Assembly (NCBI GenBank): GCA_021734325.1
Contig: JAIPJF010000002.1
Location: forward strand, 1 to 64,000
DNA from: Fidelibacterota bacterium
GTDB lineage: Bacteria > Fidelibacterota > UBA8477 > JABMPR01
DNA length: 64,000 bases
Direction of reading: 5' to 3'
In this document: piece by piece, positions 1 to 64,000 of the stretch
How the letters are laid out: each line of letters opens with the position of its first letter
How positions within the stretch are numbered: the first letter of the stretch is position 1
The notes under the pieces: model-generated
Told to the model about the DNA's origin: nothing
Seen by the model: the letters and a program-made list of their open reading frames with translations, nothing else
Databases searched by the model: none
Made by a program: the position numbers and the translations under genes

Positions 1-2
1 GC

Positions 3-80
3 GTTGATGAGGAAGTGATCAGAAATTATGTGGAATATCAGGGACGACAGGATTCAGGACAAATCCAAAAGGATTTGTAA
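3..80 (+). pseudogene. 3' end of an IS200/IS605-like (Y1) transposase, partial at window edge
   Basis: The first 25 codons of frame 3 read ...VDEEVIRNYVEYQGRQ... and stop at TAA (78-80). This resembles the C-terminal tail of Y1-family single-strand transposases, where an '[DE]EE-x-I-x-x-Y-[IV]-x-x-Q' segment follows the catalytic Tyr. The catalytic part lies outside the window, so it cannot be said whether the gene is intact. The two GC-rich hairpins directly downstream fit the right end of such an element. The family call rests on a short tail and on context. Confidence 0.5.
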
Positions 81-93
81 TGTTCGCGAAGCG

Positions 94-130
94 GGGGCGT
101 TAGCCCCTAGGACCCCGGGTTTACCCGGGG
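94..130 (+). mobile_element. Paired hairpins, probable right end of the IS200/IS605-like element
   Basis: Two perfect hairpins lie 13 bases after the transposase stop: GGGGC-gtta-GCCCC (94-107) and CCCCGGGT-tt-ACCCGGGG (113-130), followed by gtatctatag. IS200/IS605 elements end in subterminal hairpins that the Y1 transposase recognises. The second hairpin lacks a U-tract, so it is a poor terminator. Exact element ends cannot be set without the left end. Confidence 0.45.
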
Positions 131-163
131 GTATCTATAGACCAGTGAAAAGGATATTCCCTA

Positions 164-193
164 TTGTATCTCAGGCTTTCCGCACATTATAAA
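164..193 (+). promoter_or_regulatory. Possible sigma70-type promoter for the small membrane-protein pair
   Basis: TTGTAT (164-169), an 18-base spacer and TATAAA (188-193) lie upstream of the gene at 313. A 6-bp inverted repeat TCACAA...TTGTGA (221-241) follows and could be an operator. Prediction by eye only. Confidence 0.3.
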
Positions 194-312
194 ATATTCA
201 CAATTACCTCCCCCGCGATGTCACAATTAGATCAGTTGTGAAAAGCCTTTTTTTACACTATTTTTCATTAATTCATCATAAGAGGGCAATCACAGTCAGT
301 GTGAGGTTGAAC

Positions 313-768
313 ATGAGATCGACAGGACGCCTACTCAAAATATTGATTTATTGGTTTGGATTGATCCAAGTACTTCATCTGATGGTTTTGATTCGGGCAG
401 GATTTATTTATTTAAATCAACACACCATTGTGTTCCCTGCAGCACCTCCTGTTTTGGGCTGGACGGATCAGTCCATGCACTTTTTGCTGGCGATGGGTAT
501 CGTTGACAGCCTGATCATTGTTTGTTCGTTAATTGCCGTATTCGGCTTTCAAACAGGGAAAAGCTGGTTTCCACTCTCAGGTTTATGTGCTTCGGGAGCT
601 TCTATTGTTACTGCCCTGGTTTTCGCGCTGGGAACCATACCCTCAACGGCGTGGCAGGCGAACCCGTGGGCCTATGCCATCATAAGTATTTTATTTGTGC
701 CACACATATTTCTGTTTATGAAATTATATGCATTGCTTAGCCACCAATTACAGAAAGTGAGTCGATAA
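313..768 (+). CDS. Small multipass membrane protein, unknown function
   Basis: A protein of 151 residues if started at ATG 313, which has GAGG seven bases upstream; an in-frame GTG at 238 would add 25 residues but lacks a good ribosome-binding site. About four hydrophobic segments are visible (roughly residues 8-28, 57-77, 88-110 and 118-140) with few charged residues, so it is an integral inner-membrane protein. The next gene, 11 bases on, is another small membrane protein and the two probably form an operon. I recognise no family and assign no function. Confidence 0.6.
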   Translation: MRSTGRLLKILIYWFGLIQVLHLMVLIRAGFIYLNQHTIVFPAAPPVLGWTDQSMHFLLAMGIVDSLIIVCSLIAVFGFQTGKSWFPLSGLCASGASIVTALVFALGTIPSTAWQANPWAYAIISILFVPHIFLFMKLYALLSHQLQKVSR

Positions 769-779
769 AAGGAGTTTAA

Positions 780-1097
780 ATGGATGCACACTTATTCTAT
801 ACCGGTTTGGCTGAATCTCTAAAATTTATCCTGTATCTGATATTTTTAGCCATGATAGGATGGGCAATATGGCAACGCAGGCAGAGGAAATCATCCTGGG
901 CGGGATGGATACATGCTACCGTTTTTCTCAATTTTATTATTGGGGGTCTATACGGTGGCGCCAGAATGCTCACAACTGATCCTGTTGAAAATATGCTCAT
1001 TCGTAGAATGTTTGCCTGGGAAGCCTGGTTTTGCTTTGCAGTGGCAAGTTTTTATTTTCTGATACTCTACCTCCGTCAGATAAAAGAAGAACAGTGA
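780..1097 (+). CDS. Small membrane protein, unknown function
   Basis: A protein of 105 residues with about three hydrophobic stretches (roughly residues 13-31, 43-60 and 80-98) separated by short basic loops such as RRQRK. Its ATG follows AAAGGAG with near-ideal spacing. It lies 11 bases after the preceding four-helix membrane protein, so the two are probably co-transcribed and may form a complex. No recognisable motif or family. Confidence 0.6.
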   Translation: MDAHLFYTGLAESLKFILYLIFLAMIGWAIWQRRQRKSSWAGWIHATVFLNFIIGGLYGGARMLTTDPVENMLIRRMFAWEAWFCFAVASFYFLILYLRQIKEEQ

Positions 1098-1270
1098 TCA
1101 GGTAATAACCTAATACCTGCGTTAAAGACCATTCCACGGTCCCTCTCATCACCAGCCAATTGCTGATCTTAATTTTCTTTCGGTGCCGATGAACTATTGC
1201 TTCCAGACATTCAGTAACGAACCTATTTTATAATAATAGGTCAAGCGAACTCAATCGTTGAAGGGGAGTT

Positions 1271-1660
1271 ATGAAAAACGATTATTTGTGTCCCTACTGC
1301 CGGGGCAATCTGAAAGTCGATAACAATATCGTTATCGCTGTGAGAACACAGAATGAACAACGCGGTCTCTTGCTGCTAAGTCCAAAGCTGGGGAACTATC
1401 GCTGTCACAAAAATGATTCACTCACCTTCTCAGATGGTGAGCGGCTGGAATCATTTTGCCCCATGTGCCACTCAAATCTGAAAGCCATCAACGTAAATTC
1501 AAATCTCGCAGAAGTGATTATGGTTGATGAACAGGGCGATGAATATGCGATCTTCTTTTCAGAAATTGTAGGTGAACATTCAACTTACAAGATCAAGGAT
1601 CATGACATTGAAAGCTTTGGTGATGATGCAGAGGATTACATCAATTATTTCGGATCTTAG
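1271..1660 (+). CDS. Zinc-ribbon-like small protein
   Basis: A 129-residue soluble protein started at ATG 1271 behind AAGGGGAG. CPYC (Cys7, Cys10), Cys45 and CPMC (Cys63, Cys66) look like two knuckles of a zinc-ribbon-type fold. The C-terminal third is acidic (an EDYINYF-like tail). Similar small proteins occur as hypotheticals in Bacteroidetes-type genomes. It stands alone, with spacers of 173 bp before and 284 bp after. Metal binding is inferred from the cysteine pairs; the biological role is unknown. Confidence 0.6.
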   Translation: MKNDYLCPYCRGNLKVDNNIVIAVRTQNEQRGLLLLSPKLGNYRCHKNDSLTFSDGERLESFCPMCHSNLKAINVNSNLAEVIMVDEQGDEYAIFFSEIVGEHSTYKIKDHDIESFGDDAEDYINYFGS

Positions 1661-1944
1661 CCCGGATAAACCCAGCTCCTCAAGACAAATCAATACTTAT
1701 TAAGCTAAGTTATTATAGGTAGTTAAGCCCATTCGTGCACTGCTTATAATATCCTTAAACAGGTATAGTTGTGTCTGGCAAGTAATTAACAAATACTGTG
1801 TTCACTTAGATTTGCAGAAATATTTTTATAATTATCTTGCTATCAGTAAAAATCATTACGTATGTTTTGACAGAGGATAATAATTGTCTGTTTGCCTTAT
1901 ATGAGAGGGTTGACAGCTTTTAAAACAATAAGGGAACCTCCGTA

Positions 1945-3162
1945 ATGAGTATCAGTCAACTCGCACTTTCCATTCCCGATTCCCCAACTTTACGACTTAA
2001 TCAAATTGCGAAAGAATTACGCGATCGTGGTGAGGCCGTTATCCATTTGGGGAGCGGAGAACCAAAATCAAAAATTCCAAATGATGCCATCATCAGTGCC
2101 GCCGCAAAACTTAATTCGGCAGAGATCAGATATACACCAACTGACGGCACAGCACCGATGAAAAAGGCAATTGTCCGATACATGGAAGACAATTATGATA
2201 AATTAGTTGAGCCGGAAAATATTATCGTTTCCAATGGAGCGAAACAATCTCTCTCAGTCTTGCTTCAGTCGATTGTAAATCCCCAGGATGAAGTCATCAT
2301 CCTTGCTCCCTACTGGGTGAGTTATCCTGAAATGGTTAAGATTTGCTACGGCAATCCTGTGATTGTCACCCCGGAAAACGGTCGTTTTGAGCCCAAAATA
2401 GAAGAAGTCGTTGCCGCGACAAGTTCTTACACAAAAGCTATTATTGTGAACAGTCCCAGCAACCCATCTGGAGCCATATACTCAAAGGAGCTCATTGCTG
2501 AACTGGTAAAATATTGTGAGCAGAAGGATATATATCTGATCATGGACGATATTTATCACAAGCTCGTTTTTGACGGTCAGACAGTGACCTCTCCGTATCA
2601 GTATGAAAAAGTGAGCATGGAAAAATCAAAACTGGTTGTTGTGAATGGCGTTTCAAAACTGTATGCCATGACTGGATTCCGTATCGGATGGGCAGTGGCA
2701 AACCGGAAGGTGGTCGAAGCCATGACCAATATTCAATCCCAGACAACATCCTGCCCCTCAGCGCTGCTCCAAGTGGCGGCAACGGCTGCACTCAACGGAG
2801 TTCAATCAGGTGTTGAGAGTCTAAGACAAACCCTTGAAAACAACCGCAATGTGATGTTGAACGAATTACAATCCCTGGAGGGAGTAAGAATTACCAAACC
2901 CCGTGGTACCTTTTATTGCTTCCCTGATTTCAGCGCATTTAATAAAAGTTCCAATGCACTCTCAGAATTTTTGCTTGAGAAGGTTAAAGTGGTGACTGTT
3001 CCAGGTAAGGAATTTGGAATGGAGGGACATTTACGTCTCAGCTTCTGCGGTTCAATAAAGGAGATCAAGGAAGGTATCGATCGTATTAAATGGGCTTTGG
3101 ATCCAAATTCAGCCAATGAAATATTTATTGGGGATCGAAAGCTGGTGAGGGATTGGACATGA
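1945..3162 (+). CDS. aspC: Aspartate aminotransferase (class I/II, PLP-dependent)
   Basis: A 405-residue fold-type I aminotransferase. The PLP lysine is Lys238 in 'VSKLYAMTGFRIGW', with the phosphate-binding Arg just after it, and 'NSPSNPSG' and the 'MDDIYH' aspartate motif lie in their usual places. Overall it resembles the Thermus/Bacillus-type aspartate aminotransferase, which interconverts aspartate + 2-oxoglutarate and oxaloacetate + glutamate. The stop overlaps the pckA start (ATGA), so both genes of oxaloacetate metabolism are coupled. Aspartate made here would feed the Thr, Met, Arg and Asn pathways in this window. Related enzymes use other substrates, so specificity is by family likeness. 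Confidence 0.85.
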   Translation: MSISQLALSIPDSPTLRLNQIAKELRDRGEAVIHLGSGEPKSKIPNDAIISAAAKLNSAEIRYTPTDGTAPMKKAIVRYMEDNYDKLVEPENIIVSNGAKQSLSVLLQSIVNPQDEVIILAPYWVSYPEMVKICYGNPVIVTPENGRFEPKIEEVVAATSSYTKAIIVNSPSNPSGAIYSKELIAELVKYCEQKDIYLIMDDIYHKLVFDGQTVTSPYQYEKVSMEKSKLVVVNGVSKLYAMTGFRIGWAVANRKVVEAMTNIQSQTTSCPSALLQVAATAALNGVQSGVESLRQTLENNRNVMLNELQSLEGVRITKPRGTFYCFPDFSAFNKSSNALSEFLLEKVKVVTVPGKEFGMEGHLRLSFCGSIKEIKEGIDRIKWALDPNSANEIFIGDRKLVRDWT

Positions 3163-4802
3163 AACTACATCTTGGCGTGAAATCGCCTGCAGCCGCAACC
3201 GCAAAACACTCAGCCAGTGATTTTGATCTGTCCAATTCTGGTTTAAAGAATCTTAACAACGTTTACTGGAATCTTCCCACAGCCGCTCTGTATGAAGAGA
3301 TTATTTTTCGTTCTGAGGGCCAGATGTCAGCTGATGGCCCCATTATTATCAATACAGGTAAACACACGGCTCGTGCAGCCAATGATAAACTTGTGGTCAG
3401 GGAGGAGAGCACTGCTTCAGAAATATGGTGGGGGGAATACAATCGACCTTATCCGGAAGAGAATTTTTCTCATCTTCTGAATCGACTTCAGGGCTATCTG
3501 CAAGGGAAGGACGTTTTTGTACAGGATTGTTACGCAGGTGCTGATCCCAATTATGCTCTGCCGATCAGGATCATTACCCAGCAAGCCTGGCAAAGTCTTT
3601 TTGCCCGTAATATGTTTATCCCTCTCCGTAGCTGGGATGCCATGAGGAAGCATGTTCCTGATTTTACCCTGATTTGTGCTCCAGATTTTATAGCCGCTCC
3701 AGAGATTGATGGAACCAACAGCAGTACGTTTATAGCCCTCAATTTTGATAAGCGTATTGCCATTATCGGTGGTTCTCATTATGCCGGTGAGATCAAAAAA
3801 TCCATCTTCACGGTGATGAATTATCTCCTGCCAAAGGAGGGAGTCCTTTCCATGCACTGCTCAGCCAACATGGGGGACAAGGATGATGTCGCTATATTTT
3901 TTGGACTGTCAGGAACAGGAAAAACCACTTTATCTGCGGATCCTGGCCGGAAATTGATTGGTGATGATGAGCATGGCTGGAGCGATGATGGTGTTTTTAA
4001 CTTTGAGGGCGGATGTTATGCAAAGGTCATCAGATTAAGTGCTGAAGCTGAGCCTCAAATATTTGCCTGTACGCAAAAATTTGGCACTATCCTGGAAAAT
4101 GTGATCTTTGACCCCGTCAGTAGACACCTGGATCTGGATGATGCCACAAATACAGAAAATACCCGGGCTTCATATCCATTGCGATTTATAGACAATGCAG
4201 TTGCTGAAGCCAAGGGTGGACATCCAAAGAATATTTTCATGCTCACCTGTGATGCCTCAGGGGTATTACCACCCATTGCCAGGTTGTCCCCTGATCAGGC
4301 CATGTATCATTTTATATCTGGTTACACCTCAAAAGTAAGTGGCACTGAGATCGATCTTGGAACAGAACCGGAAAGTACCTTCAGCGCCTGTTTTGGTGCC
4401 CCGTTCATGGTGCACCACCCCTACTACTATGCCAATCTTTTGAAAACCAAGCTGATCAAGCACGAGGTAAATTGTTGGTTGGTTAATACTGGATGGACAG
4501 GAGGTGCCTACGGCATTGGCAAGCGAATGAGCATTCACCATACCCGGGCATTATTGAATGCAGCTCTGGATGGCAAGCTGGATAATGTACAATATCGTAA
4601 GAATCCAATTTTTGGTTTTGAAGTCCCACTCACATGTGAAGGCGTCCCTGAGAAGGTCCTGGATCCCGTAAAGACCTGGTCCAGCCTAAAGGCATTCCAG
4701 GAAAAGAGTGATCAGCTCGCCAGTGCATTTATCGATAATTTTGTAAAATTCTCGAAAGATATGCCGGCAGAAATACTTGCAGCTGGTCCCAAGCGCAGCT
4801 GA
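3159..4802 (+). CDS. pckA: Phosphoenolpyruvate carboxykinase (ATP)
   Basis: A 547-residue ATP-type PEP carboxykinase converting oxaloacetate + ATP to PEP + CO2 + ADP. The P-loop 'GLSGTGKTTLS' (residues 249-259, Lys255) and the following 'DDEHGW' metal and substrate site are intact, and length matches the family (about 530-550). I chose ATG 3159 rather than the in-frame TTG at 3153: it overlaps the aspC stop as ATGA and has GAGGG seven bases upstream. Translational coupling to the aminotransferase suggests joint handling of oxaloacetate, either gluconeogenic or anaplerotic. Confidence 0.95.
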   Translation: MKLHLGVKSPAAATAKHSASDFDLSNSGLKNLNNVYWNLPTAALYEEIIFRSEGQMSADGPIIINTGKHTARAANDKLVVREESTASEIWWGEYNRPYPEENFSHLLNRLQGYLQGKDVFVQDCYAGADPNYALPIRIITQQAWQSLFARNMFIPLRSWDAMRKHVPDFTLICAPDFIAAPEIDGTNSSTFIALNFDKRIAIIGGSHYAGEIKKSIFTVMNYLLPKEGVLSMHCSANMGDKDDVAIFFGLSGTGKTTLSADPGRKLIGDDEHGWSDDGVFNFEGGCYAKVIRLSAEAEPQIFACTQKFGTILENVIFDPVSRHLDLDDATNTENTRASYPLRFIDNAVAEAKGGHPKNIFMLTCDASGVLPPIARLSPDQAMYHFISGYTSKVSGTEIDLGTEPESTFSACFGAPFMVHHPYYYANLLKTKLIKHEVNCWLVNTGWTGGAYGIGKRMSIHHTRALLNAALDGKLDNVQYRKNPIFGFEVPLTCEGVPEKVLDPVKTWSSLKAFQEKSDQLASAFIDNFVKFSKDMPAEILAAGPKRS

Positions 4803-4831
4803 AAGATTTGGTTTAAAAGCTCCACCTTAAG

Positions 4832-4869
4832 GATTCACCCATCTGGGGTTCAGACAACATGGGTGAATC
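4832..4869. repeat. 11-bp perfect inverted repeat downstream of pckA
   Basis: GATTCACCCAT (4832-4842) and ATGGGTGAATC (4859-4869) form an 11-bp perfect stem with a 16-base loop, followed by a second small one (GTGTGA 4871-4876 / TCACAC 4888-4893). Neither has a T-tract, so they are more likely mRNA 3'-end stabilisers or a rho-related structure than intrinsic terminators. Confidence 0.5.
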
Positions 4870-4899
4870 TGTGTGATTTGCTGTTAGTCACACTTCCCC

Positions 4900-4930
4900 A
4901 AAAAAAGCCCAAGAAATCGGGCTTTTATGT
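4900..4930. terminator. Bidirectional rho-independent terminator between pckA and metY
   Basis: AAAAAAGCCC (4901-4910), an 8-base loop, GGGC (4919-4922) and TTTTATGTTTT form a short GC stem flanked by A-tract and T-tract, in the gap between the convergent pckA and metY genes. It could work in both directions. Confidence 0.7.
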
Positions 4931-4957
4931 TTTGAGGTCCTGATTGCTGTTCAGGAG

Positions 4958-6244
4958 CTATTTCGCTGCTGCAGCCAGGGCTTGTTCAAGATCCTCAATA
5001 ATATCATCTATATGTTCAATCCCAACGCATAGACGGATCATGTCAGGTGTCACCCCTGAGGCTTCTAACTCCCTGCCTGCAAGCTGACGATGGGTGGTTG
5101 ATGCCGGGTGAGCTGCCAGGGATTTTGCATCACCGATGTTGACCAGTCGCTTGAATATCTTGAGGGCATCGTAAAATTTTTCCCCAGCCTCAAAACCGCC
5201 TTTGATACCAAAGGCCATCAATCCAGAGGCCTTACCCTGACTATATTTCTGGGCCAATGGATAAGAGGGAGAATCAGGCAACCCGGCGTATTTCACCCAG
5301 CTTACCATGGGATGGGCATCCAGATATTCTGCCACTGCTTGCGCATTTTCACAGTGGCGTTCCATCCTTAGGGCAAGGGTCTCAATGCCCTGGAGGATGA
5401 GAAATGCATTAAAGGGGCTGAGAGCGGATCCCGTATTTCTCAAGGGGACGGTTCTTACCCTGGCGATGTAAGCCAGTTCACCCATGGCCTCTGTGTAGAC
5501 CATGTTATGATAGGCTGGTTCCGGTGTGTTCAACATGGGAAAGCGCTTGGCGTTTTCTGCCCAGGGAAATTTTCCAGAATCCACGACGACACCACCCAGG
5601 GAGTTGCCATGCCCACCCATATATTTTGTCAATGAATGTACCACCACATCGGCACCGTGTTCAAATGGCCGAATTAAAATGGGAGTTGCTACCGTATTAT
5701 CTACAATGAGAGGAACGCCCTGGGCATGAGCGACATCGGCCAAAGCCTGAATATCCATGAAAGCACCGACGGGGTTGGCTATACTCTCACAAAATACGGC
5801 ACTGGTATTTTCATCAATGAGGGCGACCACACTTTGTGGAGAATCATCTTCTGCAAAACGTGTTTCAATTCCAAGCCGTTTGAACATGTGTGCGAACAGG
5901 GTAAAGGTCCCACCGTAGATCTGTGGGGTTGATACAATATTGTTACCCTGCTCAGCGATGGCCAGAATTGCATAATTGATGGCGGCACTTCCAGCGGATA
6001 CAGCAACGGCAGCAGCACCTCCCTCAAGAGCAGTCACACGTTTCTCAAGGACATCATTTGTCGGATTCATAATCCGGGAATAAATATTCCCAGCTACTTC
6101 CAGATTAAATAGATCTGCACCATGCTGTGCACTATCAAATTCATAGGCAACCGTTTGATAGATTGGTACCACTACGGCCTTGGTGGTGGCTTCGCTTTCA
6201 TAGCCGCTGTGGATGGCTTTGGTTTCTGCTTTGATCGTGGACAC
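4958..6244 (-). CDS. metY: O-acetylhomoserine sulfhydrylase / aminocarboxypropyltransferase
   Basis: A 428-residue Cys/Met-metabolism PLP enzyme. The PLP lysine is Lys207 in 'VHSLTKYMGGHGNSLGG', and the N-terminus ('ETKAIHSGYES', 'VVVPIYQTVAYEF') is typical of the O-acetylhomoserine sulfhydrylase branch rather than the shorter cystathionine synthases (about 380-400 residues). It would form homocysteine from O-acylhomoserine and sulfide, giving direct sulfhydrylation. It lies 12 bases after metA in the same operon, so acylation and sulfhydrylation are paired. Confidence 0.92.
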   Translation of the reverse strand: MSTIKAETKAIHSGYESEATTKAVVVPIYQTVAYEFDSAQHGADLFNLEVAGNIYSRIMNPTNDVLEKRVTALEGGAAAVAVSAGSAAINYAILAIAEQGNNIVSTPQIYGGTFTLFAHMFKRLGIETRFAEDDSPQSVVALIDENTSAVFCESIANPVGAFMDIQALADVAHAQGVPLIVDNTVATPILIRPFEHGADVVVHSLTKYMGGHGNSLGGVVVDSGKFPWAENAKRFPMLNTPEPAYHNMVYTEAMGELAYIARVRTVPLRNTGSALSPFNAFLILQGIETLALRMERHCENAQAVAEYLDAHPMVSWVKYAGLPDSPSYPLAQKYSQGKASGLMAFGIKGGFEAGEKFYDALKIFKRLVNIGDAKSLAAHPASTTHRQLAGRELEASGVTPDMIRLCVGIEHIDDIIEDLEQALAAAAK

Positions 6245-6256
6245 TCCGTTTCTTCT

Positions 6257-7339
6257 TTAAAGTGAATAGGCTGCCTTCAGTTTCAGGGGATCCTCTGGAT
6301 CGACACCATCTGCAAAAGGTAAATGCCGGTCAACATTGGTGAGCTGGTAAACCATACCCAACCAGTTATTGAATATTGACTTTCCCGTATCGCGCCATGT
6401 GTTGTCCAGCAGACCGGCAATTTCCGTTTCCGGGAAGGGGGGCATTTCCTCCTGCCTGGATTTTGCGGTCTCAATTGACACTTTGTGATCATCAATAATC
6501 GCTTCTACCGCCGTGTTGAAATAATTTTCAGGGCTCTCAGGAAAATTCTCACGTTCACCCATAAAATATCGAGTGACCTCCCGCTTGTATTCTTTTAACA
6601 GACTAAGACGATCATATTCTGGATGGCCTTGAAGAAATACAATCCGGAACATGTCTGGACTGACGGCCATATGAACGCCACTTTCTTCTCCCTCAACCAA
6701 AATCTTGAATCCAGCCGCCTTTAGTTGTTCCGGGCTTACATCATTGTTCCGGGAATGGGGGACATCAAAACGGGTGTTGATGTCTCTGAGCAGGGGGTGG
6801 ATAGGGTTGCTTATTCGATGACTGTATACGCCCCATCTTTTTCTTTCCAATGGTTGTCGTTCAATATTGTGTAAATGCTTGACGATTGCATGGACTGCCA
6901 GACAGGAACACAGGACCGAGGTTGTATCTTTTGTTGCCCAATCCACTATCGTTCTCAGAGGTTCCCAGAAAGGCTCTTGATCCAGGCTTGCGTTGGCCGG
7001 GTTCGTCCCGGTAATGATTAAGGCATCCAATCCTGATCGCTTCAGGTCCTCAAAGGTGGTATAATAAGTATCAATATACTTCTGAATCTCGTCACTCCGC
7101 TTGACCTCAGGAATAGTGAAGGGGTAGATATAATATTGAACAATCTGATTCGAACTCCCAACGAGACGCAGGAACTGTTTCTCAGTAGCCGTAAATGCCG
7201 CATCAGGCATTAGATTTAAAAAACCAATATGGAGTTCCCGAATATCCTGATGAAGGGCAGAGCCAAGATTTAAGACTTCCTGACCCTGAGCGATTAGATA
7301 ATCATAAGTTGGAAGTGCTTGATGGGCTACGAGTGGCAT
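6257..7339 (-). CDS. metA: Homoserine O-acyltransferase (MetA family)
   Basis: A 360-residue MetA/HTS-family enzyme that activates homoserine for methionine synthesis. Visible are 'LNLMP' near residue 42, the nucleophile Cys146 in 'CSCLAVHA', 'HSRNND' and the catalytic 'QGHPEYD'. The start has a strong site (GAGGTGAT, about nine bases upstream). By eye alignment of 'ITGTNPANASLDQEPFW' to characterised MetA proteins, the residue that separates succinyl- (Gly) from acetyl-CoA (Glu) users is Ala here, so the acyl donor cannot be read off; pairing with MetY favours acetyl. Divergent from the arg operon across a 334-bp spacer. Confidence 0.9.
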   Translation of the reverse strand: MPLVAHQALPTYDYLIAQGQEVLNLGSALHQDIRELHIGFLNLMPDAAFTATEKQFLRLVGSSNQIVQYYIYPFTIPEVKRSDEIQKYIDTYYTTFEDLKRSGLDALIITGTNPANASLDQEPFWEPLRTIVDWATKDTTSVLCSCLAVHAIVKHLHNIERQPLERKRWGVYSHRISNPIHPLLRDINTRFDVPHSRNNDVSPEQLKAAGFKILVEGEESGVHMAVSPDMFRIVFLQGHPEYDRLSLLKEYKREVTRYFMGERENFPESPENYFNTAVEAIIDDHKVSIETAKSRQEEMPPFPETEIAGLLDNTWRDTGKSIFNNWLGMVYQLTNVDRHLPFADGVDPEDPLKLKAAYSL

Positions 7340-7673
7340 GGGAGTTCGATCACCTCATTTTTTGTAACAATTCATTACCATTATGCTCACTGTTAAACAT
7401 AAGACCAACTCATATCACAATGAAACAAGATAATGTCGCCATGTGGGCTTTTGCTGCCAGGTGTAGTTTTGGATTAAAATTTTATGAGAACTTGGGCCTC
7501 GCAAGTATATAGAGAACGCTGATTTGGTGCAGGATTAGTGTAATGAATCGTTTTATACAAAGGCAGCTGAGCAAAAGAAACGAGTTTTGTTTCAGTCGAA
7601 TAAAAATAAATAAATAACTGTTGCACCTGGTTCTAGAAGAGGCTTATAATTACTTCAAGAATAAAAGAGACAT
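7340..7673. other. Divergent intergenic region metA / arg leader
   Basis: This 334-bp spacer holds the minus-strand metA leader and the plus-strand arg promoter. I looked for a SAM riboswitch on the minus strand before metA and saw no recognisable SAM-I or SAM-II core. Several tiny open frames exist in the metA leader but none is enriched in Met codons. Only the arg promoter is assigned here. Confidence 0.5.
7621..7650 (+). promoter_or_regulatory. Promoter of the arg-pro operon (sigma70-type)
   Basis: TTGCAC (7621-7626), an 18-base spacer and a perfect TATAAT (7645-7650). Transcription would start near 7657, about 17 bases before the leader-peptide ATG, which is the geometry expected for an attenuated operon. 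Confidence 0.6.
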
Positions 7674-7742
7674 ATGAACGCACCGATTAGAAATATTATC
7701 CGCCGTCGTCACCAGAAGATATCATGGGTGCCTGGCGCATAA
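7674..7742 (+). CDS. Arginine leader peptide of the argGH-proBA operon
   Basis: A 22-codon frame beginning MNAPIRNIIRRRHQK and ending VPGA, with Arg at positions 6, 10, 11 and 12 (CGC CGT CGT at 7701-7709) and a TAA at 7740-7742. It sits between a sigma70-like promoter and a strong terminator, ahead of argG, exactly as leader peptides sit before his and ilv operons. A modest AAGAGA precedes the ATG. If charged tRNA-Arg is scarce the ribosome should stall at the Arg run. The peptide itself is probably not functional. It was found by reading the leader; expression is unproven. Confidence 0.7.
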   Translation: MNAPIRNIIRRRHQKISWVPGA

Positions 7743-7781
7743 TTATTTCGACAAAAAGAATTAAAAAAGCCCCGGTACCCA
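7725..7781 (+). promoter_or_regulatory. Candidate antiterminator of the arg attenuator
   Basis: TGGGTGCC (7725-7732) can pair with GGTACCCA (7774-7781): 8 bp with one G-U. The second segment is the 5' arm and loop of the terminator, so the two folds exclude each other. A third fold, CGCC/GGCG plus CACC/GGTG (7701-7737), would sequester the first segment. A ribosome stalled at the Arg codons leaves 7725-7732 free (antitermination); one reaching the stop covers it (termination). Pairings are read by eye. Confidence 0.55.
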
Positions 7782-7794
7782 CCGGGGCTTTTTT
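7763..7794 (+). terminator. Attenuator terminator before argG
   Basis: AAAAAA-GCCCCGGT (7769-7776), loop ACCC, ACCGGGGC (7781-7788), TTTTTT. The 8-bp GC-rich stem with a 6-T tract is a textbook rho-independent terminator, placed 21 bases after the leader-peptide stop and 107 bases before argG. A terminator inside an operon leader implies conditional read-through. Confidence 0.85.
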
Positions 7795-7901
7795 GTTTCA
7801 GGAACAGATTTGATTTTTACCAGGGCATGTTCATGCATCGGAAAAATGAACGGAGACGAAAGTGATGAAACGGCTTAGAATTGAAAAGGAAGCAAGCAAG
7901 G

Positions 7902-9158
7902 ATGAGTAAAAAGAAAGTAGTACTGGCCTATAGTGGGGGATTGGATACCTCGGTAATTTTGAAATGGTTGGTCTTGAAGGGGTACGAAGTGATTTGCTTT
8001 GTGGGGAATGTGGGTCAGACTGAAGATTTTGATGCCATCGAAAAAAAAGCGTACGCAACGGGGGCCAGCAAGGTTTATACGGAGGATTTGAGAAAAGAGT
8101 TCGTTGTGAAATACATATTCCCCGCCCTCCAGGGGAACGCCCTTTATGAAGGCAGATATCTTCTGGGGACCTCTCTCGCGCGCCCCATTTTATCCAAAAC
8201 TCAAATAGAGATAGCGGCCAAGGAAGGGGCTACGATAGTCTCTCACGGCTCAACGGGCAAGGGGAATGATCAGGTCAGGTTCGAATTGGGCTATTATGCT
8301 CTCAACCCTGATATTCAAGTATTTGCTCCCTGGAAAGATCCGGAGTTCATGTCCGAATTCAAGGGTCGCTCAGATATGATTGAGTTCGCACAAAAACATG
8401 GGGTTGAGATCACCGCATCAAAAAAACGGCCCTATAGTGAAGATGAAAACCTGATGCATATCAGCCATGAAGCCGGGATCCTTGAGGATCCGGCCACTCG
8501 TCCAGACGACTCGGTATACAGCATTTCCAAGCTTTTAAAACAGGCCCCTGATGCAGAGACCAAACTGGAGATAAGTTTTGACAACGGTATCCCCGTCCAT
8601 GTCAAGAACCTTGAGGATGGTGTTGAGAAATCTGATCCTCTGGAATTGTTCCTCTATCTGAACAAAGTGGGTGGAGAAAATGCCATCGGACAGTTGGATA
8701 TGGTCGAAAATCGTTATATCGGAATAAAATCTCGTGGGGTCTACGAAACTCCTGGAGGCACTATTCTATGGGAGGCTCATCGTGACCTGGAAGGCATCGC
8801 AATGGATAAAGAGGTGATGCATCTAAGAGACATGCTCATTCCAAAATTTGCTGAACTTATCTATAACGGTTTCTGGTTCTCCCCTGAAATGGATTTCATT
8901 ATGAGTGCTTTCAATAAGAGTCAGGAGGCGATCAGCGGGAAGGTGAGAGTTGCCCTGTACAAGGGGAATGTTGTTACCATTGGACGTGAATCCCAGACCT
9001 CATTGTATGATCAGGATCTTTCCAGTATGGATATCGAGGGAGGCTTTGACGCCATCGATTCTCAGGGATTCATCAAGATCAATGCAATTAGACTTAAGGC
9101 ACACCAAAAGGTGCTGCATAAGAAACGTCCTTTTAACTGGAGGGAGACCAAGGGATGA
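7902..9158 (+). CDS. argG: Argininosuccinate synthase
   Basis: A 418-residue enzyme joining citrulline and aspartate with ATP to argininosuccinate. The PP-loop ATP site 'AYSGGLDTS' (residues 8-16) and '[12 protein letters not shown]' are intact. An in-frame TTG at 7881 would add seven basic residues; I prefer ATG 7902 ([13 protein letters not shown]), which starts like other family members. It is the first structural gene after the arginine attenuator, and its stop overlaps argH (ATGA). No argB, C, D, E, F or J is in this window, so the upper pathway is encoded elsewhere. Confidence 0.95.
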
Positions 9159-10345
9159 CAAAACTTTGGGACAAAGGGATTGGGGTTAATCAGCAGATCG
9201 AATCATTCACGGTTGGAAATGATCATGTGATCGATCAGGAATTGGTCTATTACGATTGCATAGCCTCAAAAGCACATGTGAGCGTTCTTGAACAGGCTGG
9301 TCTTGTGAGCAGTGAAGAATCGGAAGAGCTTAAAACTGAGTTGAATGCAATTATTCAGCTGCATTCAAAGGGCGCTTTCCCGATCACGCGTGAGCAGGAG
9401 GATTGCCATACCGCAATTGAGGAGCATTTGACTAAAAAACTGGGTGATCTGGGGCAGAAGATTCACACCGCCCGTTCACGAAATGATCAAGTACTGACAG
9501 CTTTGAGATTGTACTATCGTGACAAGCTGCAGCAGATCGATACGCTCAGAAATCAATTTATGGAATCGATCGATCATTTTGTGGGGAGCTATGGAGAAAT
9601 TCCCTATCCAGGATACACCCACATGCAAAAGGCGATGCCCTCCTCGTTTGGACTATGGGGAGGAGCCTTTATTGAAAGTATGCGCGATAACGGCATTCTT
9701 CTGGCAGCTGTCTCTGAAATTATCGACCAGTCTCCCCTGGGAACTGCTGCCGGGTATGGCGTACCTCTTGATATCGATCGGAATGTTTCTGCACAGGAGC
9801 TGGACTTTCCCAGGGTACAGGAGAATCCGATTTATGCTCAACAGAGCAGGGGTAAGTTTGAATCGCTACTCATTCATTTGCTCTCACAGATCAGTGCAGA
9901 TCTGAACAAACTCGCCAGTGATCTGATCCTTTTCAATATGACAGAATTTGGATTTATTGATCTGCCAGAGGAATTCTGCACGGGCAGTTCAATCATGCCC
10001 CAAAAGAAAAACCCTGATGTGTTGGAATTAATGCGGGCAAAACACCATGTGATCAAGTCACTGGAATATCAGATCTCCAGTATGACCAGCAATCTGATCT
10101 CCGGTTATAACCGAGATCTTCAACTGACGAAGGAATCTGTCATGAAGGCGCTTGCGATCACGATAGAGTGCTTGGAAATATCGGTGCTGCTGTTTAAGGA
10201 GCTAAAAGTGAATGAGGATCAATGTCGCAAAGCGATGAGCAAGGAACTCTTTGCTACTGCAGAAGCATACGAATTGGTCAAGCAGGGTGTCCCCTTCAGG
10301 GAGGCATATCAGCAGGTGGCAAAAGGTTTTACAAAGGGCTCATGA
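9155..10345 (+). CDS. argH: Argininosuccinate lyase
   Basis: A 396-residue fumarase/aspartase-superfamily enzyme that splits argininosuccinate into arginine and fumarate. The signature '[11 protein letters not shown]' sits near residues 275-286 with the catalytic Ser in its flexible loop, and 'TARSRNDQV' near residue 107 binds substrate. It is shorter than the E. coli enzyme (about 457) because the C-terminal part is trimmed, as in several Bacteroidetes-type members. It overlaps argG upstream and proB downstream by four bases each, so the three are probably translationally coupled. Confidence 0.93.
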
Positions 10346-11460
10346 AACGTACACTTCCCATATTAAATCGAGTGGTAGTCAAAATTGGAAGTTCCAGTTT
10401 ATGCGGATCTGACCATAAAATCCAGGCAGAACAGATTCATGAACTCACCAGTCAGGTCGCCGCCCTTACCAAACAAAACATTGAGGTCGTTCTCGTTACC
10501 AGTGGCGCAATTGCAGCCGGTATTGGCTACCTCAAGGAAAATAATGCTTCATTGGAGAATCATCAGGCGGCCGCAGCCATCGGACAGCCAATCCTTATGC
10601 GCTATTTTCAGGAGCATTTTCAGACCTATGGACACCATACGGCTCAACTGCTGTTGACCCATGATGATTTTCAGGCTCGCCGAAGATATCTCAGTGCCCG
10701 CAACACGATAAATTATCTGCTTTCCAATCAGATCATTCCGATCATCAATGAAAATGACAGTGTCTCGACTGAGGAAATTCGCTTTAGTGATAACGATTAT
10801 CTTGGTGCGCTCTGCACAAATCTAGTTTCTGCCGATCTGTTTATCATTCTGTCGAATATTGATGGCATTGCAGATAAAAATCCGCTGGAATATCCGGATG
10901 CCCGGATATTCAATCAGCTTACCCTCCCTGAATTGGAAAGGCTAAAGGATCAATTCAGCAACACTGAGGTGAACGGAATGGGTCGCGGAGGGATAACAAC
11001 AAAACTGGAAGCTCCCTTTATGGCCGCCCGATATGGAATTCCCAGCATTATTGCAAATAGCCGGATGGAAAATATTCTTCCTCGCCTCATTGGAGGAGAG
11101 ATCCTTGGCACCTATGTTGAACCCGAGCCAAGTCAACTCAATTCCTGGAAAGCCTATATTGCCCATGCCTTACGACCAAAGGCTGTCATCACCATCGATG
11201 CAGGAGCCGCGAATGCATTAAAGCAGAACAAGGCGAGTTTGCTGGCCTCTGGAATTATTTCAATTGAAGGCAACTTCAGTCGTGGTGATGGCGTGCGCTG
11301 CTGTCTTAGCGATGGCACCGAAGTGCTTCGTGGAATTGTGGAGTATAATCGGGAAGAGATTTCAAAGATCGCAGGGCTTCGTTCAGATGAGATTGAAAAT
11401 ATTCTTGGATACAGGCACCGTAGAGGGGTCATCCATCGTGAAAACATGGTCATAGTATAG
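10342..11460 (+). CDS. proB: Glutamate 5-kinase
   Basis: A 372-residue enzyme that phosphorylates glutamate as the first step of proline synthesis. The N-terminal amino-acid-kinase domain begins 'VVVKIGSSSLC' and includes 'VTSGAIAAG' and 'NENDSV'; the C-terminal about 80 residues form a PUA-type domain, as in the E. coli enzyme. I use ATG 10342, which overlaps the argH stop as ATGA. The frame is open further upstream only inside argH. Placement in an arginine-attenuated transcript ties proline synthesis to arginine supply. Confidence 0.94.
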   Translation: MKRTLPILNRVVVKIGSSSLCGSDHKIQAEQIHELTSQVAALTKQNIEVVLVTSGAIAAGIGYLKENNASLENHQAAAAIGQPILMRYFQEHFQTYGHHTAQLLLTHDDFQARRRYLSARNTINYLLSNQIIPIINENDSVSTEEIRFSDNDYLGALCTNLVSADLFIILSNIDGIADKNPLEYPDARIFNQLTLPELERLKDQFSNTEVNGMGRGGITTKLEAPFMAARYGIPSIIANSRMENILPRLIGGEILGTYVEPEPSQLNSWKAYIAHALRPKAVITIDAGAANALKQNKASLLASGIISIEGNFSRGDGVRCCLSDGTEVLRGIVEYNREEISKIAGLRSDEIENILGYRHRRGVIHRENMVIV

Positions 11461-11470
11461 GAAATATGAG

Positions 11471-12712
11471 ATGAATCTTCAGGAATTGGGAAAACGGACA
11501 AAACAGGCCAGCAAGGTGTTGCCAACGATAAGCTCTGAGATAAAACAGAGCATTCTCAAAGATATGGCGAAAAGGATATTGTCGGTCGCTGGATCAATAA
11601 AACAGGAAAACGAAAAAGACCTTGAAGGCGCCAGAGCGAAGGGCCTGTCCCCTGCGATGATCGATCGCCTGACCCTTAATGATACCCGTATTCAGGGAAT
11701 GGCCGACAGTCTAACAGAAATAGCCGCCATGGAAGATCCAGTGGGTATCATCACTGAGGAGTATAGGCGACCCAATGGGCTTCTGGTACAGCGCCGGCGG
11801 ATTCCCTTGGGGGTTATCGGAGTTATTTATGAATCCCGTCCCAATGTGACTGTCGAGGCGGCGTCATTATGCTTCTATGCAGGGAATGGATTATTCCTCC
11901 GCGGTGGTTCTGAAGCCTTTCACTCAAACCAGCTATTAGTCAAGATCCTGAAATCAGCGTTGGCAGAACACGGCTTGGAAGATGTGATCAATATTGCTCC
12001 TACCACTGACAGATCAAGCATTGATGAGCTTGCCAGGATGAATGATGTTCTGGATGTGATCATCCCCAGAGGTGGGGAGGGCTTGATCCGTAGAATCTAT
12101 GAGATAGCCACTGTGCCGGTGATTGCCCATTACAAAGGCAATTGTCACATGTTCGTTGACGCCTCGGCGAATGTGGGGAAAGCTGTTCCGATCGCCATGA
12201 ATGCCAAGGCTCAAAGACCTGGCGTTTGCAATGCGCTTGAGACACTTCTGGTGCACCAAAACATTGCCAGTGATTTCCTACCGGCATTTCTGGTCGAGGC
12301 ACAAGCGCAGGGTTTAGAAATCAGAGGCTGCGAAAAAACACAATCATTTTCTCCAAAAGTCATTCCTGCAACTGTGGAAGACTATGATACTGAGTTCCTT
12401 GATATGATCCTGGCAGTAAGGGTGGTAAAGGATCTACCTGAGGCAATTGAACATATCCAGATATACACCAGTGATCATACTGAAGCCATTATCAGTGAAG
12501 ATGCCCAAAATATTGAGACATTCACCAGAGCATTGGATAGTTCGGCAATAGTTATTAACGCTTCCACGCGGTTTAATGATGGTGGACAGCTTGGGCTGGG
12601 TGCTGAAATCGGTATCAGTACGACAAAACTGCATTCCTTTGGACCCATGGGGTTACGGGAACTAACCACAACAAAATTTGTGGTAACCGGTGACGGTCAA
12701 TTAAGAAATTAA
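11471..12712 (+). CDS. proA: Glutamate-5-semialdehyde dehydrogenase
   Basis: A 413-residue NADPH-dependent enzyme reducing glutamyl-5-phosphate to the semialdehyde, partner of ProB. The catalytic Cys253 lies in 'QRPGVCNALETLLVH', and 'VIYESRPNVTVEAA' and 'RGGSEA' are typical of the family; length is normal. It follows proB by ten bases. ProC, the last enzyme of the route, is at 35.2-36.0 kb on the other strand. Confidence 0.95.
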   Translation: MNLQELGKRTKQASKVLPTISSEIKQSILKDMAKRILSVAGSIKQENEKDLEGARAKGLSPAMIDRLTLNDTRIQGMADSLTEIAAMEDPVGIITEEYRRPNGLLVQRRRIPLGVIGVIYESRPNVTVEAASLCFYAGNGLFLRGGSEAFHSNQLLVKILKSALAEHGLEDVINIAPTTDRSSIDELARMNDVLDVIIPRGGEGLIRRIYEIATVPVIAHYKGNCHMFVDASANVGKAVPIAMNAKAQRPGVCNALETLLVHQNIASDFLPAFLVEAQAQGLEIRGCEKTQSFSPKVIPATVEDYDTEFLDMILAVRVVKDLPEAIEHIQIYTSDHTEAIISEDAQNIETFTRALDSSAIVINASTRFNDGGQLGLGAEIGISTTKLHSFGPMGLRELTTTKFVVTGDGQLRN

Positions 12713-12757
12713 AGGAAATAGTTGCAAATATCATAAATTATTAAGATTTTAGGCTAA

Positions 12758-15700
12758 TTGACAGAAACAGTAAAGAAAGACACGGGAAGTAAAGTGAAAC
12801 AAACAAAGCAAGCATCTATTAAGATACGCAAGGGAAACAAATTCAGCTCAGGGCTGACTTCTGATGAATCCTTCCCCTTGTATAATCCTGATGATCATCA
12901 CGATGCCTGTGGTGTGGGATTCATTGCTGAGGAATCAGGAATTGCTTCTCGCAGGGTGCTGGAACTAAGTCTGAAAGCGCTCAATCGACTTGAGCATCGG
13001 GGGGGAAAGGGATTTGATCAGGATACAGGTGACGGGGCAGGGTTACTGGTAGATATTCCCTGGACATATTTCAAAAATCGAATGAATGTCCATGGTATGG
13101 AACAAGCTGGGGAACAGGAAACTCTGGCCTTGGCAGTCACTTTTTCGAGAAATATTTCGAATCAGCAAATGGAAGCCATGCTTTCAAACGGTGCCGGAGA
13201 CTTAGGTCTCAGATTTCTTGGACTCATGGAGGTTCCCATCAGACCTGAGCAGCTGGGAAGCATTGCTCAATCGAATCAACCGGATATTTTGCACGCCGTT
13301 TTTGCCATTCCAGCACATGGAAGATATTCTGCTGAGCAGCAAACTTATTTGTTACGCAAAAAACTGGAACACACAACCCTGGAGGCAGAGCAAAGCCTAT
13401 ATTTCTGCAGTTTTTCGACCAGGACTATAGTTTATAAGGGTTTGCTTTCATCCTATCAGCTTGCTCAATTTTATCCTGATCTGAACGATCCAGATTTTGT
13501 TTGTCGTTTAGCCATCTTTCATGAACGTTTTTCCACCAACACGAATCCATCATGGGAAATGGCGCAGCCCTTTCATGGCATTGCCCATAATGGGGAGATC
13601 AATACGATCCGCGGTAATCGATTGTGGATGCATGCTCGGGAGCGGCAGTTAAAATCAGATTTTTGGAAACAGGATTTCAAACTCATCCGTCCAATCATTA
13701 CCAAGGGATATAGTGACTCAGCCTCATTTGATGAGGTTTTTAGTGTTCTGGTACAGAGTGGCAAGGATCCAAATCATGCCATGATGATGATGGTGCCCGA
13801 TCCGTACACAGGTTTCCCTCAGATGGATAGGGAACTCATTGATTTCTATATGTATCATGAAAATTTCATGGAGCCCTGGGATGGTCCTGCGGCGTTGATC
13901 TTTACAGATGGCGATACTGTTGGAGCAAAACTGGATCGCAACGGGTTGAGACCCCTGAGGTATACCAGAACAAAAAGTGGTCTTGTGATTATGGCGTCGG
14001 AAGCCGGTGTCGTGGATGTGGAGGATGATGATCTCATTGTCCATCATCACATGTCCTCTGGGGAGATCTATTGTGTGTCTCTGAATAGAGGGGTCGAGAG
14101 CAATCGAGAGATCAAGCATCGAATCGCCAGTCAGACAGATTATGGGCAACTGATGGAGAAGAATTTTCTCAGGTTACACAGAGATGAACATGCAACGGAA
14201 TTTGGAGATTTTGCCATCCCTGATGGAGGATTTGACAAGCGAATCCGTTTGGCTCACGGGTGGCATGAGGAATCAGTAGAGCGTTTTACCAAACCCCTTA
14301 GTGCAGTCCCTCTGGAACCATTGGGCGCCATGGGAGATGATACACCGCCAGTATTTTTGTCAACCAAAAGTCGCAGTTTCTATGATTATTTTGTCCAGGC
14401 CTTTGCCCAGGTGACCAACCCTCCCATTGATCCCATCCGAGAAAGACTGATGATGAGTCTATATCACTATTTGGGGAGCGAAGAGAATTTACTGGCCAAA
14501 GAACCAGCGTTTCATGGAGCCATCAGGATAGCCAGTCCTGTTTTATCACCAAAGGAAGTCCGCAGCCTGATGCAAATGCACGAAAAATTTGGACATCAGG
14601 TCATTTCAATACTGGCCTCCACTGATCAGAGCTTTAAGTCCAGGTTAAAAGAAATTCAGAAGGAATGTGCTCAAGCAGTGAGATCGGGGAAACGAATACT
14701 GTTCCTGAGCGATGAACATGTAAATGCTGATCGCATTCCCATCCCAATGGCATTGGCAACATCAGCGGTGCATCATGATCTTGTCAAACGCAAGATCCGA
14801 AGCAATGTGTCCTTGATCTGTCTTGCCGGTGATGTCTATGAGGATCACCATATCTCGGTACTGACAACCCTGGGAGCCAGTGCAGTTTACCCGTATATGG
14901 CTTATGAACTGATTCGGGAGACCCTTGAGGAAGAGGATTGGGTTACCGGAATGGCCAACTACCGCTTTGCGTTGGAAAAAGGTCTCTTGAAAAGTATGGC
15001 CAAAATGGGAATCTCAACATTCAGTTCTTACCAGGGAAGCATGCTGCTGCATACTGTAGGTCTCCATGAAGATTTCCTGAAGACATGGATTCGTTCCCTC
15101 AAACCTAACATTGGGGGTGACAAGCTTGAACGTGTGCAGGCTCGTGTAAACAGAAGGCACAGCTCAATCTATACTGAAACTCAAACAATCATGGAGGATA
15201 TGGGGCTCTATAGGGTAAAGCGAGGTGGTGAGCTGCATGCGTATAGCCCCGCGATTGCAAAGCGGATCAGGAAAAGAGCGACCCATCAGCCAGAAAAGAT
15301 CAAGGAACCCAGAGGAAATATTTATCTGCGGGATCTTCTGGAATTCAAAATCCTGGCCAGTCCTGAAAATGTGAAAGTTGAGGCCGGAGATCATATTACA
15401 AAGAAATTTGGTGTCGCAGCAATGAGTTTTGGGGCTCTAAGTGATGAGGCACATCGTGTATTAACCAAGGGTATTTCCCTTGTCGGCGGTCGAAGCAACA
15501 CTGGTGAGGGTGGTGAAACCCCTGACCGCTATTTATTGTTCAAGCAAAATGATCATATGAATGCTCACACGAAACAGGTCGCCAGTGGCCGATTCGGAGT
15601 GAAGGCTGATTATCTGGCAGCTGCTCAGGAGCTGCAAATAAAAATTGCCCAGGGGGCAAAGCCAGGTGAAGGCGGACAGTTGCCGGGACAGAAGGTGAGC

Positions 15701-17308
15701 GTAGAGATTGCGACGGCAAGGTCCTCTACTCCGGGAATTCCACTAATCTCACCACCACCGCATCATGATATTTATTCCATTGAGGATCTGGCCCAACTCA
15801 TTTATGATCTAAAACAAAGCAATCCACGCGCTCGAATTTCTGTAAAACTGGCCTCACAACCTGGTATTGGAATTGTAGCCTGCGGTGTGGTGAAAGCTGG
15901 TGCTGATATCGTTGTTATCTCCGGAGGAGACGGTGGTACAGGCGCCAGTCCGCTGGGATCCTTGAAGCATACCGGCATGGCGTGGGAGACTGGTCTTGCT
16001 GAGGCACACCAGGCACTTATTGCCAACAATTTAAGAAACAAGGTGACGCTTCGGGTTGATGGAGGACTTCAAGAGGCAAAGGATATCCTGGTAGCTGCCG
16101 CTCTTGGTGCTCAGGAGTATGATTTTGGTTCCGTAGCTTTGATGGCAATCGGTTGCGTCATGGTCCGTCGATGTCATCAGAATACTTGTCCAGTTGGTAT
16201 CGCGACTCAGGATCCGGATTTGCGAAAAAAATTCAGAGGAACTCCTGAAGAATTGGCCTCTTTTCTGAAATTACTTGCTGAGGATATTCGCAGTCAACTG
16301 GCTGAAATTGGCATGGCAAACCTTGATGCCCTCATGGGGCGTAATGACCTGCTGCAGCTAAAGACAGAAACGGAGCCAGGTGAATCCCTGCCCGACATCG
16401 ATCTATCCCGAATTCTTGAACCAAAGTTGCCACTGGACTGGAGAAATGGGGAGGTGACAGGGGAAATTGTTCGACGTTTTCCCAGTTTCGATGAAAAAAT
16501 TCTTGAGAGCATTCATAAGGAACTGCTGACCCATGGTCAGGCCGTTATCCGAGATCAAGTCAGCAATAGGGATAGGTCCATCGGTACCAGACTGGCAGGA
16601 GAGATCGCTTTTCTTTTTGGCGAGTCGCAGTTTAACGGAAATTTGCAGTATCGCTTAAGAGGAGTGGCAGGACAAAGCTTTGGCGCCTTTCTGACTCACG
16701 GCATTGAATTGCGTCTCAAAGGACTGGCAAACGATTATGTCGGCAAGGGAATGAGTGGTGGTTTGATTACCATTCGCATGCCTCGCGAAATTCGCAGACC
16801 AGGAACAGAACACACCATGATTGGAAATGTAGCTCTCTATGGGGCCACTGGAGGTACTCTTTTTGTTGCTGGTCGTGCAAATGAACGTTTCGCAGTCAGA
16901 AATAGTGGCGCTTCAGCAGTCGTTGAAGGTGTCGGTAATCATGCGTGTGAATATATGACCAGAGGAACCGTTATTGTCCTCGGGGAAATCGGATTTAATT
17001 TTGGCAGTGGCATGACAGGAGGAACTGCTTTTCTGTATGATCTGAGTGAGAGCGACGATCAGCATCTGAATACTGATTTTGTTACCCGGGAAAGTCTGTC
17101 AGAGGCAGACGAATATGCGATTGCCAGACTGTTGGAAAGGCACAGATTTCATACAGGGTCTCTCAAAACAGCAGATATTCTGGATAATTGGACCACTGAA
17201 AAGCAAAAATTTACCAAGATCACACCCTTGGTTATGCAAATGCTGGATAGTAAAGCGCTATACGATCAACAAGTGAGCCAACGGCTGGGTTTGGTCCTGA
17301 ATGAATAA
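12758..17308 (+). CDS. gltB: Glutamate synthase, large (alpha) subunit
   Basis: A protein of about 1516 residues. After a basic N-terminal extension comes 'CGVGFIAE', with the glutaminase nucleophile Cys51 (class II amidotransferase domain, to about residue 430). A central domain, the FMN-binding synthase barrel (about 850-1220) and the C-terminal GXGXG beta-helix ('GGTLFVAGRANERFAVRNSG') follow. The [3Fe-4S] cysteines are Cys1133, Cys1139 and Cys1144. The start is uncertain: TTG 12758 or GTG 12794; there is no suitable ATG before Cys51. It lies 45 bp after proA and may share that transcript. No gltD (small subunit) is in the window. Confidence 0.93.
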   Translation: MTETVKKDTGSKVKQTKQASIKIRKGNKFSSGLTSDESFPLYNPDDHHDACGVGFIAEESGIASRRVLELSLKALNRLEHRGGKGFDQDTGDGAGLLVDIPWTYFKNRMNVHGMEQAGEQETLALAVTFSRNISNQQMEAMLSNGAGDLGLRFLGLMEVPIRPEQLGSIAQSNQPDILHAVFAIPAHGRYSAEQQTYLLRKKLEHTTLEAEQSLYFCSFSTRTIVYKGLLSSYQLAQFYPDLNDPDFVCRLAIFHERFSTNTNPSWEMAQPFHGIAHNGEINTIRGNRLWMHARERQLKSDFWKQDFKLIRPIITKGYSDSASFDEVFSVLVQSGKDPNHAMMMMVPDPYTGFPQMDRELIDFYMYHENFMEPWDGPAALIFTDGDTVGAKLDRNGLRPLRYTRTKSGLVIMASEAGVVDVEDDDLIVHHHMSSGEIYCVSLNRGVESNREIKHRIASQTDYGQLMEKNFLRLHRDEHATEFGDFAIPDGGFDKRIRLAHGWHEESVERFTKPLSAVPLEPLGAMGDDTPPVFLSTKSRSFYDYFVQAFAQVTNPPIDPIRERLMMSLYHYLGSEENLLAKEPAFHGAIRIASPVLSPKEVRSLMQMHEKFGHQVISILASTDQSFKSRLKEIQKECAQAVRSGKRILFLSDEHVNADRIPIPMALATSAVHHDLVKRKIRSNVSLICLAGDVYEDHHISVLTTLGASAVYPYMAYELIRETLEEEDWVTGMANYRFALEKGLLKSMAKMGISTFSSYQGSMLLHTVGLHEDFLKTWIRSLKPNIGGDKLERVQARVNRRHSSIYTETQTIMEDMGLYRVKRGGELHAYSPAIAKRIRKRATHQPEKIKEPRGNIYLRDLLEFKILASPENVKVEAGDHITKKFGVAAMSFGALSDEAHRVLTKGISLVGGRSNTGEGGETPDRYLLFKQNDHMNAHTKQVASGRFGVKADYLAAAQELQIKIAQGAKPGEGGQLPGQKVSVEIATARSSTPGIPLISPPPHHDIYSIEDLAQLIYDLKQSNPRARISVKLASQPGIGIVACGVVKAGADIVVISGGDGGTGASPLGSLKHTGMAWETGLAEAHQALIANNLRNKVTLRVDGGLQEAKDILVAAALGAQEYDFGSVALMAIGCVMVRRCHQNTCPVGIATQDPDLRKKFRGTPEELASFLKLLAEDIRSQLAEIGMANLDALMGRNDLLQLKTETEPGESLPDIDLSRILEPKLPLDWRNGEVTGEIVRRFPSFDEKILESIHKELLTHGQAVIRDQVSNRDRSIGTRLAGEIAFLFGESQFNGNLQYRLRGVAGQSFGAFLTHGIELRLKGLANDYVGKGMSGGLITIRMPREIRRPGTEHTMIGNVALYGATGGTLFVAGRANERFAVRNSGASAVVEGVGNHACEYMTRGTVIVLGEIGFNFGSGMTGGTAFLYDLSESDDQHLNTDFVTRESLSEADEYAIARLLERHRFHTGSLKTADILDNWTTEKQKFTKITPLVMQMLDSKALYDQQVSQRLGLVLNE

Positions 17309-17575
17309 TAAGATCGACCATTTGCTTTAAATTGACTCTCATCGCTATTCAGTATAAAAATAGAGATAACCGCAATGATGTCATCCTATTTCACCGTCCA
17401 TAGTGAGTCACCGGGAAAAAATACCTGCCAGAGAATCTTGCTGGTCACATTTTCAGGAGCAGGAATTCTTCCCTGCGATTTTCCCAAAGTATTGCGTGGC
17501 AATGATTGGTGATAATATTTATACGATAATATAGGCTATTTGAGGGCATCAACTGGCTGTAGCAAGACCTGATTG

Positions 17576-17604
17576 AGTTTGTTAAAAAAATTCACAAACT
17601 TTTT
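17576..17604 (+). terminator. Weak terminator-like hairpin after gltB
   Basis: AGTTTGT (17576-17582) and ACAAACT (17594-17600) form a 7-bp AT-rich stem followed by five T. It could end the arg-pro-gltB transcript, but it lies 268 bp downstream of gltB and is weak. Confidence 0.35.
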
Positions 17605-17615
17605 GTAAAAAGATG

Positions 17616-17645
17616 TTGCATCCATTGTGAGTCCTGACCTAGACT
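17616..17645 (+). promoter_or_regulatory. Tentative promoter of the ilv-leu operon
   Basis: TTGCAT (17616-17621), an 18-base spacer and TAGACT (17640-17645). The -35 matches those proposed for the arg (TTGCAC) and his (TTGCAT) leaders, but the -10 is poor. Confidence 0.3.
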
Positions 17646-17662
17646 ACAGTAGGTTTAAGAAT

Positions 17663-17839
17663 ATGAGTAGTAAGAGCCAATATATCACCTCTCAGAACAG
17701 CACCGGACACGGTCATGCACAAGCCATTGTCTTGCGTTCTGAGATAGACTCAACCCTTACTACACAGATTCTAAGTATTAGTGTCCTCAGTATTTTGGTC
17801 CTAGTACTTATTATTACCAACGCCGCTCTGATCGCCTGA
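17663..17839 (+). CDS. Branched-chain leader peptide of the ilv-leu operon
   Basis: A 58-codon frame from ATG 17663, with AGG nine bases upstream. Residues 36-51 (17768-17815) contain 13 Ile, Leu or Val in 16 positions: ILSISVLSILVLVLII. This is the composition of enterobacterial ilv leader peptides. It ends at TGA inside the first arm of a set of alternative hairpins, ahead of ilvD. A 9-bp hairpin (AAGTATTAG 17773-17781 / CTAGTACTT 17801-17809) lies within the Ile/Leu/Val codons and could be a pause site. A small membrane peptide would look similar, but position and RNA context favour a regulatory leader. An upstream in-frame GTG (17627) is less likely. Confidence 0.65.
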   Translation: MSSKSQYITSQNSTGHGHAQAIVLRSEIDSTLTTQILSISVLSILVLVLIITNAALIA

Positions 17840-17946
17840 TAGAATTTACTACATCAGGATTGAGCAGAGAGGCGGCTTACCCCCGACCTAGATAGCTTAT
17901 ACCTGATGGAGAATTCTTCCCGGGCTTCAGTGCAGAAAAACTGAAG
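17822..17946 (+). promoter_or_regulatory. Mutually exclusive RNA hairpins between the ilv leader and ilvD
   Basis: Fold 1: GCCGCTCTG (17822-17830) with CAGA (17865-17868) and GCGGC (17872-17876), enclosing CCTGAT (17835-17840) / ATCAGG (17853-17858). Fold 2: CATCAGG (17852-17858) with CCTGATG (17902-17908), which breaks fold 1. Fold 3: CTTCAGT (17925-17931) with ACTGAAG (17940-17946), reaching into the AAGGA ribosome-binding site of ilvD. There is no U-tract, so control may be translational or rho-dependent. Fold 1 starts seven bases after the last Ile codon of the leader run, where a stalled ribosome would disrupt it. Confidence 0.5.
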
Positions 17947-17954
17947 GAACGAGG

Positions 17955-19631
17955 ATGATGAGATCCGACCTTATAAAAGAAGGGTTCGACAAGGCGCCAC
18001 ACAGAAGTCTCTTACGGGCAACTGGTGTTATCCAGAGTGATGCAGATTTCAAAAAACCATTTATCGGTATTGCCAATTCATATATCGACCTGATCCCTGG
18101 TCATGTTCATTTGCAGTCATTTGGTGCAGCTGCCAAAACGGCCGTAAGAGAGGCCGGAGGCGTTCCCTTTGAATTCAACACCATTGGTGTGGATGATGGC
18201 ATTGCCATGGGACATCTGGGAATGCGCTATTCACTTCCCAGTCGTGAACTGATTGCTGATAGTGTTGAAACCGTTGCCGAAGCACATCGTCTGGATGGCC
18301 TCATCTGTATCTCAAGTTGCGATAAGATTGTACCGGGAATGCTAATGGCCGTCTTACGCATGAATATTCCGGCTGTGTTTGTGGCTGGAGGACCGATGCT
18401 GGCTGGCAGGACTAAAAATGGTGACAAGGTAGATCTAATCTCCGTTTTTGAAGGCGTTGGTAAATATCAGGCTGGTGCCATGGATGATGACCAGCTAAAA
18501 GATTTAGAAGAAAATGCCTGTCCAACCTGTGGTTCCTGTTCAGGAATGTTTACAGCAAACTCCATGAATTGCCTCCTGGAAGCGCTTGGCTTGGCATTGC
18601 CAGGGAATGGGAGTATGCCTGCAGTTGATAAGGGCAGATTAGATCTCGTGCGTGAGTGTGCAAAGGCGATCATCAACCTGGTTGAGCGGGATATCAAACC
18701 CCGTGATATCGTTACCAAGGAAAGTATTCTCAATGCCTTTGCATTGGATATGTCCATGGGCGGTAGTACAAATACCGTCCTCCATACCTTGGCTGCAGCC
18801 TCAGAAGCTGAAATTGATTTTGATCTTGATGAGTTGAATGCATTGAGTCGTAGGACCCCATATTTATGTAAAGTTAGTCCCGCGACAGATCGTGTTCACA
18901 TGGAAGATGTCCATCGTGCCGGCGGTATTTCAGCGATCCTCAAGGAATTATCCAAAATTGATGGCCTCCTTGATTTGGATCGCCCGACCATTTCCGGGAA
19001 TACCCTTGGTGAAACAATCATGAAATCAGATAGGCTGGATGGCGAAGTCATCCGATCTGTTGAAGATCCCTATTCTCCTGAAGGAGGTCTGGCCATCCTT
19101 TATGGAAATCTGGCACCACAGGGGTCCATCATTAAGACGGGTGCTGTCGATCCCAAGATGATGGTACACACTGGACCTGCCAGGATCTATGAATCACAGG
19201 ATGAAGCTGTCGCAGGGATCAAAGCATCTGATGTAAAACCTGGCGATGTCGTGGTCATCAGATATGAAGGTCCCAGGGGAGGACCTGGAATGCCCGAAAT
19301 GCTGGCGCCAACCAGTGCCATCATGGGTATGGGCTTAGGTGGGGAGGTTGCCTTGATCACCGACGGCAGATTTTCCGGTGGGACAAGAGGAGCCTGCGTT
19401 GGTCATGTCTCACCTGAAGGTGCTTCTGGCGGGCCCATCGCCTGTCTCGCAGAAGGTGATCTGATCACCATTGATATTCCAAATCGCCAGCTGTCTGTTG
19501 ATCTCACTGATGATGAGATTTCCAGGAGAATGGCTGCCTTGCCACCGTTTGAACCAAAGATAAAAACAGGCTACCTGTCCCGTTACGCCAGGATGGTAAC
19601 CTCAGCAAATACTGGAGCAGTATTAAAATGA
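17955..19631 (+). CDS. ilvD: Dihydroxy-acid dehydratase
   Basis: A 558-residue Fe-S dehydratase producing 2-oxoisovalerate and 2-oxo-3-methylvalerate for Val/Leu/Ile. The cluster-ligand regions '[10 protein letters not shown]' and '[19 protein letters not shown]' are intact, as is '[19 protein letters not shown]' near the C-terminus. Two consecutive ATG codons (17955, 17958) follow AAGGAACGAGG; the second has better spacing. It is the first gene of a ten-gene branched-chain operon controlled by the Ile/Leu/Val-rich leader, and overlaps ilvB by four bases. Confidence 0.95.
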
Positions 19632-21373
19632 GTGAAAAACGAGCATCAAATAAAAGCAGAGTTTTAAGCGGCGCAGAGATTGTTTGGGAATGCCTCATTG
19701 AAGAGGGTGTTGAGGTTCTTTTTGGGTATCCCGGAGGTGCAAATCTGCCCATTTATGATGCCCATGTCAAATACAGCGATCGAGTCCACCATGTCTTGAC
19801 CCGTCATGAACAAAATGCGGCCCATGCAGCCGATGGATATGCCCGGGCCAGTGGAAAGGTTGGCGTTGCATTGGCAACCTCAGGACCGGGTGCTACCAAT
19901 CTGATAACCGGTGTGGCCACTGCCATGATGGATTCAATCCCAATGGTCTGCATCTCCGGACAAGTGGGCCGGGCTTCCCTGGGGAGCGATGCTTTCCAGG
20001 AAACCGATATTCTGGGAGCCATGATCCCCCTTACCAAGCACAGCTACCAGGTAAACGATATTACCAAGCTCGCCGGTGTCATCAAGGATGCCTTTTACAT
20101 TGCCCGTTCAGGCAGACCTGGACCGGTGCTCGTTGATATCCCAAAGGATGTTCAAAACGAAACCACTGAATTTGTGTATCCAGAAAAGCACAATGTACTG
20201 CCAGGTTACAATCCCACGGTCAGTGTTCCCATGGATCAATTGATAGAGGTTGCAAAAATGATCCAGGAAGCCAAGAATCCAGTCATCCTGGCCGGACATG
20301 GCGTACTCATCTCTGATGCGTCGACCGAGCTGGCTGCACTGGCAGAAAAGGCCGATATCCCTGTTTCTGTGACCCTGCTGGGGATTGGAGGAATTCCTGC
20401 CAGTCATCCAAAATGTATCGGGTTCATGGGAATGCATGGGGCCTATTGGGCTAACCATGCGATTCAGAAGGCCGACTTACTCATCGCATGTGGGATGCGC
20501 TTTGACGATCGGGTGACTGGAAAACTCGAAACCTATTCGCCCAATTCCAAAAAGGTCCATATTGATATCGATCCTACAGAACTTAATAAAAATGTCATGG
20601 TGGATGTCCCCATACGGGGTGATCTGAAGACAGTTCTGGCTGCTTTATTGCCCATGGTGAAGGAAGCTAAGCACGATGCGTGGTCGACAACGATCAAGGA
20701 GTGGATGAAAATTTCTCATACAAGAGAAATTCTCCATCGCAAATCAGATAAACTGTTCAGCGCTTTTGTTATCAGGGATATCTGGGAGGCTACAAAAGGG
20801 AATGCACTGGTGGTTACTGATGTGGGTCAGCATCAAATGACTGTCGCCCAATACTATTATCAGGATCACCAGCATTCACTGTTGACTTCAGGTGGTCTTG
20901 GAACCATGGGCTATGGATTACCGGCAGCTATAGGGGCCAGTTTTGCCGGTCGCGACAAGGATATCTGGCTGGTGGTTGGAGATGGTGGGATCCAAATGAC
21001 CATCAATGAGTTGGCAACTGCAGTCCAGGAAAATGTGAACATTAATATTGCGCTGATCAATAACGGCTACCTGGGAATGGTAAGGCAATGGCAGGAGATG
21101 TTCTACGATAAGCGCTTCAGTCAAACACCGATCTCAAGCCCGGATTTCTTAAAGCTTACCGAAGCGTATGGATTAAAAGGATATCGTGTTTCGGAGCGCA
21201 AGGACGTGATCCCGACTGTATTGGAAGCCCAGGCACACCGGGGTCCAACGCTGATCGAATTTGTTGTGGAAGAAATGGAAATGGTCTACCCCATGGTCGC
21301 CGCCGGAGCTGATCTGGATGACATGCACCAGCGGCCCCTGATCGAAGAACAGTTTTCAGATATGGAGGTATAG
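19628..21373 (+). CDS. ilvB: Acetolactate synthase, large subunit
   Basis: A 581-residue ThDP enzyme that condenses pyruvate with pyruvate or 2-oxobutyrate. The catalytic Glu lies in '[15 protein letters not shown]', and the ThDP/Mg motif '[17 protein letters not shown]...[12 protein letters not shown]' is present near the C-terminus. It is an anabolic AHAS by its FAD-region spacing and its immediate neighbour ilvN. It starts ATGA-overlapped with ilvD. Confidence 0.96.
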
Positions 21374-21381
21374 AGAAGATC

Positions 21382-21951
21382 ATGATCAAATCAGAACATA
21401 CAATCGTTGCGTTTGTTGAAGATGAACCGGGTGTCTTAAATCGGGTCGTCAGCCTTCTAAGAAGAAGAAACTACAATATCAAAAGCCTCGTTGTAGGCGC
21501 AACAGAACAACCCGGACTGAGTCGTATGACCATCGTTACTGACGAATCCGATAATAACCGGCGTGTCAATATGGCCCGCAACATTCAAAAACTGGTAAAT
21601 GCATATACTGTGGAGGATGTGACCGATGTGCCAGCCGTTATTCGCGAGTATATGTTGGCGAAAGTATCTGTTTCCAACGGTGATAGGGTGGAATTGGATC
21701 TGTTGACCCGGGAGTATGGCGCTAAAGTGATTGACTCTGAAGAGGGGGCAGTCATCATTGAAGCCACGGGTTACGATATGGAAATTGAATCATTCATTCA
21801 AAAATTAAAAGCGTATGATATTGTTGAGCTTATGCGTAGCGGAAAGATGGCCATGCGAAGAGGATCACATCTCGAATTAAAGGCAAAGCTAGAGATGATG
21901 AGCACAGATCAACAAGGGTCAACCAGTCAAATTCAATCAGCAATTTCATAA
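21382..21951 (+). CDS. ilvN: Acetolactate synthase, regulatory subunit
   Basis: A 189-residue small subunit. The N-terminal ACT domain begins '[31 protein letters not shown]', the usual valine-binding fold, followed by the C-terminal domain that completes the AHAS regulatory unit ('VLGATEQ'-like stretch and 'GAVIIEATG'). It is of the longer IlvH type (about 160-190). It sits eight bases after ilvB, with which it forms the holoenzyme, and gives valine feedback inhibition in the known family. Confidence 0.93.
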
Positions 21952-21971
21952 AGACAGAGGGAGTAAGAATT

Positions 21972-22970
21972 ATGGTAAACGCATATTATGACAGTGACGC
22001 TGATCTATCAGTCTTAAAGGGTAAAAAGTGTGCCGTATTGGGATATGGTAGTCAGGGACATGCCCATTCACTGAATCTTAAAGAGTCGGGAATGGACGTC
22101 TGTGTTGGTCTGCGAAAAGAGAGCGCATCCTGGAAAAAAGCCGAAGCAGCAGGATTGGAAGTAAAGACGATTCCGGAGGCTGTGGCCGCCGCAGATATCG
22201 TCATGATCCTCCTCCCGGACCAGACCATGAAAGCCATATACGATGCTGATGTTGCCCCATATATGGACAATGTGAGTACCTTGGCCTTTGGTCATGGATT
22301 CAATATCCATTACAAGCAGATTGTTCCTCCTGGGCATGTAGATGTGATCATGATCGCTCCTAAAAGCCCAGGTCACCTGGTTCGTCGAACCTATCAGAAC
22401 GGACAGGGCGTTCCCTGTCTGATCGCCGTTGAGCAGGATGCTTCCGGTCATGCAAAGAATATCGCCCTGGCATGGGCCAAAGGTATCGGATGTACCCGAG
22501 CCGGAGCGCTTGAGACCAACTTCAAGGATGAAACCGAAACAGATCTGTTTGGTGAACAGGCAGTTCTTTGTGGAGGCGTGGCTGATCTGGTCAAGAGCGG
22601 TTTTGAAACCCTGACAGAAGGTGGCTACCCTGCTGATCTTGCCTATTTCGAGTGTATGCACGAGCTAAAACTGATTGTCGATCTGTTCTATGAAGGTGGT
22701 TTATCAGGGATGAATTATTCAGTTAGTGAAACGGCTGAGTATGGTGGTATGACCAGAGGTCCCCGTGTCATTGATGCCGACACAAAAAAACGTATGAAGG
22801 GAATTCTGGCTGAAGTTCAGGACGGTTCCTTTGCCAAGGAATGGCTGGAAGAATCAAAAAGCGGCGGTAAGCATTTTGAAGCCCTGCGCAAACAGAATCG
22901 TGAGCACCCCATAGAAGTTGTTGGTAAAAAACTGAGGGGCATGATGAGCTTTATTGGAAATAAAGGATAA
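21972..22970 (+). CDS. ilvC: Ketol-acid reductoisomerase (class I)
   Basis: A 332-residue NADPH-dependent enzyme converting acetolactate to dihydroxyisovalerate. '[19 protein letters not shown]' (residues 19-37) is the Rossmann loop, '[13 protein letters not shown]' and the conserved metal-site '[14 protein letters not shown]' follow, and the short class I length fits. A strong GAGGGAG site precedes ATG. Confidence 0.96.
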
Positions 22971-22978
22971 TAAATTTA

Positions 22979-24061
22979 ATGCGATCTTATAAAATAGCCG
23001 TTCTAGCCGGTGATGGTATTGGCCCAGAGGTCATGAATGCTGCCCTTAAAGTTCTCAATACTATTGGCGAGATGGAAGCGGTCAAGTTTGAATATGAATA
23101 TGCCCAGGTCGGTGGTTGTGCCATTGATGAGACGGGTTACCCGATCTCAGAGGAGACCCTCGACATGTGTAAACGCTCAGACTCTGTCCTCCTGGGAGCA
23201 GTGGGCGGGCCAAAATGGGAATCCTTACCTCAAGACCAAAAACCGGAACAGGCTTTGTTGAAACTCCGGGGCGGCCTGGGTCTCTATTCAAATCTTCGAC
23301 CAGCTGTCGTTTTTCCGGCACTGGCTGATTCCTCCTCATTAAGAGAAGAAGTTGTATCTGGTGTGGATGTCATGGTTGTAAGAGAGCTGACCGGCGGTAT
23401 CTATTTTGGTACTCCGAAGGGTTCTGACCAGAATAAAGCCTGGAATACCATGGTCTATGAACGTCATGAAGTTGAACGGATTGCCCATGTTGCCTTTGAC
23501 CTGGCTCGGAAGCGCAGCGGAAGGGTCACCTCAGTTGATAAGGCCAATGTTCTGGATGTTTCCCAATTCTGGCGTGATATCGTTATCGAGGTCCACAAAC
23601 AATATCCAGATATCAAACTGGATCATATGTATGTCGATAACGCTGCCATGCAATTGGTTCGGACCCCGAAGCAGTTCGATGTCATCGTTACCAGCAATAT
23701 GTTTGGCGATATCCTCAGTGATATTGCTTCCATGGTTACCGGCAGCCTGGGGATGTTGCCCTCTGCCAGTTTGGGTGAGAAATATGCCCTTTATGAGCCT
23801 GTTCATGGCTCGGCACCTGACATTGCCGGTCAGGGGAAAGCAAACCCCCTTGCCATGATCATGTCGGTATCCATGATGTTGAATTACACACTCGATCTTC
23901 CAAAATCTGGACTGGCAATTCAAACGGCCATCTCTGAAGTTCTCGAATCAGGTTATCGAACGGCAGAACTCTACCGTGAGGGTGACAAACTTGTCAGCAC
24001 AGATGAAATGAGTGATCTGGTTATCAAAAAATTAACCCAGGTTAGCGAGCGTGTCACATGA
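22979..24061 (+). CDS. leuB: 3-isopropylmalate dehydrogenase
   Basis: A 360-residue NAD-dependent beta-decarboxylating dehydrogenase of leucine synthesis. It begins 'YKIAVLAGDGIGPEV', has 'RELTGGIYFG' and the catalytic 'VDKANVLDVSQFWR' Lys region, plus the 'EPVHGSAPDIAGQGKANP' signature. It lies eight bases after ilvC and overlaps leuA by four bases (ATGA). The leucine branch enters the transcript here. Confidence 0.96.
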   Translation: MRSYKIAVLAGDGIGPEVMNAALKVLNTIGEMEAVKFEYEYAQVGGCAIDETGYPISEETLDMCKRSDSVLLGAVGGPKWESLPQDQKPEQALLKLRGGLGLYSNLRPAVVFPALADSSSLREEVVSGVDVMVVRELTGGIYFGTPKGSDQNKAWNTMVYERHEVERIAHVAFDLARKRSGRVTSVDKANVLDVSQFWRDIVIEVHKQYPDIKLDHMYVDNAAMQLVRTPKQFDVIVTSNMFGDILSDIASMVTGSLGMLPSASLGEKYALYEPVHGSAPDIAGQGKANPLAMIMSVSMMLNYTLDLPKSGLAIQTAISEVLESGYRTAELYREGDKLVSTDEMSDLVIKKLTQVSERVT

Positions 24062-25641
24062 GTGAAAAAGTAATCGTATTTGATACAACACTCAGGGATG
24101 GTGAACAATCACCTGGTGCCTCCCTGACCATAAAGGAGAAGGTTGAGATCGCCCGCCAATTGGACAAACTCGGTGTTGATGTGATCGAGGCAGGATTTCC
24201 CGTTTCCTCACCGACCCAATTTGAGTCGGTCCGCCGGGTTGGTGGCGAGGTTGCAGCAACAGTCGCAGGACTTGCACGGGCACTTGAATCTGATATAGAT
24301 GCTGTGCGCAAAGCCTTGGAAAATGTGGAACATTACCGGATCCATACCTTTATGGGTACCTCAGACATCCATATCACCCAAAAATTTGCCAGCGATCGCT
24401 ATGGCAAGACCCTGGGGGCTAAACGTAAAAAAATAATTGAAATGGCCTGTCATGCAGTGGCCTATGCCAAGACCTTCACACCTGATGTTGAATTTTCGCC
24501 TGAAGATGCCGGCCGAACTGATATCGAATATCTCATCGATGTTGTTGAGGCAGTTATAGCTGCCGGGGCCACAACAGTGAATATTCCTGATACAACGGGA
24601 TATACATTTCCCACTGAATTTGGAAAAAAGATCGCTGCCCTCCGGGAACGGGTTTCAAACATCAATCATGCGGTGATCAGCGTTCATTGTCACAACGATC
24701 TTGGGTTGGCTGTTGCCAACTCACTGACAGCCATTTCAAATGGTGCCCGTCAGGTGGAATGCACCATCAATGGCATCGGTGAACGGGCTGGGAATGCCTC
24801 CCTTGAAGAAATTGTCATGGCTTTGAAGGTTCGTCCTGAACTCTGGGATTGTCACACCGATATAAAGACCGCGGAGATCATGAATACCAGTCGGATGGTA
24901 TCTGCCTATACCGGGATGCTGGTACAGCCCAACAAGGCCATTGTTGGTGAAAATGCCTTTGCCCATGAGTCTGGCATCCACCAGGATGGAGTTCTCAAAA
25001 ATCGCAGTACCTATGAGATCATGAATCCTGATTCCATTGGCATGACAGAGAGCAAGATCGTTCTCGGTCGCCATTCTGGACGAGCAGGTCTGAAAGCTCG
25101 CTTAAAGTCACTTGGATACCATGTGGACAAAGAGCGGCTCAACGCAGTCTATAAAGAATTTGTCATCCTTGCTGACAAAAAAAAGGAAGTCTTTGACGAG
25201 GATCTTCGCGCCATCATGGGTGAACTCATGGAGGCGGAAGAAGCATTCTATAAACTTGATTATCTCCATGTTAATCTTGGAACAACGACTATTCCTGTTG
25301 CCATTGTTCGGATTCAAACCCCTGACAAGGTTTATGAAGATTCCGCCACGGGAGATGGTCCCGTTGCAGCATGTTTCAGAGCCATAGCCAGGGCACTTGG
25401 TATCAGACAACAGTTTAATCTAGAATACTATCAGGTCCGCTCCATTACCAAAGGGAAAAGCGCCCTCGGTGAGGTCACGCTACGTTTGCATCATAATGGA
25501 GATATCTATGCTGGTCGTGGTATTTCCACTGACACTATCGAGGCCAGTGTGAAAGCTTATCTGGAAGCCTTGAATCAACACAGGAAGATGGTGGAAATGG
25601 AACAAAACCCGGGATCTATAAAAGTGGAAGAGCGTGTGTGA
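24058..25641 (+). CDS. leuA: 2-isopropylmalate synthase
   Basis: A 527-residue HMGL-type synthase joining acetyl-CoA and 2-oxoisovalerate. The N-terminal barrel opens '[16 protein letters not shown]', with metal ligands in '[15 protein letters not shown]'; '[17 protein letters not shown]' marks the linker, and the C-terminal LeuA allosteric domain (from about residue 395) carries the leucine feedback site. It differs from the second synthase in this operon (27.7 kb), which lacks the 'SPG' motif and is called CimA. Confidence 0.94.
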
Positions 25642-27044
25642 TGAGTGCAAAAACACTATACGATAAACTGTGGGAGACCCATGAAGTGCGCCGGAATGAT
25701 GATGGGACAAGTTTGCTCTATATAGACCGTCAATTGATCCATGAAGTGACCTCACCCCAGGCATTTGAAGGTCTGCGAATGAATCAGCGGGCACCATGGA
25801 GAACAGGAGCCAACGTAGCCGTCCCAGACCATAATATTCCTACCAAGGATCGCGAAAAGGGGATAGAGGACCCTGTATCCAAACTTCAGATCGATACGCT
25901 GGCGAGCAATACCAGAAATCTGGGAATTACAAATTTTGATATGTCAGATCCGCGTCAGGGAATCGTCCACGTGATTGGTCCAGAACAGGGGATTACCCTG
26001 CCAGGCATGACCATCGTCTGTGGTGATTCGCACACCTCGACCCATGGTGCACTGGGAGCACTGGCCTTTGGTATTGGGACATCTGAGGTCGAGCACGTTC
26101 TCGCAACCCAGTGTCTGGTCCAGGCTAAGTCTAAAAATATGCTTGTCAGGGTGGATGGAAAATTGAGACGGGGTGTATCAGCAAAGGATCTAATCCTGGC
26201 GATCATCGGACAGATTGGAACTGCCGGTGGAACAGGTTATGCCATCGAATTTGGTGGCGAGGCAATCCGTGATATGTCCATGGAAGGTCGCATGACGGTT
26301 TGTAACATGACCATTGAAGCAGGTGCCAGAGCCGGGTTAATCGCCGTTGACCAAATCACCATCAATTATGTCAAAGGTCGTAATTTTGCGCCTGCAGGCA
26401 AGCTATGGGAAGCAGCAAAGTCTTACTGGCAAACACTTCATTCTGATGATGCTGCTATTTATGACAAGGTCATCGTATTTGACGCAGCTGAGATCAAACC
26501 CATGGTCTCCTGGGGAACCTCACCGGAAATGGTGGCGCCTGTTGATGGAATTGTGCCATTATCAGTTGATCCGGCAAAGACTGAGCAGCACAACAACGCA
26601 CTCAAATACATGGGTCTGAAACCGGGGATGCCAATTGAGGATATCACTTTTGATAAGGTATTCATTGGCTCGTGCACGAATTCCAGGATCGAAGATCTGA
26701 GAGAAGCAGCCCGAATCATAAAGGGTCGGAAAGTAGCTTCAAGTATATCTCTGGCCATGGTTGTGCCCGGATCAGGTCCTGTAAAAGCACAAGCGGAGGC
26801 TGAGGGCCTGGATAAGATCTTTCTGAATGCCGGTTTTGAATGGCGGGAACCGGGATGCTCCATGTGTCTCGCTATGAATGCTGATCGTCTGGAACCGGGG
26901 GAACGCTGTGCTTCGACTTCAAATAGAAATTTTGAGGGTCGCCAGGGACAGGGTGGTCGCACCCATCTCCTGAGCCCGGCCATGGCCGCCGCAGCAGCCA
27001 TCGAAGGTCATATCACCGATGTGACAAAATATTACGAGGCTTAA
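25641..27044 (+). CDS. leuC: 3-isopropylmalate dehydratase, large subunit
   Basis: A 467-residue aconitase-family subunit. It starts '[16 protein letters not shown]', as in E. coli LeuC. Fe-S ligands are in '[15 protein letters not shown]' and 'CSMCLAMN'; '[32 protein letters not shown]' marks the active-site region. The ATG at 25641 overlaps the leuA stop by one base (TGATG); the GTG directly before it is a possible alternative. Confidence 0.96.
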
Positions 27045-27045
27045 A

Positions 27046-27693
27046 ATGCAGAAATTTACATCATTAACAGGTTTGGTGGCACCCCTGGATAGATCCAACG
27101 TGGATACAGATGCCATTATTCCAAAACAGTTTCTTAAATCCATCAAGCGGAGCGGGTTTGGTCCTTATCTATTTGATGAATGGCGCTATCTGGATCATGG
27201 TGAACCAGGACAGGATTGCAGCAATAGACCGCTGAACACTGATTTTGTACTTAATCAGGATGAGTACAAGGGCGCGAGTGTCCTGCTTACACGATCTAAC
27301 TTTGGATGTGGCTCTAGTCGAGAACATGCCCCCTGGGCTCTCCTTGATTACGGTTTTCAGGTTATTCTGGCAGAAAGTTTTGCTGATATCTTCTACTCCA
27401 ACTGTTTTAAAAATGGTATGCTACCCATTGTTTTGCCCGCTGACGAAATTGGAGAACTATTTCAGGCGACCCATAACAATCAAGGCTTCAGCCTGAACGT
27501 AGATCTTCAAACCCAGAAAATCACACTACCTTCAGGAAAAGAAATTGAATTCGAGCTTGATGAATATCGCAAATACTGTCTGTTGAATGGCCTGGATGAG
27601 ATCGGTCAGACACTTTCCTACAAGGAAGAAATTCAGGCCTTCGAAAAGAAACATCTCGAAAAATACAGCTGGCTAATGCATGAGGTGCACTAA
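27046..27693 (+). CDS. leuD: 3-isopropylmalate dehydratase, small subunit
   Basis: A 215-residue swivel-domain subunit of the long (proteobacterial) type. '[15 protein letters not shown]' and '[16 protein letters not shown]' carry the substrate-binding residues. It follows leuC by one base and precedes cimA, whose ribosome-binding site is inside the leuD end. With LeuC it forms the isomerase; with cimA adjacent, the same enzyme would also isomerise citramalate, as known in citramalate-pathway organisms. Confidence 0.95.
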
Positions 27694-27694
27694 A

Positions 27695-29293
27695 GTGTCT
27701 GAACATAGAAAAATAGAATTATTTGACTCCACACTCCGGGATGGGACACAGGGGGAAGGTGTCAATCTGTCTGTAGATGATAAACTCAGAATAGCTCAGC
27801 GTCTGGATGAATTCGGGATCAGTATTCTGGAAGGAGGCTGGCCTGGCTCTAACCCACGGGACCAGGAATTTTTCAGGCGGGCCAAACAGATGACCTTTCA
27901 CCAAGCCAAAATTTGTGCCTTTGGATCTACTGCAAGAAGTGTTAAAGCAGTCGAGTCAGATTCCAATCTGAATGCCCTGCTTATGGCGGAGACAGAAGTG
28001 GTTTCAATCTTCGGGAAAACATGGCGTCTCCATGCTGAAAAGGGGCTGGGTTTGAATACCGCAGAGAACTCAGAGCTGATCGAAAAATCAGTCGCCTATC
28101 TGGTCCAGAAAGGGCGCCGTGTGGTGTTTGATGCAGAGCATTTCTTTGATGGCTATAAGGATTCATCAGAATTTGCCATGGAAATGCTCCTGGCTGCGCA
28201 ACGTGGTGGCGCAGATACATTGGTGCTTTGTGACACCAATGGCGGTACCCTGCCCCACGAAGTGTCCCAGGCAACACAGCACGTTCTGGACACCTTTTCT
28301 TTACCTGTTGGCATTCATGCCCACAATGACGGTGGAATGGCTGCCGCAAATACAATCGTCGCTGTACAAGCAGGCGCCAGTCACGTTCAGGGTACCATGA
28401 ATGGTGTTGGTGAACGCTGTGGAAATGCAAATTTAAGTACTGTAATTCCCAATCTTATCCTGAAACTGGGCCTGGATCTCAAACACGAGGTCGATCTTAC
28501 CCAACTTACGAAGATTGCCAATTATGTATTTGAGATCATGAATCTTCATCCAGATGATCGGGCACCTTTTGTAGGTCGTTCTGCGTTTGCTCACAAGGGG
28601 GGTATTCATGTCAGCGCAGTCATGAAAGACAGCCGGATGTACGAACATATTGTACCAAAAGAAGTTGGGGCGAGACAACGCGTACTGGTTTCCGATCTTT
28701 CGGGAAAAAGCAATATTCGTTATAAAGCTGAAGAGTTGGACATCAATCTTGAAGACAGCCTGGGCGAAGTGCCTGGTAAAGTGGTTGAACACATCAAGAA
28801 TCTGGAGCATGGCGGGTATCAATATGAAGCGGCTGAAGCTTCCTTTGAATTGATCCTGAAGGAACAGATGGGAAGCTTTTCACCATTCTTTGAAGTTGAG
28901 GATTCCAGAGTCATCGTCAGCTATGAACGAGATGGACACAACCTGGCCGATGCCATGCTTAAGGTAAGAGTAAATGGCGAGGTTGAACATACTGCCGCAG
29001 ATGGGGTTGGTCCGGTGAATGCCCTGAATAAGGCACTCCAGAAAGCACTGATCCGCTTCTATCCGCAACTTTCTACCGTCCATTTAACGGATTACAAGGT
29101 GCGTGTTCTGGATGGGACCAATGGAACCAAAGCTGTGGTACGGGTGCTGATTGAGAGCAGCGATGGAAACAGTAGCTGGTCGACTGTTGGAGTTTCAGAA
29201 AATATTATTGAAGCCAGCTGGCAGGCTCTTGTAGACAGCCTGAACTACAAGCTGATGAAATCAGAAATTAAAAATAAGAATATCAAAGGATAG
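27695..29293 (+). CDS. cimA: (R)-citramalate synthase
   Basis: A 532-residue HMGL-family synthase. It opens 'IELFDSTLRDGTQGEGVNLS', the motif of CimA-type enzymes (GEG replaces the SPG of LeuA). 'GIHAHNDGGMAAANT' and 'HKGGIHVSAVMKD' continue the pattern, and a C-terminal LeuA-like regulatory domain follows. It would condense pyruvate and acetyl-CoA to citramalate, giving isoleucine without threonine. I use GTG 27695 (GAGGTG seven bases upstream); an ATG at 27680 inside leuD is possible. Placement among leu and ilv genes, with no ilvA in the window, fits. Confidence 0.88.
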   Translation: MSEHRKIELFDSTLRDGTQGEGVNLSVDDKLRIAQRLDEFGISILEGGWPGSNPRDQEFFRRAKQMTFHQAKICAFGSTARSVKAVESDSNLNALLMAETEVVSIFGKTWRLHAEKGLGLNTAENSELIEKSVAYLVQKGRRVVFDAEHFFDGYKDSSEFAMEMLLAAQRGGADTLVLCDTNGGTLPHEVSQATQHVLDTFSLPVGIHAHNDGGMAAANTIVAVQAGASHVQGTMNGVGERCGNANLSTVIPNLILKLGLDLKHEVDLTQLTKIANYVFEIMNLHPDDRAPFVGRSAFAHKGGIHVSAVMKDSRMYEHIVPKEVGARQRVLVSDLSGKSNIRYKAEELDINLEDSLGEVPGKVVEHIKNLEHGGYQYEAAEASFELILKEQMGSFSPFFEVEDSRVIVSYERDGHNLADAMLKVRVNGEVEHTAADGVGPVNALNKALQKALIRFYPQLSTVHLTDYKVRVLDGTNGTKAVVRVLIESSDGNSSWSTVGVSENIIEASWQALVDSLNYKLMKSEIKNKNIKG

Positions 29294-29305
29294 GAACGCC
29301 CGATC

Positions 29306-30244
29306 ATGCCGAATCATTGCGAAAAAATTTGGTTTAACGGAAAAATTGTGAATTGGGAGCAAGCCACCACCCATGTTATGTCGCATGGTCTGCACTACGG
29401 GAGTGGGATTTTTGAAGGGTTGAAATGTTATACGACTGATGACGGACCGGCAGTTTTCAAACTCCAGGACCACATCGACCGTTTGTTTACCTCAGCCAAA
29501 ATATACAGAATGGATCTGCCCTATACGAAAGAGGAGATCTTCAATGCCTGTCTGGATGTGATCGTCGAGAACGGAATAGAGAATGGCTATATCCGTCCCA
29601 TCGCCTTCTATGGTTACGATACCCTGGGCGTTCACCCCAGGGAATGTCCAGTCAAGGTCTCCATTGGTGCTTTTGATTGGGGAGCTTATCTGGGACAGGA
29701 TGCACTCGTTAAAGGCGTTCGCGTAACGGTCTCTCCCTGGCGAAAATTTCATTCCAGCTCATTTCCCACGACTGCAAAAGCCAATGGTCAATATTTGAAT
29801 TCATTACTCGCTGTACAAGATGCCAAATCCAAGGGCTTTGATGAAGGCCTCCTTTTAAACCAGGAGGGAACCATTGCTGAAGGGGCCGGTCAGAATATTT
29901 TTCTGGTTAAAAATGGCAAGATATACACGAATGAGGAAGATTCATCCATCCTCATGGGCATCACACGTGAGACCATTATCCAGATTGCCAGAGATATGGC
30001 CTATGAGGTTCGTATCGGACGTCTTTCAGTGGGGCAGCTATTGTCTGCAGATGAGGCATTCTTCACCGGGACGGCCAGTGAGGTCACACCCATCAGGGAA
30101 CTTGATCAGCGTATGGTAGGCTCAGGCGGTAGAGGTCCTGTCACCGAGGACATGCAATCGGCATATCTGGATGTGGTTCATGGTAAGAATCCGGAATATC
30201 GGTCATGGCTTACCTATGTGAATGAGGTTAAACCGGGAAATTGA
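29306..30244 (+). CDS. ilvE: Branched-chain amino acid aminotransferase
   Basis: A 312-residue class IV PLP enzyme that makes Val, Leu and Ile from their keto acids. 'IWFNGKIVNWEQA', 'HGLHYGSGIFEGLKCY', the PLP Lys in 'SFPTTAKANGQYLNS' and 'EEDSSILMGITRETIIQIA' are typical, and length is normal. It is the last gene of the branched-chain operon, 12 bases after cimA. A 101-bp gap without a visible terminator separates it from the aspartokinase. Confidence 0.93.
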   Translation: MPNHCEKIWFNGKIVNWEQATTHVMSHGLHYGSGIFEGLKCYTTDDGPAVFKLQDHIDRLFTSAKIYRMDLPYTKEEIFNACLDVIVENGIENGYIRPIAFYGYDTLGVHPRECPVKVSIGAFDWGAYLGQDALVKGVRVTVSPWRKFHSSSFPTTAKANGQYLNSLLAVQDAKSKGFDEGLLLNQEGTIAEGAGQNIFLVKNGKIYTNEEDSSILMGITRETIIQIARDMAYEVRIGRLSVGQLLSADEAFFTGTASEVTPIRELDQRMVGSGGRGPVTEDMQSAYLDVVHGKNPEYRSWLTYVNEVKPGN

Positions 30245-30345
30245 CAAATATGTAAATGGGAATTCTTCAATATTCGGTTTAAATATATCGCCTGGTTTAT
30301 TGGAGAGAATCGACAGAAAAAAAATATAAAATAAGCGGTCAAATC

Positions 30346-31731
30346 ATGAGAATTTTAAAGTTTGGAGGATCATCTGTCGCCACGGCAGAAAGAGTGGAAA
30401 AGGTCCTGGATATCATCAAAGAATCGCAGGAAGAATCAAAACTTGCTGTTGTTGTTTCAGCCTTTGGGGGTGTCACCAATCAGTTGATAAAAATGACTGA
30501 TCTGGCTGGTCGTGGGGATCGAGGATATGAAAAGGACTATAAGTCATTTTCTGAGCGACATACTGAAATGATCATGGCTTTAACTTCTGGAGAGCGTCAA
30601 AAAAAACTGCTCAAGCACATCGGGAAATACACTTTACGCTTAGGTGAGATTTTAAGAGGTGTATATCTTGTAAGATATGTTGCACCAAAGACCTATAATC
30701 AAATTCTCAGCTATGGAGAACGACTCTCTGCCCGGATCATCAGTCAGGCTTTGTGTGAAATTGGCGTGGACGCTGACTTTATGGATGCAAGGTATCACAT
30801 CCGAACAGACTCAAATTATGGGAATGGCGTTGTCGATTTTAACATCACCAATTCCAATATTAAAAAATATTTTGAATCACATCCCAAAACCCAGATAATC
30901 ACAGGTTTTATCGCTTCGAATGCGAATAAGGAAACCACTGTCCTTGGCAGAAGTGGTTCTGACTATACAGCAGCGATTATCGGTGCTGCAGTTGAAGCAG
31001 ATAGAATAGAAATTTGGACTGATGTGGATGGTATCATGACAGCCAATCCCCACCAGGTACCTGGAGCCAGACCGATTCTGAATATGACCTATGAAGATGC
31101 GATGGAAATGTCTCACTTTGGAGCCAAGGTCCTGTTCCCACCTACCATTCAACCAGCCATGCAGCTCGGGATTCCAATTCACATTAAGAACACATTTAAT
31201 CCTGATTCACCGGGGACTATTATCGATAGCAGCGGAAGTGATAAGAAATACCATATCACTGGGATTTCCAGCCTGGATGCCATTTCTCTGATTCGAATAC
31301 AGGGCAGTGGAATGGTGGGGAAAACCGGTCTGACGGGGCGCATTTTCCAGACAATTGCCAAAGCGGATGTTGGTGTAATGCTAATCTCCCTGGCCTCCAG
31401 CGAACACTCTATCTGTTTTGCGGTTGATCCAGCCAGTGCTCTGGTAGCAAAATTAGCCCTGGAAGAAGAGTTTCAGCTGGAATTGCAGGTAAAGAATATT
31501 GCAAAAATCCTCATTGAAGACAATCTGTGTATCGTAGCGGTTGTCGGGGAGAACATGCGTCACATCCCTGGTATTGCTGGAAAAGTATTCAGCACCCTGG
31601 GGGAGCACGGGGTGAATGTGGTGGCCATAGCTCAGGGATCTTCTGAGCGAAATATTTCCATTGTTGTCTCCAAAGATGATGAGACTCAGGTAATTAAAAG
31701 TTTGCATGAAACATTTTTTGATAAGATTTGA
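30346..31731 (+). CDS. Aspartokinase, ThrA-like but lacking the homoserine dehydrogenase domain
   Basis: A 461-residue kinase that phosphorylates aspartate. 'MRILKFGGSSVATAERV' starts the kinase domain, 'GRSGSDYTAAIIGAA' and 'IEIWTDVDGIMTANP' follow, and two ACT domains end the protein (about 320-461), the second as 'HIPGIAGKVFSTLGEHGVNVVAIAQGSSERNISIVV'-type sequence. This is the arrangement of the kinase half of E. coli ThrA/MetL, yet the chain stops where homoserine dehydrogenase would begin. It leads asd, thrB and thrC. The symbol is left open because lysC and thrA are both defensible. Confidence 0.88.
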   Translation: MRILKFGGSSVATAERVEKVLDIIKESQEESKLAVVVSAFGGVTNQLIKMTDLAGRGDRGYEKDYKSFSERHTEMIMALTSGERQKKLLKHIGKYTLRLGEILRGVYLVRYVAPKTYNQILSYGERLSARIISQALCEIGVDADFMDARYHIRTDSNYGNGVVDFNITNSNIKKYFESHPKTQIITGFIASNANKETTVLGRSGSDYTAAIIGAAVEADRIEIWTDVDGIMTANPHQVPGARPILNMTYEDAMEMSHFGAKVLFPPTIQPAMQLGIPIHIKNTFNPDSPGTIIDSSGSDKKYHITGISSLDAISLIRIQGSGMVGKTGLTGRIFQTIAKADVGVMLISLASSEHSICFAVDPASALVAKLALEEEFQLELQVKNIAKILIEDNLCIVAVVGENMRHIPGIAGKVFSTLGEHGVNVVAIAQGSSERNISIVVSKDDETQVIKSLHETFFDKI

Positions 31732-31791
31732 TTGCCGTCCATTTCCAATTGAAAAGAGAACTATCATGGTAATAGAGTAATGAAGGAAAGA

Positions 31792-32880
31792 ATGGATAAG
31801 ATACCAGTAAGTATTCTGGGGGCTACTGGAATGGTAGGTCAGAATTATGTGAATTTACTTGCAAACCATCCCTGGTTTGAAATTGTTGATGTTGCGGCCT
31901 CACCTCGATCCAGCGGAAAGCTTTATCAGGAAGCAGTTGCAGATAAATGGTACTCAGGAAACGCGATACCTCAAAAAGTGAGGGAATTAAAGGTTAGGGA
32001 TGTCCGCGATTTTGAGAATCTTCCAGAAAGCGTGAAATGCGTTTTTTCTGGTATGGATCTGGAAAACAAAGATGATACCCGAAAACTTGAGTTTGAGTAT
32101 GCCGAAAGAGGGTATCCCTTCATCAGTAATAGTTCGGCTAATCGCTGGACAGATGATGTCCCTATTTTTATTCCGGAGATCAACCATTCCCATACCTCAA
32201 TGATTGAGATTCAACAGCGCAATCGGGGTTTTGAGAAAGGTGGCTTTGTCATTTCAAAGCCAAATTGTTCCATTCAAGCCTATCTGACTGCGATCTTTGC
32301 GCTGGAGCAGGCTGGATTCACAGTCGATCAACTTATCATAACGACTTTGCAAGCCCTGTCAGGTGGTGGCTACAAGACCATTCACTCGAAAGAAATGATC
32401 AATAACGTGATACCGTTTATCGGTGGGGAAGAGGCAAAAACTGAAAAGGAACCCTTGAAGGTGTTTGGCTCGATTGGAGCCCATGGTATCCTTCTTGATG
32501 ATCATTTGAAGATCAGTGCCACCTGCACCAGGGTACCCGTTCTGGACGGTCATATGGCTGTGGTGAATATCAAATTTACAGACAGGATTCCGACCCGGGA
32601 TGAAATGCTGGATATCTGGCAGAATTATCGATCACTTCCCCAGGAATTGGATCTGCCATCTGCACCCCTTCAACCGATTATCTATGTCGAGGAAGAGAAT
32701 CGTCCCCAACCACTCCTTGATGCGATGAACGACAAGGGCATGGCTGTGACGGTAGGCAGATTAAGAGAAGATGAAATTTTTGATTACAAATTTGTCGCCC
32801 TTTCACACAATACGATTCGTGGAGCTGCTGGTGGGGCTATCCTGACGGCCGAGCTACTTGTTGAAAAGGGTATTCTTTAA
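31792..32880 (+). CDS. asd: Aspartate-semialdehyde dehydrogenase (archaeal/fungal type)
   Basis: A 362-residue NADPH enzyme. 'VSILGATGMVGQ' is the nucleotide-binding loop, the catalytic Cys is in 'SKPNCSIQAYL' (near residue 159), and 'HNTIRGAAGGAILTAELL' ends the protein. The motifs match the archaeal/fungal branch rather than the common bacterial Asd. I prefer ATG 31792 (AAGGA four bases upstream); ATG 31780 would add four residues but lacks a site. It supplies semialdehyde for Thr, Met and Lys. Its stop overlaps thrB (TAATG). Confidence 0.9.
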   Translation: MDKIPVSILGATGMVGQNYVNLLANHPWFEIVDVAASPRSSGKLYQEAVADKWYSGNAIPQKVRELKVRDVRDFENLPESVKCVFSGMDLENKDDTRKLEFEYAERGYPFISNSSANRWTDDVPIFIPEINHSHTSMIEIQQRNRGFEKGGFVISKPNCSIQAYLTAIFALEQAGFTVDQLIITTLQALSGGGYKTIHSKEMINNVIPFIGGEEAKTEKEPLKVFGSIGAHGILLDDHLKISATCTRVPVLDGHMAVVNIKFTDRIPTRDEMLDIWQNYRSLPQELDLPSAPLQPIIYVEEENRPQPLLDAMNDKGMAVTVGRLREDEIFDYKFVALSHNTIRGAAGGAILTAELLVEKGIL

Positions 32881-33812
32881 TGGTGAGACGTGTACGCGCA
32901 TTCGGACCTGCATCAATAGCAAATGCTGTTGCCGGTTTCGATGTCCTGGGCTTTGCCCTTGATGAGCCGGGAGATGTGGTAATTTGTTCCTTGTCTGAAA
33001 AAGCGGGAATTAGAATTGCGCCTATGACCGGCGCATTTCAGGACCTGCCTACAGATCCAGATAAGAACACGGCTGGTGTTGCCGTACAATCCTTATTAAA
33101 AAAGCATGGGATTGTCCAGGGCATAGAAATTGAAATTCAAAAAGGGGTGCCGATTATGGGAGGTATGGGCTCAAGTGCGTCCAGTGCCTCAGCGGCTCTT
33201 GTTGCTGTAAACGAATTACTTGAGCTAAAATGTACAAAGATGGATCTTTTACCCTTTATCCTCGATAGTGAAAGAGCCGCAACGGGTGTACCCCATGCCG
33301 ACAACGCAGCGCCCTCACTCCTCGGGGGCTTTAATCTGATTCAAAGTCTGGAACCGCTTCAAGTCCTTGCCCTGGATATCCCGCCAAATATTTTCTGCTC
33401 AGTGGTACATCCCCATATGTATATCAAGACCAGAGATGCCAGAGAAATTCTGCCCCACTCTATACCAATGGCAGTCGCGACCAAACAGATGGGACATATA
33501 GCCGGTTTCATAGCAGGTATGCAGACAGGTGATCTCGATATCATCAAGCGTTCTCTGGTTGATGAATTGGCTGAACCCCATCGCAGCAAACTGATTCCGG
33601 GGTATTGGGAAGTTAAACAGGCCACCGAAGAAGCCGGGGCTCTGGGTTGTGGAATCTCAGGATCCGGACCATCAATGTTCGCTCTTAGCCAGTCGGAAGA
33701 AATTGCCAAACAGGTTGCTCTCTCCATGCAAAAGGCATTCAGTGTAGCCGGGCTGAAGAGTGACCTATATATTTCAGGTATAAGCAAACTAGGTGCCCGT
33801 ATCCTGGATTGA
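32880..33812 (+). CDS. thrB: Homoserine kinase
   Basis: A 310-residue GHMP kinase phosphorylating homoserine. It begins 'RVRAFGPASIANAVAGFDVLGFAL', the ATP loop is 'PIMGGMGSSASSASAALVA', and 'GCGISGSGPSMFAL' is the third GHMP motif. It is similar to the Bacteroidetes and E. coli enzymes. It overlaps asd by one base and borders thrC directly, so expression is coupled. Confidence 0.94.
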   Translation: MVRRVRAFGPASIANAVAGFDVLGFALDEPGDVVICSLSEKAGIRIAPMTGAFQDLPTDPDKNTAGVAVQSLLKKHGIVQGIEIEIQKGVPIMGGMGSSASSASAALVAVNELLELKCTKMDLLPFILDSERAATGVPHADNAAPSLLGGFNLIQSLEPLQVLALDIPPNIFCSVVHPHMYIKTRDAREILPHSIPMAVATKQMGHIAGFIAGMQTGDLDIIKRSLVDELAEPHRSKLIPGYWEVKQATEEAGALGCGISGSGPSMFALSQSEEIAKQVALSMQKAFSVAGLKSDLYISGISKLGARILD

Positions 33813-33817
33813 GCCCC

Positions 33818-35125
33818 GTGAAGTACATCAGCACAAATACAACTGCGAGCGCTGTATCCCTGAAGGATGCCGTCCTCACAAGCATGCCTTCCGACGGTGG
33901 TCTGTATATGCCGGAACAGCTAATTCCCCTCGATCCAGATTCGCTCAGAAAATTACCTGAGATGAGTTTTCAAGAGGTATCCCTGTTACTCACAAAAGCA
34001 TACCTCGAGGATGATGTCCAAGTCACGGATTTAGAGCATATTGTGTCTGAATCCATGAATTTTGACGTCCAGTTGCACAAGCTTGATGATCAGACCTCCA
34101 TTCTGGAAACGTTTCATGGTCCCACCATGGCGTTTAAAGATTTCGGAGCTAGATTCATGGCTCAATTAATGTCTCATTTGATCCGTGGAGAGAATCACGA
34201 GCTGACTATCCTAGTGGCCACTTCTGGTGATACTGGTAGCGCCGTTGCCAGTGGGTTCCTGGGAATTCCTGGCATCAGGGTGATCATTTTATATCCCAGC
34301 GGAAAAGTCAGTCATAGGCAGGAAATGCAACTCACAACACAGGGTCAAAATATCACAGCTCTTGAAGTTGACGGAAGTTTTGACGATTGTCAGCAGATGG
34401 TGAAAATAGCTTTTGTCGATCAGGAGGTAAGCAAAAGGCTCATGCTATCCTCGGCAAACTCCATTAATATTGCCCGATTGTTGCCCCAATCATTTTACTT
34501 TACCTGGGCAGCAGGTCAGGTCATGAAACATTCCAGGGACATTGTGTTCTCAGTCCCTTGCGGGAATTTTGGGAATATTACAGCTGGGCTTATCGCCAAA
34601 CGAATGGGCGTCCCGATCCAGCATTTTGTTGCGGCAACCAATTTAAATGCAGTTTTCCCAGAGTATTTGAAAACGGGCTTGTTGAATACCCGTCCCTCTC
34701 ATCCCACGATATCGAATGCAATGGATGTTGGCAATCCCAGTAATCTTGACAGGATTCGTTATCTTTACGAGGATGATTTGAATCGCATGCGATCGGATAT
34801 CAGTAGTTGGAGTTACACTGATGATCAGACCAGAATCATGATACAGGAGACATACAGCAAATTTGGATATATCTCAGATCCCCATACAGCTGTGGGGTTA
34901 CTCGGCTATCATGAATATCAGGCTCAGAAGAAAAAGAACATGCAAGGGATCGTGATTTCAACCGCTCATCCGGCTAAATTCCCTGAAACCGTCGAGCCTC
35001 TCATTGATTGTATGATAGATATCCCACCCCAATTGACCCGATTTCTCCAGCGAGAAAAACAAGCAATGCCCATGTCATCGGATTATACGGAATTTAAGCA
35101 GTACTTATTAGATGCCTCAGGGTAA
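33818..35125 (+). CDS. thrC: Threonine synthase
   Basis: A 435-residue PLP enzyme (fold type II, E. coli ThrC class). 'KYISTN' opens the protein as in other members, the PLP Lys is in 'GPTMAFKDFGARFMAQ', and 'VATSGDTGSAVASGFLG' binds phosphate. I use GTG 33818 because homologues begin M-K-Y-x-S-T; TTG 33809, overlapping the thrB stop, is an alternative. It converts phosphohomoserine to threonine and ends the aspartate-threonine cluster. Confidence 0.92.
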   Translation: MKYISTNTTASAVSLKDAVLTSMPSDGGLYMPEQLIPLDPDSLRKLPEMSFQEVSLLLTKAYLEDDVQVTDLEHIVSESMNFDVQLHKLDDQTSILETFHGPTMAFKDFGARFMAQLMSHLIRGENHELTILVATSGDTGSAVASGFLGIPGIRVIILYPSGKVSHRQEMQLTTQGQNITALEVDGSFDDCQQMVKIAFVDQEVSKRLMLSSANSINIARLLPQSFYFTWAAGQVMKHSRDIVFSVPCGNFGNITAGLIAKRMGVPIQHFVAATNLNAVFPEYLKTGLLNTRPSHPTISNAMDVGNPSNLDRIRYLYEDDLNRMRSDISSWSYTDDQTRIMIQETYSKFGYISDPHTAVGLLGYHEYQAQKKKNMQGIVISTAHPAKFPETVEPLIDCMIDIPPQLTRFLQREKQAMPMSSDYTEFKQYLLDASG

Positions 35126-35135
35126 GATCGTTTTT

Positions 35136-35163
35136 CCAGGCGATGATTCAAATCCTTGCCTGG
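35136..35163. repeat. Inverted repeat between convergent thrC and proC
   Basis: CCAGGC (35136-35141) and GCCTGG (35158-35163) form a 6-bp stem with a 16-base loop. T5 lies before, not after, the stem on the plus strand, so it is not a classical terminator on either strand. Confidence 0.35.
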
Positions 35164-35177
35164 GAGCATTCAAAACA

Positions 35178-35996
35178 TCAATTCTTCTTGTAAACACTCT
35201 GGGCTTTGTTTGCTGAAGTAACGATCCCCTTGATCATGGCTGAGCTGAAACCCTCGTGCTCCATCTGATTCAATCCGGCAATGGTAACACCTCGAGGTGT
35301 GGTAACTTTATCTATCTCAGATTCAGGGTGATTATCCATTTTCAGGATAAGTTCTGCTGCTCCTTTTGCCACTTGCGCTGCAATAAGAAGTGCGTTTTTG
35401 GAATGGAATCCAATTTCAATTCCACCTTGGGAGGCAGCTCGAATGGCTCTCAGAAAAAATGCGATACCACAGGCGCCTAATGCCGTGGCAGCACCCATTA
35501 AATTCTCTTCAATGACCACAGTTTTTCCTACTGTGTTAAAGATGGAGACGCCAACCTCAAGAGCACTTTCATGTTGCGTGTTTGAAGCCAGACAGGTGAT
35601 CGATTCTTGAAGTGAAATCGCCGTGTTTGGCATGGCTCTTACAATGGCAACATCCTTTTTTGCCCCCGCAGCTATCTGGTCAATAGAGACTCCTGTGACA
35701 ACCGAAATGATGGTGTGATAATCCTGCCTGAGCTCGGGACTGATCTCAGCTAACAGAGCATCGATCTGGCCGGGTTCAACAGCAATAATGAGTATTTGAG
35801 AAGTTCGTACAGCTGCAAGATTGTCGGTCGTTGTTCTAATACCCATTGTCTTGTATTTATCTAGTCGCTCTATTTTGCGTCTGGTAAGCGTGATGCTTTC
35901 TGCTGACATAGCATTCGAAGCCAATAGCCCGTCTGCGATGGACATGCCGATGTTTCCTGTTCCGAGAATGGCTATATTCTTAAAATTTTTCATCAT
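35178..35996 (-). CDS. proC: Pyrroline-5-carboxylate reductase
   Basis: A 272-residue NAD(P)H enzyme making proline. 'IAILGTGNIGMSIADGLL' is the Rossmann loop, 'VRAMPNTAISLQES' and 'TTPRGVTIAGLNQMEHEGFSSAM' (read in two parts) are the family signatures. GAGGA lies seven bases before ATG 35996. It stands alone on the minus strand, about 23 kb from proBA, and so escapes the arginine attenuator that precedes those genes. Confidence 0.94.
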   Translation of the reverse strand: MMKNFKNIAILGTGNIGMSIADGLLASNAMSAESITLTRRKIERLDKYKTMGIRTTTDNLAAVRTSQILIIAVEPGQIDALLAEISPELRQDYHTIISVVTGVSIDQIAAGAKKDVAIVRAMPNTAISLQESITCLASNTQHESALEVGVSIFNTVGKTVVIEENLMGAATALGACGIAFFLRAIRAASQGGIEIGFHSKNALLIAAQVAKGAAELILKMDNHPESEIDKVTTPRGVTIAGLNQMEHEGFSSAMIKGIVTSANKAQSVYKKN

Positions 35997-36171
35997 TCCT
36001 GCTTCCTCTATTGCTTTAGCTCATTGGTATCAACTGGAAAATTCCACCTAAGCTTTCATCTATGGTAAATATGAAGCACGATGGGAGGGGAGCAAAGTCT
36101 TTTACTCGAGTCATTTGTTTGAACCAAATATCATGTGGTTAGATAAAAAGAGTGGATAATTTTAATTACCC

Positions 36172-36199
36172 TTGCATTCCAAGCATTTATTGCTACAAT
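36172..36199 (+). promoter_or_regulatory. Candidate promoter of the his operon
   Basis: TTGCAT (36172-36177), a 16-base spacer and TACAAT (36194-36199). A start near 36206 would leave the leader peptide (ATG 36209) almost without a 5' untranslated region, which suits the absence of a ribosome-binding site there. Confidence 0.45.
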
Positions 36200-36208
36200 T
36201 GACTCAGC

Positions 36209-36283
36209 ATGAAAAATATGAACAGCCATTTGATTATTGACCCGATGAACCAGATTCATCGCCATCATCATTTTATGATCTAG
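36209..36283 (+). CDS. hisL: Histidine leader peptide of the his operon
   Basis: A 24-codon frame starting MKNMNSHLIIDPMNQ and ending IHRHHHFMI, then TAG. Histidines are at positions 7, 17, 19, 20 and 21 (CAT CGC CAT CAT CAT at 36257-36271). It precedes a strong terminator and hisG, which is the classic his attenuator layout. It is poorer in His than the seven-His enterobacterial leader. No ribosome-binding site precedes the ATG, and the proposed promoter would make it nearly leaderless. It is too short for automatic gene finding and is usually missed. Confidence 0.75.
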   Translation: MKNMNSHLIIDPMNQIHRHHHFMI

Positions 36284-36345
36284 CTGTTCTTGTAACAATT
36301 CCTGAGTGGCTAGAATTAAAGTGGCCACCAGAAGGTTTAAAAATT
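36279..36345 (+). promoter_or_regulatory. Alternative hairpins of the his attenuator
   Basis: TCTAGC (36279-36284) pairs with GCTAGA (36309-36314) around the leader stop codon. GTGGC (36306-36310) can instead pair with GCCAC (36324-36328). TGGCC (36322-36326) can pair with GGCCA (36357-36361), with GGTT/AACC (36334-36350) inside it, and this last fold uses the terminator's 5' arm. The folds exclude one another in pairs; which one forms in each state needs calculation. Confidence 0.5.
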
Positions 36346-36346
36346 T

Positions 36347-36378
36347 AACCCTCGGCGGCCAAAGTCCCGGGGGTTTTT
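36347..36378 (+). terminator. Attenuator terminator before hisG
   Basis: AACCCTCGG (36347-36355), an 11-base loop and CCGGGGGTT (36367-36375) form a 9-bp stem with one G-U pair, running into TTTTT (36374-36378) and ATTTAT. It lies 64 bases after the leader stop and 25 before hisG, a conditional-terminator position. Confidence 0.8.
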
Positions 36379-36402
36379 ATTTATAAGGGGTTTTGAAAAG
36401 AA

Positions 36403-37299
36403 ATGAATGAATCACGCTTGAAAATTGCAGTACAAAGATCTGGTAGACTGAGTGATGCCACATTACAGATATTGGAACGCTGTGGTCTGAAAATTAATCC
36501 ATCCAAAAACAAACTGATCACCCACGTTAAGAATATGCCTATCGACATTCTCTTTGTGAGAGATGATGATATCCCCGGTCTTGTAATGGAGGGCTTTGTG
36601 GATCTGGGGTTCGTTGGCGAAAATACGATGCAGGAGGTGAGTCTTCAGCGTGCGAAATTTGGGGAGAATGCACTTTTTGAAAACCTTATCAAACTTGATT
36701 ATGGTCATTGTCGACTATCCCTCGCCACACCTGAGGAAAATCAATATATTAATATTCGCTCACTTGAGGGAAGCCGTATTGCCACCAGTTATCCGTATCT
36801 CCTGGGAGAATTCTTAAAGAAGGAGGGGGTTTCTGCTAAGATCGTCCACCTGACCGGATCAGTTGAAGTCGCTCCCCGGGCTGGTTTGGCAGATGCGATC
36901 TGCGATCTTGTTTCTACAGGTGTGACCCTTGAAGCAAACGGTCTCCGTGAGGTGGAAGTGATGCTGAGAAGCTCTGCAACTTTAGTGCAGCGCATGGATA
37001 TTGCTCCCGGACCTGATAAAGAGCTCATCGCGCGTCTTATTGTTCGTATCAAAGGGGTTATCAAAGCCAGGGAGAGTAAATATATCATGCTGCATGCCCC
37101 CCTTGATAAGGTGGATGCGATTATCGATATCCTGCCTGGCGCAGAGAAGCCTACAATTCTACCCCTTGCTGGATCAGACAAGCAGGTTGCCATCCACGCT
37201 GTCAGTACAGAGACTGTATTCTGGGAAACTATGGAATCTTTGAAAAAACTTGGCGGTAGTTCCATTCTGGTGCTCCCCATTGAAAAGATGCTGGAGTAA
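36403..37299 (+). CDS. hisG: ATP phosphoribosyltransferase (long form)
   Basis: A 298-residue first enzyme of histidine synthesis, joining ATP and PRPP. '[13 protein letters not shown]' opens the catalytic part; '[12 protein letters not shown]' and '[21 protein letters not shown]'-type PRPP region (about residue 165) follow, and the last about 75 residues are the ACT-like regulatory domain of long-form HisG, so no HisZ is needed. Known members are inhibited by histidine. First structural gene after the his attenuator. Confidence 0.95.
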
Positions 37300-37301
37300 T
37301 C

Positions 37302-38597
37302 ATGATCAACTGGCAAACCCTCACTAGCGAACAGCAGGAAAGATTTTTAATGCGTCCGAATACAGAAGATGACGCGAAGCTAAGGACCTCAGTAGAGGAA
37401 ATCATTGAGCTGGTCAAGGATAATGGCGATGATGCATTAAAAATGCTCACCCTCCGCTATGATGGTGTTGAAATCGATGAATTCGAAGTCTCTGAAGCCG
37501 AAAAAACTTCTGCTATTAAGCGACTTGAACCGGGAGTGAAAGCCGCTATTGATCGTGCCTATGAAATGATCACGAGCTTTCATGCTGCCCAGGTTCAGGA
37601 TGATATTAAGATAGAAACACTTCCAGGTGTGAATTGTACATTACTGATTAGACCTCAACAAGCGGTAGGTTTGTATGTCCCCGGCGGGAACACACCGCTC
37701 CCATCGACTGCATTGATGCTTGGAGTCCCTGCAAAAATCGCTGGTTGTCCAAAAATAGTATTGACAAGTCCACCGGGAAGCAATGGTCAAATGGCGCCGG
37801 AAATTATCTACGCTGCATCAAAGTGCGGTATAGACTCCCTATTTAAAGTAGGCGGCGCCCAGGCTATTGCAGCCCTGACTTGGGGGACAGAAACTATTCC
37901 AGCGGTAAATAAAATATTTGGCCCCGGAAATCGTTATGTGACGGAAGCAAAACGCAGAGTAAGTCAAATACAGGGGAAGGTGGGAATTGATATGCCTGCT
38001 GGTCCTTCTGAAGTACTGGTGATTGCTGATAGAACTGCAAAGCCAAGTTTTGTAGCTGCTGACCTGCTGTCGCAAGCTGAACATGGACCGGATTCTCAAG
38101 TGATCCTCATCTCTCCCGATAACAGTCTTATCCTTGCAGTAGAGGCTGAATTAAAGATACAGCTGAAGAGCTTATCAAGACGGAAGATAGCTGAAAAAGC
38201 ATTATCAAATGCCCGCTTTATCCTGGCTAAAGATATTGACCAGGCAATCGATATCAGCAATATCTATGCACCAGAGCACCTGATCATCAATTTGGAAAAG
38301 GCAGAACAGTACCTCGATCAGGTTGTAAATGCCGGTTCCATATTCCTTGGACCTTGGTCTCCGGAGAGTGTGGGTGATTATGCTTCCGGTACAAACCATG
38401 TTTTACCGACCTATGGGTATGCTCGTTTTACTGATGCCCTCTCTCTCAAAGATTTTCAAAAGCGGAGCACCGTACAAAAATTGACGCGAGAGGGTCTATC
38501 ATCACTGAGTGATACAATCATGACAATTGCGCAAAGTGAGGGTCTGGACGCCCATACCAAGTCCATCTCACTGCGCTTGGAGGAGGCAGCTTTATGA
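37302..38597 (+). CDS. hisD: Histidinol dehydrogenase
   Basis: A 431-residue Zn-dependent NAD enzyme that oxidises histidinol to histidine. 'VPGGNTPLPSTALMLGVPA', 'KIFGPGNRYVTEAKR' and the signature 'GIDMPAGPSEVLVIAD' are present, with 'LSQAEHGPDSQ' carrying Zn ligands and 'GTNHVLPTYGYAR' near the end. It lies two bases after hisG and overlaps hisC by four. Confidence 0.96.
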   Translation: MINWQTLTSEQQERFLMRPNTEDDAKLRTSVEEIIELVKDNGDDALKMLTLRYDGVEIDEFEVSEAEKTSAIKRLEPGVKAAIDRAYEMITSFHAAQVQDDIKIETLPGVNCTLLIRPQQAVGLYVPGGNTPLPSTALMLGVPAKIAGCPKIVLTSPPGSNGQMAPEIIYAASKCGIDSLFKVGGAQAIAALTWGTETIPAVNKIFGPGNRYVTEAKRRVSQIQGKVGIDMPAGPSEVLVIADRTAKPSFVAADLLSQAEHGPDSQVILISPDNSLILAVEAELKIQLKSLSRRKIAEKALSNARFILAKDIDQAIDISNIYAPEHLIINLEKAEQYLDQVVNAGSIFLGPWSPESVGDYASGTNHVLPTYGYARFTDALSLKDFQKRSTVQKLTREGLSSLSDTIMTIAQSEGLDAHTKSISLRLEEAAL

Positions 38598-39661
38598 ATT
38601 GGCTTCAAAGATTAACACCACCCAATATCCAGGAGTTAGTTCCCTATTCTTCTGCTCGCAGGGAGGCTTCTGATGGCGATGTCTGGCTGAATGCGAATGA
38701 AAATCCTTTCCCTCGGAAATCTAAGGGCGCCTTCGCAGGATTAAATCGTTATCCTGAATTTCAACCTGTCGCCCTGCTCAAAGCCTATGCCAGTTATGCC
38801 GGTGTTTCAATAGATCAGGTGCTGATCACTCGCGGCATAGATGAGGGTTTGGATATTTTAATTCGTAGTTTTTGCAGTGCTGATGATCAGATTATTTATA
38901 CCCCACCCACCTACGGAATGTATCGAATAACTGCTGAGACACTTGGTGTTCAATCGGTTGCAACCGCTCTCTTACCCGGTTGGAAATTGGATATGCCACA
39001 GGTGATCGTAGAAGCAGGAGATAGCAAGATCGCATTCCTCTGTTCACCTAATAATCCAACAGGAAATGTATTAAAGAGATCAAAGGTTTTGGATATTCTT
39101 GAAGCCACCCGTAACCAGACCCTGATCGTCCTGGATGAGGCCTATATAGAATTTGTGCCTGAGTCTTCATATGTAGACTTGCTCTCAAACTACCCACACC
39201 TAATCATCTTGCGAACCCTTTCCAAAGCTTTTGGTCTGGCTGGCTTGCGTTGTGGATTCGTTTTGGCGAACCCGGCCATTATTGCCATCCTGAAGAAAGT
39301 GACGCCACCATACCCAATTCCAATACCTGCAGTCGAGATCGCAACTGCTGCTCTCTCAGCACCCGGGATAGCTACCATGAAATCAGAGGTAAAACTTATT
39401 CAGGACACGCGAGCAGATCTTGAGGCGTCTTTGAACACCTTCTCTTTTGTTGAATGGGTAGCCCCCAGCGATGCAAATTTTTTATTGATCAAGGTGAAGG
39501 ATGCCTCTGAACTGATGACCTTCCTTCAACAAAAAGGTATAGTCATTCGAAATCGTAGTAGCCAGACGCTTCTGGAGAATTGCGTGAGAATAACGGTTGG
39601 ATCTGCTGAGGAGATGGAATTATTGCTCACAGAAATGAAGGCATACGAGGCTCAGGTATGA
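38594..39661 (+). CDS. hisC: Histidinol-phosphate aminotransferase
   Basis: A 355-residue fold-type I aminotransferase. 'LNANENPFP' opens the substrate site, 'CSPNNPTGN' and 'LDEAYIEF' are typical, and the PLP Lys is in '[17 protein letters not shown]'. It overlaps hisD and hisB by four bases each (ATGA). Its place between hisD and the bifunctional hisB is that of E. coli. Confidence 0.95.
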
Positions 39662-40728
39662 CTGCCAGACCGACCCTTTTTATAGATCGTGACGGAACGC
39701 TGATCAAAGAACCGCCTGATGATTTCCAGGTTGACTCCCTGGAGAAGTTAGAGCTTGAGCCCGGTGTTATTCCGGCACTATTGGAGCTTCAGCGTGCTGG
39801 GTATACCCTGGTCATGATCTCTAACCAGGACGGACTTGGGACAGACAGTTTTCCTGAGGCTGATTTTCTTGCACCGCAGGAGAAATTGATGCAAATATTT
39901 TCCTCTCAGGGGATTGAATTTGAGGAGACATTGTTTTGTCCTCATTTTGAAGCAGATAAATGTAATTGCCGGAAACCATTGCTTGGTTTGGCGCGGCCAC
40001 TGCTCAAAGAGGGCCGGGTTGATTTTCAGGATTCCTGGGTCATTGGTGACCGCCAGACTGATGTTCAATTGGCCGAAAATATGGGGATCAGGAGTTTTCT
40101 CTATCAAGCGGATTCAATGGGATGGAAGGAAATTGCCAGATCCCTGAACTCTACCAACCGTAGAGCTTTCGTCTCTCGATCGACTTCTGAAACTCAAATT
40201 GAGCTCGATGTTGATCTTGATCTCGACGGCAAATCGCAGATCGCTACCGGGATCGGATTTTTTGATCACATGCTGGATCAGATCGCAACCCATGCTGGTA
40301 TTACCGTGAATTGTCAGGTAAAAGGTGATTTGGAGATTGATGATCATCACACAGTTGAGGATACAGCTCTTGCATTGGGTGAGGCACTTGCCAAAGCACT
40401 GGGAAAAAAGCAGGGAATTGGTCGTTTTGGATTCGCTTTACCAATGGATGAATGCCGGGCTGAGTGTCTTCTCGACATCTCCGGGCGACCCCATCTCGAA
40501 TTCCAGGCTGAATTCAGTGCTGAAAAGGTGGGCGAATTGACAACCCAGATGATCCCTCATTTTTTCAGATCACTGGCTATGAGCATGGGTATCACCCTGC
40601 ATTTGAGTACCAGCGAGGGAAACGTTCACCACCAGGTTGAATCACTTTTTAAGGTGTTTGGCAGGGCATTAGGGCAAGCCATTCAAAAATCAGGAAATAC
40701 GATTCCAAGCTCCAAGGGTATTCTATGA
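39658..40728 (+). CDS. hisB: Bifunctional histidinol-phosphatase / imidazoleglycerol-phosphate dehydratase
   Basis: A 356-residue fusion. Residues 1 to about 160 are a HAD phosphatase: '[13 protein letters not shown]' with the Asp nucleophile, 'ISNQDGLGT', a Zn loop '[14 protein letters not shown]' and '[17 protein letters not shown]'. From about residue 165 comes the dehydratase, with the metal-binding '[14 protein letters not shown]', '[17 protein letters not shown]' and '[20 protein letters not shown]'. This is the E. coli architecture; many bacteria keep the two activities apart. Four-base overlaps on both sides. Confidence 0.95.
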
Positions 40729-41315
40729 GTGTAATCATCGATACAGGCTGTGCCAATCTGACCTCCCTTAAGTTTGCCCTTGAAAGAATGAGCAAGGATG
40801 TTCAGGTTTCTGATGATCCCGACACCATTAATTCAGCTGAACGCGTATTTCTCCCCGGTGTAGGCAGTGCTCAGTATGCCATGGGTATCCTCGAGCAAAA
40901 GGGACTTATTCAGACCATTCAGGGGCTTCAACAACCGGTTCTGGGTATCTGTTTGGGGATGCAGCTGCTGACTTCATTTTCCACCGAAGGTGATGTTGCT
41001 TGTTTGAACTGCATACCTGCAGAGGTCGGGTCATTACAATCATTAGACCGGCGGCTTCCACACATGGGCTGGAATACCATAAATGGTCATCAGAATCATC
41101 CCTTATTCAGGGGGATTCCTGAAAATGACTATTTCTATTTTGTTCATAGCTATGGGGTTGAAATTTCTGCTGAAACCATAGCCATATGTGAATATGGCAA
41201 ACCTTTTTCCGCTGCGATAGCCTACAAGAATTTTATGGGTGTCCAGTTTCATCCTGAACGCTCCGGGAAATCGGGAGCCAAAATTTTAAAGAATTTTTTG
41301 GAGCTTAAGATATGA
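40725..41315 (+). CDS. hisH: Imidazole glycerol phosphate synthase, glutaminase subunit
   Basis: A 196-residue class I glutamine amidotransferase. The nucleophile Cys is in '[14 protein letters not shown]' and the His-Glu pair in '[14 protein letters not shown]'. It delivers ammonia to HisF, encoded two genes on. Overlaps hisB and hisA by four bases. Confidence 0.95.
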
Positions 41316-42049
41316 TCATACCATCTATCGATCTTATTGGAGGCCAGACTGTTCGACTCTTCAAGGGAGATTATGAAAAGATCAATTATTATGAGCAATC
41401 ACCCCTTGCTCTTGTCCGTAGCTATTCAAAAGCAGGTGCTGACCTCATCCATCTTGTTGATCTACAGGGGGCCAAAGAGATAACTCGAAGACAGCTTCCC
41501 CTTATCCAAAAGCTCGTATCCTCAACTGATGTCCATATTCAGGTGGGAGGCGGTATTCGGTCTGAAGAGGATGTAAGAGAGCTCCTGGAAGTTGGTGTGG
41601 AGAGGGTGGTGATTGGTAGTCTGGCGATCAAGGAACCTGAAAAAGTTATGGAATGGGTAAAACGATATGGATCTGAAAAAATCGTTCTGGCTCTAGATGT
41701 GAACATCGATGAGAAAGGTGTTAAGTGGTTACCTACCCAGGCCTGGCAACAGGATGGTCAGCTTCCCCTGGAAGCGCTCCTGGATCAATACTTGAGTGTT
41801 CAGATCAAACATATTCTTTGCACCGATATCTCCCGGGATGGCACACTATCGGGTTCAAATGACCAGCTTTACAGCGAACTCCAACAAAACTATCCTCACT
41901 TCACGTGGCAGGCCTCCGGTGGCATTGGTAGTCTTGGGGATATAGCAAAAATAGCAGCAACGGGCGTTTCTGGCATCATCGTTGGGAAGGCCCTTTTGGA
42001 TGGAATATTTACATTCAGGGAGGCACAATCATGCTGGCTCGGCGAATAA
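41312..42049 (+). CDS. hisA: ProFAR isomerase
   Basis: A 245-residue (beta-alpha)8 isomerase. '[20 protein letters not shown]' carries the catalytic Asp of strand 1, and '[27 protein letters not shown]' and '[14 protein letters not shown]' the phosphate sites and the second Asp. Starts on the hisH stop (ATGA) and overlaps hisF by 19 bases. Confidence 0.95.
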
Positions 42050-42804
42050 TTCCCTGTCTCGATGTCAGAGATGGGAAAGTGGTTAAAGGCGTTCGATTCC
42101 GCGATCACAAAATAGTGGGGGATATTGTTCCCCTGGCTGAATACTACTCCCAGGCTGGGGCAGATGAGCTGGTATTCTACGATATTACAGCCAGCAGTGA
42201 TGGTCGCAGTGTTGACCGAAGCTGGATCGAAAGGGTTGCCCGCGTTATCGATATTCCCTTCTGCGTTGCCGGTGGCATCTCCACTTTGGAAACCGCCGGT
42301 GAAGTGCTGGAAATGGGTGCCGATAAAATTAGCATTAACTCTCCGGCTTTAAATGATCCAGGTTTGATATTTGAGTTAAATGAACGTTTTGGACAACAGT
42401 GTGTTGTGGTGGGAATTGATAGTTATCAGGATCAGGAAACTGGGGAATATATGGTATATAAGTATACCGGGGATGTTGAACGAACCCAGCAGACTGAGTG
42501 GAAGACCTTTGACTGGATCAATGCAGTGCAACAACAGGGAGCCGGTGAGATCGTTTTGAATTGTATGAATCAAGATGGGGTGCGCAAGGGCTATGATACG
42601 ATGCAATTGAGCATGGCCCGCCTGAATTGTAGTATTCCTTTGATTGCCTCAGGTGGTGCTGGTAGTATAGAGCATTTCAAACAGGTTTTCCAGACTAGTG
42701 AAGTGGATGGTGCTCTGGCTGCGAGTGTGTTTCACTCAAGAGAGATTGAGATCCGGGATTTAAAGCGATATTTAGCCGAATCAGGCGTGGAGGTCCGATT
42801 ATGA
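42031..42804 (+). CDS. hisF: Imidazole glycerol phosphate synthase, cyclase subunit
   Basis: A 257-residue barrel partner of HisH. '[20 protein letters not shown]' has the catalytic Asp, '[10 protein letters not shown]' and '[14 protein letters not shown]' hold the second Asp and phosphate loops, and '[10 protein letters not shown]' the last. The start lies 19 bases inside hisA behind GGGAGG, the largest overlap in the operon. The protein releases AICAR to purine synthesis. Confidence 0.95.
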
Positions 42805-43424
42805 AAGTTTTATTAGAGAGCCTGAATCAACTGGCATGGGAAAAACAAGATGGCCTGCTCCCAACTATCGTTCAAGACGCCGATTCTGGTGAACTGCTCA
42901 TGCAAGCCTATATGAACATTGAAGCGTTGAAACTCACCCTGAAAAGTGGGAGAGTAACATTTTTTAGCAGGAGTCGTCAAAAAATATGGCAAAAGGGTGA
43001 GGAATCTGGGAATATACTTAAGCTTGTTGATATAGCTGCTGATTGTGATGGGGATAGTTTGAAAGTTCTGGCGAATCCAACAGGTCCCGTTTGCCATCTT
43101 GGGACTGATACCTGTTGGGATAAGTCCCAACAACCTTCCCTCACATTCCTGACTGAATTGGAGGATGTGATCGAATCAAGGAAAGATTCGTCTGCTGATA
43201 CTTCCTACACTGCCAGATTATTCAATCGCGGGACTAAATATATTGCCCAAAAAGTTGGAGAAGAGGCTGTGGAAACCGCCTTGGCCGCAGCAGCTGGCGA
43301 TGACAAAGAACTCCTTAACGAAAGTGCAGATCTGATTTATCACCTGCTTGTCCTGCTCCAATCAAAGGATCTTAAACTAAAGGATGTAGCAACCGTCCTG
43401 CACGAACGACATCACAGTCCCTGA
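42801..43424 (+). CDS. hisI: Bifunctional phosphoribosyl-AMP cyclohydrolase / PRATP pyrophosphatase
   Basis: A 207-residue HisIE fusion. Residues 1 to about 110 are the cyclohydrolase ('[14 protein letters not shown]', '[18 protein letters not shown]', Zn ligands in 'DCDGDSL' and 'CHLGTDTC'), the rest the pyrophosphatase ('[17 protein letters not shown]' and '[14 protein letters not shown]'). Last gene of a G-D-C-B-H-A-F-IE order identical to E. coli. No terminator is visible before the convergent asnB, 34 bp away. Confidence 0.95.
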
Positions 43425-43458
43425 TCGTGTTGTATGCGCTGTGTGGAGCCGTTTCTAA

Positions 43459-45123
43459 TTACTTATATGCGTCATCATGAACTGTTTTAACAGCTCTTCC
43501 TGAGGGATCATTCAGATTCTGAAAAGATACATCCCAGGCGAGTGCTTCAGGAGTACTGCAGGCAACTGAAGGAACTGAAGGGACGCAGGAAGCAGCTGAT
43601 TCAGATGGGAAATGCTCGGCAAAAATACTCCGATAGTAATATTCTTCCTTATTCTGAGGTGTGTTTATCGGGAATCTGAATTTAGCATTGGCCATTTGCT
43701 TTGCACTTACTGCCTTTTCGACAACTGATTTCAGACTATCAATCCAACTGTAACCGACACCATCAGAAAACTGTTCCTTCTGCCGCCAGGCAACACTTTC
43801 CGGGAGATAATCCTCAAAAGCCTTTCTGAGGATCCATTTTTCCATCCGCTCGCCGTTTATAAGCTTATCCTTAGGATTCAGACGCATGGCAACGTCCATG
43901 AATTCCTTGTCAAGAAAGGGAACGCGACCTTCAATACCCCAGGCTGCCAGAGATTTATTCGCTCTAAGACAATCATATAAGTGGAGTTTGTTGAGTTTTC
44001 GAACCGTCTCCTCATGAAAGGCCTTCGCATCAGGAGCCTTATGGAAGTAAAGATATCCACCAAATATTTCATCAGCCCCCTCACCTGACAGGACCATTTT
44101 TATTCCCATGGCCTTGATCGCTCTGGCCATCAGATACATGGGCGTTGAAGCTCTTACAGTGGTAACATCGTAGGTCTCCAGATGGTAGATCACATCGTGG
44201 AGCGCATCAAGCCCCTCTTGAATGGTGAATAATATCTCATGGTGAACCGTGTTAATATGGTCAGCCACCTTGCGTGCAGCAGCCAGATCAGGTGAGCCGT
44301 CTAAACCAACGGCAAATGAATGTAAGCGTGGCCACCATGCTTTCTTTTGGTCATGGTCCTCAATTCTGCGGGCAGCATATTTTTTGGCTATGGCAGACAC
44401 AATGGAGGAATCAAGTCCACCGGATAACAAGACACCATACGGAACATCCGACATGAGTTGTCTGTGCACAGATGCCTCCAGTGCTTTTCTCAATTTATGG
44501 ATACTATTCTTGTTGTTTTGAACCGAGGCATAATCTGACCAATCACGGCTATACCATTGTTTTAATTCACCGCCAGTACTTGATAAATAATGTCCTGGAG
44601 GAAATACTTCGATCCTGGTACACACACCTTCAAGTGATTTCAGCTCAGAGGCCACGTAAAAATTGCCACTTGCATCCCAGCCTCTATAGAGGGGAATGAC
44701 TCCCATGTGATCTCTTGCGATCAGATAGGTATTCTTTCGGGCATCATAGAGTGCGAAGGCAAATATCCCATTCAGGTCATCTAGGAAGTCTACCCCTTTT
44801 TTTTCATACAGGGAGAGGATAACCTCACAATCAGATTGGGTCTGAAATTTATAATCTTTACACTCCAACCTCAGATCCTGGTGATTATAAATTTCACCAT
44901 TTACTGATAGAACCAGGGTTTTATCCTCATTATAAAGGGGTTGACCCCCTGATATTGGATCAACAATCGCCAGCCGCTCATGGGCCATAACTGCATGGTT
45001 ACCACAATAAATTCCGGACCAATCGGGACCGCGGTGCCTGACCTTTTTTGACATTTTTAAAATTTGTGGACGCATCAATTTGGAATCCACCTGCAAATCA
45101 AAAGCACAAACAATACCACACAT
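43459..45123 (-). CDS. asnB: Asparagine synthetase (glutamine-hydrolysing), AsnB type
   Basis: A 554-residue enzyme, the same length as E. coli AsnB. Cys2 in 'MCGIVCAF' is the glutaminase nucleophile; 'RHRGPDWSG', 'LAIVDPISGGQPLYN' and 'NGEIYNH' complete that domain. The ATP loop is 'LLSGGLDSSIVSAIA', and 'SGEGADEIFGGYLYFHKAP' and 'GIEGRVPFLDKEF' mark the synthetase domain. Monocistronic, converging on the his operon. Confidence 0.95.
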   Translation of the reverse strand: MCGIVCAFDLQVDSKLMRPQILKMSKKVRHRGPDWSGIYCGNHAVMAHERLAIVDPISGGQPLYNEDKTLVLSVNGEIYNHQDLRLECKDYKFQTQSDCEVILSLYEKKGVDFLDDLNGIFAFALYDARKNTYLIARDHMGVIPLYRGWDASGNFYVASELKSLEGVCTRIEVFPPGHYLSSTGGELKQWYSRDWSDYASVQNNKNSIHKLRKALEASVHRQLMSDVPYGVLLSGGLDSSIVSAIAKKYAARRIEDHDQKKAWWPRLHSFAVGLDGSPDLAAARKVADHINTVHHEILFTIQEGLDALHDVIYHLETYDVTTVRASTPMYLMARAIKAMGIKMVLSGEGADEIFGGYLYFHKAPDAKAFHEETVRKLNKLHLYDCLRANKSLAAWGIEGRVPFLDKEFMDVAMRLNPKDKLINGERMEKWILRKAFEDYLPESVAWRQKEQFSDGVGYSWIDSLKSVVEKAVSAKQMANAKFRFPINTPQNKEEYYYRSIFAEHFPSESAASCVPSVPSVACSTPEALAWDVSFQNLNDPSGRAVKTVHDDAYK

Positions 45124-45333
45124 AATTTCAAACGCTTCCTTTACTTATGTCTACTGCAAGCTTTACTGCCTGCGAGACATGGTTAAAACAAATGTAGGTT
45201 ACCAGATTTCTTATGTAAAGCTGAATATGGTGAAATCCTTATTTATTTAGCTTCCTCTTTTAGTGTTGCTTTAAATGATTAGTGGGAACTTGATTAAATC
45301 GTTATTATTGGTCTGAATATCAATGGAGGTAAT

Positions 45334-46329
45334 ATGTCACATTCTTATAAATGGGGCATTTTAAGTACTGGAAAGATAGCCAATCACTTTGCTGAGGGCC
45401 TGACACTACTGGATGCTGCGGATATACATGCTGTCGGATCCCGAGCAATCGGAACTGCTGAGCGTTTTGCTGACAAATGGTCTATAACCAATGCTTATGG
45501 CAGTTATGATGAGCTGTATAATGACAAAGAGGTAGATATAATCTATATCGGAACACCCCATAATCTTCATTATCAGAATACTATGGATGCTCTCTCAGCA
45601 GGCAAACACGTCTTATGTGAGAAAGCCTTTGCATTGAACGCAAATCAAGCGCGGAACATGGTTGAGCTTGCTCGTCACCAGGGTCTCTTTTTGATGGATG
45701 CAATGTGGAACCGGTTTCAACCGTGGTACACAAAGGTGCAGGAAATAATTAGTTCGGGAGTCCTGGGGGAACTTATTCATTTTAAAGCAGATCTATCTTT
45801 CAAGTTTGATTTTGATCCTCAACATCGACTATTCAATCCTGATCTGGGAGGTGGTTCACTCCTGGATTTGGGAGTATATCCCCTGACGCTGGCGTCTGCG
45901 TTTATGGGAGCACCAGACGTGGTTCATAGTACTGTGCACAAGTGCAGTACTGGAGTCGATGATCAGGTGACAATGATTTTGTCCTATCCTGAAGGTGCAA
46001 GTTCAGAGCTTGCAAGCTCAAGTCGATATACATCCAAAATCAACCCAGCACTTTTTGGTTCAGAAGGCAGCTTGGAAATACACGGAATGATACGCTCAGG
46101 TAGATTAACCTTGCACCTCCCCGGCAAGGACCCCGAAGTAATCGAGGTCCCCTATGTGGGTAATGCTTATCAGTATGAGGCCCAGGCTGTGATGGATATG
46201 CTAGACCAAAACAAGTTGGAACACCCCCTCATGCCGTTGGAGGAGACAGTCGCAAATTTACAGATCATGGATTTGATTCGGAAAAATGCGGAGATTAAAT
46301 ATCCTGAAGAGCATGAAGCAGTTATTTAG
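45334..46329 (+). CDS. Gfo/Idh/MocA family NAD(P)-dependent oxidoreductase
   Basis: A 331-residue protein with an N-terminal Rossmann domain ('WGILSTGKIANHFAEGL') and 'GTPHNLHYQNTMDALSAGKHVLCEKAFA' (read in two halves), whose 'EKA' replaces the common 'EKP'. The C-terminal domain has 'GGGSLLDLGVYPLTLA'. The overall pattern is nearest to the dihydrodiol dehydrogenase/glucose-fructose oxidoreductase subgroup acting on sugars or diols. A good GGAGGT site precedes ATG. It stands alone between asnB and a minus-strand envelope gene, so the substrate is unknown. Confidence 0.85.
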   Translation: MSHSYKWGILSTGKIANHFAEGLTLLDAADIHAVGSRAIGTAERFADKWSITNAYGSYDELYNDKEVDIIYIGTPHNLHYQNTMDALSAGKHVLCEKAFALNANQARNMVELARHQGLFLMDAMWNRFQPWYTKVQEIISSGVLGELIHFKADLSFKFDFDPQHRLFNPDLGGGSLLDLGVYPLTLASAFMGAPDVVHSTVHKCSTGVDDQVTMILSYPEGASSELASSSRYTSKINPALFGSEGSLEIHGMIRSGRLTLHLPGKDPEVIEVPYVGNAYQYEAQAVMDMLDQNKLEHPLMPLEETVANLQIMDLIRKNAEIKYPEEHEAVI

Positions 46330-46366
46330 GTGATCTGATAATGAATGGTTTCATCGTCATGTCTTT

Positions 46367-47224
46367 TTAGATATGAAAGTAGACACCAAGTCCATAAAGA
46401 TTGACTTTCTGAAATTCCAGAGTGCTGTAAGGTAAGTGGCCCCTGTAATATTCTGCAATGATCATAAATGGATTTTTCCAGGTTCGCCCCAGCTCTATAC
46501 CTGCACCGAATTTCATATTGGGACGATAATCGTTCTGTTGGTACGCCTTTACATCAATCCCGAGCAAATATGCAAAATCAGGATTATGTGCGAACGGATG
46601 CTGGTATAAAGTCCCCATTTGAAATTCGTTGCGCTTCCTGACTGTATTCGGACTGATATTCAATCCATATCCATAGTAATAGCGGAGATATCCCAGTCTC
46701 GAAGATCTGATAATTCCCAATTGTTCATAATTAAGCGCTTTAGTATTCGGCAGAAAGTAGCTGGTCCTTAGCATGAAATCATCACCAAGATGGGAGGACT
46801 GGTGAAAGAGAGTGAGGCGATATACAGCCTTGTTTCTTTTATAATGGAGCATTCCCCCGATACGGAAGTCCGTATTTTGAAGTCCGCCCATATAGGCCTC
46901 ACCGGAGTCAACAATAGAAAATTGTGAATGGACCCCGAACTCGACGCCAAATTCAAATCCTTCATCTGAATTCACACGATATCTAAATATTAGTTTTTGG
47001 ACACCAATATTAATGGGGCTATAGATCTTTTCTTCATCGCTTCCTTCCACCTGATACGCTAATAAACTGGCACTTGTCTGGGGCGATGCAGGGTCTAATA
47101 GTAAAGCATGAAAATAGCTGTCTGAGGGCAGCCACTCCATCAAGACTTCCTCTGCTGAGCCGACCAAGGGAAAGAAATAAAAGATAAAAAGTAAATGCCT
47201 AAATGCCTGAGGAACGGAAATCAT
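46367..47224 (-). CDS. DUF1207-like envelope/outer-membrane protein
   Basis: With ATG 47224 the protein has 285 residues and a signal peptide (MISVPQAFRHLLFIF..., cleavage near VGSA/E). A GTG at 47311 would add 29 hydrophobic residues and is less likely. 'ALLLDPASPQTSASL', 'LTLFHQSSHLGDDFM' and alternating beta-strand-like stretches to a C-terminal 'GLGVYFHI' suggest a beta-barrel of the DUF1207 family. The function of that family is unknown. It is transcribed away from the pilus locus and shares the promoter region with the pilin gene. Confidence 0.65.
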   Translation of the reverse strand: MISVPQAFRHLLFIFYFFPLVGSAEEVLMEWLPSDSYFHALLLDPASPQTSASLLAYQVEGSDEEKIYSPINIGVQKLIFRYRVNSDEGFEFGVEFGVHSQFSIVDSGEAYMGGLQNTDFRIGGMLHYKRNKAVYRLTLFHQSSHLGDDFMLRTSYFLPNTKALNYEQLGIIRSSRLGYLRYYYGYGLNISPNTVRKRNEFQMGTLYQHPFAHNPDFAYLLGIDVKAYQQNDYRPNMKFGAGIELGRTWKNPFMIIAEYYRGHLPYSTLEFQKVNLYGLGVYFHI

Positions 47225-47318
47225 ATTCAATGAATATATTCCAACAAGTGTGATAAGGAATAGCAATCGGTTGTCTCTATCAAATACCCAACATGTTAAA
47301 TCCATATCCACTCATAAG

Positions 47319-47337
47319 AATAGGGGAAACCCCTATT
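47319..47337. promoter_or_regulatory. Perfect inverted repeat AATAGGGG-aaa-CCCCTATT, operator candidate
   Basis: Eight-bp arms with a 3-base centre. Symmetry and position between divergent genes suggest a dimeric-regulator operator, though the RNA could also form a tight hairpin. Neither strand has a T-tract after the stem. Confidence 0.45.
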
Positions 47338-47451
47338 TAATACGGGATGTGACGCGCATCAATAGTATGAATGAAATGGCTTATTTACCTTGATTCAAAT
47401 AATCCGGTTGATATATTCATGTGAAATGTAGAAATTGGGTGCCATTGAGAG

Positions 47452-47473
47452 CTTTGAGAAATCGTACTCAAAG
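47452..47473. repeat. Inverted repeat upstream of the pilin gene
   Basis: CTTTGAG (47452-47458) and CTCAAAG (47467-47473), 7-bp arms with an 8-base centre, about 95 bp before the pilin ATG. Operator or 5'-UTR hairpin. Confidence 0.35.
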
Positions 47474-47567
47474 CGATGAAGAGTGGTATCAGGAAGGTTG
47501 ATTATTGAATTTATATCAATATCTTCCAGCACGAAGCATTTTGAATCAATAAAAAAGGAGAGCCATA

Positions 47568-47954
47568 ATGGGTCAACAACAATTACTTTTAATCGTTTTG
47601 GGCACAATTATCGTCGGTGTTGCAGTTGTCGTGGGTATCAACATGTTTACTCAGGGTGCTGTCAATGCTGAGCGTGATGCGATGATGCAGGACATCAACG
47701 CAATCGCTTCAGATGCAGCTGCATATTGGCGTAAACCTGCTGCCATGGGTGGTGGTGCGAGAGATTTCACGAATGCAACCGATCTGACATCGTTTGGATC
47801 TGATTCATCAAATGCAAATGGTACCTATGTGATGTCAGCTGCCGCAGCAACTTCCTTTACGCTTACTGGTACAGGAGCAAATGAAGGTGTAGTGATTGTA
47901 GCGACTATTACCCAAAATGGAATTAGTGGCTCACCAGCCATTACCATGCCTTAG
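47568..47954 (+). CDS. Atypical type IV pilin-like major subunit
   Basis: A 128-residue protein: Met-Gly, then QQQ, then about 20 hydrophobic residues (LLLIVLGTIIVGVAVVVGI), a helix with 'NAERDAMMQDINAIASDAAAYWRKPAAMGGG' character and a small Ser/Thr/Ala-rich globular end. The layout (hydrophobic helix N1, compact head) is that of a type IV pilin, but the leader would be only Met-Gly and there is no Glu5. I associate such proteins with uncultured FCB genomes as hypotheticals. A strong RBS, a 3' hairpin and first place before pilC and pilB suggest it is the abundant subunit. The role is inferred from context. Confidence 0.6.
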   Translation: MGQQQLLLIVLGTIIVGVAVVVGINMFTQGAVNAERDAMMQDINAIASDAAAYWRKPAAMGGGARDFTNATDLTSFGSDSSNANGTYVMSAAAATSFTLTGTGANEGVVIVATITQNGISGSPAITMP

Positions 47955-48004
47955 TAGTCTGACAAAAGCATATTAAACATATATATTATCCTTATGTGAA
48001 CTCT

Positions 48005-48032
48005 ACATGGGCGTTGATTTCAACGCCCATGT
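48005..48032 (+). terminator. 13-bp perfect hairpin after the pilin gene
   Basis: ACATGGGCGTTGA (48005-48017), loop TT, TCAACGCCCATGT (48020-48032), 50 bases after the pilin stop and 25 before pilC. There is no T-tract, so it may be a partial terminator or a 3'-end stabiliser that raises pilin mRNA above the downstream genes, as seen for many major pilins. Confidence 0.55.
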
Positions 48033-48057
48033 ATGTTATACACGGTAGGAGCCTCTA

Positions 48058-49377
48058 GTGGAGCAATTTAAATACACTGTCACAACACTCGGAGGCAAGC
48101 AGGTTCAGGGTGTCCTCGAGGCCGCGAATAAGAAGGAAGCCAAAGCCGCGGCGATTGAGTTTGCTGCCAAAAGAAAACTTACTTTTCAGCGGATTGATCA
48201 AAAAGTTACCTTTTTATATAAAGCTCAAAAACCAGGTCAAGAGGTTACAAACGGTGAGCAGCAGGCTTTCTCAAAGGAAGAATTGCAGACAGCTCTGGAA
48301 CGTCTCGGTTTCCGGGTAATCAGTGTCAATAAAAAACTATTTGATTTTAAAGGCAAAGTTCCTTCCACTGAGGTCTCCAGTTGGATTCGATTGTGTGCCG
48401 ATCTGCTCAAGGAAAATCTACCCTACGATGAGATATTGAATTTGCTGGGTGAAGATACCCCCAACAAAAGACTCAAAGAAACAATCAAGCAGATTCAGCA
48501 AGATTTGAAAGAAGGTAAAGAGGGGAAAGAAGTTTTTGGCAAGCACGAGGAAGTTTTTGGCAAGTTTCCTGCCTATATGCTCGGCGTAGCATCCACCAGT
48601 GGGAATATGCGCAGCGTTTATGAGAGCACGGCAAAATTCATGGCACGTGATGATGAATTCAAACGAAATCTAAGGAAAACCCTGGTTTCTCCATTTGTAA
48701 CCTTAGGTGTTATTTTTCTCGTGGTAGCCTACTATGTAATGGTGATTTTTCCTGAGACAGCTTCCATGTTTGAAAAATTTGGCAAACCATTACCACCGAT
48801 GACTGCCAAAACAATGGCTTTTAGCAATTTCCTCTCAAATAATTGGATGATAATTGCGGCAATGATTCTCATCCCTGTTACTGCCCTGATCTTTTATATT
48901 AGGACTCCGAAGGGCAAGCTGTGGAAGGATAAGGTGATAATTAAAATACCTGTTATTGGCGAATTGATGCATAAGACCAGTATTGAAATATTTGCCAGGG
49001 TATTCCATTCGCTTTACAGCGGATCCGGGGAGAATATAGAAGTGATTCGTATCGCCTCAGAAGCTTGCCGGAATTCATATATTGCCCACCAGATGAATGA
49101 AGTTGGGATTCCTTTGATGCTTGGGGAAGGTAAAGGCATTGTTGAAGCCATGGAGGCCACAGGTGTGTTTCCCAAAACAGCGCTTTCTCGTTTTCGATCT
49201 GGGGCAGAATCAGGTGCATTGAGCAATAATGCCCTCCAACTGGCAAATTATTACGAGACAGAGACCGGCTATCGTATGGACCGGGTTGTGGGAGCAATAA
49301 ATGGAATGGTCACCATGGTCATTATGACTGTGATGATTGGTTTGACCGTTGTGTCTTCTGAAACCTCAGTCATGTAG
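48058..49377 (+). CDS. pilC: PilC/GspF-type inner-membrane platform protein
   Basis: A 439-residue protein started at GTG 48058 (AGGAG six bases upstream). An N-terminal basic, soluble region precedes GspF-type domains: hydrophobic segments near residues 212-232, 262-282 and 410-432, with 'GNMRSVYESTAKFM', 'KIPVIGELMHKTSIEIFARVFHSL' and 'SGALSNNALQLANYYETE' matching the family. It anchors the assembly ATPase at the inner membrane. It sits between pilin and pilB. Confidence 0.9.
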   Translation: MEQFKYTVTTLGGKQVQGVLEAANKKEAKAAAIEFAAKRKLTFQRIDQKVTFLYKAQKPGQEVTNGEQQAFSKEELQTALERLGFRVISVNKKLFDFKGKVPSTEVSSWIRLCADLLKENLPYDEILNLLGEDTPNKRLKETIKQIQQDLKEGKEGKEVFGKHEEVFGKFPAYMLGVASTSGNMRSVYESTAKFMARDDEFKRNLRKTLVSPFVTLGVIFLVVAYYVMVIFPETASMFEKFGKPLPPMTAKTMAFSNFLSNNWMIIAAMILIPVTALIFYIRTPKGKLWKDKVIIKIPVIGELMHKTSIEIFARVFHSLYSGSGENIEVIRIASEACRNSYIAHQMNEVGIPLMLGEGKGIVEAMEATGVFPKTALSRFRSGAESGALSNNALQLANYYETETGYRMDRVVGAINGMVTMVIMTVMIGLTVVSSETSVM

Positions 49378-49396
49378 GACTGGAAGGATTTATTAA

Positions 49397-51169
49397 ATGG
49401 CAAAAATTGGTGATATTCTTGTCGCAAAAGGGGTGATCTCTCAGGAGATCCTTGGACAAGCCCTGGAAATTCAAAAGAATGAACCACCGGGTCATCGCCG
49501 TCAGTTAGGAAAAATATTTTACGAGGATCTTGGAGTTGACCAACACTCTGTGCTTCACGAACTATCACAGATATTCGCAATAAAAGAAGTTGAAATCCAC
49601 CCGGAAGATCTCACGGATGAACAAGTTGAATTTATTGATGGTGTCTTCGATAGCCGGACTGATGAAGTTCGGGCATCTATGATACGTGCTAAAATGGTAC
49701 CTTTCCATGTCAGGGGGCAAGGGCGAGAAGCTGTCTTGACCATTATTGCTGCAGATCCGACCGATCCTGATGTTACCTCAATGGCTGAACAATTGCCTTT
49801 CGGCAATTTTGAGATTGTCTATAGCAAGGTTAATAACGTAGATGCCGTTCTTAATAAGGTGTTGTCCAGCCGGAACGACTTTCTCGGAATCTTGGATGAG
49901 ATTCAATATGACGAAGATAATCAGGTAGATGAAGAAGATGTTGACGAGGCGGCTCTCGATGCTGAGATCAACCAGAGTGCCCTTACTGCGCTTGTAGAGG
50001 GTGTTTTGGTCGAGGCGGTACGGCAAGATGTGAGTGATGTCCATATTGTTCCACAACCAGGGAATATTACCGATATTAATTTTCGGGTGGATGGAAAACT
50101 TGAAACCTGGCATTCCCAAAAAGGGGTGAAACCGGAAGCCATCTCTGCTGTGTTCAAGGATAAGACCAGAAACGTTGATCGCTTTGAACGAGATATGGCT
50201 CAGGATGGATTCATACAGAGAAAAATCGATGATTATCTGATTCGTTACCGTGTATCCATTATCCCAATTGTAGGCTCGGAGTTTGATCGCAAATTAGAGA
50301 GTATCGTTATCCGAATCCTGGACGACCGAAAAGTTATCACCGATTTAAACTTATTGGGCCTCCAGAGCAAAGCTCTGTCGGATTTTAAGAAAGCAATCAA
50401 TAAGCCTTCAGGAATTGTGATCGTCACTGGTCCCACCGGTAGTGGGAAAAGTACTACACTGGTGGCTGCCCTGCATGCAGTCATCACACCTGAGAAATGT
50501 GTGCTTACCGTTGAGGACCCAGTTGAATACCTTATACGCGGTTCTCGGCAATTGAAGATCAGTGACAAAATGGGATTTGAAGCTGCAATTCGAGCCATCC
50601 TGAGACACGATCCCGATATTGTACTGGTTGGTGAAATTCGCGATCTAAAGACGGCAGAAACTGCAATCAAGCTTGCCAATACTGGTCACCTGACTTTTTC
50701 GACCTTGCACACAAATGATGCACCAAGCGCAGTATCCCGTTTGTATAAAATGGGTATTGAACCATTCCTGATTGCTTCTTCAGTGAGTTTGATCATGGCT
50801 CAGCGACTGATCCGACGCTTGTGTAAAGTATGTAAAAGACCCCTCCCTGAATCTGAATATCATACTGCGCTGCAGTTTGGATTCACAGAGGAGGACCTGA
50901 AAACTCATACCATTTATGAACCTGTGGGTTGTGATAAGTGTCGCAACGGCTATAAGGGGCGTTCGGCAGTAATGGAGTCACTCTACTTTACACCTGAGAT
51001 ACGGAAGCTTATCGTTGCTTCGGGTGAGCAGGTCGATGAGGAAGCAATTCGAGAGGAAGCAGTAAAAAATGGCATGCTCACCTTAAGAATGTCCGGAATG
51101 GAAAGAATCAAAGAAGGTGTTACCTCAATTGAGGAAGTCCTCGCTGTGACCGTTGAGGATGGAGGCTAG
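49397..51169 (+). CDS. pilB: PilB/GspE-type assembly ATPase
   Basis: A 590-residue hexameric secretion ATPase. The N-terminal GspE_N/MshEN-like region ('IGDILVAKGVISQEILGQAL') is followed by an acidic linker with a DEEDVDEAALD stretch. Walker A is GPTGSGKSTT (residues 345-354), the Asp box TVEDPVEYL, Walker B DPDIVLVGEIRD (from residue 405), and a tetracysteine Zn site lies at Cys476, Cys479, Cys512 and Cys515. All catalytic motifs are intact, so it should power pilus or pseudopilus assembly. Confidence 0.93.
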   Translation: MAKIGDILVAKGVISQEILGQALEIQKNEPPGHRRQLGKIFYEDLGVDQHSVLHELSQIFAIKEVEIHPEDLTDEQVEFIDGVFDSRTDEVRASMIRAKMVPFHVRGQGREAVLTIIAADPTDPDVTSMAEQLPFGNFEIVYSKVNNVDAVLNKVLSSRNDFLGILDEIQYDEDNQVDEEDVDEAALDAEINQSALTALVEGVLVEAVRQDVSDVHIVPQPGNITDINFRVDGKLETWHSQKGVKPEAISAVFKDKTRNVDRFERDMAQDGFIQRKIDDYLIRYRVSIIPIVGSEFDRKLESIVIRILDDRKVITDLNLLGLQSKALSDFKKAINKPSGIVIVTGPTGSGKSTTLVAALHAVITPEKCVLTVEDPVEYLIRGSRQLKISDKMGFEAAIRAILRHDPDIVLVGEIRDLKTAETAIKLANTGHLTFSTLHTNDAPSAVSRLYKMGIEPFLIASSVSLIMAQRLIRRLCKVCKRPLPESEYHTALQFGFTEEDLKTHTIYEPVGCDKCRNGYKGRSAVMESLYFTPEIRKLIVASGEQVDEEAIREEAVKNGMLTLRMSGMERIKEGVTSIEEVLAVTVEDGG

Positions 51170-51174
51170 CCCGC

Positions 51175-51666
51175 ATGGGTCGCGCTGAAATGATTATTCT
51201 TATTGGGGCGATTGCCATCCTTGGCAGATATTCACTGACAGTGAATGATGCCTTAGCGGGGAATGAGATCCATATTCTCCAAAGCGAATATGAATTGAAT
51301 GCTGTTTCCATTGTCGAAGGCGTATTCAGGCAGGCCTGGTTGAAGTCATTTGATGAAAATACCGTCACAGGGAATCCTGACTCCATTCCAGGATCGTTTA
51401 CCGGTGCCAGTGCTCTAGGTACAGAATCTGGAGAATCATATCCCAATTTCGATGACATCGATGATTTTAATGACCTCACAATAGAAGGGGAAGCGACAAA
51501 CGGCATGACTTACTCTATGAAAATAAGCGTAGGTTATGTAGATGTTTCTGACAAAGAAACCTTTCTGGCTACTCGCTCAAGCTTAAAAAGGATGAATGTG
51601 ACCCTGAGCAGTGATTATATGAGAAACGATATCACCTTTAGCCGTATCTATCCGTACTGGAAATAA
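51175..51666 (+). CDS. Pilin-like minor subunit
   Basis: A 163-residue protein starting MGRAEMIILIGAIAIL: Met-Gly, three residues, a hydrophobic stretch, then a long acidic globular domain with GESYPNFDDIDDFNDL. The same minimal MG- start occurs in three other proteins of this locus. It follows pilB by five bases. It is probably a minor pilin, but recognisable family motifs are absent. Confidence 0.55.
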   Translation: MGRAEMIILIGAIAILGRYSLTVNDALAGNEIHILQSEYELNAVSIVEGVFRQAWLKSFDENTVTGNPDSIPGSFTGASALGTESGESYPNFDDIDDFNDLTIEGEATNGMTYSMKISVGYVDVSDKETFLATRSSLKRMNVTLSSDYMRNDITFSRIYPYWK

Positions 51667-51672
51667 TGAACC

Positions 51673-52230
51673 ATGGGTGATATACAACTAGCCGGTTCCT
51701 TCCTGATAGGTGGGATGGTACTATTAACAATTCTGAGTATGAATGTTGAAATTCTTGAAACCTCCAGTATCAATACACTTGGGTCAATGGCTCAGGAGAA
51801 TATGATGGAAATTGCATCTATTCTGGATTACGATTTCAAGAAAATTGGGCATGGGGTGCCTCGAACTAATTCTGCCCTCCTAGCAATTACAGATTCGACC
51901 ATTTCTTTTCTGTCTGACATAGATCAGGATGATGTAATTGATACTGTCGCATATCGGGTGGGCTCAGCAGCGGAAACCAGCAGTACTGATAATCCAGATG
52001 ATAGATATCTTTATCGCAGTGTGAATGGTGCAGAATACGATGTAGCCTTGGGGATTACATCCTGGGAAATGGATTATTTTAATGAAAATATGGTACCAAC
52101 AAGTTCGATCGATAGTGTAAGGGTCATTCAAATATCACTAGAGGTTGGAACCATGTTCGGTTATAATGAAAATTATGGCAGAGCATCCTGGTCCAGTCAG
52201 TTTGCACCAAAAAATCTAGGAGTATTTTAA
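51673..52230 (+). CDS. GspJ/PilW-like minor pilin
   Basis: A 185-residue protein beginning MGDIQLAGSFLIGGMVLLTI. The segment 'DTVAYRVGSAAETSSTDNPD' with 'RYLYRSVNGAEYDVALGITSWEM' is reminiscent of GspJ/PilW minor (pseudo)pilins, which cap the fibre tip. Its stop overlaps the next start (TAATG). Its N-terminus has the locus-specific Met-Gly start and no Glu5. Confidence 0.55.
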   Translation: MGDIQLAGSFLIGGMVLLTILSMNVEILETSSINTLGSMAQENMMEIASILDYDFKKIGHGVPRTNSALLAITDSTISFLSDIDQDDVIDTVAYRVGSAAETSSTDNPDDRYLYRSVNGAEYDVALGITSWEMDYFNENMVPTSSIDSVRVIQISLEVGTMFGYNENYGRASWSSQFAPKNLGVF

Positions 52231-52769
52231 TGAGCGAAATCGGTCAAGTGTCTAAAAATGACAAAGAATTTGACCATACGATAAATGGTCCGATAGCCGT
52301 AAAAAAGGAATCGACTGGCACGATGATTCATTTTAAGGAACCGCCCATTCTGATGGCTCACTTCCCTGCCACCTTAGTAGAAAAATTCATTCGTCTGGGT
52401 TATGAGGAAAAATACAATTCCCATATCGATATCCTCCGAAAGGGTCAAATTGGCCGAGACATGTTTCTTATTTGTCAAGGTAGAATCTCTGTTTGGAAAC
52501 AAAATATTTTGCTTGGTGAGCTCGTAAAGGGTGATGTCTTTGGTGAATTGGTCATGTTTCGTGACCACTATCGAATAGCTACAGTTAAAACTGAAGAACC
52601 TACCTTGGTCTTAAGATACAACAGACAATGCCTTTTGGATTTCTTTTCACGTCAGGATCCAAGGTATTTTAATATCTATACAATGAATATCATTGAAATT
52701 CTTCGGCGCAAGCTGATTGCCACCAATGAGCGTGTAGTAAAACTTGAAGAGCAGCTTATACAACAGTAA
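52230..52769 (+). CDS. Cyclic-nucleotide-binding-domain protein of the pilus operon
   Basis: A 179-residue soluble protein with one cNMP-binding fold: 'LRKGQIGRDMFLICQGRISVW', 'LGELVKGDVFGELVMFRDHYRIATVK' and an RYN strand. The phosphate-binding cassette reads GDVFGELVMFRDHYRIAT; the Arg-Thr/Ser-Ala core of true cAMP sites (RTA/RSA) appears as RIAT, so ligand binding is uncertain. The C-terminal 40 residues are a coiled coil without a helix-turn-helix, so it is not a CRP-like regulator. Placed between pilins and the pilT-like gene, it may regulate the motors. Confidence 0.65.
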   Translation: MSEIGQVSKNDKEFDHTINGPIAVKKESTGTMIHFKEPPILMAHFPATLVEKFIRLGYEEKYNSHIDILRKGQIGRDMFLICQGRISVWKQNILLGELVKGDVFGELVMFRDHYRIATVKTEEPTLVLRYNRQCLLDFFSRQDPRYFNIYTMNIIEILRRKLIATNERVVKLEEQLIQQ

Positions 52770-52801
52770 ATTTGACATTGTTTTAAAATGGAGTTGGAGC
52801 T

Positions 52802-54037
52802 ATGGATCAAAGTCTGATTGATAATGTGCATCATCTATTAAGCCCTATTGTCAATAAAATTCCGGATACACTTTTCGGGATAGAGCGACAGCAGTACATG
52901 AGTGGACAAATCACAGAATTGACCGATGCGGACCGTAATACGCTCAGATCATTTCTAAATAGTCTGCTTGCCCGAATGAAGGAGAATGATGCTTCTGATA
53001 TTGATATGGGTTCTGCTGGATGTCGAGGAAAAATCTGGTATAGAGCACAGGGAGAGAAAAACCCTGATTCACAAATGGGGGAATATACCGACACTGAAAT
53101 GGATTTGATCCTACTGAATATTCTGATGGACCAACAACGTGAAGCGCTGATCAAAGATCGGAATATGGATTTTTCATATTCGATGGAGCTCAACGGAAAG
53201 CCTGTTCGTTTGCGTGGGGACATGTATTTTGATCTGGGTCATCTTGGTCTCAATATGCGTATGATTGGTGACGAGATCCGCCCATTTTCAAGCCTGGGTC
53301 TGCACCCTGAGATCGCCAAAGCGTGCAGCCTGAAACATACGAAAAAAGGATTGGTTTTGGTGACTGGTATCACGGGTTCCGGCAAGAGTTCAACCTTGGA
53401 TGCTATCATAGATGCGAACAATCAGACAAGCAATGCCCATATTGTTATTATCGGTAGCCCTATCGAACAAGTTCACAAACCCAAAGGCTGTCTCATTCGT
53501 CACCGGGAAGTTGGCGCAGATGTCCATTCCTTTAAAGAGGGAGCAATCCAGGCTTTGAGACAGGATCCAGACATTATTGTGATCGGTGAGATGCGTGACC
53601 CTGAGACCATCATCACGGCTCTTGAGGTTACTGATAGTGGCCATAAGGTTTTTTCGACACTTCATACATCCTCAACAGTGGAAAGCGTTGACCGTATCAT
53701 TGGTGAGGTACCAGCCGATGAACAAAATCGAGTCAGGGAACGTCTCGCTGATGTGTTGAGTGTGGTTATTTCGCAAAAATTACCTCGCACCCTGGACGGA
53801 AAACGTTGTTTGGCGAAAGAAGTCTTGTTAATGACTCCCCCCATCCGTGCAGCGATCAAGAATAACAATCTGGATGAGATCTATCAGATGCTGCAGCAAT
53901 CAAGTGCTCTGGGTATGGTGACGCTGGAGCAGGATTTGAAGCGACTTTTTGAAGAAAAGAAGATTTCATATGAAGAGGCCCTGGCGAATGCCAACAACAA
54001 AAAACGATTCAAAGAGATTGTAAAGGTGAACGCCTAG
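52802..54037 (+). CDS. PilT-like pilus ATPase with altered Asp box
   Basis: A 411-residue GspE-superfamily ATPase. Walker A is GITGSGKSST (from residue 189), Walker B DPDIIVIGEMRD (from 255), and 'STLHTSS' is the His-box. The Asp box reads IIGSPIEQVH (Gly218-Ser219), whereas PilT proteins have xxEDPIExVH; the second Glu (Glu222 here, the general-base position in PilT) is kept. There is no Zn tetracysteine, as in PilT. It is probably a retraction motor or a PilU-like accessory. Confidence 0.8.
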   Translation: MDQSLIDNVHHLLSPIVNKIPDTLFGIERQQYMSGQITELTDADRNTLRSFLNSLLARMKENDASDIDMGSAGCRGKIWYRAQGEKNPDSQMGEYTDTEMDLILLNILMDQQREALIKDRNMDFSYSMELNGKPVRLRGDMYFDLGHLGLNMRMIGDEIRPFSSLGLHPEIAKACSLKHTKKGLVLVTGITGSGKSSTLDAIIDANNQTSNAHIVIIGSPIEQVHKPKGCLIRHREVGADVHSFKEGAIQALRQDPDIIVIGEMRDPETIITALEVTDSGHKVFSTLHTSSTVESVDRIIGEVPADEQNRVRERLADVLSVVISQKLPRTLDGKRCLAKEVLLMTPPIRAAIKNNNLDEIYQMLQQSSALGMVTLEQDLKRLFEEKKISYEEALANANNKKRFKEIVKVNA

Positions 54038-54047
54038 TCAGCAATTC

Positions 54048-56594
54048 ATGTCCGTTCCTAAGCGCATATTAAGTCTTTATCAGGATGGTGTCGAGCTAAA
54101 GACACTGCTGGCTTCTATTGTGAAAGGCAAGATCCAGATTGAAGCTATGGATCATGCAACGCTTGTCACTCCCTTCCATCATCAAGCTGGGGAAGAACCA
54201 GACCTGGGCTCAGATGGAACCCCCCTTGAATCCACGGAGGATGTCTTTGGCTTTAACGATGCAAGCTCTCCCATGGTGGATAACATGGAAGAGAGTGAGT
54301 CAGTATCAGCTGACGAAGCCTCTGGAACCATGGTTGAATCCTCATCCGAAGAGCAGTTTGAGGAGGAGGAAACCAATGAGGATATTCTTCATAGTCTGCT
54401 CACTCGGGTGCCAGCCAAAAAATATGCCCACGCGATCAATTTACCCCGTTCCATAGTGCATACTCTCCATCTTCGAGAAGATTACTCGCAGGTGAAACCA
54501 AAGGAACGCAACAAGAGTATATTTAACGAAATTGTAGAGCGCTTGAATGATACTGTAATACCGAAGGATCACTACGCGTGCCTTTTTACTCCCAAAGGTG
54601 ATGCCTATGCCTTTGTCTATAAATCTGACATTCCAATCATTCAGGCCTTTGATGATATTCAAAGTCACCTGAAGGTAAAACCCCGATTTGTCTCCATTCT
54701 TCCCGATGAAATTGCCTTGGCGAATCTTCTCCGCTATAACTATAACATAGGAGAAGATGAGACCGTTGCTCTGATCAATATTGAAGATGTTCAAAGCACA
54801 TTTATCATTACCCAAGGTGATGAGGTCCTTCATTTTTCGCAGAGTATCAGAGAGAACCTTCACTCTCCAACTCTATTGAATGCAATATCAGGACGTTTAC
54901 TTTATGACCAGGATTTGGGTCATTATCCTGATATAACGCGTATCATTCTGACCGGAGAAGCGCGCCAGATTGATGCGAAAGCATTTTTTATTCAGGAGAA
55001 CCCAGGTCTTCCCGTTCAAAATTTCGTGTTAAACCCGGATAAATTCAACATCCCTGATGAGTTTGATGCAACCTTTACCGACTATGCAGTGCCCCTTGGT
55101 TTGGCGATTCATGCTCTCTTCCCAAAGGATAATGATACAATCGATGTGAATTTGATTCCAGACTATATTGTTCGCAGGCAAAAAACATTTAAGCTGGCTT
55201 GGCATGGTCTTTTGCTGTTGATAATGATATTCTTGGTCCCCCTGGGCATTAATTATCAATATATGGAAAAAGTTGCCGACCAACGGGAAGCAGTGCAAAA
55301 AATTTCCAGTCTCGAGAAATCAATCAATGACATTGAATGGGTTACCTACATGGTTGACAGCCTTTCCCTGGCCTATTCGACCGTTCAGGAAGAGCTGAAA
55401 AACTTGAATGCTTTATCAGAAGGGACATTGCGCTGGAGCGATACATTTGAACATTTGCTCACTGCACTTGAGGAAGTTAACGGGGTATGGTTTTCAGACC
55501 TGCAATCAATGGACAAGGGGATTGAGCTTGTAGGCTATAGTCTCTATAGAAACAGGATTCCCCGTTTGATCGAATATTTTGAAGAAGCAGAGATCTCAAG
55601 TGTGGTTCCCGTTGATGTGCGCGGTAAAACCGTGTATCGTTTCTCTTTGTCTATTAATTCGATTACAAGTGATAGCTCAGCTTTTCATCCTCAGGTGATT
55701 TCACCTCCGTCAATGCCCATTCAAAGCCTGGAGAGTGCAGCTTCGATCACAATTATTGATGAAGCTGAGGAATCACTAGCTCCATCTGATGAGGAAATGG
55801 GAACCCAGATCATCCCTGATTCAGATCCTGGTACGCAGGATACGATTACGCCCAATGAGGATTTTGAGCAACTATCTGATAGCCTTTTGCCAAAAGAGGT
55901 TTTTGATGACCTCATGCCCCTGACGGATGATATCTCCAGATTAGCGGACTCTTTAAATTCATCTCCCGATACCTCTGGAGAAATGTTGTCCATTCCGACT
56001 CAGGATTCGTTTTCGGAGAATGATCAACTAAAAGGCAAGGGAACAATTGTTACGGCATTAAAGGTTCATCGAGTAAAACGGGGTGAAACCCTAAAAATTA
56101 TAGCTAAAAATATTCTAGGTGAGGAAGCTCGTTGGTCTGAAATATATAACCTCAATAAAGATATTTTGAAGAGCCCCAATCGACTTGCAATCGGACAGTC
56201 TCTCATTGTTCTCCAGGATGAGGAAGGTCAGACAGAAATTACGCATAGAGTGAAATCTGGCGACAATTTGAAAAGCCTGGCAGAACTTTACTATGGTGAC
56301 AGTGAACGCTGGGCATCTCTGTATAAATTAAACAAGAAGAACATTTCAAACCCCAATCGGATTTTCCCCGGTCAAGTCCTGACAATTATGACTGTCGACC
56401 AGCGATACGATTTCCCCATCCAGGTGCATACCATCAAGGCGGGAGAATCTTTGAAAAAGATCGCATTGAAATATCTCGGAGACGAAGAACGCTGGGAAGA
56501 GATATACAAAATGAATCAAAAGAAAATTCGCCAACCCAACCGAATTTATCCAGGTCAGCGGATAAAGGTCCGAAATGAAACAGGAGTTAAATAG
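54048..56594 (+). CDS. PilM-PilN-LysM fusion protein
   Basis: An 848-residue protein. Residues 1 to about 375 hold a PilM-like actin fold interrupted by an acidic linker (about 60-115). A PilN-like part begins 'DVNLIPDYIVRRQKTFKLAW', followed by one membrane helix (about 383-403), a coiled coil and a PilN-like alpha-beta domain (about 470-545). A Ser/Asp-rich linker then leads to three LysM domains (about 672-721, 733-780 and 793-841). PilM is normally cytoplasmic and PilN a separate membrane protein; here they are one chain with a periplasmic peptidoglycan-binding tail. The order around it (motor before, PilO/P and secretin after) is that of pilMNOPQ. Confidence 0.75.
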   Translation: MSVPKRILSLYQDGVELKTLLASIVKGKIQIEAMDHATLVTPFHHQAGEEPDLGSDGTPLESTEDVFGFNDASSPMVDNMEESESVSADEASGTMVESSSEEQFEEEETNEDILHSLLTRVPAKKYAHAINLPRSIVHTLHLREDYSQVKPKERNKSIFNEIVERLNDTVIPKDHYACLFTPKGDAYAFVYKSDIPIIQAFDDIQSHLKVKPRFVSILPDEIALANLLRYNYNIGEDETVALINIEDVQSTFIITQGDEVLHFSQSIRENLHSPTLLNAISGRLLYDQDLGHYPDITRIILTGEARQIDAKAFFIQENPGLPVQNFVLNPDKFNIPDEFDATFTDYAVPLGLAIHALFPKDNDTIDVNLIPDYIVRRQKTFKLAWHGLLLLIMIFLVPLGINYQYMEKVADQREAVQKISSLEKSINDIEWVTYMVDSLSLAYSTVQEELKNLNALSEGTLRWSDTFEHLLTALEEVNGVWFSDLQSMDKGIELVGYSLYRNRIPRLIEYFEEAEISSVVPVDVRGKTVYRFSLSINSITSDSSAFHPQVISPPSMPIQSLESAASITIIDEAEESLAPSDEEMGTQIIPDSDPGTQDTITPNEDFEQLSDSLLPKEVFDDLMPLTDDISRLADSLNSSPDTSGEMLSIPTQDSFSENDQLKGKGTIVTALKVHRVKRGETLKIIAKNILGEEARWSEIYNLNKDILKSPNRLAIGQSLIVLQDEEGQTEITHRVKSGDNLKSLAELYYGDSERWASLYKLNKKNISNPNRIFPGQVLTIMTVDQRYDFPIQVHTIKAGESLKKIALKYLGDEERWEEIYKMNQKKIRQPNRIYPGQRIKVRNETGVK

Positions 56595-56619
56595 CTAGTT
56601 ACAACAGGCGAGAAAGATC

Positions 56620-57858
56620 ATGTCATACTCTGTTAGAAACTCAATCATATTGGCACTAATCCTGATCTTGTTCGGTGGGGGTGGCTACCTGTGGCTACAT
56701 CTCAAGTTTAGCCCCAAAACAGGTAGTTTGATTGAGCAGCTTGATGAGAAGGAAAAAACACTGGCTGAACTTGAAAAAGCCACATCAGACTATGAATATC
56801 TTCGTGAGGAGCTATATAAAGTATCTACCCAATATGAGTATTTCCCCAAACTATTGCCACCTGAGAGCGCAATTCAGGGCACATATCGATATTTGGACAA
56901 ACTGTCAACAGGGCGGGCTTCATTCAACTATGATTTCAAGTTCTCGGGAGTCAAGCGGGAAAACGGGGCGATAAGAGCGAGTTATTTTTTATCAGGAGAA
57001 GGTAAGTTTGCGAATATAGCCAATTTTATCTTCCGGTTGGAAAACGGAAAACCCATTTACAAAATCGACAATGTCAGTTTTAAAAAGAAGCCAAGCAAAG
57101 GTAAGGACATCTCAGATGATGTAACCGTATCCATGCAGATTACTGGAATTTTCAGTGACAATAAGGATCAAACAGATACAGAAGTATCCACGATGTTTGA
57201 AAAGGCACTCATATTCCCCGGCATGCGTTTGAAAATATTACAGGAAACAGAACACACAGAAATGCAATACCATAAGGTTCAATCCGGGGAAACTTTGAAG
57301 AAGATCGCCCAGAAGTATTTCGGAAGTACAAAAAATTGGCGCGATATTTATGAGTTGAACAGATTCAGTCTGAAAAGTCCTCACATGATTTACGTCGGTC
57401 AAAGTTTAAAAATTCGAGAGAAAAAAGTTGATGATTATTTCATGATTCATGAAGTACAGCCAGGTGAGACACTTCGTTCTCTTGCAGAGAAATATTTCGG
57501 GAATGAAAATGCATGGAGAGATATTTATAGATGGAATCAGGATCGGATAGAGAACCAGATTCCAGATGATATTTTGACCAATTACGATCCGTTTCAACCG
57601 CTCATCCTCTCGCAGCTGCCACCTAATGTTGATGGGTTACTTAATGTGGATCAGGCAAAACTTGTTGCCCTCACAAATAAATCGGCCTTTATATTAGATC
57701 AAAAGGGCGTTATGCAAGAGATGAAGGTTGGTAGCAAGGTCTACTTGGGATATCTGTCGAAGATAGATTTGAACAGAGGCAGAGTGATGTTTGAACTAAA
57801 CAAAGGTGGTATTTATTCAACAGCTGTCTTGGATCTTGCTGCCGATGGAAGGAATTGA
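56620..57858 (+). CDS. PilO-LysM-PilP fusion protein
   Basis: A 412-residue protein: an N-terminal membrane helix (about 7-27), a coiled coil (34-70), a PilO-like alpha-beta domain (about 75-190), LysM 1 (217-267), LysM 2 (277-313, slightly degraded) and a C-terminal PilP-like beta domain (about 330-405, 'LVALTNKSAFILDQKGVMQEM', 'GSKVYLGYL', 'RVMFELNKGG'). PilP is normally a separate lipoprotein that contacts the secretin; here it is tethered through PilO. The domain assignment comes from gene order and short motif likeness. Confidence 0.7.
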   Translation: MSYSVRNSIILALILILFGGGGYLWLHLKFSPKTGSLIEQLDEKEKTLAELEKATSDYEYLREELYKVSTQYEYFPKLLPPESAIQGTYRYLDKLSTGRASFNYDFKFSGVKRENGAIRASYFLSGEGKFANIANFIFRLENGKPIYKIDNVSFKKKPSKGKDISDDVTVSMQITGIFSDNKDQTDTEVSTMFEKALIFPGMRLKILQETEHTEMQYHKVQSGETLKKIAQKYFGSTKNWRDIYELNRFSLKSPHMIYVGQSLKIREKKVDDYFMIHEVQPGETLRSLAEKYFGNENAWRDIYRWNQDRIENQIPDDILTNYDPFQPLILSQLPPNVDGLLNVDQAKLVALTNKSAFILDQKGVMQEMKVGSKVYLGYLSKIDLNRGRVMFELNKGGIYSTAVLDLAADGRN

Positions 57859-57859
57859 T

Positions 57860-59110
57860 ATGACTAGCCATTATAGATCAGCTAATGATCATGTGGTAAG
57901 GCTGAAAATATTCACGCACAACAAATTAAGTCTCATAGCATTAATTTGCATGTTTACCTTCCCATTAATGCTTAGGTCCCAAGGATTACCTAATAATACT
58001 TCACCAGATCAAATGGTCTCCTTCCAACCCAGCACTACTTTTCCTCAGGCGATTCAAATAATCAGTTTGCTGTCCTCTCAGCATGAGGGGAAGGTTGTCA
58101 TTGATCCTACAGGAACCACTGGACCTATAAATATTGCGATACCACCAACACATTGGCGGAAAGCCCTCGAGCTATTGGTAAAGGCAAATGGGCTCGAGTT
58201 TGCTGAAAAGGGTAATTATTACGAAATCCGTAAACCACGGCAAGCAAGTTCCCCACCAGCAACCAAGGCTGCAGTGCAGACAGCTGCTCCTGTGATTGAA
58301 CCTGAATTTCCCCTGGATACGAGAGAGATAGAAATATCAGCCATTTTTTTCCAGGGCGATCGACGCTCTTTGGCAGAAGTAGGAATGGATTGGTCGGCTT
58401 TAACTCAACTGGGAAGTGGCGATTCTGTTTCCCTGGGGTCTAATGCAAGTTACAATGTCTCTCAGGAGCTTTTTACTATTGCAGCCAATTACACGGGCAT
58501 CATCGGTCAGACGACGACATCGATCATTGGTCTTCTGCAAACTTTTGAGGCTCTGAATATTGGAGAGATCATTGCCAGTCCTTCAATCAAAGTGTTAGAT
58601 GGATCAACGGGTCGAATCCAGGTTGGAGAGAAATTTTCTATCAAGCAAAAGGACTTTGCCGGAAATACCATTGAAAATTTCTTTGATGTAGGGACAATTC
58701 TGGAGGTTACCCCTCAAGTCATTGTGGAGCAAGATGTTACATTTATTCATCTCGCAATTTCAGCTGAACGGAGCGCTGCATTTCCTGATCCTGTGAGTAC
58801 GCGTATTGCAAAACAGACAGCAACCACGGGTGTACTTTTACTGGATGGTGAGCAGACGGTGATCGCCGGTTTGTATTCAGAGGAAACGTCAGAGGTTCGC
58901 AAGGGGATTCCATTCTTGAAGGATCTACCCTGGTGGGTCTTTGGGATCAAATATTTAGCGGGGTTCGATTCAGATGATACTGTAAAAAAGGAGCTCGTGA
59001 TCATAATCAAAGCTAAGCTTGTCCCTACGCTATCTGATCGACTGGAGAAGCGGCATGCGAAAATGGATGAATTAATTGAGGAACGTCGTGCTGAATTTAA
59101 AGATCGGTAG
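57860..59110 (+). CDS. pilQ: Short PilQ/GspD-family secretin
   Basis: A 416-residue outer-membrane secretin. A signal-type hydrophobic segment (about 27-42) precedes an N-domain ('TTFPQAIQIISLLSSQHEGKVVI' to 'KGNYYEIRK'), then the secretin core ('EIEISAIFFQGD', 'GEIIASPSIKVLDGSTGRIQVGE', 'TGVLLLDGEQTVIAGLYSEE', 'KGIPFLKDLPW'). It is much shorter than typical PilQ (about 600-700), with one N-domain. ATG 57860 follows AAGGAA seven bases upstream and sits two bases after the previous stop. Confidence 0.85.
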   Translation: MTSHYRSANDHVVRLKIFTHNKLSLIALICMFTFPLMLRSQGLPNNTSPDQMVSFQPSTTFPQAIQIISLLSSQHEGKVVIDPTGTTGPINIAIPPTHWRKALELLVKANGLEFAEKGNYYEIRKPRQASSPPATKAAVQTAAPVIEPEFPLDTREIEISAIFFQGDRRSLAEVGMDWSALTQLGSGDSVSLGSNASYNVSQELFTIAANYTGIIGQTTTSIIGLLQTFEALNIGEIIASPSIKVLDGSTGRIQVGEKFSIKQKDFAGNTIENFFDVGTILEVTPQVIVEQDVTFIHLAISAERSAAFPDPVSTRIAKQTATTGVLLLDGEQTVIAGLYSEETSEVRKGIPFLKDLPWWVFGIKYLAGFDSDDTVKKELVIIIKAKLVPTLSDRLEKRHAKMDELIEERRAEFKDR

Positions 59111-59156
59111 ACTGTTACCAGCTTAACGACCGCAAAAACAGAGGCCTGTCAATATT

Positions 59157-60065
59157 ATGAAATTATCAACCCATATGCGTAAATATCACCTAAGTTCTCC
59201 ACAGCTTTTCTTCGGATTAATATTTATTCTTGTTCTATCTTCATGTAGTTCAACGCCTCATTTGTTGGCTCCCCCAGAAGTTACCTTTGATGAAAAAATC
59301 AGGGCATCCCATGACAATTACGTCGGTACGCTCGAGGGCTGCATCGTAGGTAAGAAGGAAAAGGGGATCAAGAAATTAACAGTCGCCGCAAATCTGGAGG
59401 AGTTTATTAATATTTACTCCGAAAATGGCAAAACCGATGAGAATGGTTGTTATGCGATTAATCTCTACTGGAAAAACCAACCCTATTTATTAGCTGACGT
59501 GTACCCTGATCCCGCCCACAATAGCTTTACTACAGGTGGACTTCAGTACCTGAAAGCGGCGAGAACGGTTACACTGGAAATTCCACTCGTGTTTGGAAAG
59601 AAAAACGAATCATTAACTGAGCAGCAGATCACCATGTATAGTCTCAGTTATGTACTCAAGCAAATTGCAGAAGAGGTTATAGCACCCAGAATTAGATCGC
59701 TTAGCTTTGCCGTTGAGGATATTAATACAATATTTCCTATTGTAGGGGCGAAGGTGAGCCTGATCGCTGCTTCAGACATCCCGCCTGTAGATACACTTTT
59801 ATCCAAGTATATCAGTCAAGAGAACTTACGCGCGGCTGCTGGTAGCTCTGTCCCTGTGTTTATCATTGACTCAGAAACTCAAACACAGGAACCAAGAGGC
59901 TCCATGGAATTTTCAGTTATGAACTATGCTGAGTATCGACTGAAAGTCGAACACCCGAATTACCATCCAGTGGATGAGAAGCTATATATCGAAGGTAATC
60001 TGGACAAGATCGTTCGTCTGGTTCCTAAAACCCAAAACAGGCAATACGATATTATTGATCGTTAG
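59157..60065 (+). CDS. Lipoprotein of the pilus locus
   Basis: A 302-residue protein with a hydrophobic signal and lipobox 'LVLSSC' (Cys about residue 30). 'LEGCIVGKKEKGIKKLTV' and 'ITMYSLSYVLKQIAEEVI' are not in families I know, though 'GVTV'-like carboxypeptidase-regulatory folding is possible in the second half. It is 46 bp after the secretin, where many organisms encode a pilotin or a TPR protein. The role is inferred from position only. ATG 59175 (residue 7) is an alternative start. Confidence 0.55.
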   Translation: MKLSTHMRKYHLSSPQLFFGLIFILVLSSCSSTPHLLAPPEVTFDEKIRASHDNYVGTLEGCIVGKKEKGIKKLTVAANLEEFINIYSENGKTDENGCYAINLYWKNQPYLLADVYPDPAHNSFTTGGLQYLKAARTVTLEIPLVFGKKNESLTEQQITMYSLSYVLKQIAEEVIAPRIRSLSFAVEDINTIFPIVGAKVSLIAASDIPPVDTLLSKYISQENLRAAAGSSVPVFIIDSETQTQEPRGSMEFSVMNYAEYRLKVEHPNYHPVDEKLYIEGNLDKIVRLVPKTQNRQYDIIDR

Positions 60066-60077
60066 ATCAATGGGGAA

Positions 60078-61112
60078 TTATTCCCACCAACTGATTTCAG
60101 ATAAAAGGCGTCGATTGCGACCACTATTCTCCAGTCCTGTTTGAACCATCTGAATTGCCTCACTGCTGTAATAAAGATCTGCAGTTCCCGACATAGACAG
60201 ATCTGTTTCTGGGGCTCCCAAGAGAAGTGCTCCAAAAATGGAAGGCGTACCTGAAGCGTCAAATTCCATGGAACTTGTTCCAACAACAATGACAAGACCG
60301 TTCCAGCTCACATTGCCTCTCATGGTCAGCGAGCCCTCAATTACCAGCACTCCATAGCCATCTAAAGTGCCATTCATTGTACAGTCTCCGTCTATATGCG
60401 CAATAGTTGGAGATCCTATACTACCCTCACCAAGGGTATTGCAATCGCTTAACGATTGATCTGCTATGGCTGCATAATATTGAACGATCTCCTGTAAATC
60501 GACGGTTGAATCATTAGAGACAGATATACTGGGTTCCGTACCAGTACCTTGTATAAATGTCGTCCCTCCATACTCATCGGCCAGTGTTGTACTATCCTCT
60601 GAATTCGAAACCGTAATACCAGGTAATTCTGGTGCATCACCCGTTGTCCCATCCATGTTCGTATCCTGGCCATGAATTTCCACGTTTCCATTAAAGCTGA
60701 ATGAAGCCGATTCTGAGCTTACCCCAACTGAGGATGTTATTGGTGGAATCAACAAGCTTTTACTGATGAGTGCAATTTGACTACTGTCTATGACTCCGTT
60801 GACCTCGCTGTTTGCACGAATAAGGACCGAATCAATATTGTTTAAGGTATCTCGGCCCTCCCTGGAGATGGAGACAGTTACGATTCCTCCAAGCCAGGAC
60901 GAGTCTATGATTGTCGTATCAACATCTCCTGTCTGAATATATATGGAGAGGCCGTATTCCAGAGCTGAAGAGGTGAGTTGACTAAGTTGTATGTTATCAG
61001 CAAACTGGGAGGAATTGTCCATGGCACGTTCGGCCGTCCTGTTCAGATTACTCCTGACGTAACCGAATATCACAATGAATCCCAATACGACTATGAGAAT
61101 CATCCGACCCAC
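60078..61112 (-). CDS. PilX-like minor pilin, large
   Basis: A 344-residue protein starting MGRMILIVVLGFIVIFGYV, the same Met-Gly plus hydrophobic layout as the other three pilin-like proteins. A Ser/Thr/Asp-rich globular part contains 'IEGSLTMRGNVSWNGLVIVVG', a motif of PilX-type proteins. It converges on the lipoprotein gene (12 bp apart) and is preceded by a secreted-protein gene 49 bp away. It may be an adhesin at the fibre tip. Confidence 0.6.
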   Translation of the reverse strand: MGRMILIVVLGFIVIFGYVRSNLNRTAERAMDNSSQFADNIQLSQLTSSALEYGLSIYIQTGDVDTTIIDSSWLGGIVTVSISREGRDTLNNIDSVLIRANSEVNGVIDSSQIALISKSLLIPPITSSVGVSSESASFSFNGNVEIHGQDTNMDGTTGDAPELPGITVSNSEDSTTLADEYGGTTFIQGTGTEPSISVSNDSTVDLQEIVQYYAAIADQSLSDCNTLGEGSIGSPTIAHIDGDCTMNGTLDGYGVLVIEGSLTMRGNVSWNGLVIVVGTSSMEFDASGTPSIFGALLLGAPETDLSMSGTADLYYSSEAIQMVQTGLENSGRNRRLLSEISWWE

Positions 61113-61161
61113 TGTAAAACCTCATTCATACAGACTTGCTTGTCTCCGCTGTATCTGGGGA

Positions 61162-61689
61162 TTATGGGTGACACACTCCAATAACCCTAATGTTATAAAG
61201 GATAAATGCACCGGGAGACTCAGCATTTGACCTGACAGCGACCTTGAGTCGCAGATCGAGGTTCTGTACCCAGCCGGCTAAATGTGACAGGTTCTCGTCA
61301 TATATTTCTACCCAGTTGGGACTATACGGATTGCGGACAAGTACCTTCACATCGCCTGCCACCCATGAATCGTCAGAAGGCAGATTATGAGCAGAAGAAT
61401 ATTTTACAAACACAGAGTCACAAGCAGATAAATCAATGGAGTTGGCAAGGTCAAGGACAACAGTATCTGGTCTTGCCAGGGGGGGATTCTCTTCATCAAA
61501 AGAGAAGACGAAGGCTAGTGTTGTGTCAAGCATTTGGGATGTGACCCGTCCATCAATATCCCATTCGTTAATATCTGTACTTACAAATATGGGGGTATAT
61601 CCCTGTGCGAATAAACATATTGGCACGAGACTCATACCAAGTGTAATTAAGATCAACTTCATAAGTATAGATTGATTTCTTAAGAGCAT
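61162..61689 (-). CDS. Secreted protein, unknown family
   Basis: A 175-residue protein with a signal peptide (hydrophobic 'LILITLGMSLVPICLFAQ', cleavage near FAQG). An excellent site (GGAGGTGAAAT) precedes ATG 61689. The mature part looks beta-rich ('DTVVLDLANSIDLSACDSVFVKY', 'LRLKVAVRSN') and carries two Cys that could pair. It is co-oriented with the PilX-like pilin and probably one operon, so it may be surface-exposed with the pilus. Unknown. Confidence 0.55.
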   Translation of the reverse strand: MLLRNQSILMKLILITLGMSLVPICLFAQGYTPIFVSTDINEWDIDGRVTSQMLDTTLAFVFSFDEENPPLARPDTVVLDLANSIDLSACDSVFVKYSSAHNLPSDDSWVAGDVKVLVRNPYSPNWVEIYDENLSHLAGWVQNLDLRLKVAVRSNAESPGAFILYNIRVIGVCHP

Positions 61690-62017
61690 ATTTCACCTCC
61701 TGAGTTATGTCCTGTAGAGTATGTTCAGAACCTGCGCGCAGGCGTAAATCTGTAATGATACTCTAATGATATACTACTCATCTTGACACTTGTTAAATTC
61801 TTATGAATCTAAGTAGTTCATGTTCTGCTTCCAAGGTCGTATTCTTAATACGAACAAGCACTTGTTCTCAATCACATCGAGTATCGCCTGCTGAGAAACT
61901 AGGGATATCCCAATTGCCAGATCCAATTATGTAAATAACTAGACTGACCCAAGGATTTGTAGCGACTTTCCAATTCAGCCGGTATATTTTATATTTAAAT
62001 ACATGGGGAGCTTAATA
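61690..62017. other. Intergenic region with several palindromes
   Basis: 328 bp between divergent genes. It has a 12-bp palindrome CCTGCGCGCAGG (61731-61742) and two abutting inverted repeats (61837-61867), but no clear gene or RNA. Confidence 0.4.
61837..61867. repeat. Two abutting inverted repeats
   Basis: TCGTATT-ctt-AATACGA (61837-61853) and GAACAAG-ca-CTTGTTC (61852-61867) share two bases. Abutting symmetric sites of about 16-17 bp look like binding sites for dimeric regulators between divergently transcribed genes. Confidence 0.4.
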
Positions 62018-62482
62018 ATGAGATTTAGATATCTTGGTTTATATCTCACTTTATTGCCGTTCAGCATAATCGCTGGTGAAAAGATTTCCATAGACATAAA
62101 AGTCCCTCTTCCAGAAACTGCTAATCTTGCTCCAGCGCAAACCGGGGCAAGCATCTTCTTGATGCGATCAGATTGGGCAGTTGCTACAGAACTTGGTGAA
62201 GATGTGGCTGTGTGGCTTAGCGACTATGAGCGGAAAGAGAACATTATTGGTCAGCAGGTGATTTCCCTCTTAATTGAGATAAGGGAGCCATCAGTGTTGA
62301 GGACTGGAAATTTAATTAATAAAGACAGGATCACGGTTAGATACTGGCCATCGCCAATTGAATCGGGTAGATTTAACCAGAAGATATTGAATGATTTGGA
62401 CATGATCTCAAATGAGCTGAAGCAGGAAGCCTATCATTTAGGAAAAAAGATAGAAGCACACTTAAGATCCTCCCTTAAGTAG
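62018..62482 (+). CDS. Secreted protein, unknown function
   Basis: A 154-residue protein, ATG 62018, with GGGGAG eight bases upstream (an ATG at 62003 is inside that site and less likely). The signal peptide is MRFRYLGLYLTLLPFSIIAG, cleaved near residue 20. The rest is a small alpha-beta domain with 'IGQQVISLLIEIREPS' and an amphipathic C-terminal helix. No known family. Confidence 0.5.
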   Translation: MRFRYLGLYLTLLPFSIIAGEKISIDIKVPLPETANLAPAQTGASIFLMRSDWAVATELGEDVAVWLSDYERKENIIGQQVISLLIEIREPSVLRTGNLINKDRITVRYWPSPIESGRFNQKILNDLDMISNELKQEAYHLGKKIEAHLRSSLK

Positions 62483-62503
62483 AGCTCCAACGTGTTGTGT
62501 ATG

Positions 62504-62523
62504 ATTCGACCACAATGTCGAAT
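62504..62523. repeat. Inverted repeat ATTCGAC-cacaat-GTCGAAT
   Basis: Seven-bp perfect arms after the stop of the secreted-protein gene, followed by TTG. It may be a weak terminator or an operator for the DUF2202 gene 150 bp on. Confidence 0.35.
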
Positions 62524-62672
62524 TTGTTACTCAATTGTCGAGAAATTCTAAATCCGAATCTCTCTATACTATTCATAACTCAATAACAAACAGTTAATTA
62601 TTATCCTCACTGTAAAACGGCATATAACTTGAAAGTATGGTGTTGGAAATGAATAATACAGAGGAAATGAAA

Positions 62673-63356
62673 ATGAAAAAACCAATATCCATGACTATAA
62701 CGATCTTAACCATGATGAGTATCACTTTTCTTGGTCATTGCAACATTGATGAGAACCCAAGCTCCAGTACGGAGGACCCATCTGCATTGGAAAGAGCCCA
62801 AATTGAGGAGACCCTCTCCGTTTTTATGCCTGATTCGCTTAGTGAGACTGAGGTGAATGGCTTGGTTTGGATGAGAGAAGAAGAAAAACTTGCGCGGGAT
62901 GTCTATATTCATTTTTATGAAACATGGGGACTACGAATATTTAACAATATCTCTCTCAGCGAATCAACCCATATGTATGCGATCAAGATCCTCCTGGATC
63001 GTTATGAGATAGAGGATCCAGTTGCTGAGGACGTTGTCGGAATATTTGAAAGCTCAGCACTTAGTGATTTGTACTCAATCCTCATAAACAGAGGCGATAG
63101 CAGTCTTGTCCAGGCTTTACTGGTTGGAGCTACCATCGAAGATCTTGATATTTTTGATCTGGGAGAAAATACTGATGCCGCTGACAATGAAGATATTCTT
63201 TTTGCATACGACAATCTTACCAAGGGATCAAGAAACCATATAAGATCATTTACTGCAAAACTCGATCAGTACGGAGAGGATTATCAGGCTCAATATATTT
63301 CAGAAGCATTATTGGACAGCATATTAAGTAGTCCAAAAGAAATCGGGCATTGGTAG
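62673..63356 (+). CDS. DUF2202 ferritin-like protein, exported
   Basis: A 227-residue protein with a lipoprotein-like signal ('ITILTMMSITFLGHC', with His before the Cys atypical). The mature part has the DUF2202 signature 'VWMREEEKLARDVYIHFYETWG' (two pieces) and 'SESTHMYAIKILLDRY', which gives a ferritin-like four-helix set of Glu/His residues. I use ATG 62673, with GAGGA seven bases upstream. Family function is unknown. Confidence 0.75.
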   Translation: MKKPISMTITILTMMSITFLGHCNIDENPSSSTEDPSALERAQIEETLSVFMPDSLSETEVNGLVWMREEEKLARDVYIHFYETWGLRIFNNISLSESTHMYAIKILLDRYEIEDPVAEDVVGIFESSALSDLYSILINRGDSSLVQALLVGATIEDLDIFDLGENTDAADNEDILFAYDNLTKGSRNHIRSFTAKLDQYGEDYQAQYISEALLDSILSSPKEIGHW

Positions 63357-63385
63357 ATATCTAGAGTATTAAAATTGGATGTATG

Positions 63386-63416
63386 AGCTCCTATTGAAAG
63401 ATGGGAGCTTTTTTTT
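63386..63416 (+). terminator. Rho-independent terminator after the DUF2202 gene
   Basis: AGCTCC (63386-63391), a 12-base loop and GGAGCT (63404-63409), then eight T. It lies 30 bases after the stop and before the convergent hydrolase gene. Confidence 0.75.
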
Positions 63417-63422
63417 AAGCTT

Positions 63423-64000
63423 CTATTGCTGAGAAGGGGGATAGAGGAGGTATTCAAATTCTCGAATTTTTTTTCGATATTGTCGGACCATTTCTTTGCC
63501 CAGTATGCCATATAGTATTTCCCAGAATTGTGGCCCGTGGTTCTTTTGTTTTGTATGGGCGAGTTCGTGTAGAAGGACATAATCTGAAAGCTCAGTCGGT
63601 AAAAAGAATAATTTATGGTTTAGGCTGATATTGTTTTTGGCAGAGCATGAGCCCCAGCGACTCCTTTGATGACGGATACTGATTTTATTATAGCTGAATC
63701 CATACTGCTCTGCTAATACGCTCACTCGATCAACGAGTGAGCTTTTAATCTCAGATGATGAGATGTCAGTCTGAGCAGAAAAAAATTGTCGGGATCGTTG
63801 CTCTATCTCTTGGGCTCGAAACAGCGCTTTTTGGATCCAAGCACACTTTTTCCTGATAATGACATCCACTTCTTTGCGAGAAATTCCTGGACGCAGCAGC
63901 ACCCTGACTCCCTGAAAGGGGGTAACACTGATTGTAATGGATCGGATTTTGGGTCTTTCAAGCAGTTTGATCGAGCCAAAATCAGGGTGATCAAATGTTT
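63423..64000 (-). CDS. YgjP/SprT-like zinc metallohydrolase, 5' end outside window
   Basis: The visible 192 residues continue through the window edge, so the start is missing. 'ITISVTPFQGVRVLLRPG' is the N-terminal strand pair of the YgjP (DUF45) family, 'WGSCSAKNNISLNHKLFFLP' its middle, and the HExxH-type motif 'LLHELAHTKQKNHGPQFW' holds the Zn ligands. The enzyme is a presumed metal-dependent hydrolase of unknown substrate. Confidence 0.85.
   Translation of the reverse strand, partial: TFDHPDFGSIKLLERPKIRSITISVTPFQGVRVLLRPGISRKEVDVIIRKKCAWIQKALFRAQEIEQRSRQFFSAQTDISSSEIKSSLVDRVSVLAEQYGFSYNKISIRHQRSRWGSCSAKNNISLNHKLFFLPTELSDYVLLHELAHTKQKNHGPQFWEILYGILGKEMVRQYRKKIREFEYLLYPPSQQ

Follow-up and report, generated by a model that had tools for sequence, protein, structure and literature searches.

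The argG gene in the analysed stretch of DNA (the window, 64,000 nucleotides of the genome G000) is very probably under ribosome-mediated transcription attenuation as known from trp and his, with the supply of charged tRNA-Arg as the presumed signal. A leader, a terminator, an antiterminator that overlaps it and the joint conservation of these elements are read in the sequence. This anatomy, the conservation and a missing match to ArgR support the arginine leader-peptide attenuator that the original prediction had put forward. Speaking against the attenuator are two relatives with Lys-rich leaders (G166, G167), genomes that have neither a leader nor ArgR, a weak 1:2 hairpin and a promoter that failed a consensus scan. 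Bacterial arginine genes are mostly described as being controlled by repressors of the ArgR/AhrC type. If the reading is true, the attenuator closes a gap among the amino acids known to be sensed through leader peptides and explains how some lineages without ArgR can control arginine synthesis. The hosts are uncultured and marine.

Anatomy of the argG leader and its operon

The following features of the window are used below.

6257-7339, - strand: MetA-like gene, the left neighbour, divergent from argG
7621..7650, + strand: promoter-like pair TTGCAC-18-TATAAT, read from the sequence
7674..7742, + strand: leader peptide ORF of 22 codons, MNAPIRNIIRRRHQKISWVPGA, read from the sequence; 13 further genomes have Arg leaders directly before argG
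7690..7749, + strand: predicted early hairpin (segment 1:2, ribosome-free state), in which the Arg codon stretch pairs with the leader end
7701..7709, + strand: regulatory Arg codons 10-12 (CGC CGT CGT), predicted stall site
7725..7732, + strand: antiterminator 5' strand UGGGUGCC, inside leader codons 18-20 (folding, duplex test, covariation)
7762..7795, + strand: intrinsic terminator with a 15-bp stem, an 8-bp GC-rich core and T6 at 7789-7794
7774..7781, + strand: antiterminator 3' strand GGUACCCA (folding, duplex test, covariation)
7902..9158, + strand: argG, argininosuccinate synthase (NCBIfam PRK00509, 539 bits, and TIGR00032, 474 bits, both above cut-off)
9155..10345, + strand: argH, argininosuccinate lyase (TIGR00838, 308 bits, above cut-off)
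10342..11460, + strand: proB, glutamate 5-kinase (TIGR01027, 379 bits, above cut-off); the ORF is listed from 10222 and the start at 10342 is our reading
11471..12712, + strand: proA, glutamate-5-semialdehyde dehydrogenase (PRK00197, 561 bits, above cut-off)

The 22-codon frame with an RRR run was found as predicted, starting with the ATG at 7674 and closed by the stop codon at 7740-7742; in MNAPIRNIIRRRHQKISWVPGA the RRR run stands between a nine-residue first part and a ten-residue end. The antiterminator pairing is likewise present, with 8 bp including one G-U pair, and four extra pairs engage 7769-7772. Its 3' strand GGUACCCA comprises the end of the terminator 5' arm, the loop and the first base of the 3' arm, so that the two structures overlap. 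The 8-bp GC terminator with T6 turned out to be the core of a longer stem, whose arms are 7762-7776 and 7781-7795. A terminator scan lists this hairpin on the - strand; the hairpin is flanked by both A and T residues.

The sigma70-like promoter of the original prediction was recovered in part. The pair of TTGCAC (7621-7626) and TATAAT (7645-7650) is present on the + strand with a spacer of 18 nt, and it recurs identically in the same-genus relatives L002 and L003, with TTGCGC-17-TATTAT in L004. On the other hand, the -35 element matches the consensus at only three of six positions, and a promoter consensus scan of 7000-8400 gave 0 hits against a shuffle mean of 3.1.

With argG and argH downstream of an Arg leader, the amino acid presumed to be sensed is the product of the operon. 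An ORF for the glutamate synthase large subunit follows 45 nt beyond proA. Because the MetA-like gene lies on the - strand and argG on the + strand, the terminator is on the transcript of no upstream gene in G000.

In the proposed mechanism, RNA polymerase would transcribe the leader with a ribosome following it. The front edge of a ribosome lies about 13 nt past its A site. When Arg-tRNA is short, the ribosome would wait at codons 10-12 with its front edge short of 7725, leaving 7725-7732 free to pair with 7774-7781; the terminator would then be blocked and argGH-proBA transcribed. When arginine is plentiful, the ribosome would reach the stop codon and sit on 7725-7732, the terminator would form and transcription would stop at T6, before argG.

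Folding and chance tests

Folding of 7657-7800 and a comparison of the competing structures, as the original prediction had suggested, gave a divided answer: the terminator and the antiterminator beat their shuffled sequences, but the 1:2 hairpin was no better than chance. Folded by itself, the terminator reaches -23.6 kcal/mol, and its shuffles average -8.5 (z -6.1; 0/200 as good). When the RNA is cut before the 3' arm of the terminator is complete (7715-7786), the structure of minimum free energy is the antiterminator at -21.6 kcal/mol (z -3.4; 1/200 shuffles equal), and the antiterminator duplex on the side of UGGGUGCC reaches -18.7 kcal/mol (shuffle P 0.004). The 1:2 hairpin is the structure of minimum free energy for both 7657-7800 and 7657-7760, but at z -0.87 against shuffles it is weak.

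A short frame with RRR followed by a terminator arose in none of 3000 dinucleotide shuffles of 7651-7901. The same rule, applied to 2126 overlapping tiles on both strands of the window, matched only two tiles, both covering the leader site. The rule is strict and insensitive, since its HHH version misses the window's own his leader. An Rfam scan of the window at gathering scores gave 0 matches, and thus neither a T-box nor another Rfam riboswitch.

The element in related genomes

In total, 245 genomes of the phylum (Ca. Neomarinimicrobiota) were searched, argG was found in 49 of them at E 1e-150 or better, and all 49 upstream regions were sorted. Several of the genomes are incomplete, and the independent units in the counts that follow are clades rather than genomes. 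An Arg leader with a terminator stands directly before argG in 14 of the 49, from six genera and three families (G000, G003, G006, G015; G060, G078, G103, G105, G113, G180; G178; G190; G171; G168). Two further genomes, the AT-rich relatives G166 and G167, have a terminator with a Lys-rich frame. In six genomes, argG lies within a his operon that is headed by a dual leader, combining His and Arg runs (G048, G114, G119, G134, G141, G151); hisG and argG of G114 are on two contigs, and their link is taken from gene order. The gene argR stands directly before argG in 20 genomes, five show none of these arrangements (G023, G025, G028, G032, G191), and in two the upstream region is lost to a contig end (G013, G056).

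Homologous leaders that keep the terminator but lose the Arg-rich frame had been named as evidence that would speak against the prediction. At least two consecutive Arg codons are kept in 14 of the 16 leader-plus-terminator elements directly before argG; the remaining two, G166 and G167, are Lys-rich, and to this extent the objection applies. The terminators of the 15 elements folded have energies between -15.3 and -24.5 kcal/mol. A covariance model built from 13 Arg elements, R1, recovered the element of G060 at 114.8 bits although G060 is outside its training set. At E 0.05, R1 matched in at least 190 of the 245 genomes, many of these matches being weak, and most of the weaker ones, among those examined, read as bare terminators. 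Accordingly, the weak matches used were limited to those before hisG and the known element of G168.

The surroundings of the element vary. A CarB-like ORF (named by eye) lies upstream in G105, and a promoter-like pair does in genus g1. The gene proA follows argGH in L031, L036, G151, G114 and G111, and it does not in the stretches from G105 and G171. Thus leader, terminator and argGH stay together while their surroundings change. Counting against the attenuator, the OTC gene of the same pathway has no Arg leader in the four genomes examined.

Codon conservation and covariation

Two consecutive CGN codons were aligned in 13 elements, in which C and G at positions 1-2 are invariant and the third base is variable. 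Judged by this pattern, in which CG is kept and third bases change, the argG leaders look coding.

Covariation was assessed in 15 elements, namely 13 Arg elements and one Lys-rich element of the phylum and the KSB1 locus L052, with G060 and G166 left out. Each leader end (from 27 nt upstream of the last base of the stop codon to 6 nt downstream of it) was paired with each terminator 5' arm plus loop, giving 225 duplexes. Own pairs of leader and terminator beat swapped pairs by 3.42 kcal/mol (double-centred, -3.42 vs 0.00 ± 0.67), and none of 100,000 permutations reached this value. When each group (seven genera and KSB1) was represented by a single element, in 20 different choices, P had a median of 0.0006 and a maximum of 0.0028. 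The own pair ranked first in its row for six of the 15 elements; those of L010 and L013 ranked 12 and 11.

Individual tests of the antiterminator against shuffled leader ends, in which the search region began 13 nt beyond the end of the chosen Arg run (a choice of ours), were mixed. P was below 0.05 in seven of the 15 elements and between 0.07 and 0.154 in six (the g28 group and G190), and the tests failed in L129 (0.69) and L052 (0.70); the own pair of L129 is first in its row with the wider segment. The predicted structure and the covariation nevertheless both point to an exclusive antiterminator that overlaps a terminator arm, and the two strands co-vary in the way that those of an RNA switch would. 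The pairing starts 13-26 nt past the last Arg codon, and in ten of the 15 elements it ends at or before the stop codon. This geometry would suit a stalled ribosome that leaves the strand free and a terminating ribosome that covers it.

Two other explanations can be weighed against these data. The element could be an ordinary constitutive or partial terminator behind an RRR frame that arose by chance, with argGH regulated by other means. The position of the G105 element behind the CarB-like ORF, which an intergenic terminator could serve, and the terminators kept without an Arg run in G166 and G167 are in keeping with this. The explanation is nevertheless extremely unlikely given the 0/3000 shuffles, the Arg frame kept through third-base change, the co-varying antiterminator and the lack of any upstream gene that runs into the terminator in G000. 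Alternatively, the leader could act as a nascent-chain arrest peptide like SpeFL or the fungal arginine attenuator peptide, with free arginine or ornithine stalling the ribosome near the leader end and thereby setting the terminator. The leader is indeed Arg-rich, control of speF by arginine and ornithine via an Arg-containing leader is described in PMC6386406, and a ribosome stalled near the stop codon would likewise cover 7725-7732. What makes arrest improbable is that the conserved part of the peptide is the consecutive Arg codons, whereas its C-terminal residues vary by genus (WVPGA, QGTGV, EGHR, FRGIL), tracking the antiterminator strand and showing no fixed arrest motif; leaders that join an Arg run to a His run also fit codon reading.

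ArgR in the phylum

The search for ArgR was based on a single model, PF02863. None of the 22 attenuator-type genomes, among them G000, which is 84% complete, had a match (14 among the 149 relatives searched, and eight searched separately), and neither did 18 genomes of the same genus as G000; eight of 14 control genomes did. An ArgR regulon calls for an ArgR encoded in the genome, and G000 gave no match to one. All 23 ArgR-positive genomes among the 149 relatives lie in families f6, f9 and f13. The tRNA-Arg-reading attenuator would take over a role that probably falls to ArgR elsewhere in the phylum, in other families. A missing ArgR has other answers besides the leader, since G023, G025, G028 and G032 have neither a leader arrangement nor a PF02863 match; G191, the fifth genome of that kind by its upstream region, lies outside the ArgR search.

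His leaders and dual His+Arg leaders

The window itself holds a second leader.

36209..36283, + strand: his leader MKNMNSHLIIDPMNQIHRHHHFMI, before hisG (36403); its terminator starts at 36347 (-17.5 kcal/mol)

Leader and terminator (36209-36377) form a candidate classical his attenuator with no Arg run.

In the phylum, hisG upstream regions were examined in 63 of the 64 genomes with hisG, G159 being dropped because it has fragments only. A His-run leader was found in 54 of the 63, which indicates that the phylum uses leaders of this kind; by the rule used, there was none in G002, G023, G029, G030, G034, G040, G083, G086 and G167. Matches of R1 before hisG led to MNMRRRHNHYHRPFTQKGRSGGTL (G141), MNIRRRHNHHHRPFTLKGRSGLAT (G114), MNMRRRHNHHHHPFTLIGRPGRAI (G119) and MNMRRRHNHHHQPFTLKGRSGRAT (G134). 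A second covariance model, built from these four leaders and those of G135 and G216, added the dual leaders MAQRRRMHHHHHCILLSYERTGGAA (G048) and MKYNRRHHHNPRTLRTSRRSVGAI (G151). In G048, G119, G134, G141 and G151, hisG and argG share a strand, with argG 7.0-7.6 kb further downstream, and in G151 argG is followed by argH and then proA.

At least two Arg residues directly before the His run were found in all seven leaders whose his operon carries argG (two of these operons, G111 and G114, are inferred across contigs) and in two of the 47 others (Fisher P 2e-7, kinship ignored). The two exceptions are G074 and G216, the contig of the latter ending inside hisG. The stronger part of the dual-leader evidence is the local contrasts. 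The leader of G141 reads RRRHNHYH and that of G135, of the same genus, QRQHHHHH; no match to argG turned up for G135 in the 9.2 kb examined. G151, whose argG is intact, and G111 read NRRHHH and G063 reads YHRHHH; at the operon place of argG, G063 has a piece of argG broken by seven stops, together with fragments of argH. Its sister G172, also with YHRHHH, has an argG match to residues 1-196 that ends 183 nt before the contig end. The leader of G217 reads NRHHHH, on a short contig beyond whose reach the state of argG lies.

The Arg runs of his leaders thus track argG: within this phylum, what a leader encodes goes with the genes of its operon. A his leader with an Arg run in front of a his operon that includes argGH probably responds to either amino acid. 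From these comparisons, it appears likely that several ArgR-less lineages run arginine synthesis by attenuation and that leaders are rewritten when operons are rearranged, with an Arg run beside the His run where argGH is present and, where there is no intact argG, an eroded Arg run beside a His run that stays. As a side-by-side comparison of leaders, this implies no direction, gain or loss, for the Arg runs. If the reading is true, these leaders form a natural series, their codon content changing with the genes in the operon.

Runs of basic residues can by themselves slow ribosomes. Stalling at RRR might therefore report a general slow-down of translation, caused by polybasic stretches or rare codons, and not arginine. 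This is very unlikely, as in G000 hisG is preceded by a His leader but argG by an Arg leader, and Arg runs of at least two in his leaders go with argG (7/7 with, 2/47 without).

Relation to known systems

The class of mechanism is old; what appears to be new, as far as the open-access literature searched goes, is that arginine would be the amino acid read and that a His+Arg leader mirrors its operon. The original prediction knew of no well-described bacterial case in which arginine is sensed in this way, and this held for the open-access literature: the matches listed included neither an attenuator that reads arginine on a biosynthetic arginine operon of bacteria nor a leader with both His and Arg runs.

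The fungal arginine attenuator peptide is a leader peptide by which arginine controls an arginine biosynthetic gene, but it acts by eukaryotic translational arrest in response to free arginine and without transcription termination. Composite leaders are known from ilvGMEDA (Ile/Val/Leu) and thrL (Thr/Ile), whose amino acids share a pathway. The His+Arg leaders resemble them in that several amino acids are involved; His and Arg, in contrast, have no shared pathway, and the leader mirrors the genes of the operon.

The classical trp, leu and his attenuators (for trp and leu leaders, see PMC1262725) likewise consist of a short ORF with a run of product codons, an antiterminator overlapping the terminator and an intrinsic terminator before the first gene. 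Unlike these, the argG element would read arginine, has its antiterminator strand inside the leader ORF itself and occurs in Ca. Neomarinimicrobiota, where other families have ArgR. Nearest in sensing is orf34/SpeFL of speF in Salmonella (PMC6386406), a leader that is translated, has adjacent Arg codons at positions 12 and 13 and reacts to the supply of arginine. According to the same paper, orf34/SpeFL controls ornithine decarboxylase via Rho, mRNA decay and ornithine, and no Rho-independent terminator was found in the speF leader; the element studied here, in contrast, has argG downstream and an intrinsic terminator. A further parallel is the leader peptide reported for the promoter region of carA in P. 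aeruginosa, with attenuation proposed, as carAB serves both arginine and pyrimidines (PMC4997734). There, however, attenuation is described as the pyrimidine control and arginine acts transcriptionally, with no Arg-codon mechanism in the text examined. Among other sources, the main text of an attenuation survey (PMC2965389) lacks the word arginine and mentions carA once, and the excerpts of PMC1262725 and PMC8632094 cover trp, cys, leu and ilv leaders and a carA motif and cysS leader, respectively.

A possible ornithine route and related loci

The original prediction had proline synthesis depend on arginine. This dependence may be better reversed: since no gene of the genus passes the ArgC cut-off and most members have an enzyme like ornithine aminotransferase, ProB/ProA may feed arginine synthesis. 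A route from glutamate over ProB/ProA, ornithine aminotransferase, OTC and ArgG to ArgH would make sense of the operon. None of the 19 genus genomes reached the cut-off for ArgC (best score 25 bits in G000, and 54.5 in the genus, in G018), and the same model gave 359-403 bits in G032, G141, G151 and G167. OTC is present in G000 (contig C21). The aminotransferase of G000 scores 368 bits against the ornithine aminotransferase model TIGR01885, below its cut-off of 378, 319 bits against a second ornithine aminotransferase model (cut-off 656) and 243 against ArgD. Against this route stand the completeness of G000 (84%), the presence of the aminotransferase in members of the genus that lack argG as well, and the match of just 103 bits to the aminotransferase in G003, a genome with argG.

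Within genus g1, 14 of the 18 same-genus genomes had no argG match, five of them more than 90% complete, and arginine synthesis seems patchy there. Upstream of the OTC gene in four same-genus genomes (L145-L148), a terminator lies behind an hslU-like end (by eye), and there is no Arg-rich frame.

In G167 (L263, 4967-11932), a LysW-type cluster and then hisG come after argGH, and the argG leader, MGIILNQLKRKKNSKKK, is Lys-rich. The cluster holds LysW, two LysX/ArgX-like ORFs and LysY/ArgC-like, LysZ-, LysJ- and LysK-like ORFs, named by eye except for the ArgC-like one. Given this cluster after argGH in G167, the leaders of G166 and G167 were considered as possible lysine sensors.

A possible case outside the phylum is a KSB1-titled contig with a 36-residue leader, including nine Arg, and a terminator before argG (L052:2784-2963); the other two of the three KSB1-titled loci, L048 and L100, have no Arg leader with a terminator.

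At about 17663-17840 of the window, a frame ending in ILVLVLIITNAALIA precedes an ilvD-like ORF at 17955 (by eye). This frame is a candidate Ile/Val/Leu leader, with no obvious T-run terminator. In L197 (G043) and L200 (G052), Ile/Val/Leu-rich frames with terminators precede ilvD-like genes (by eye).
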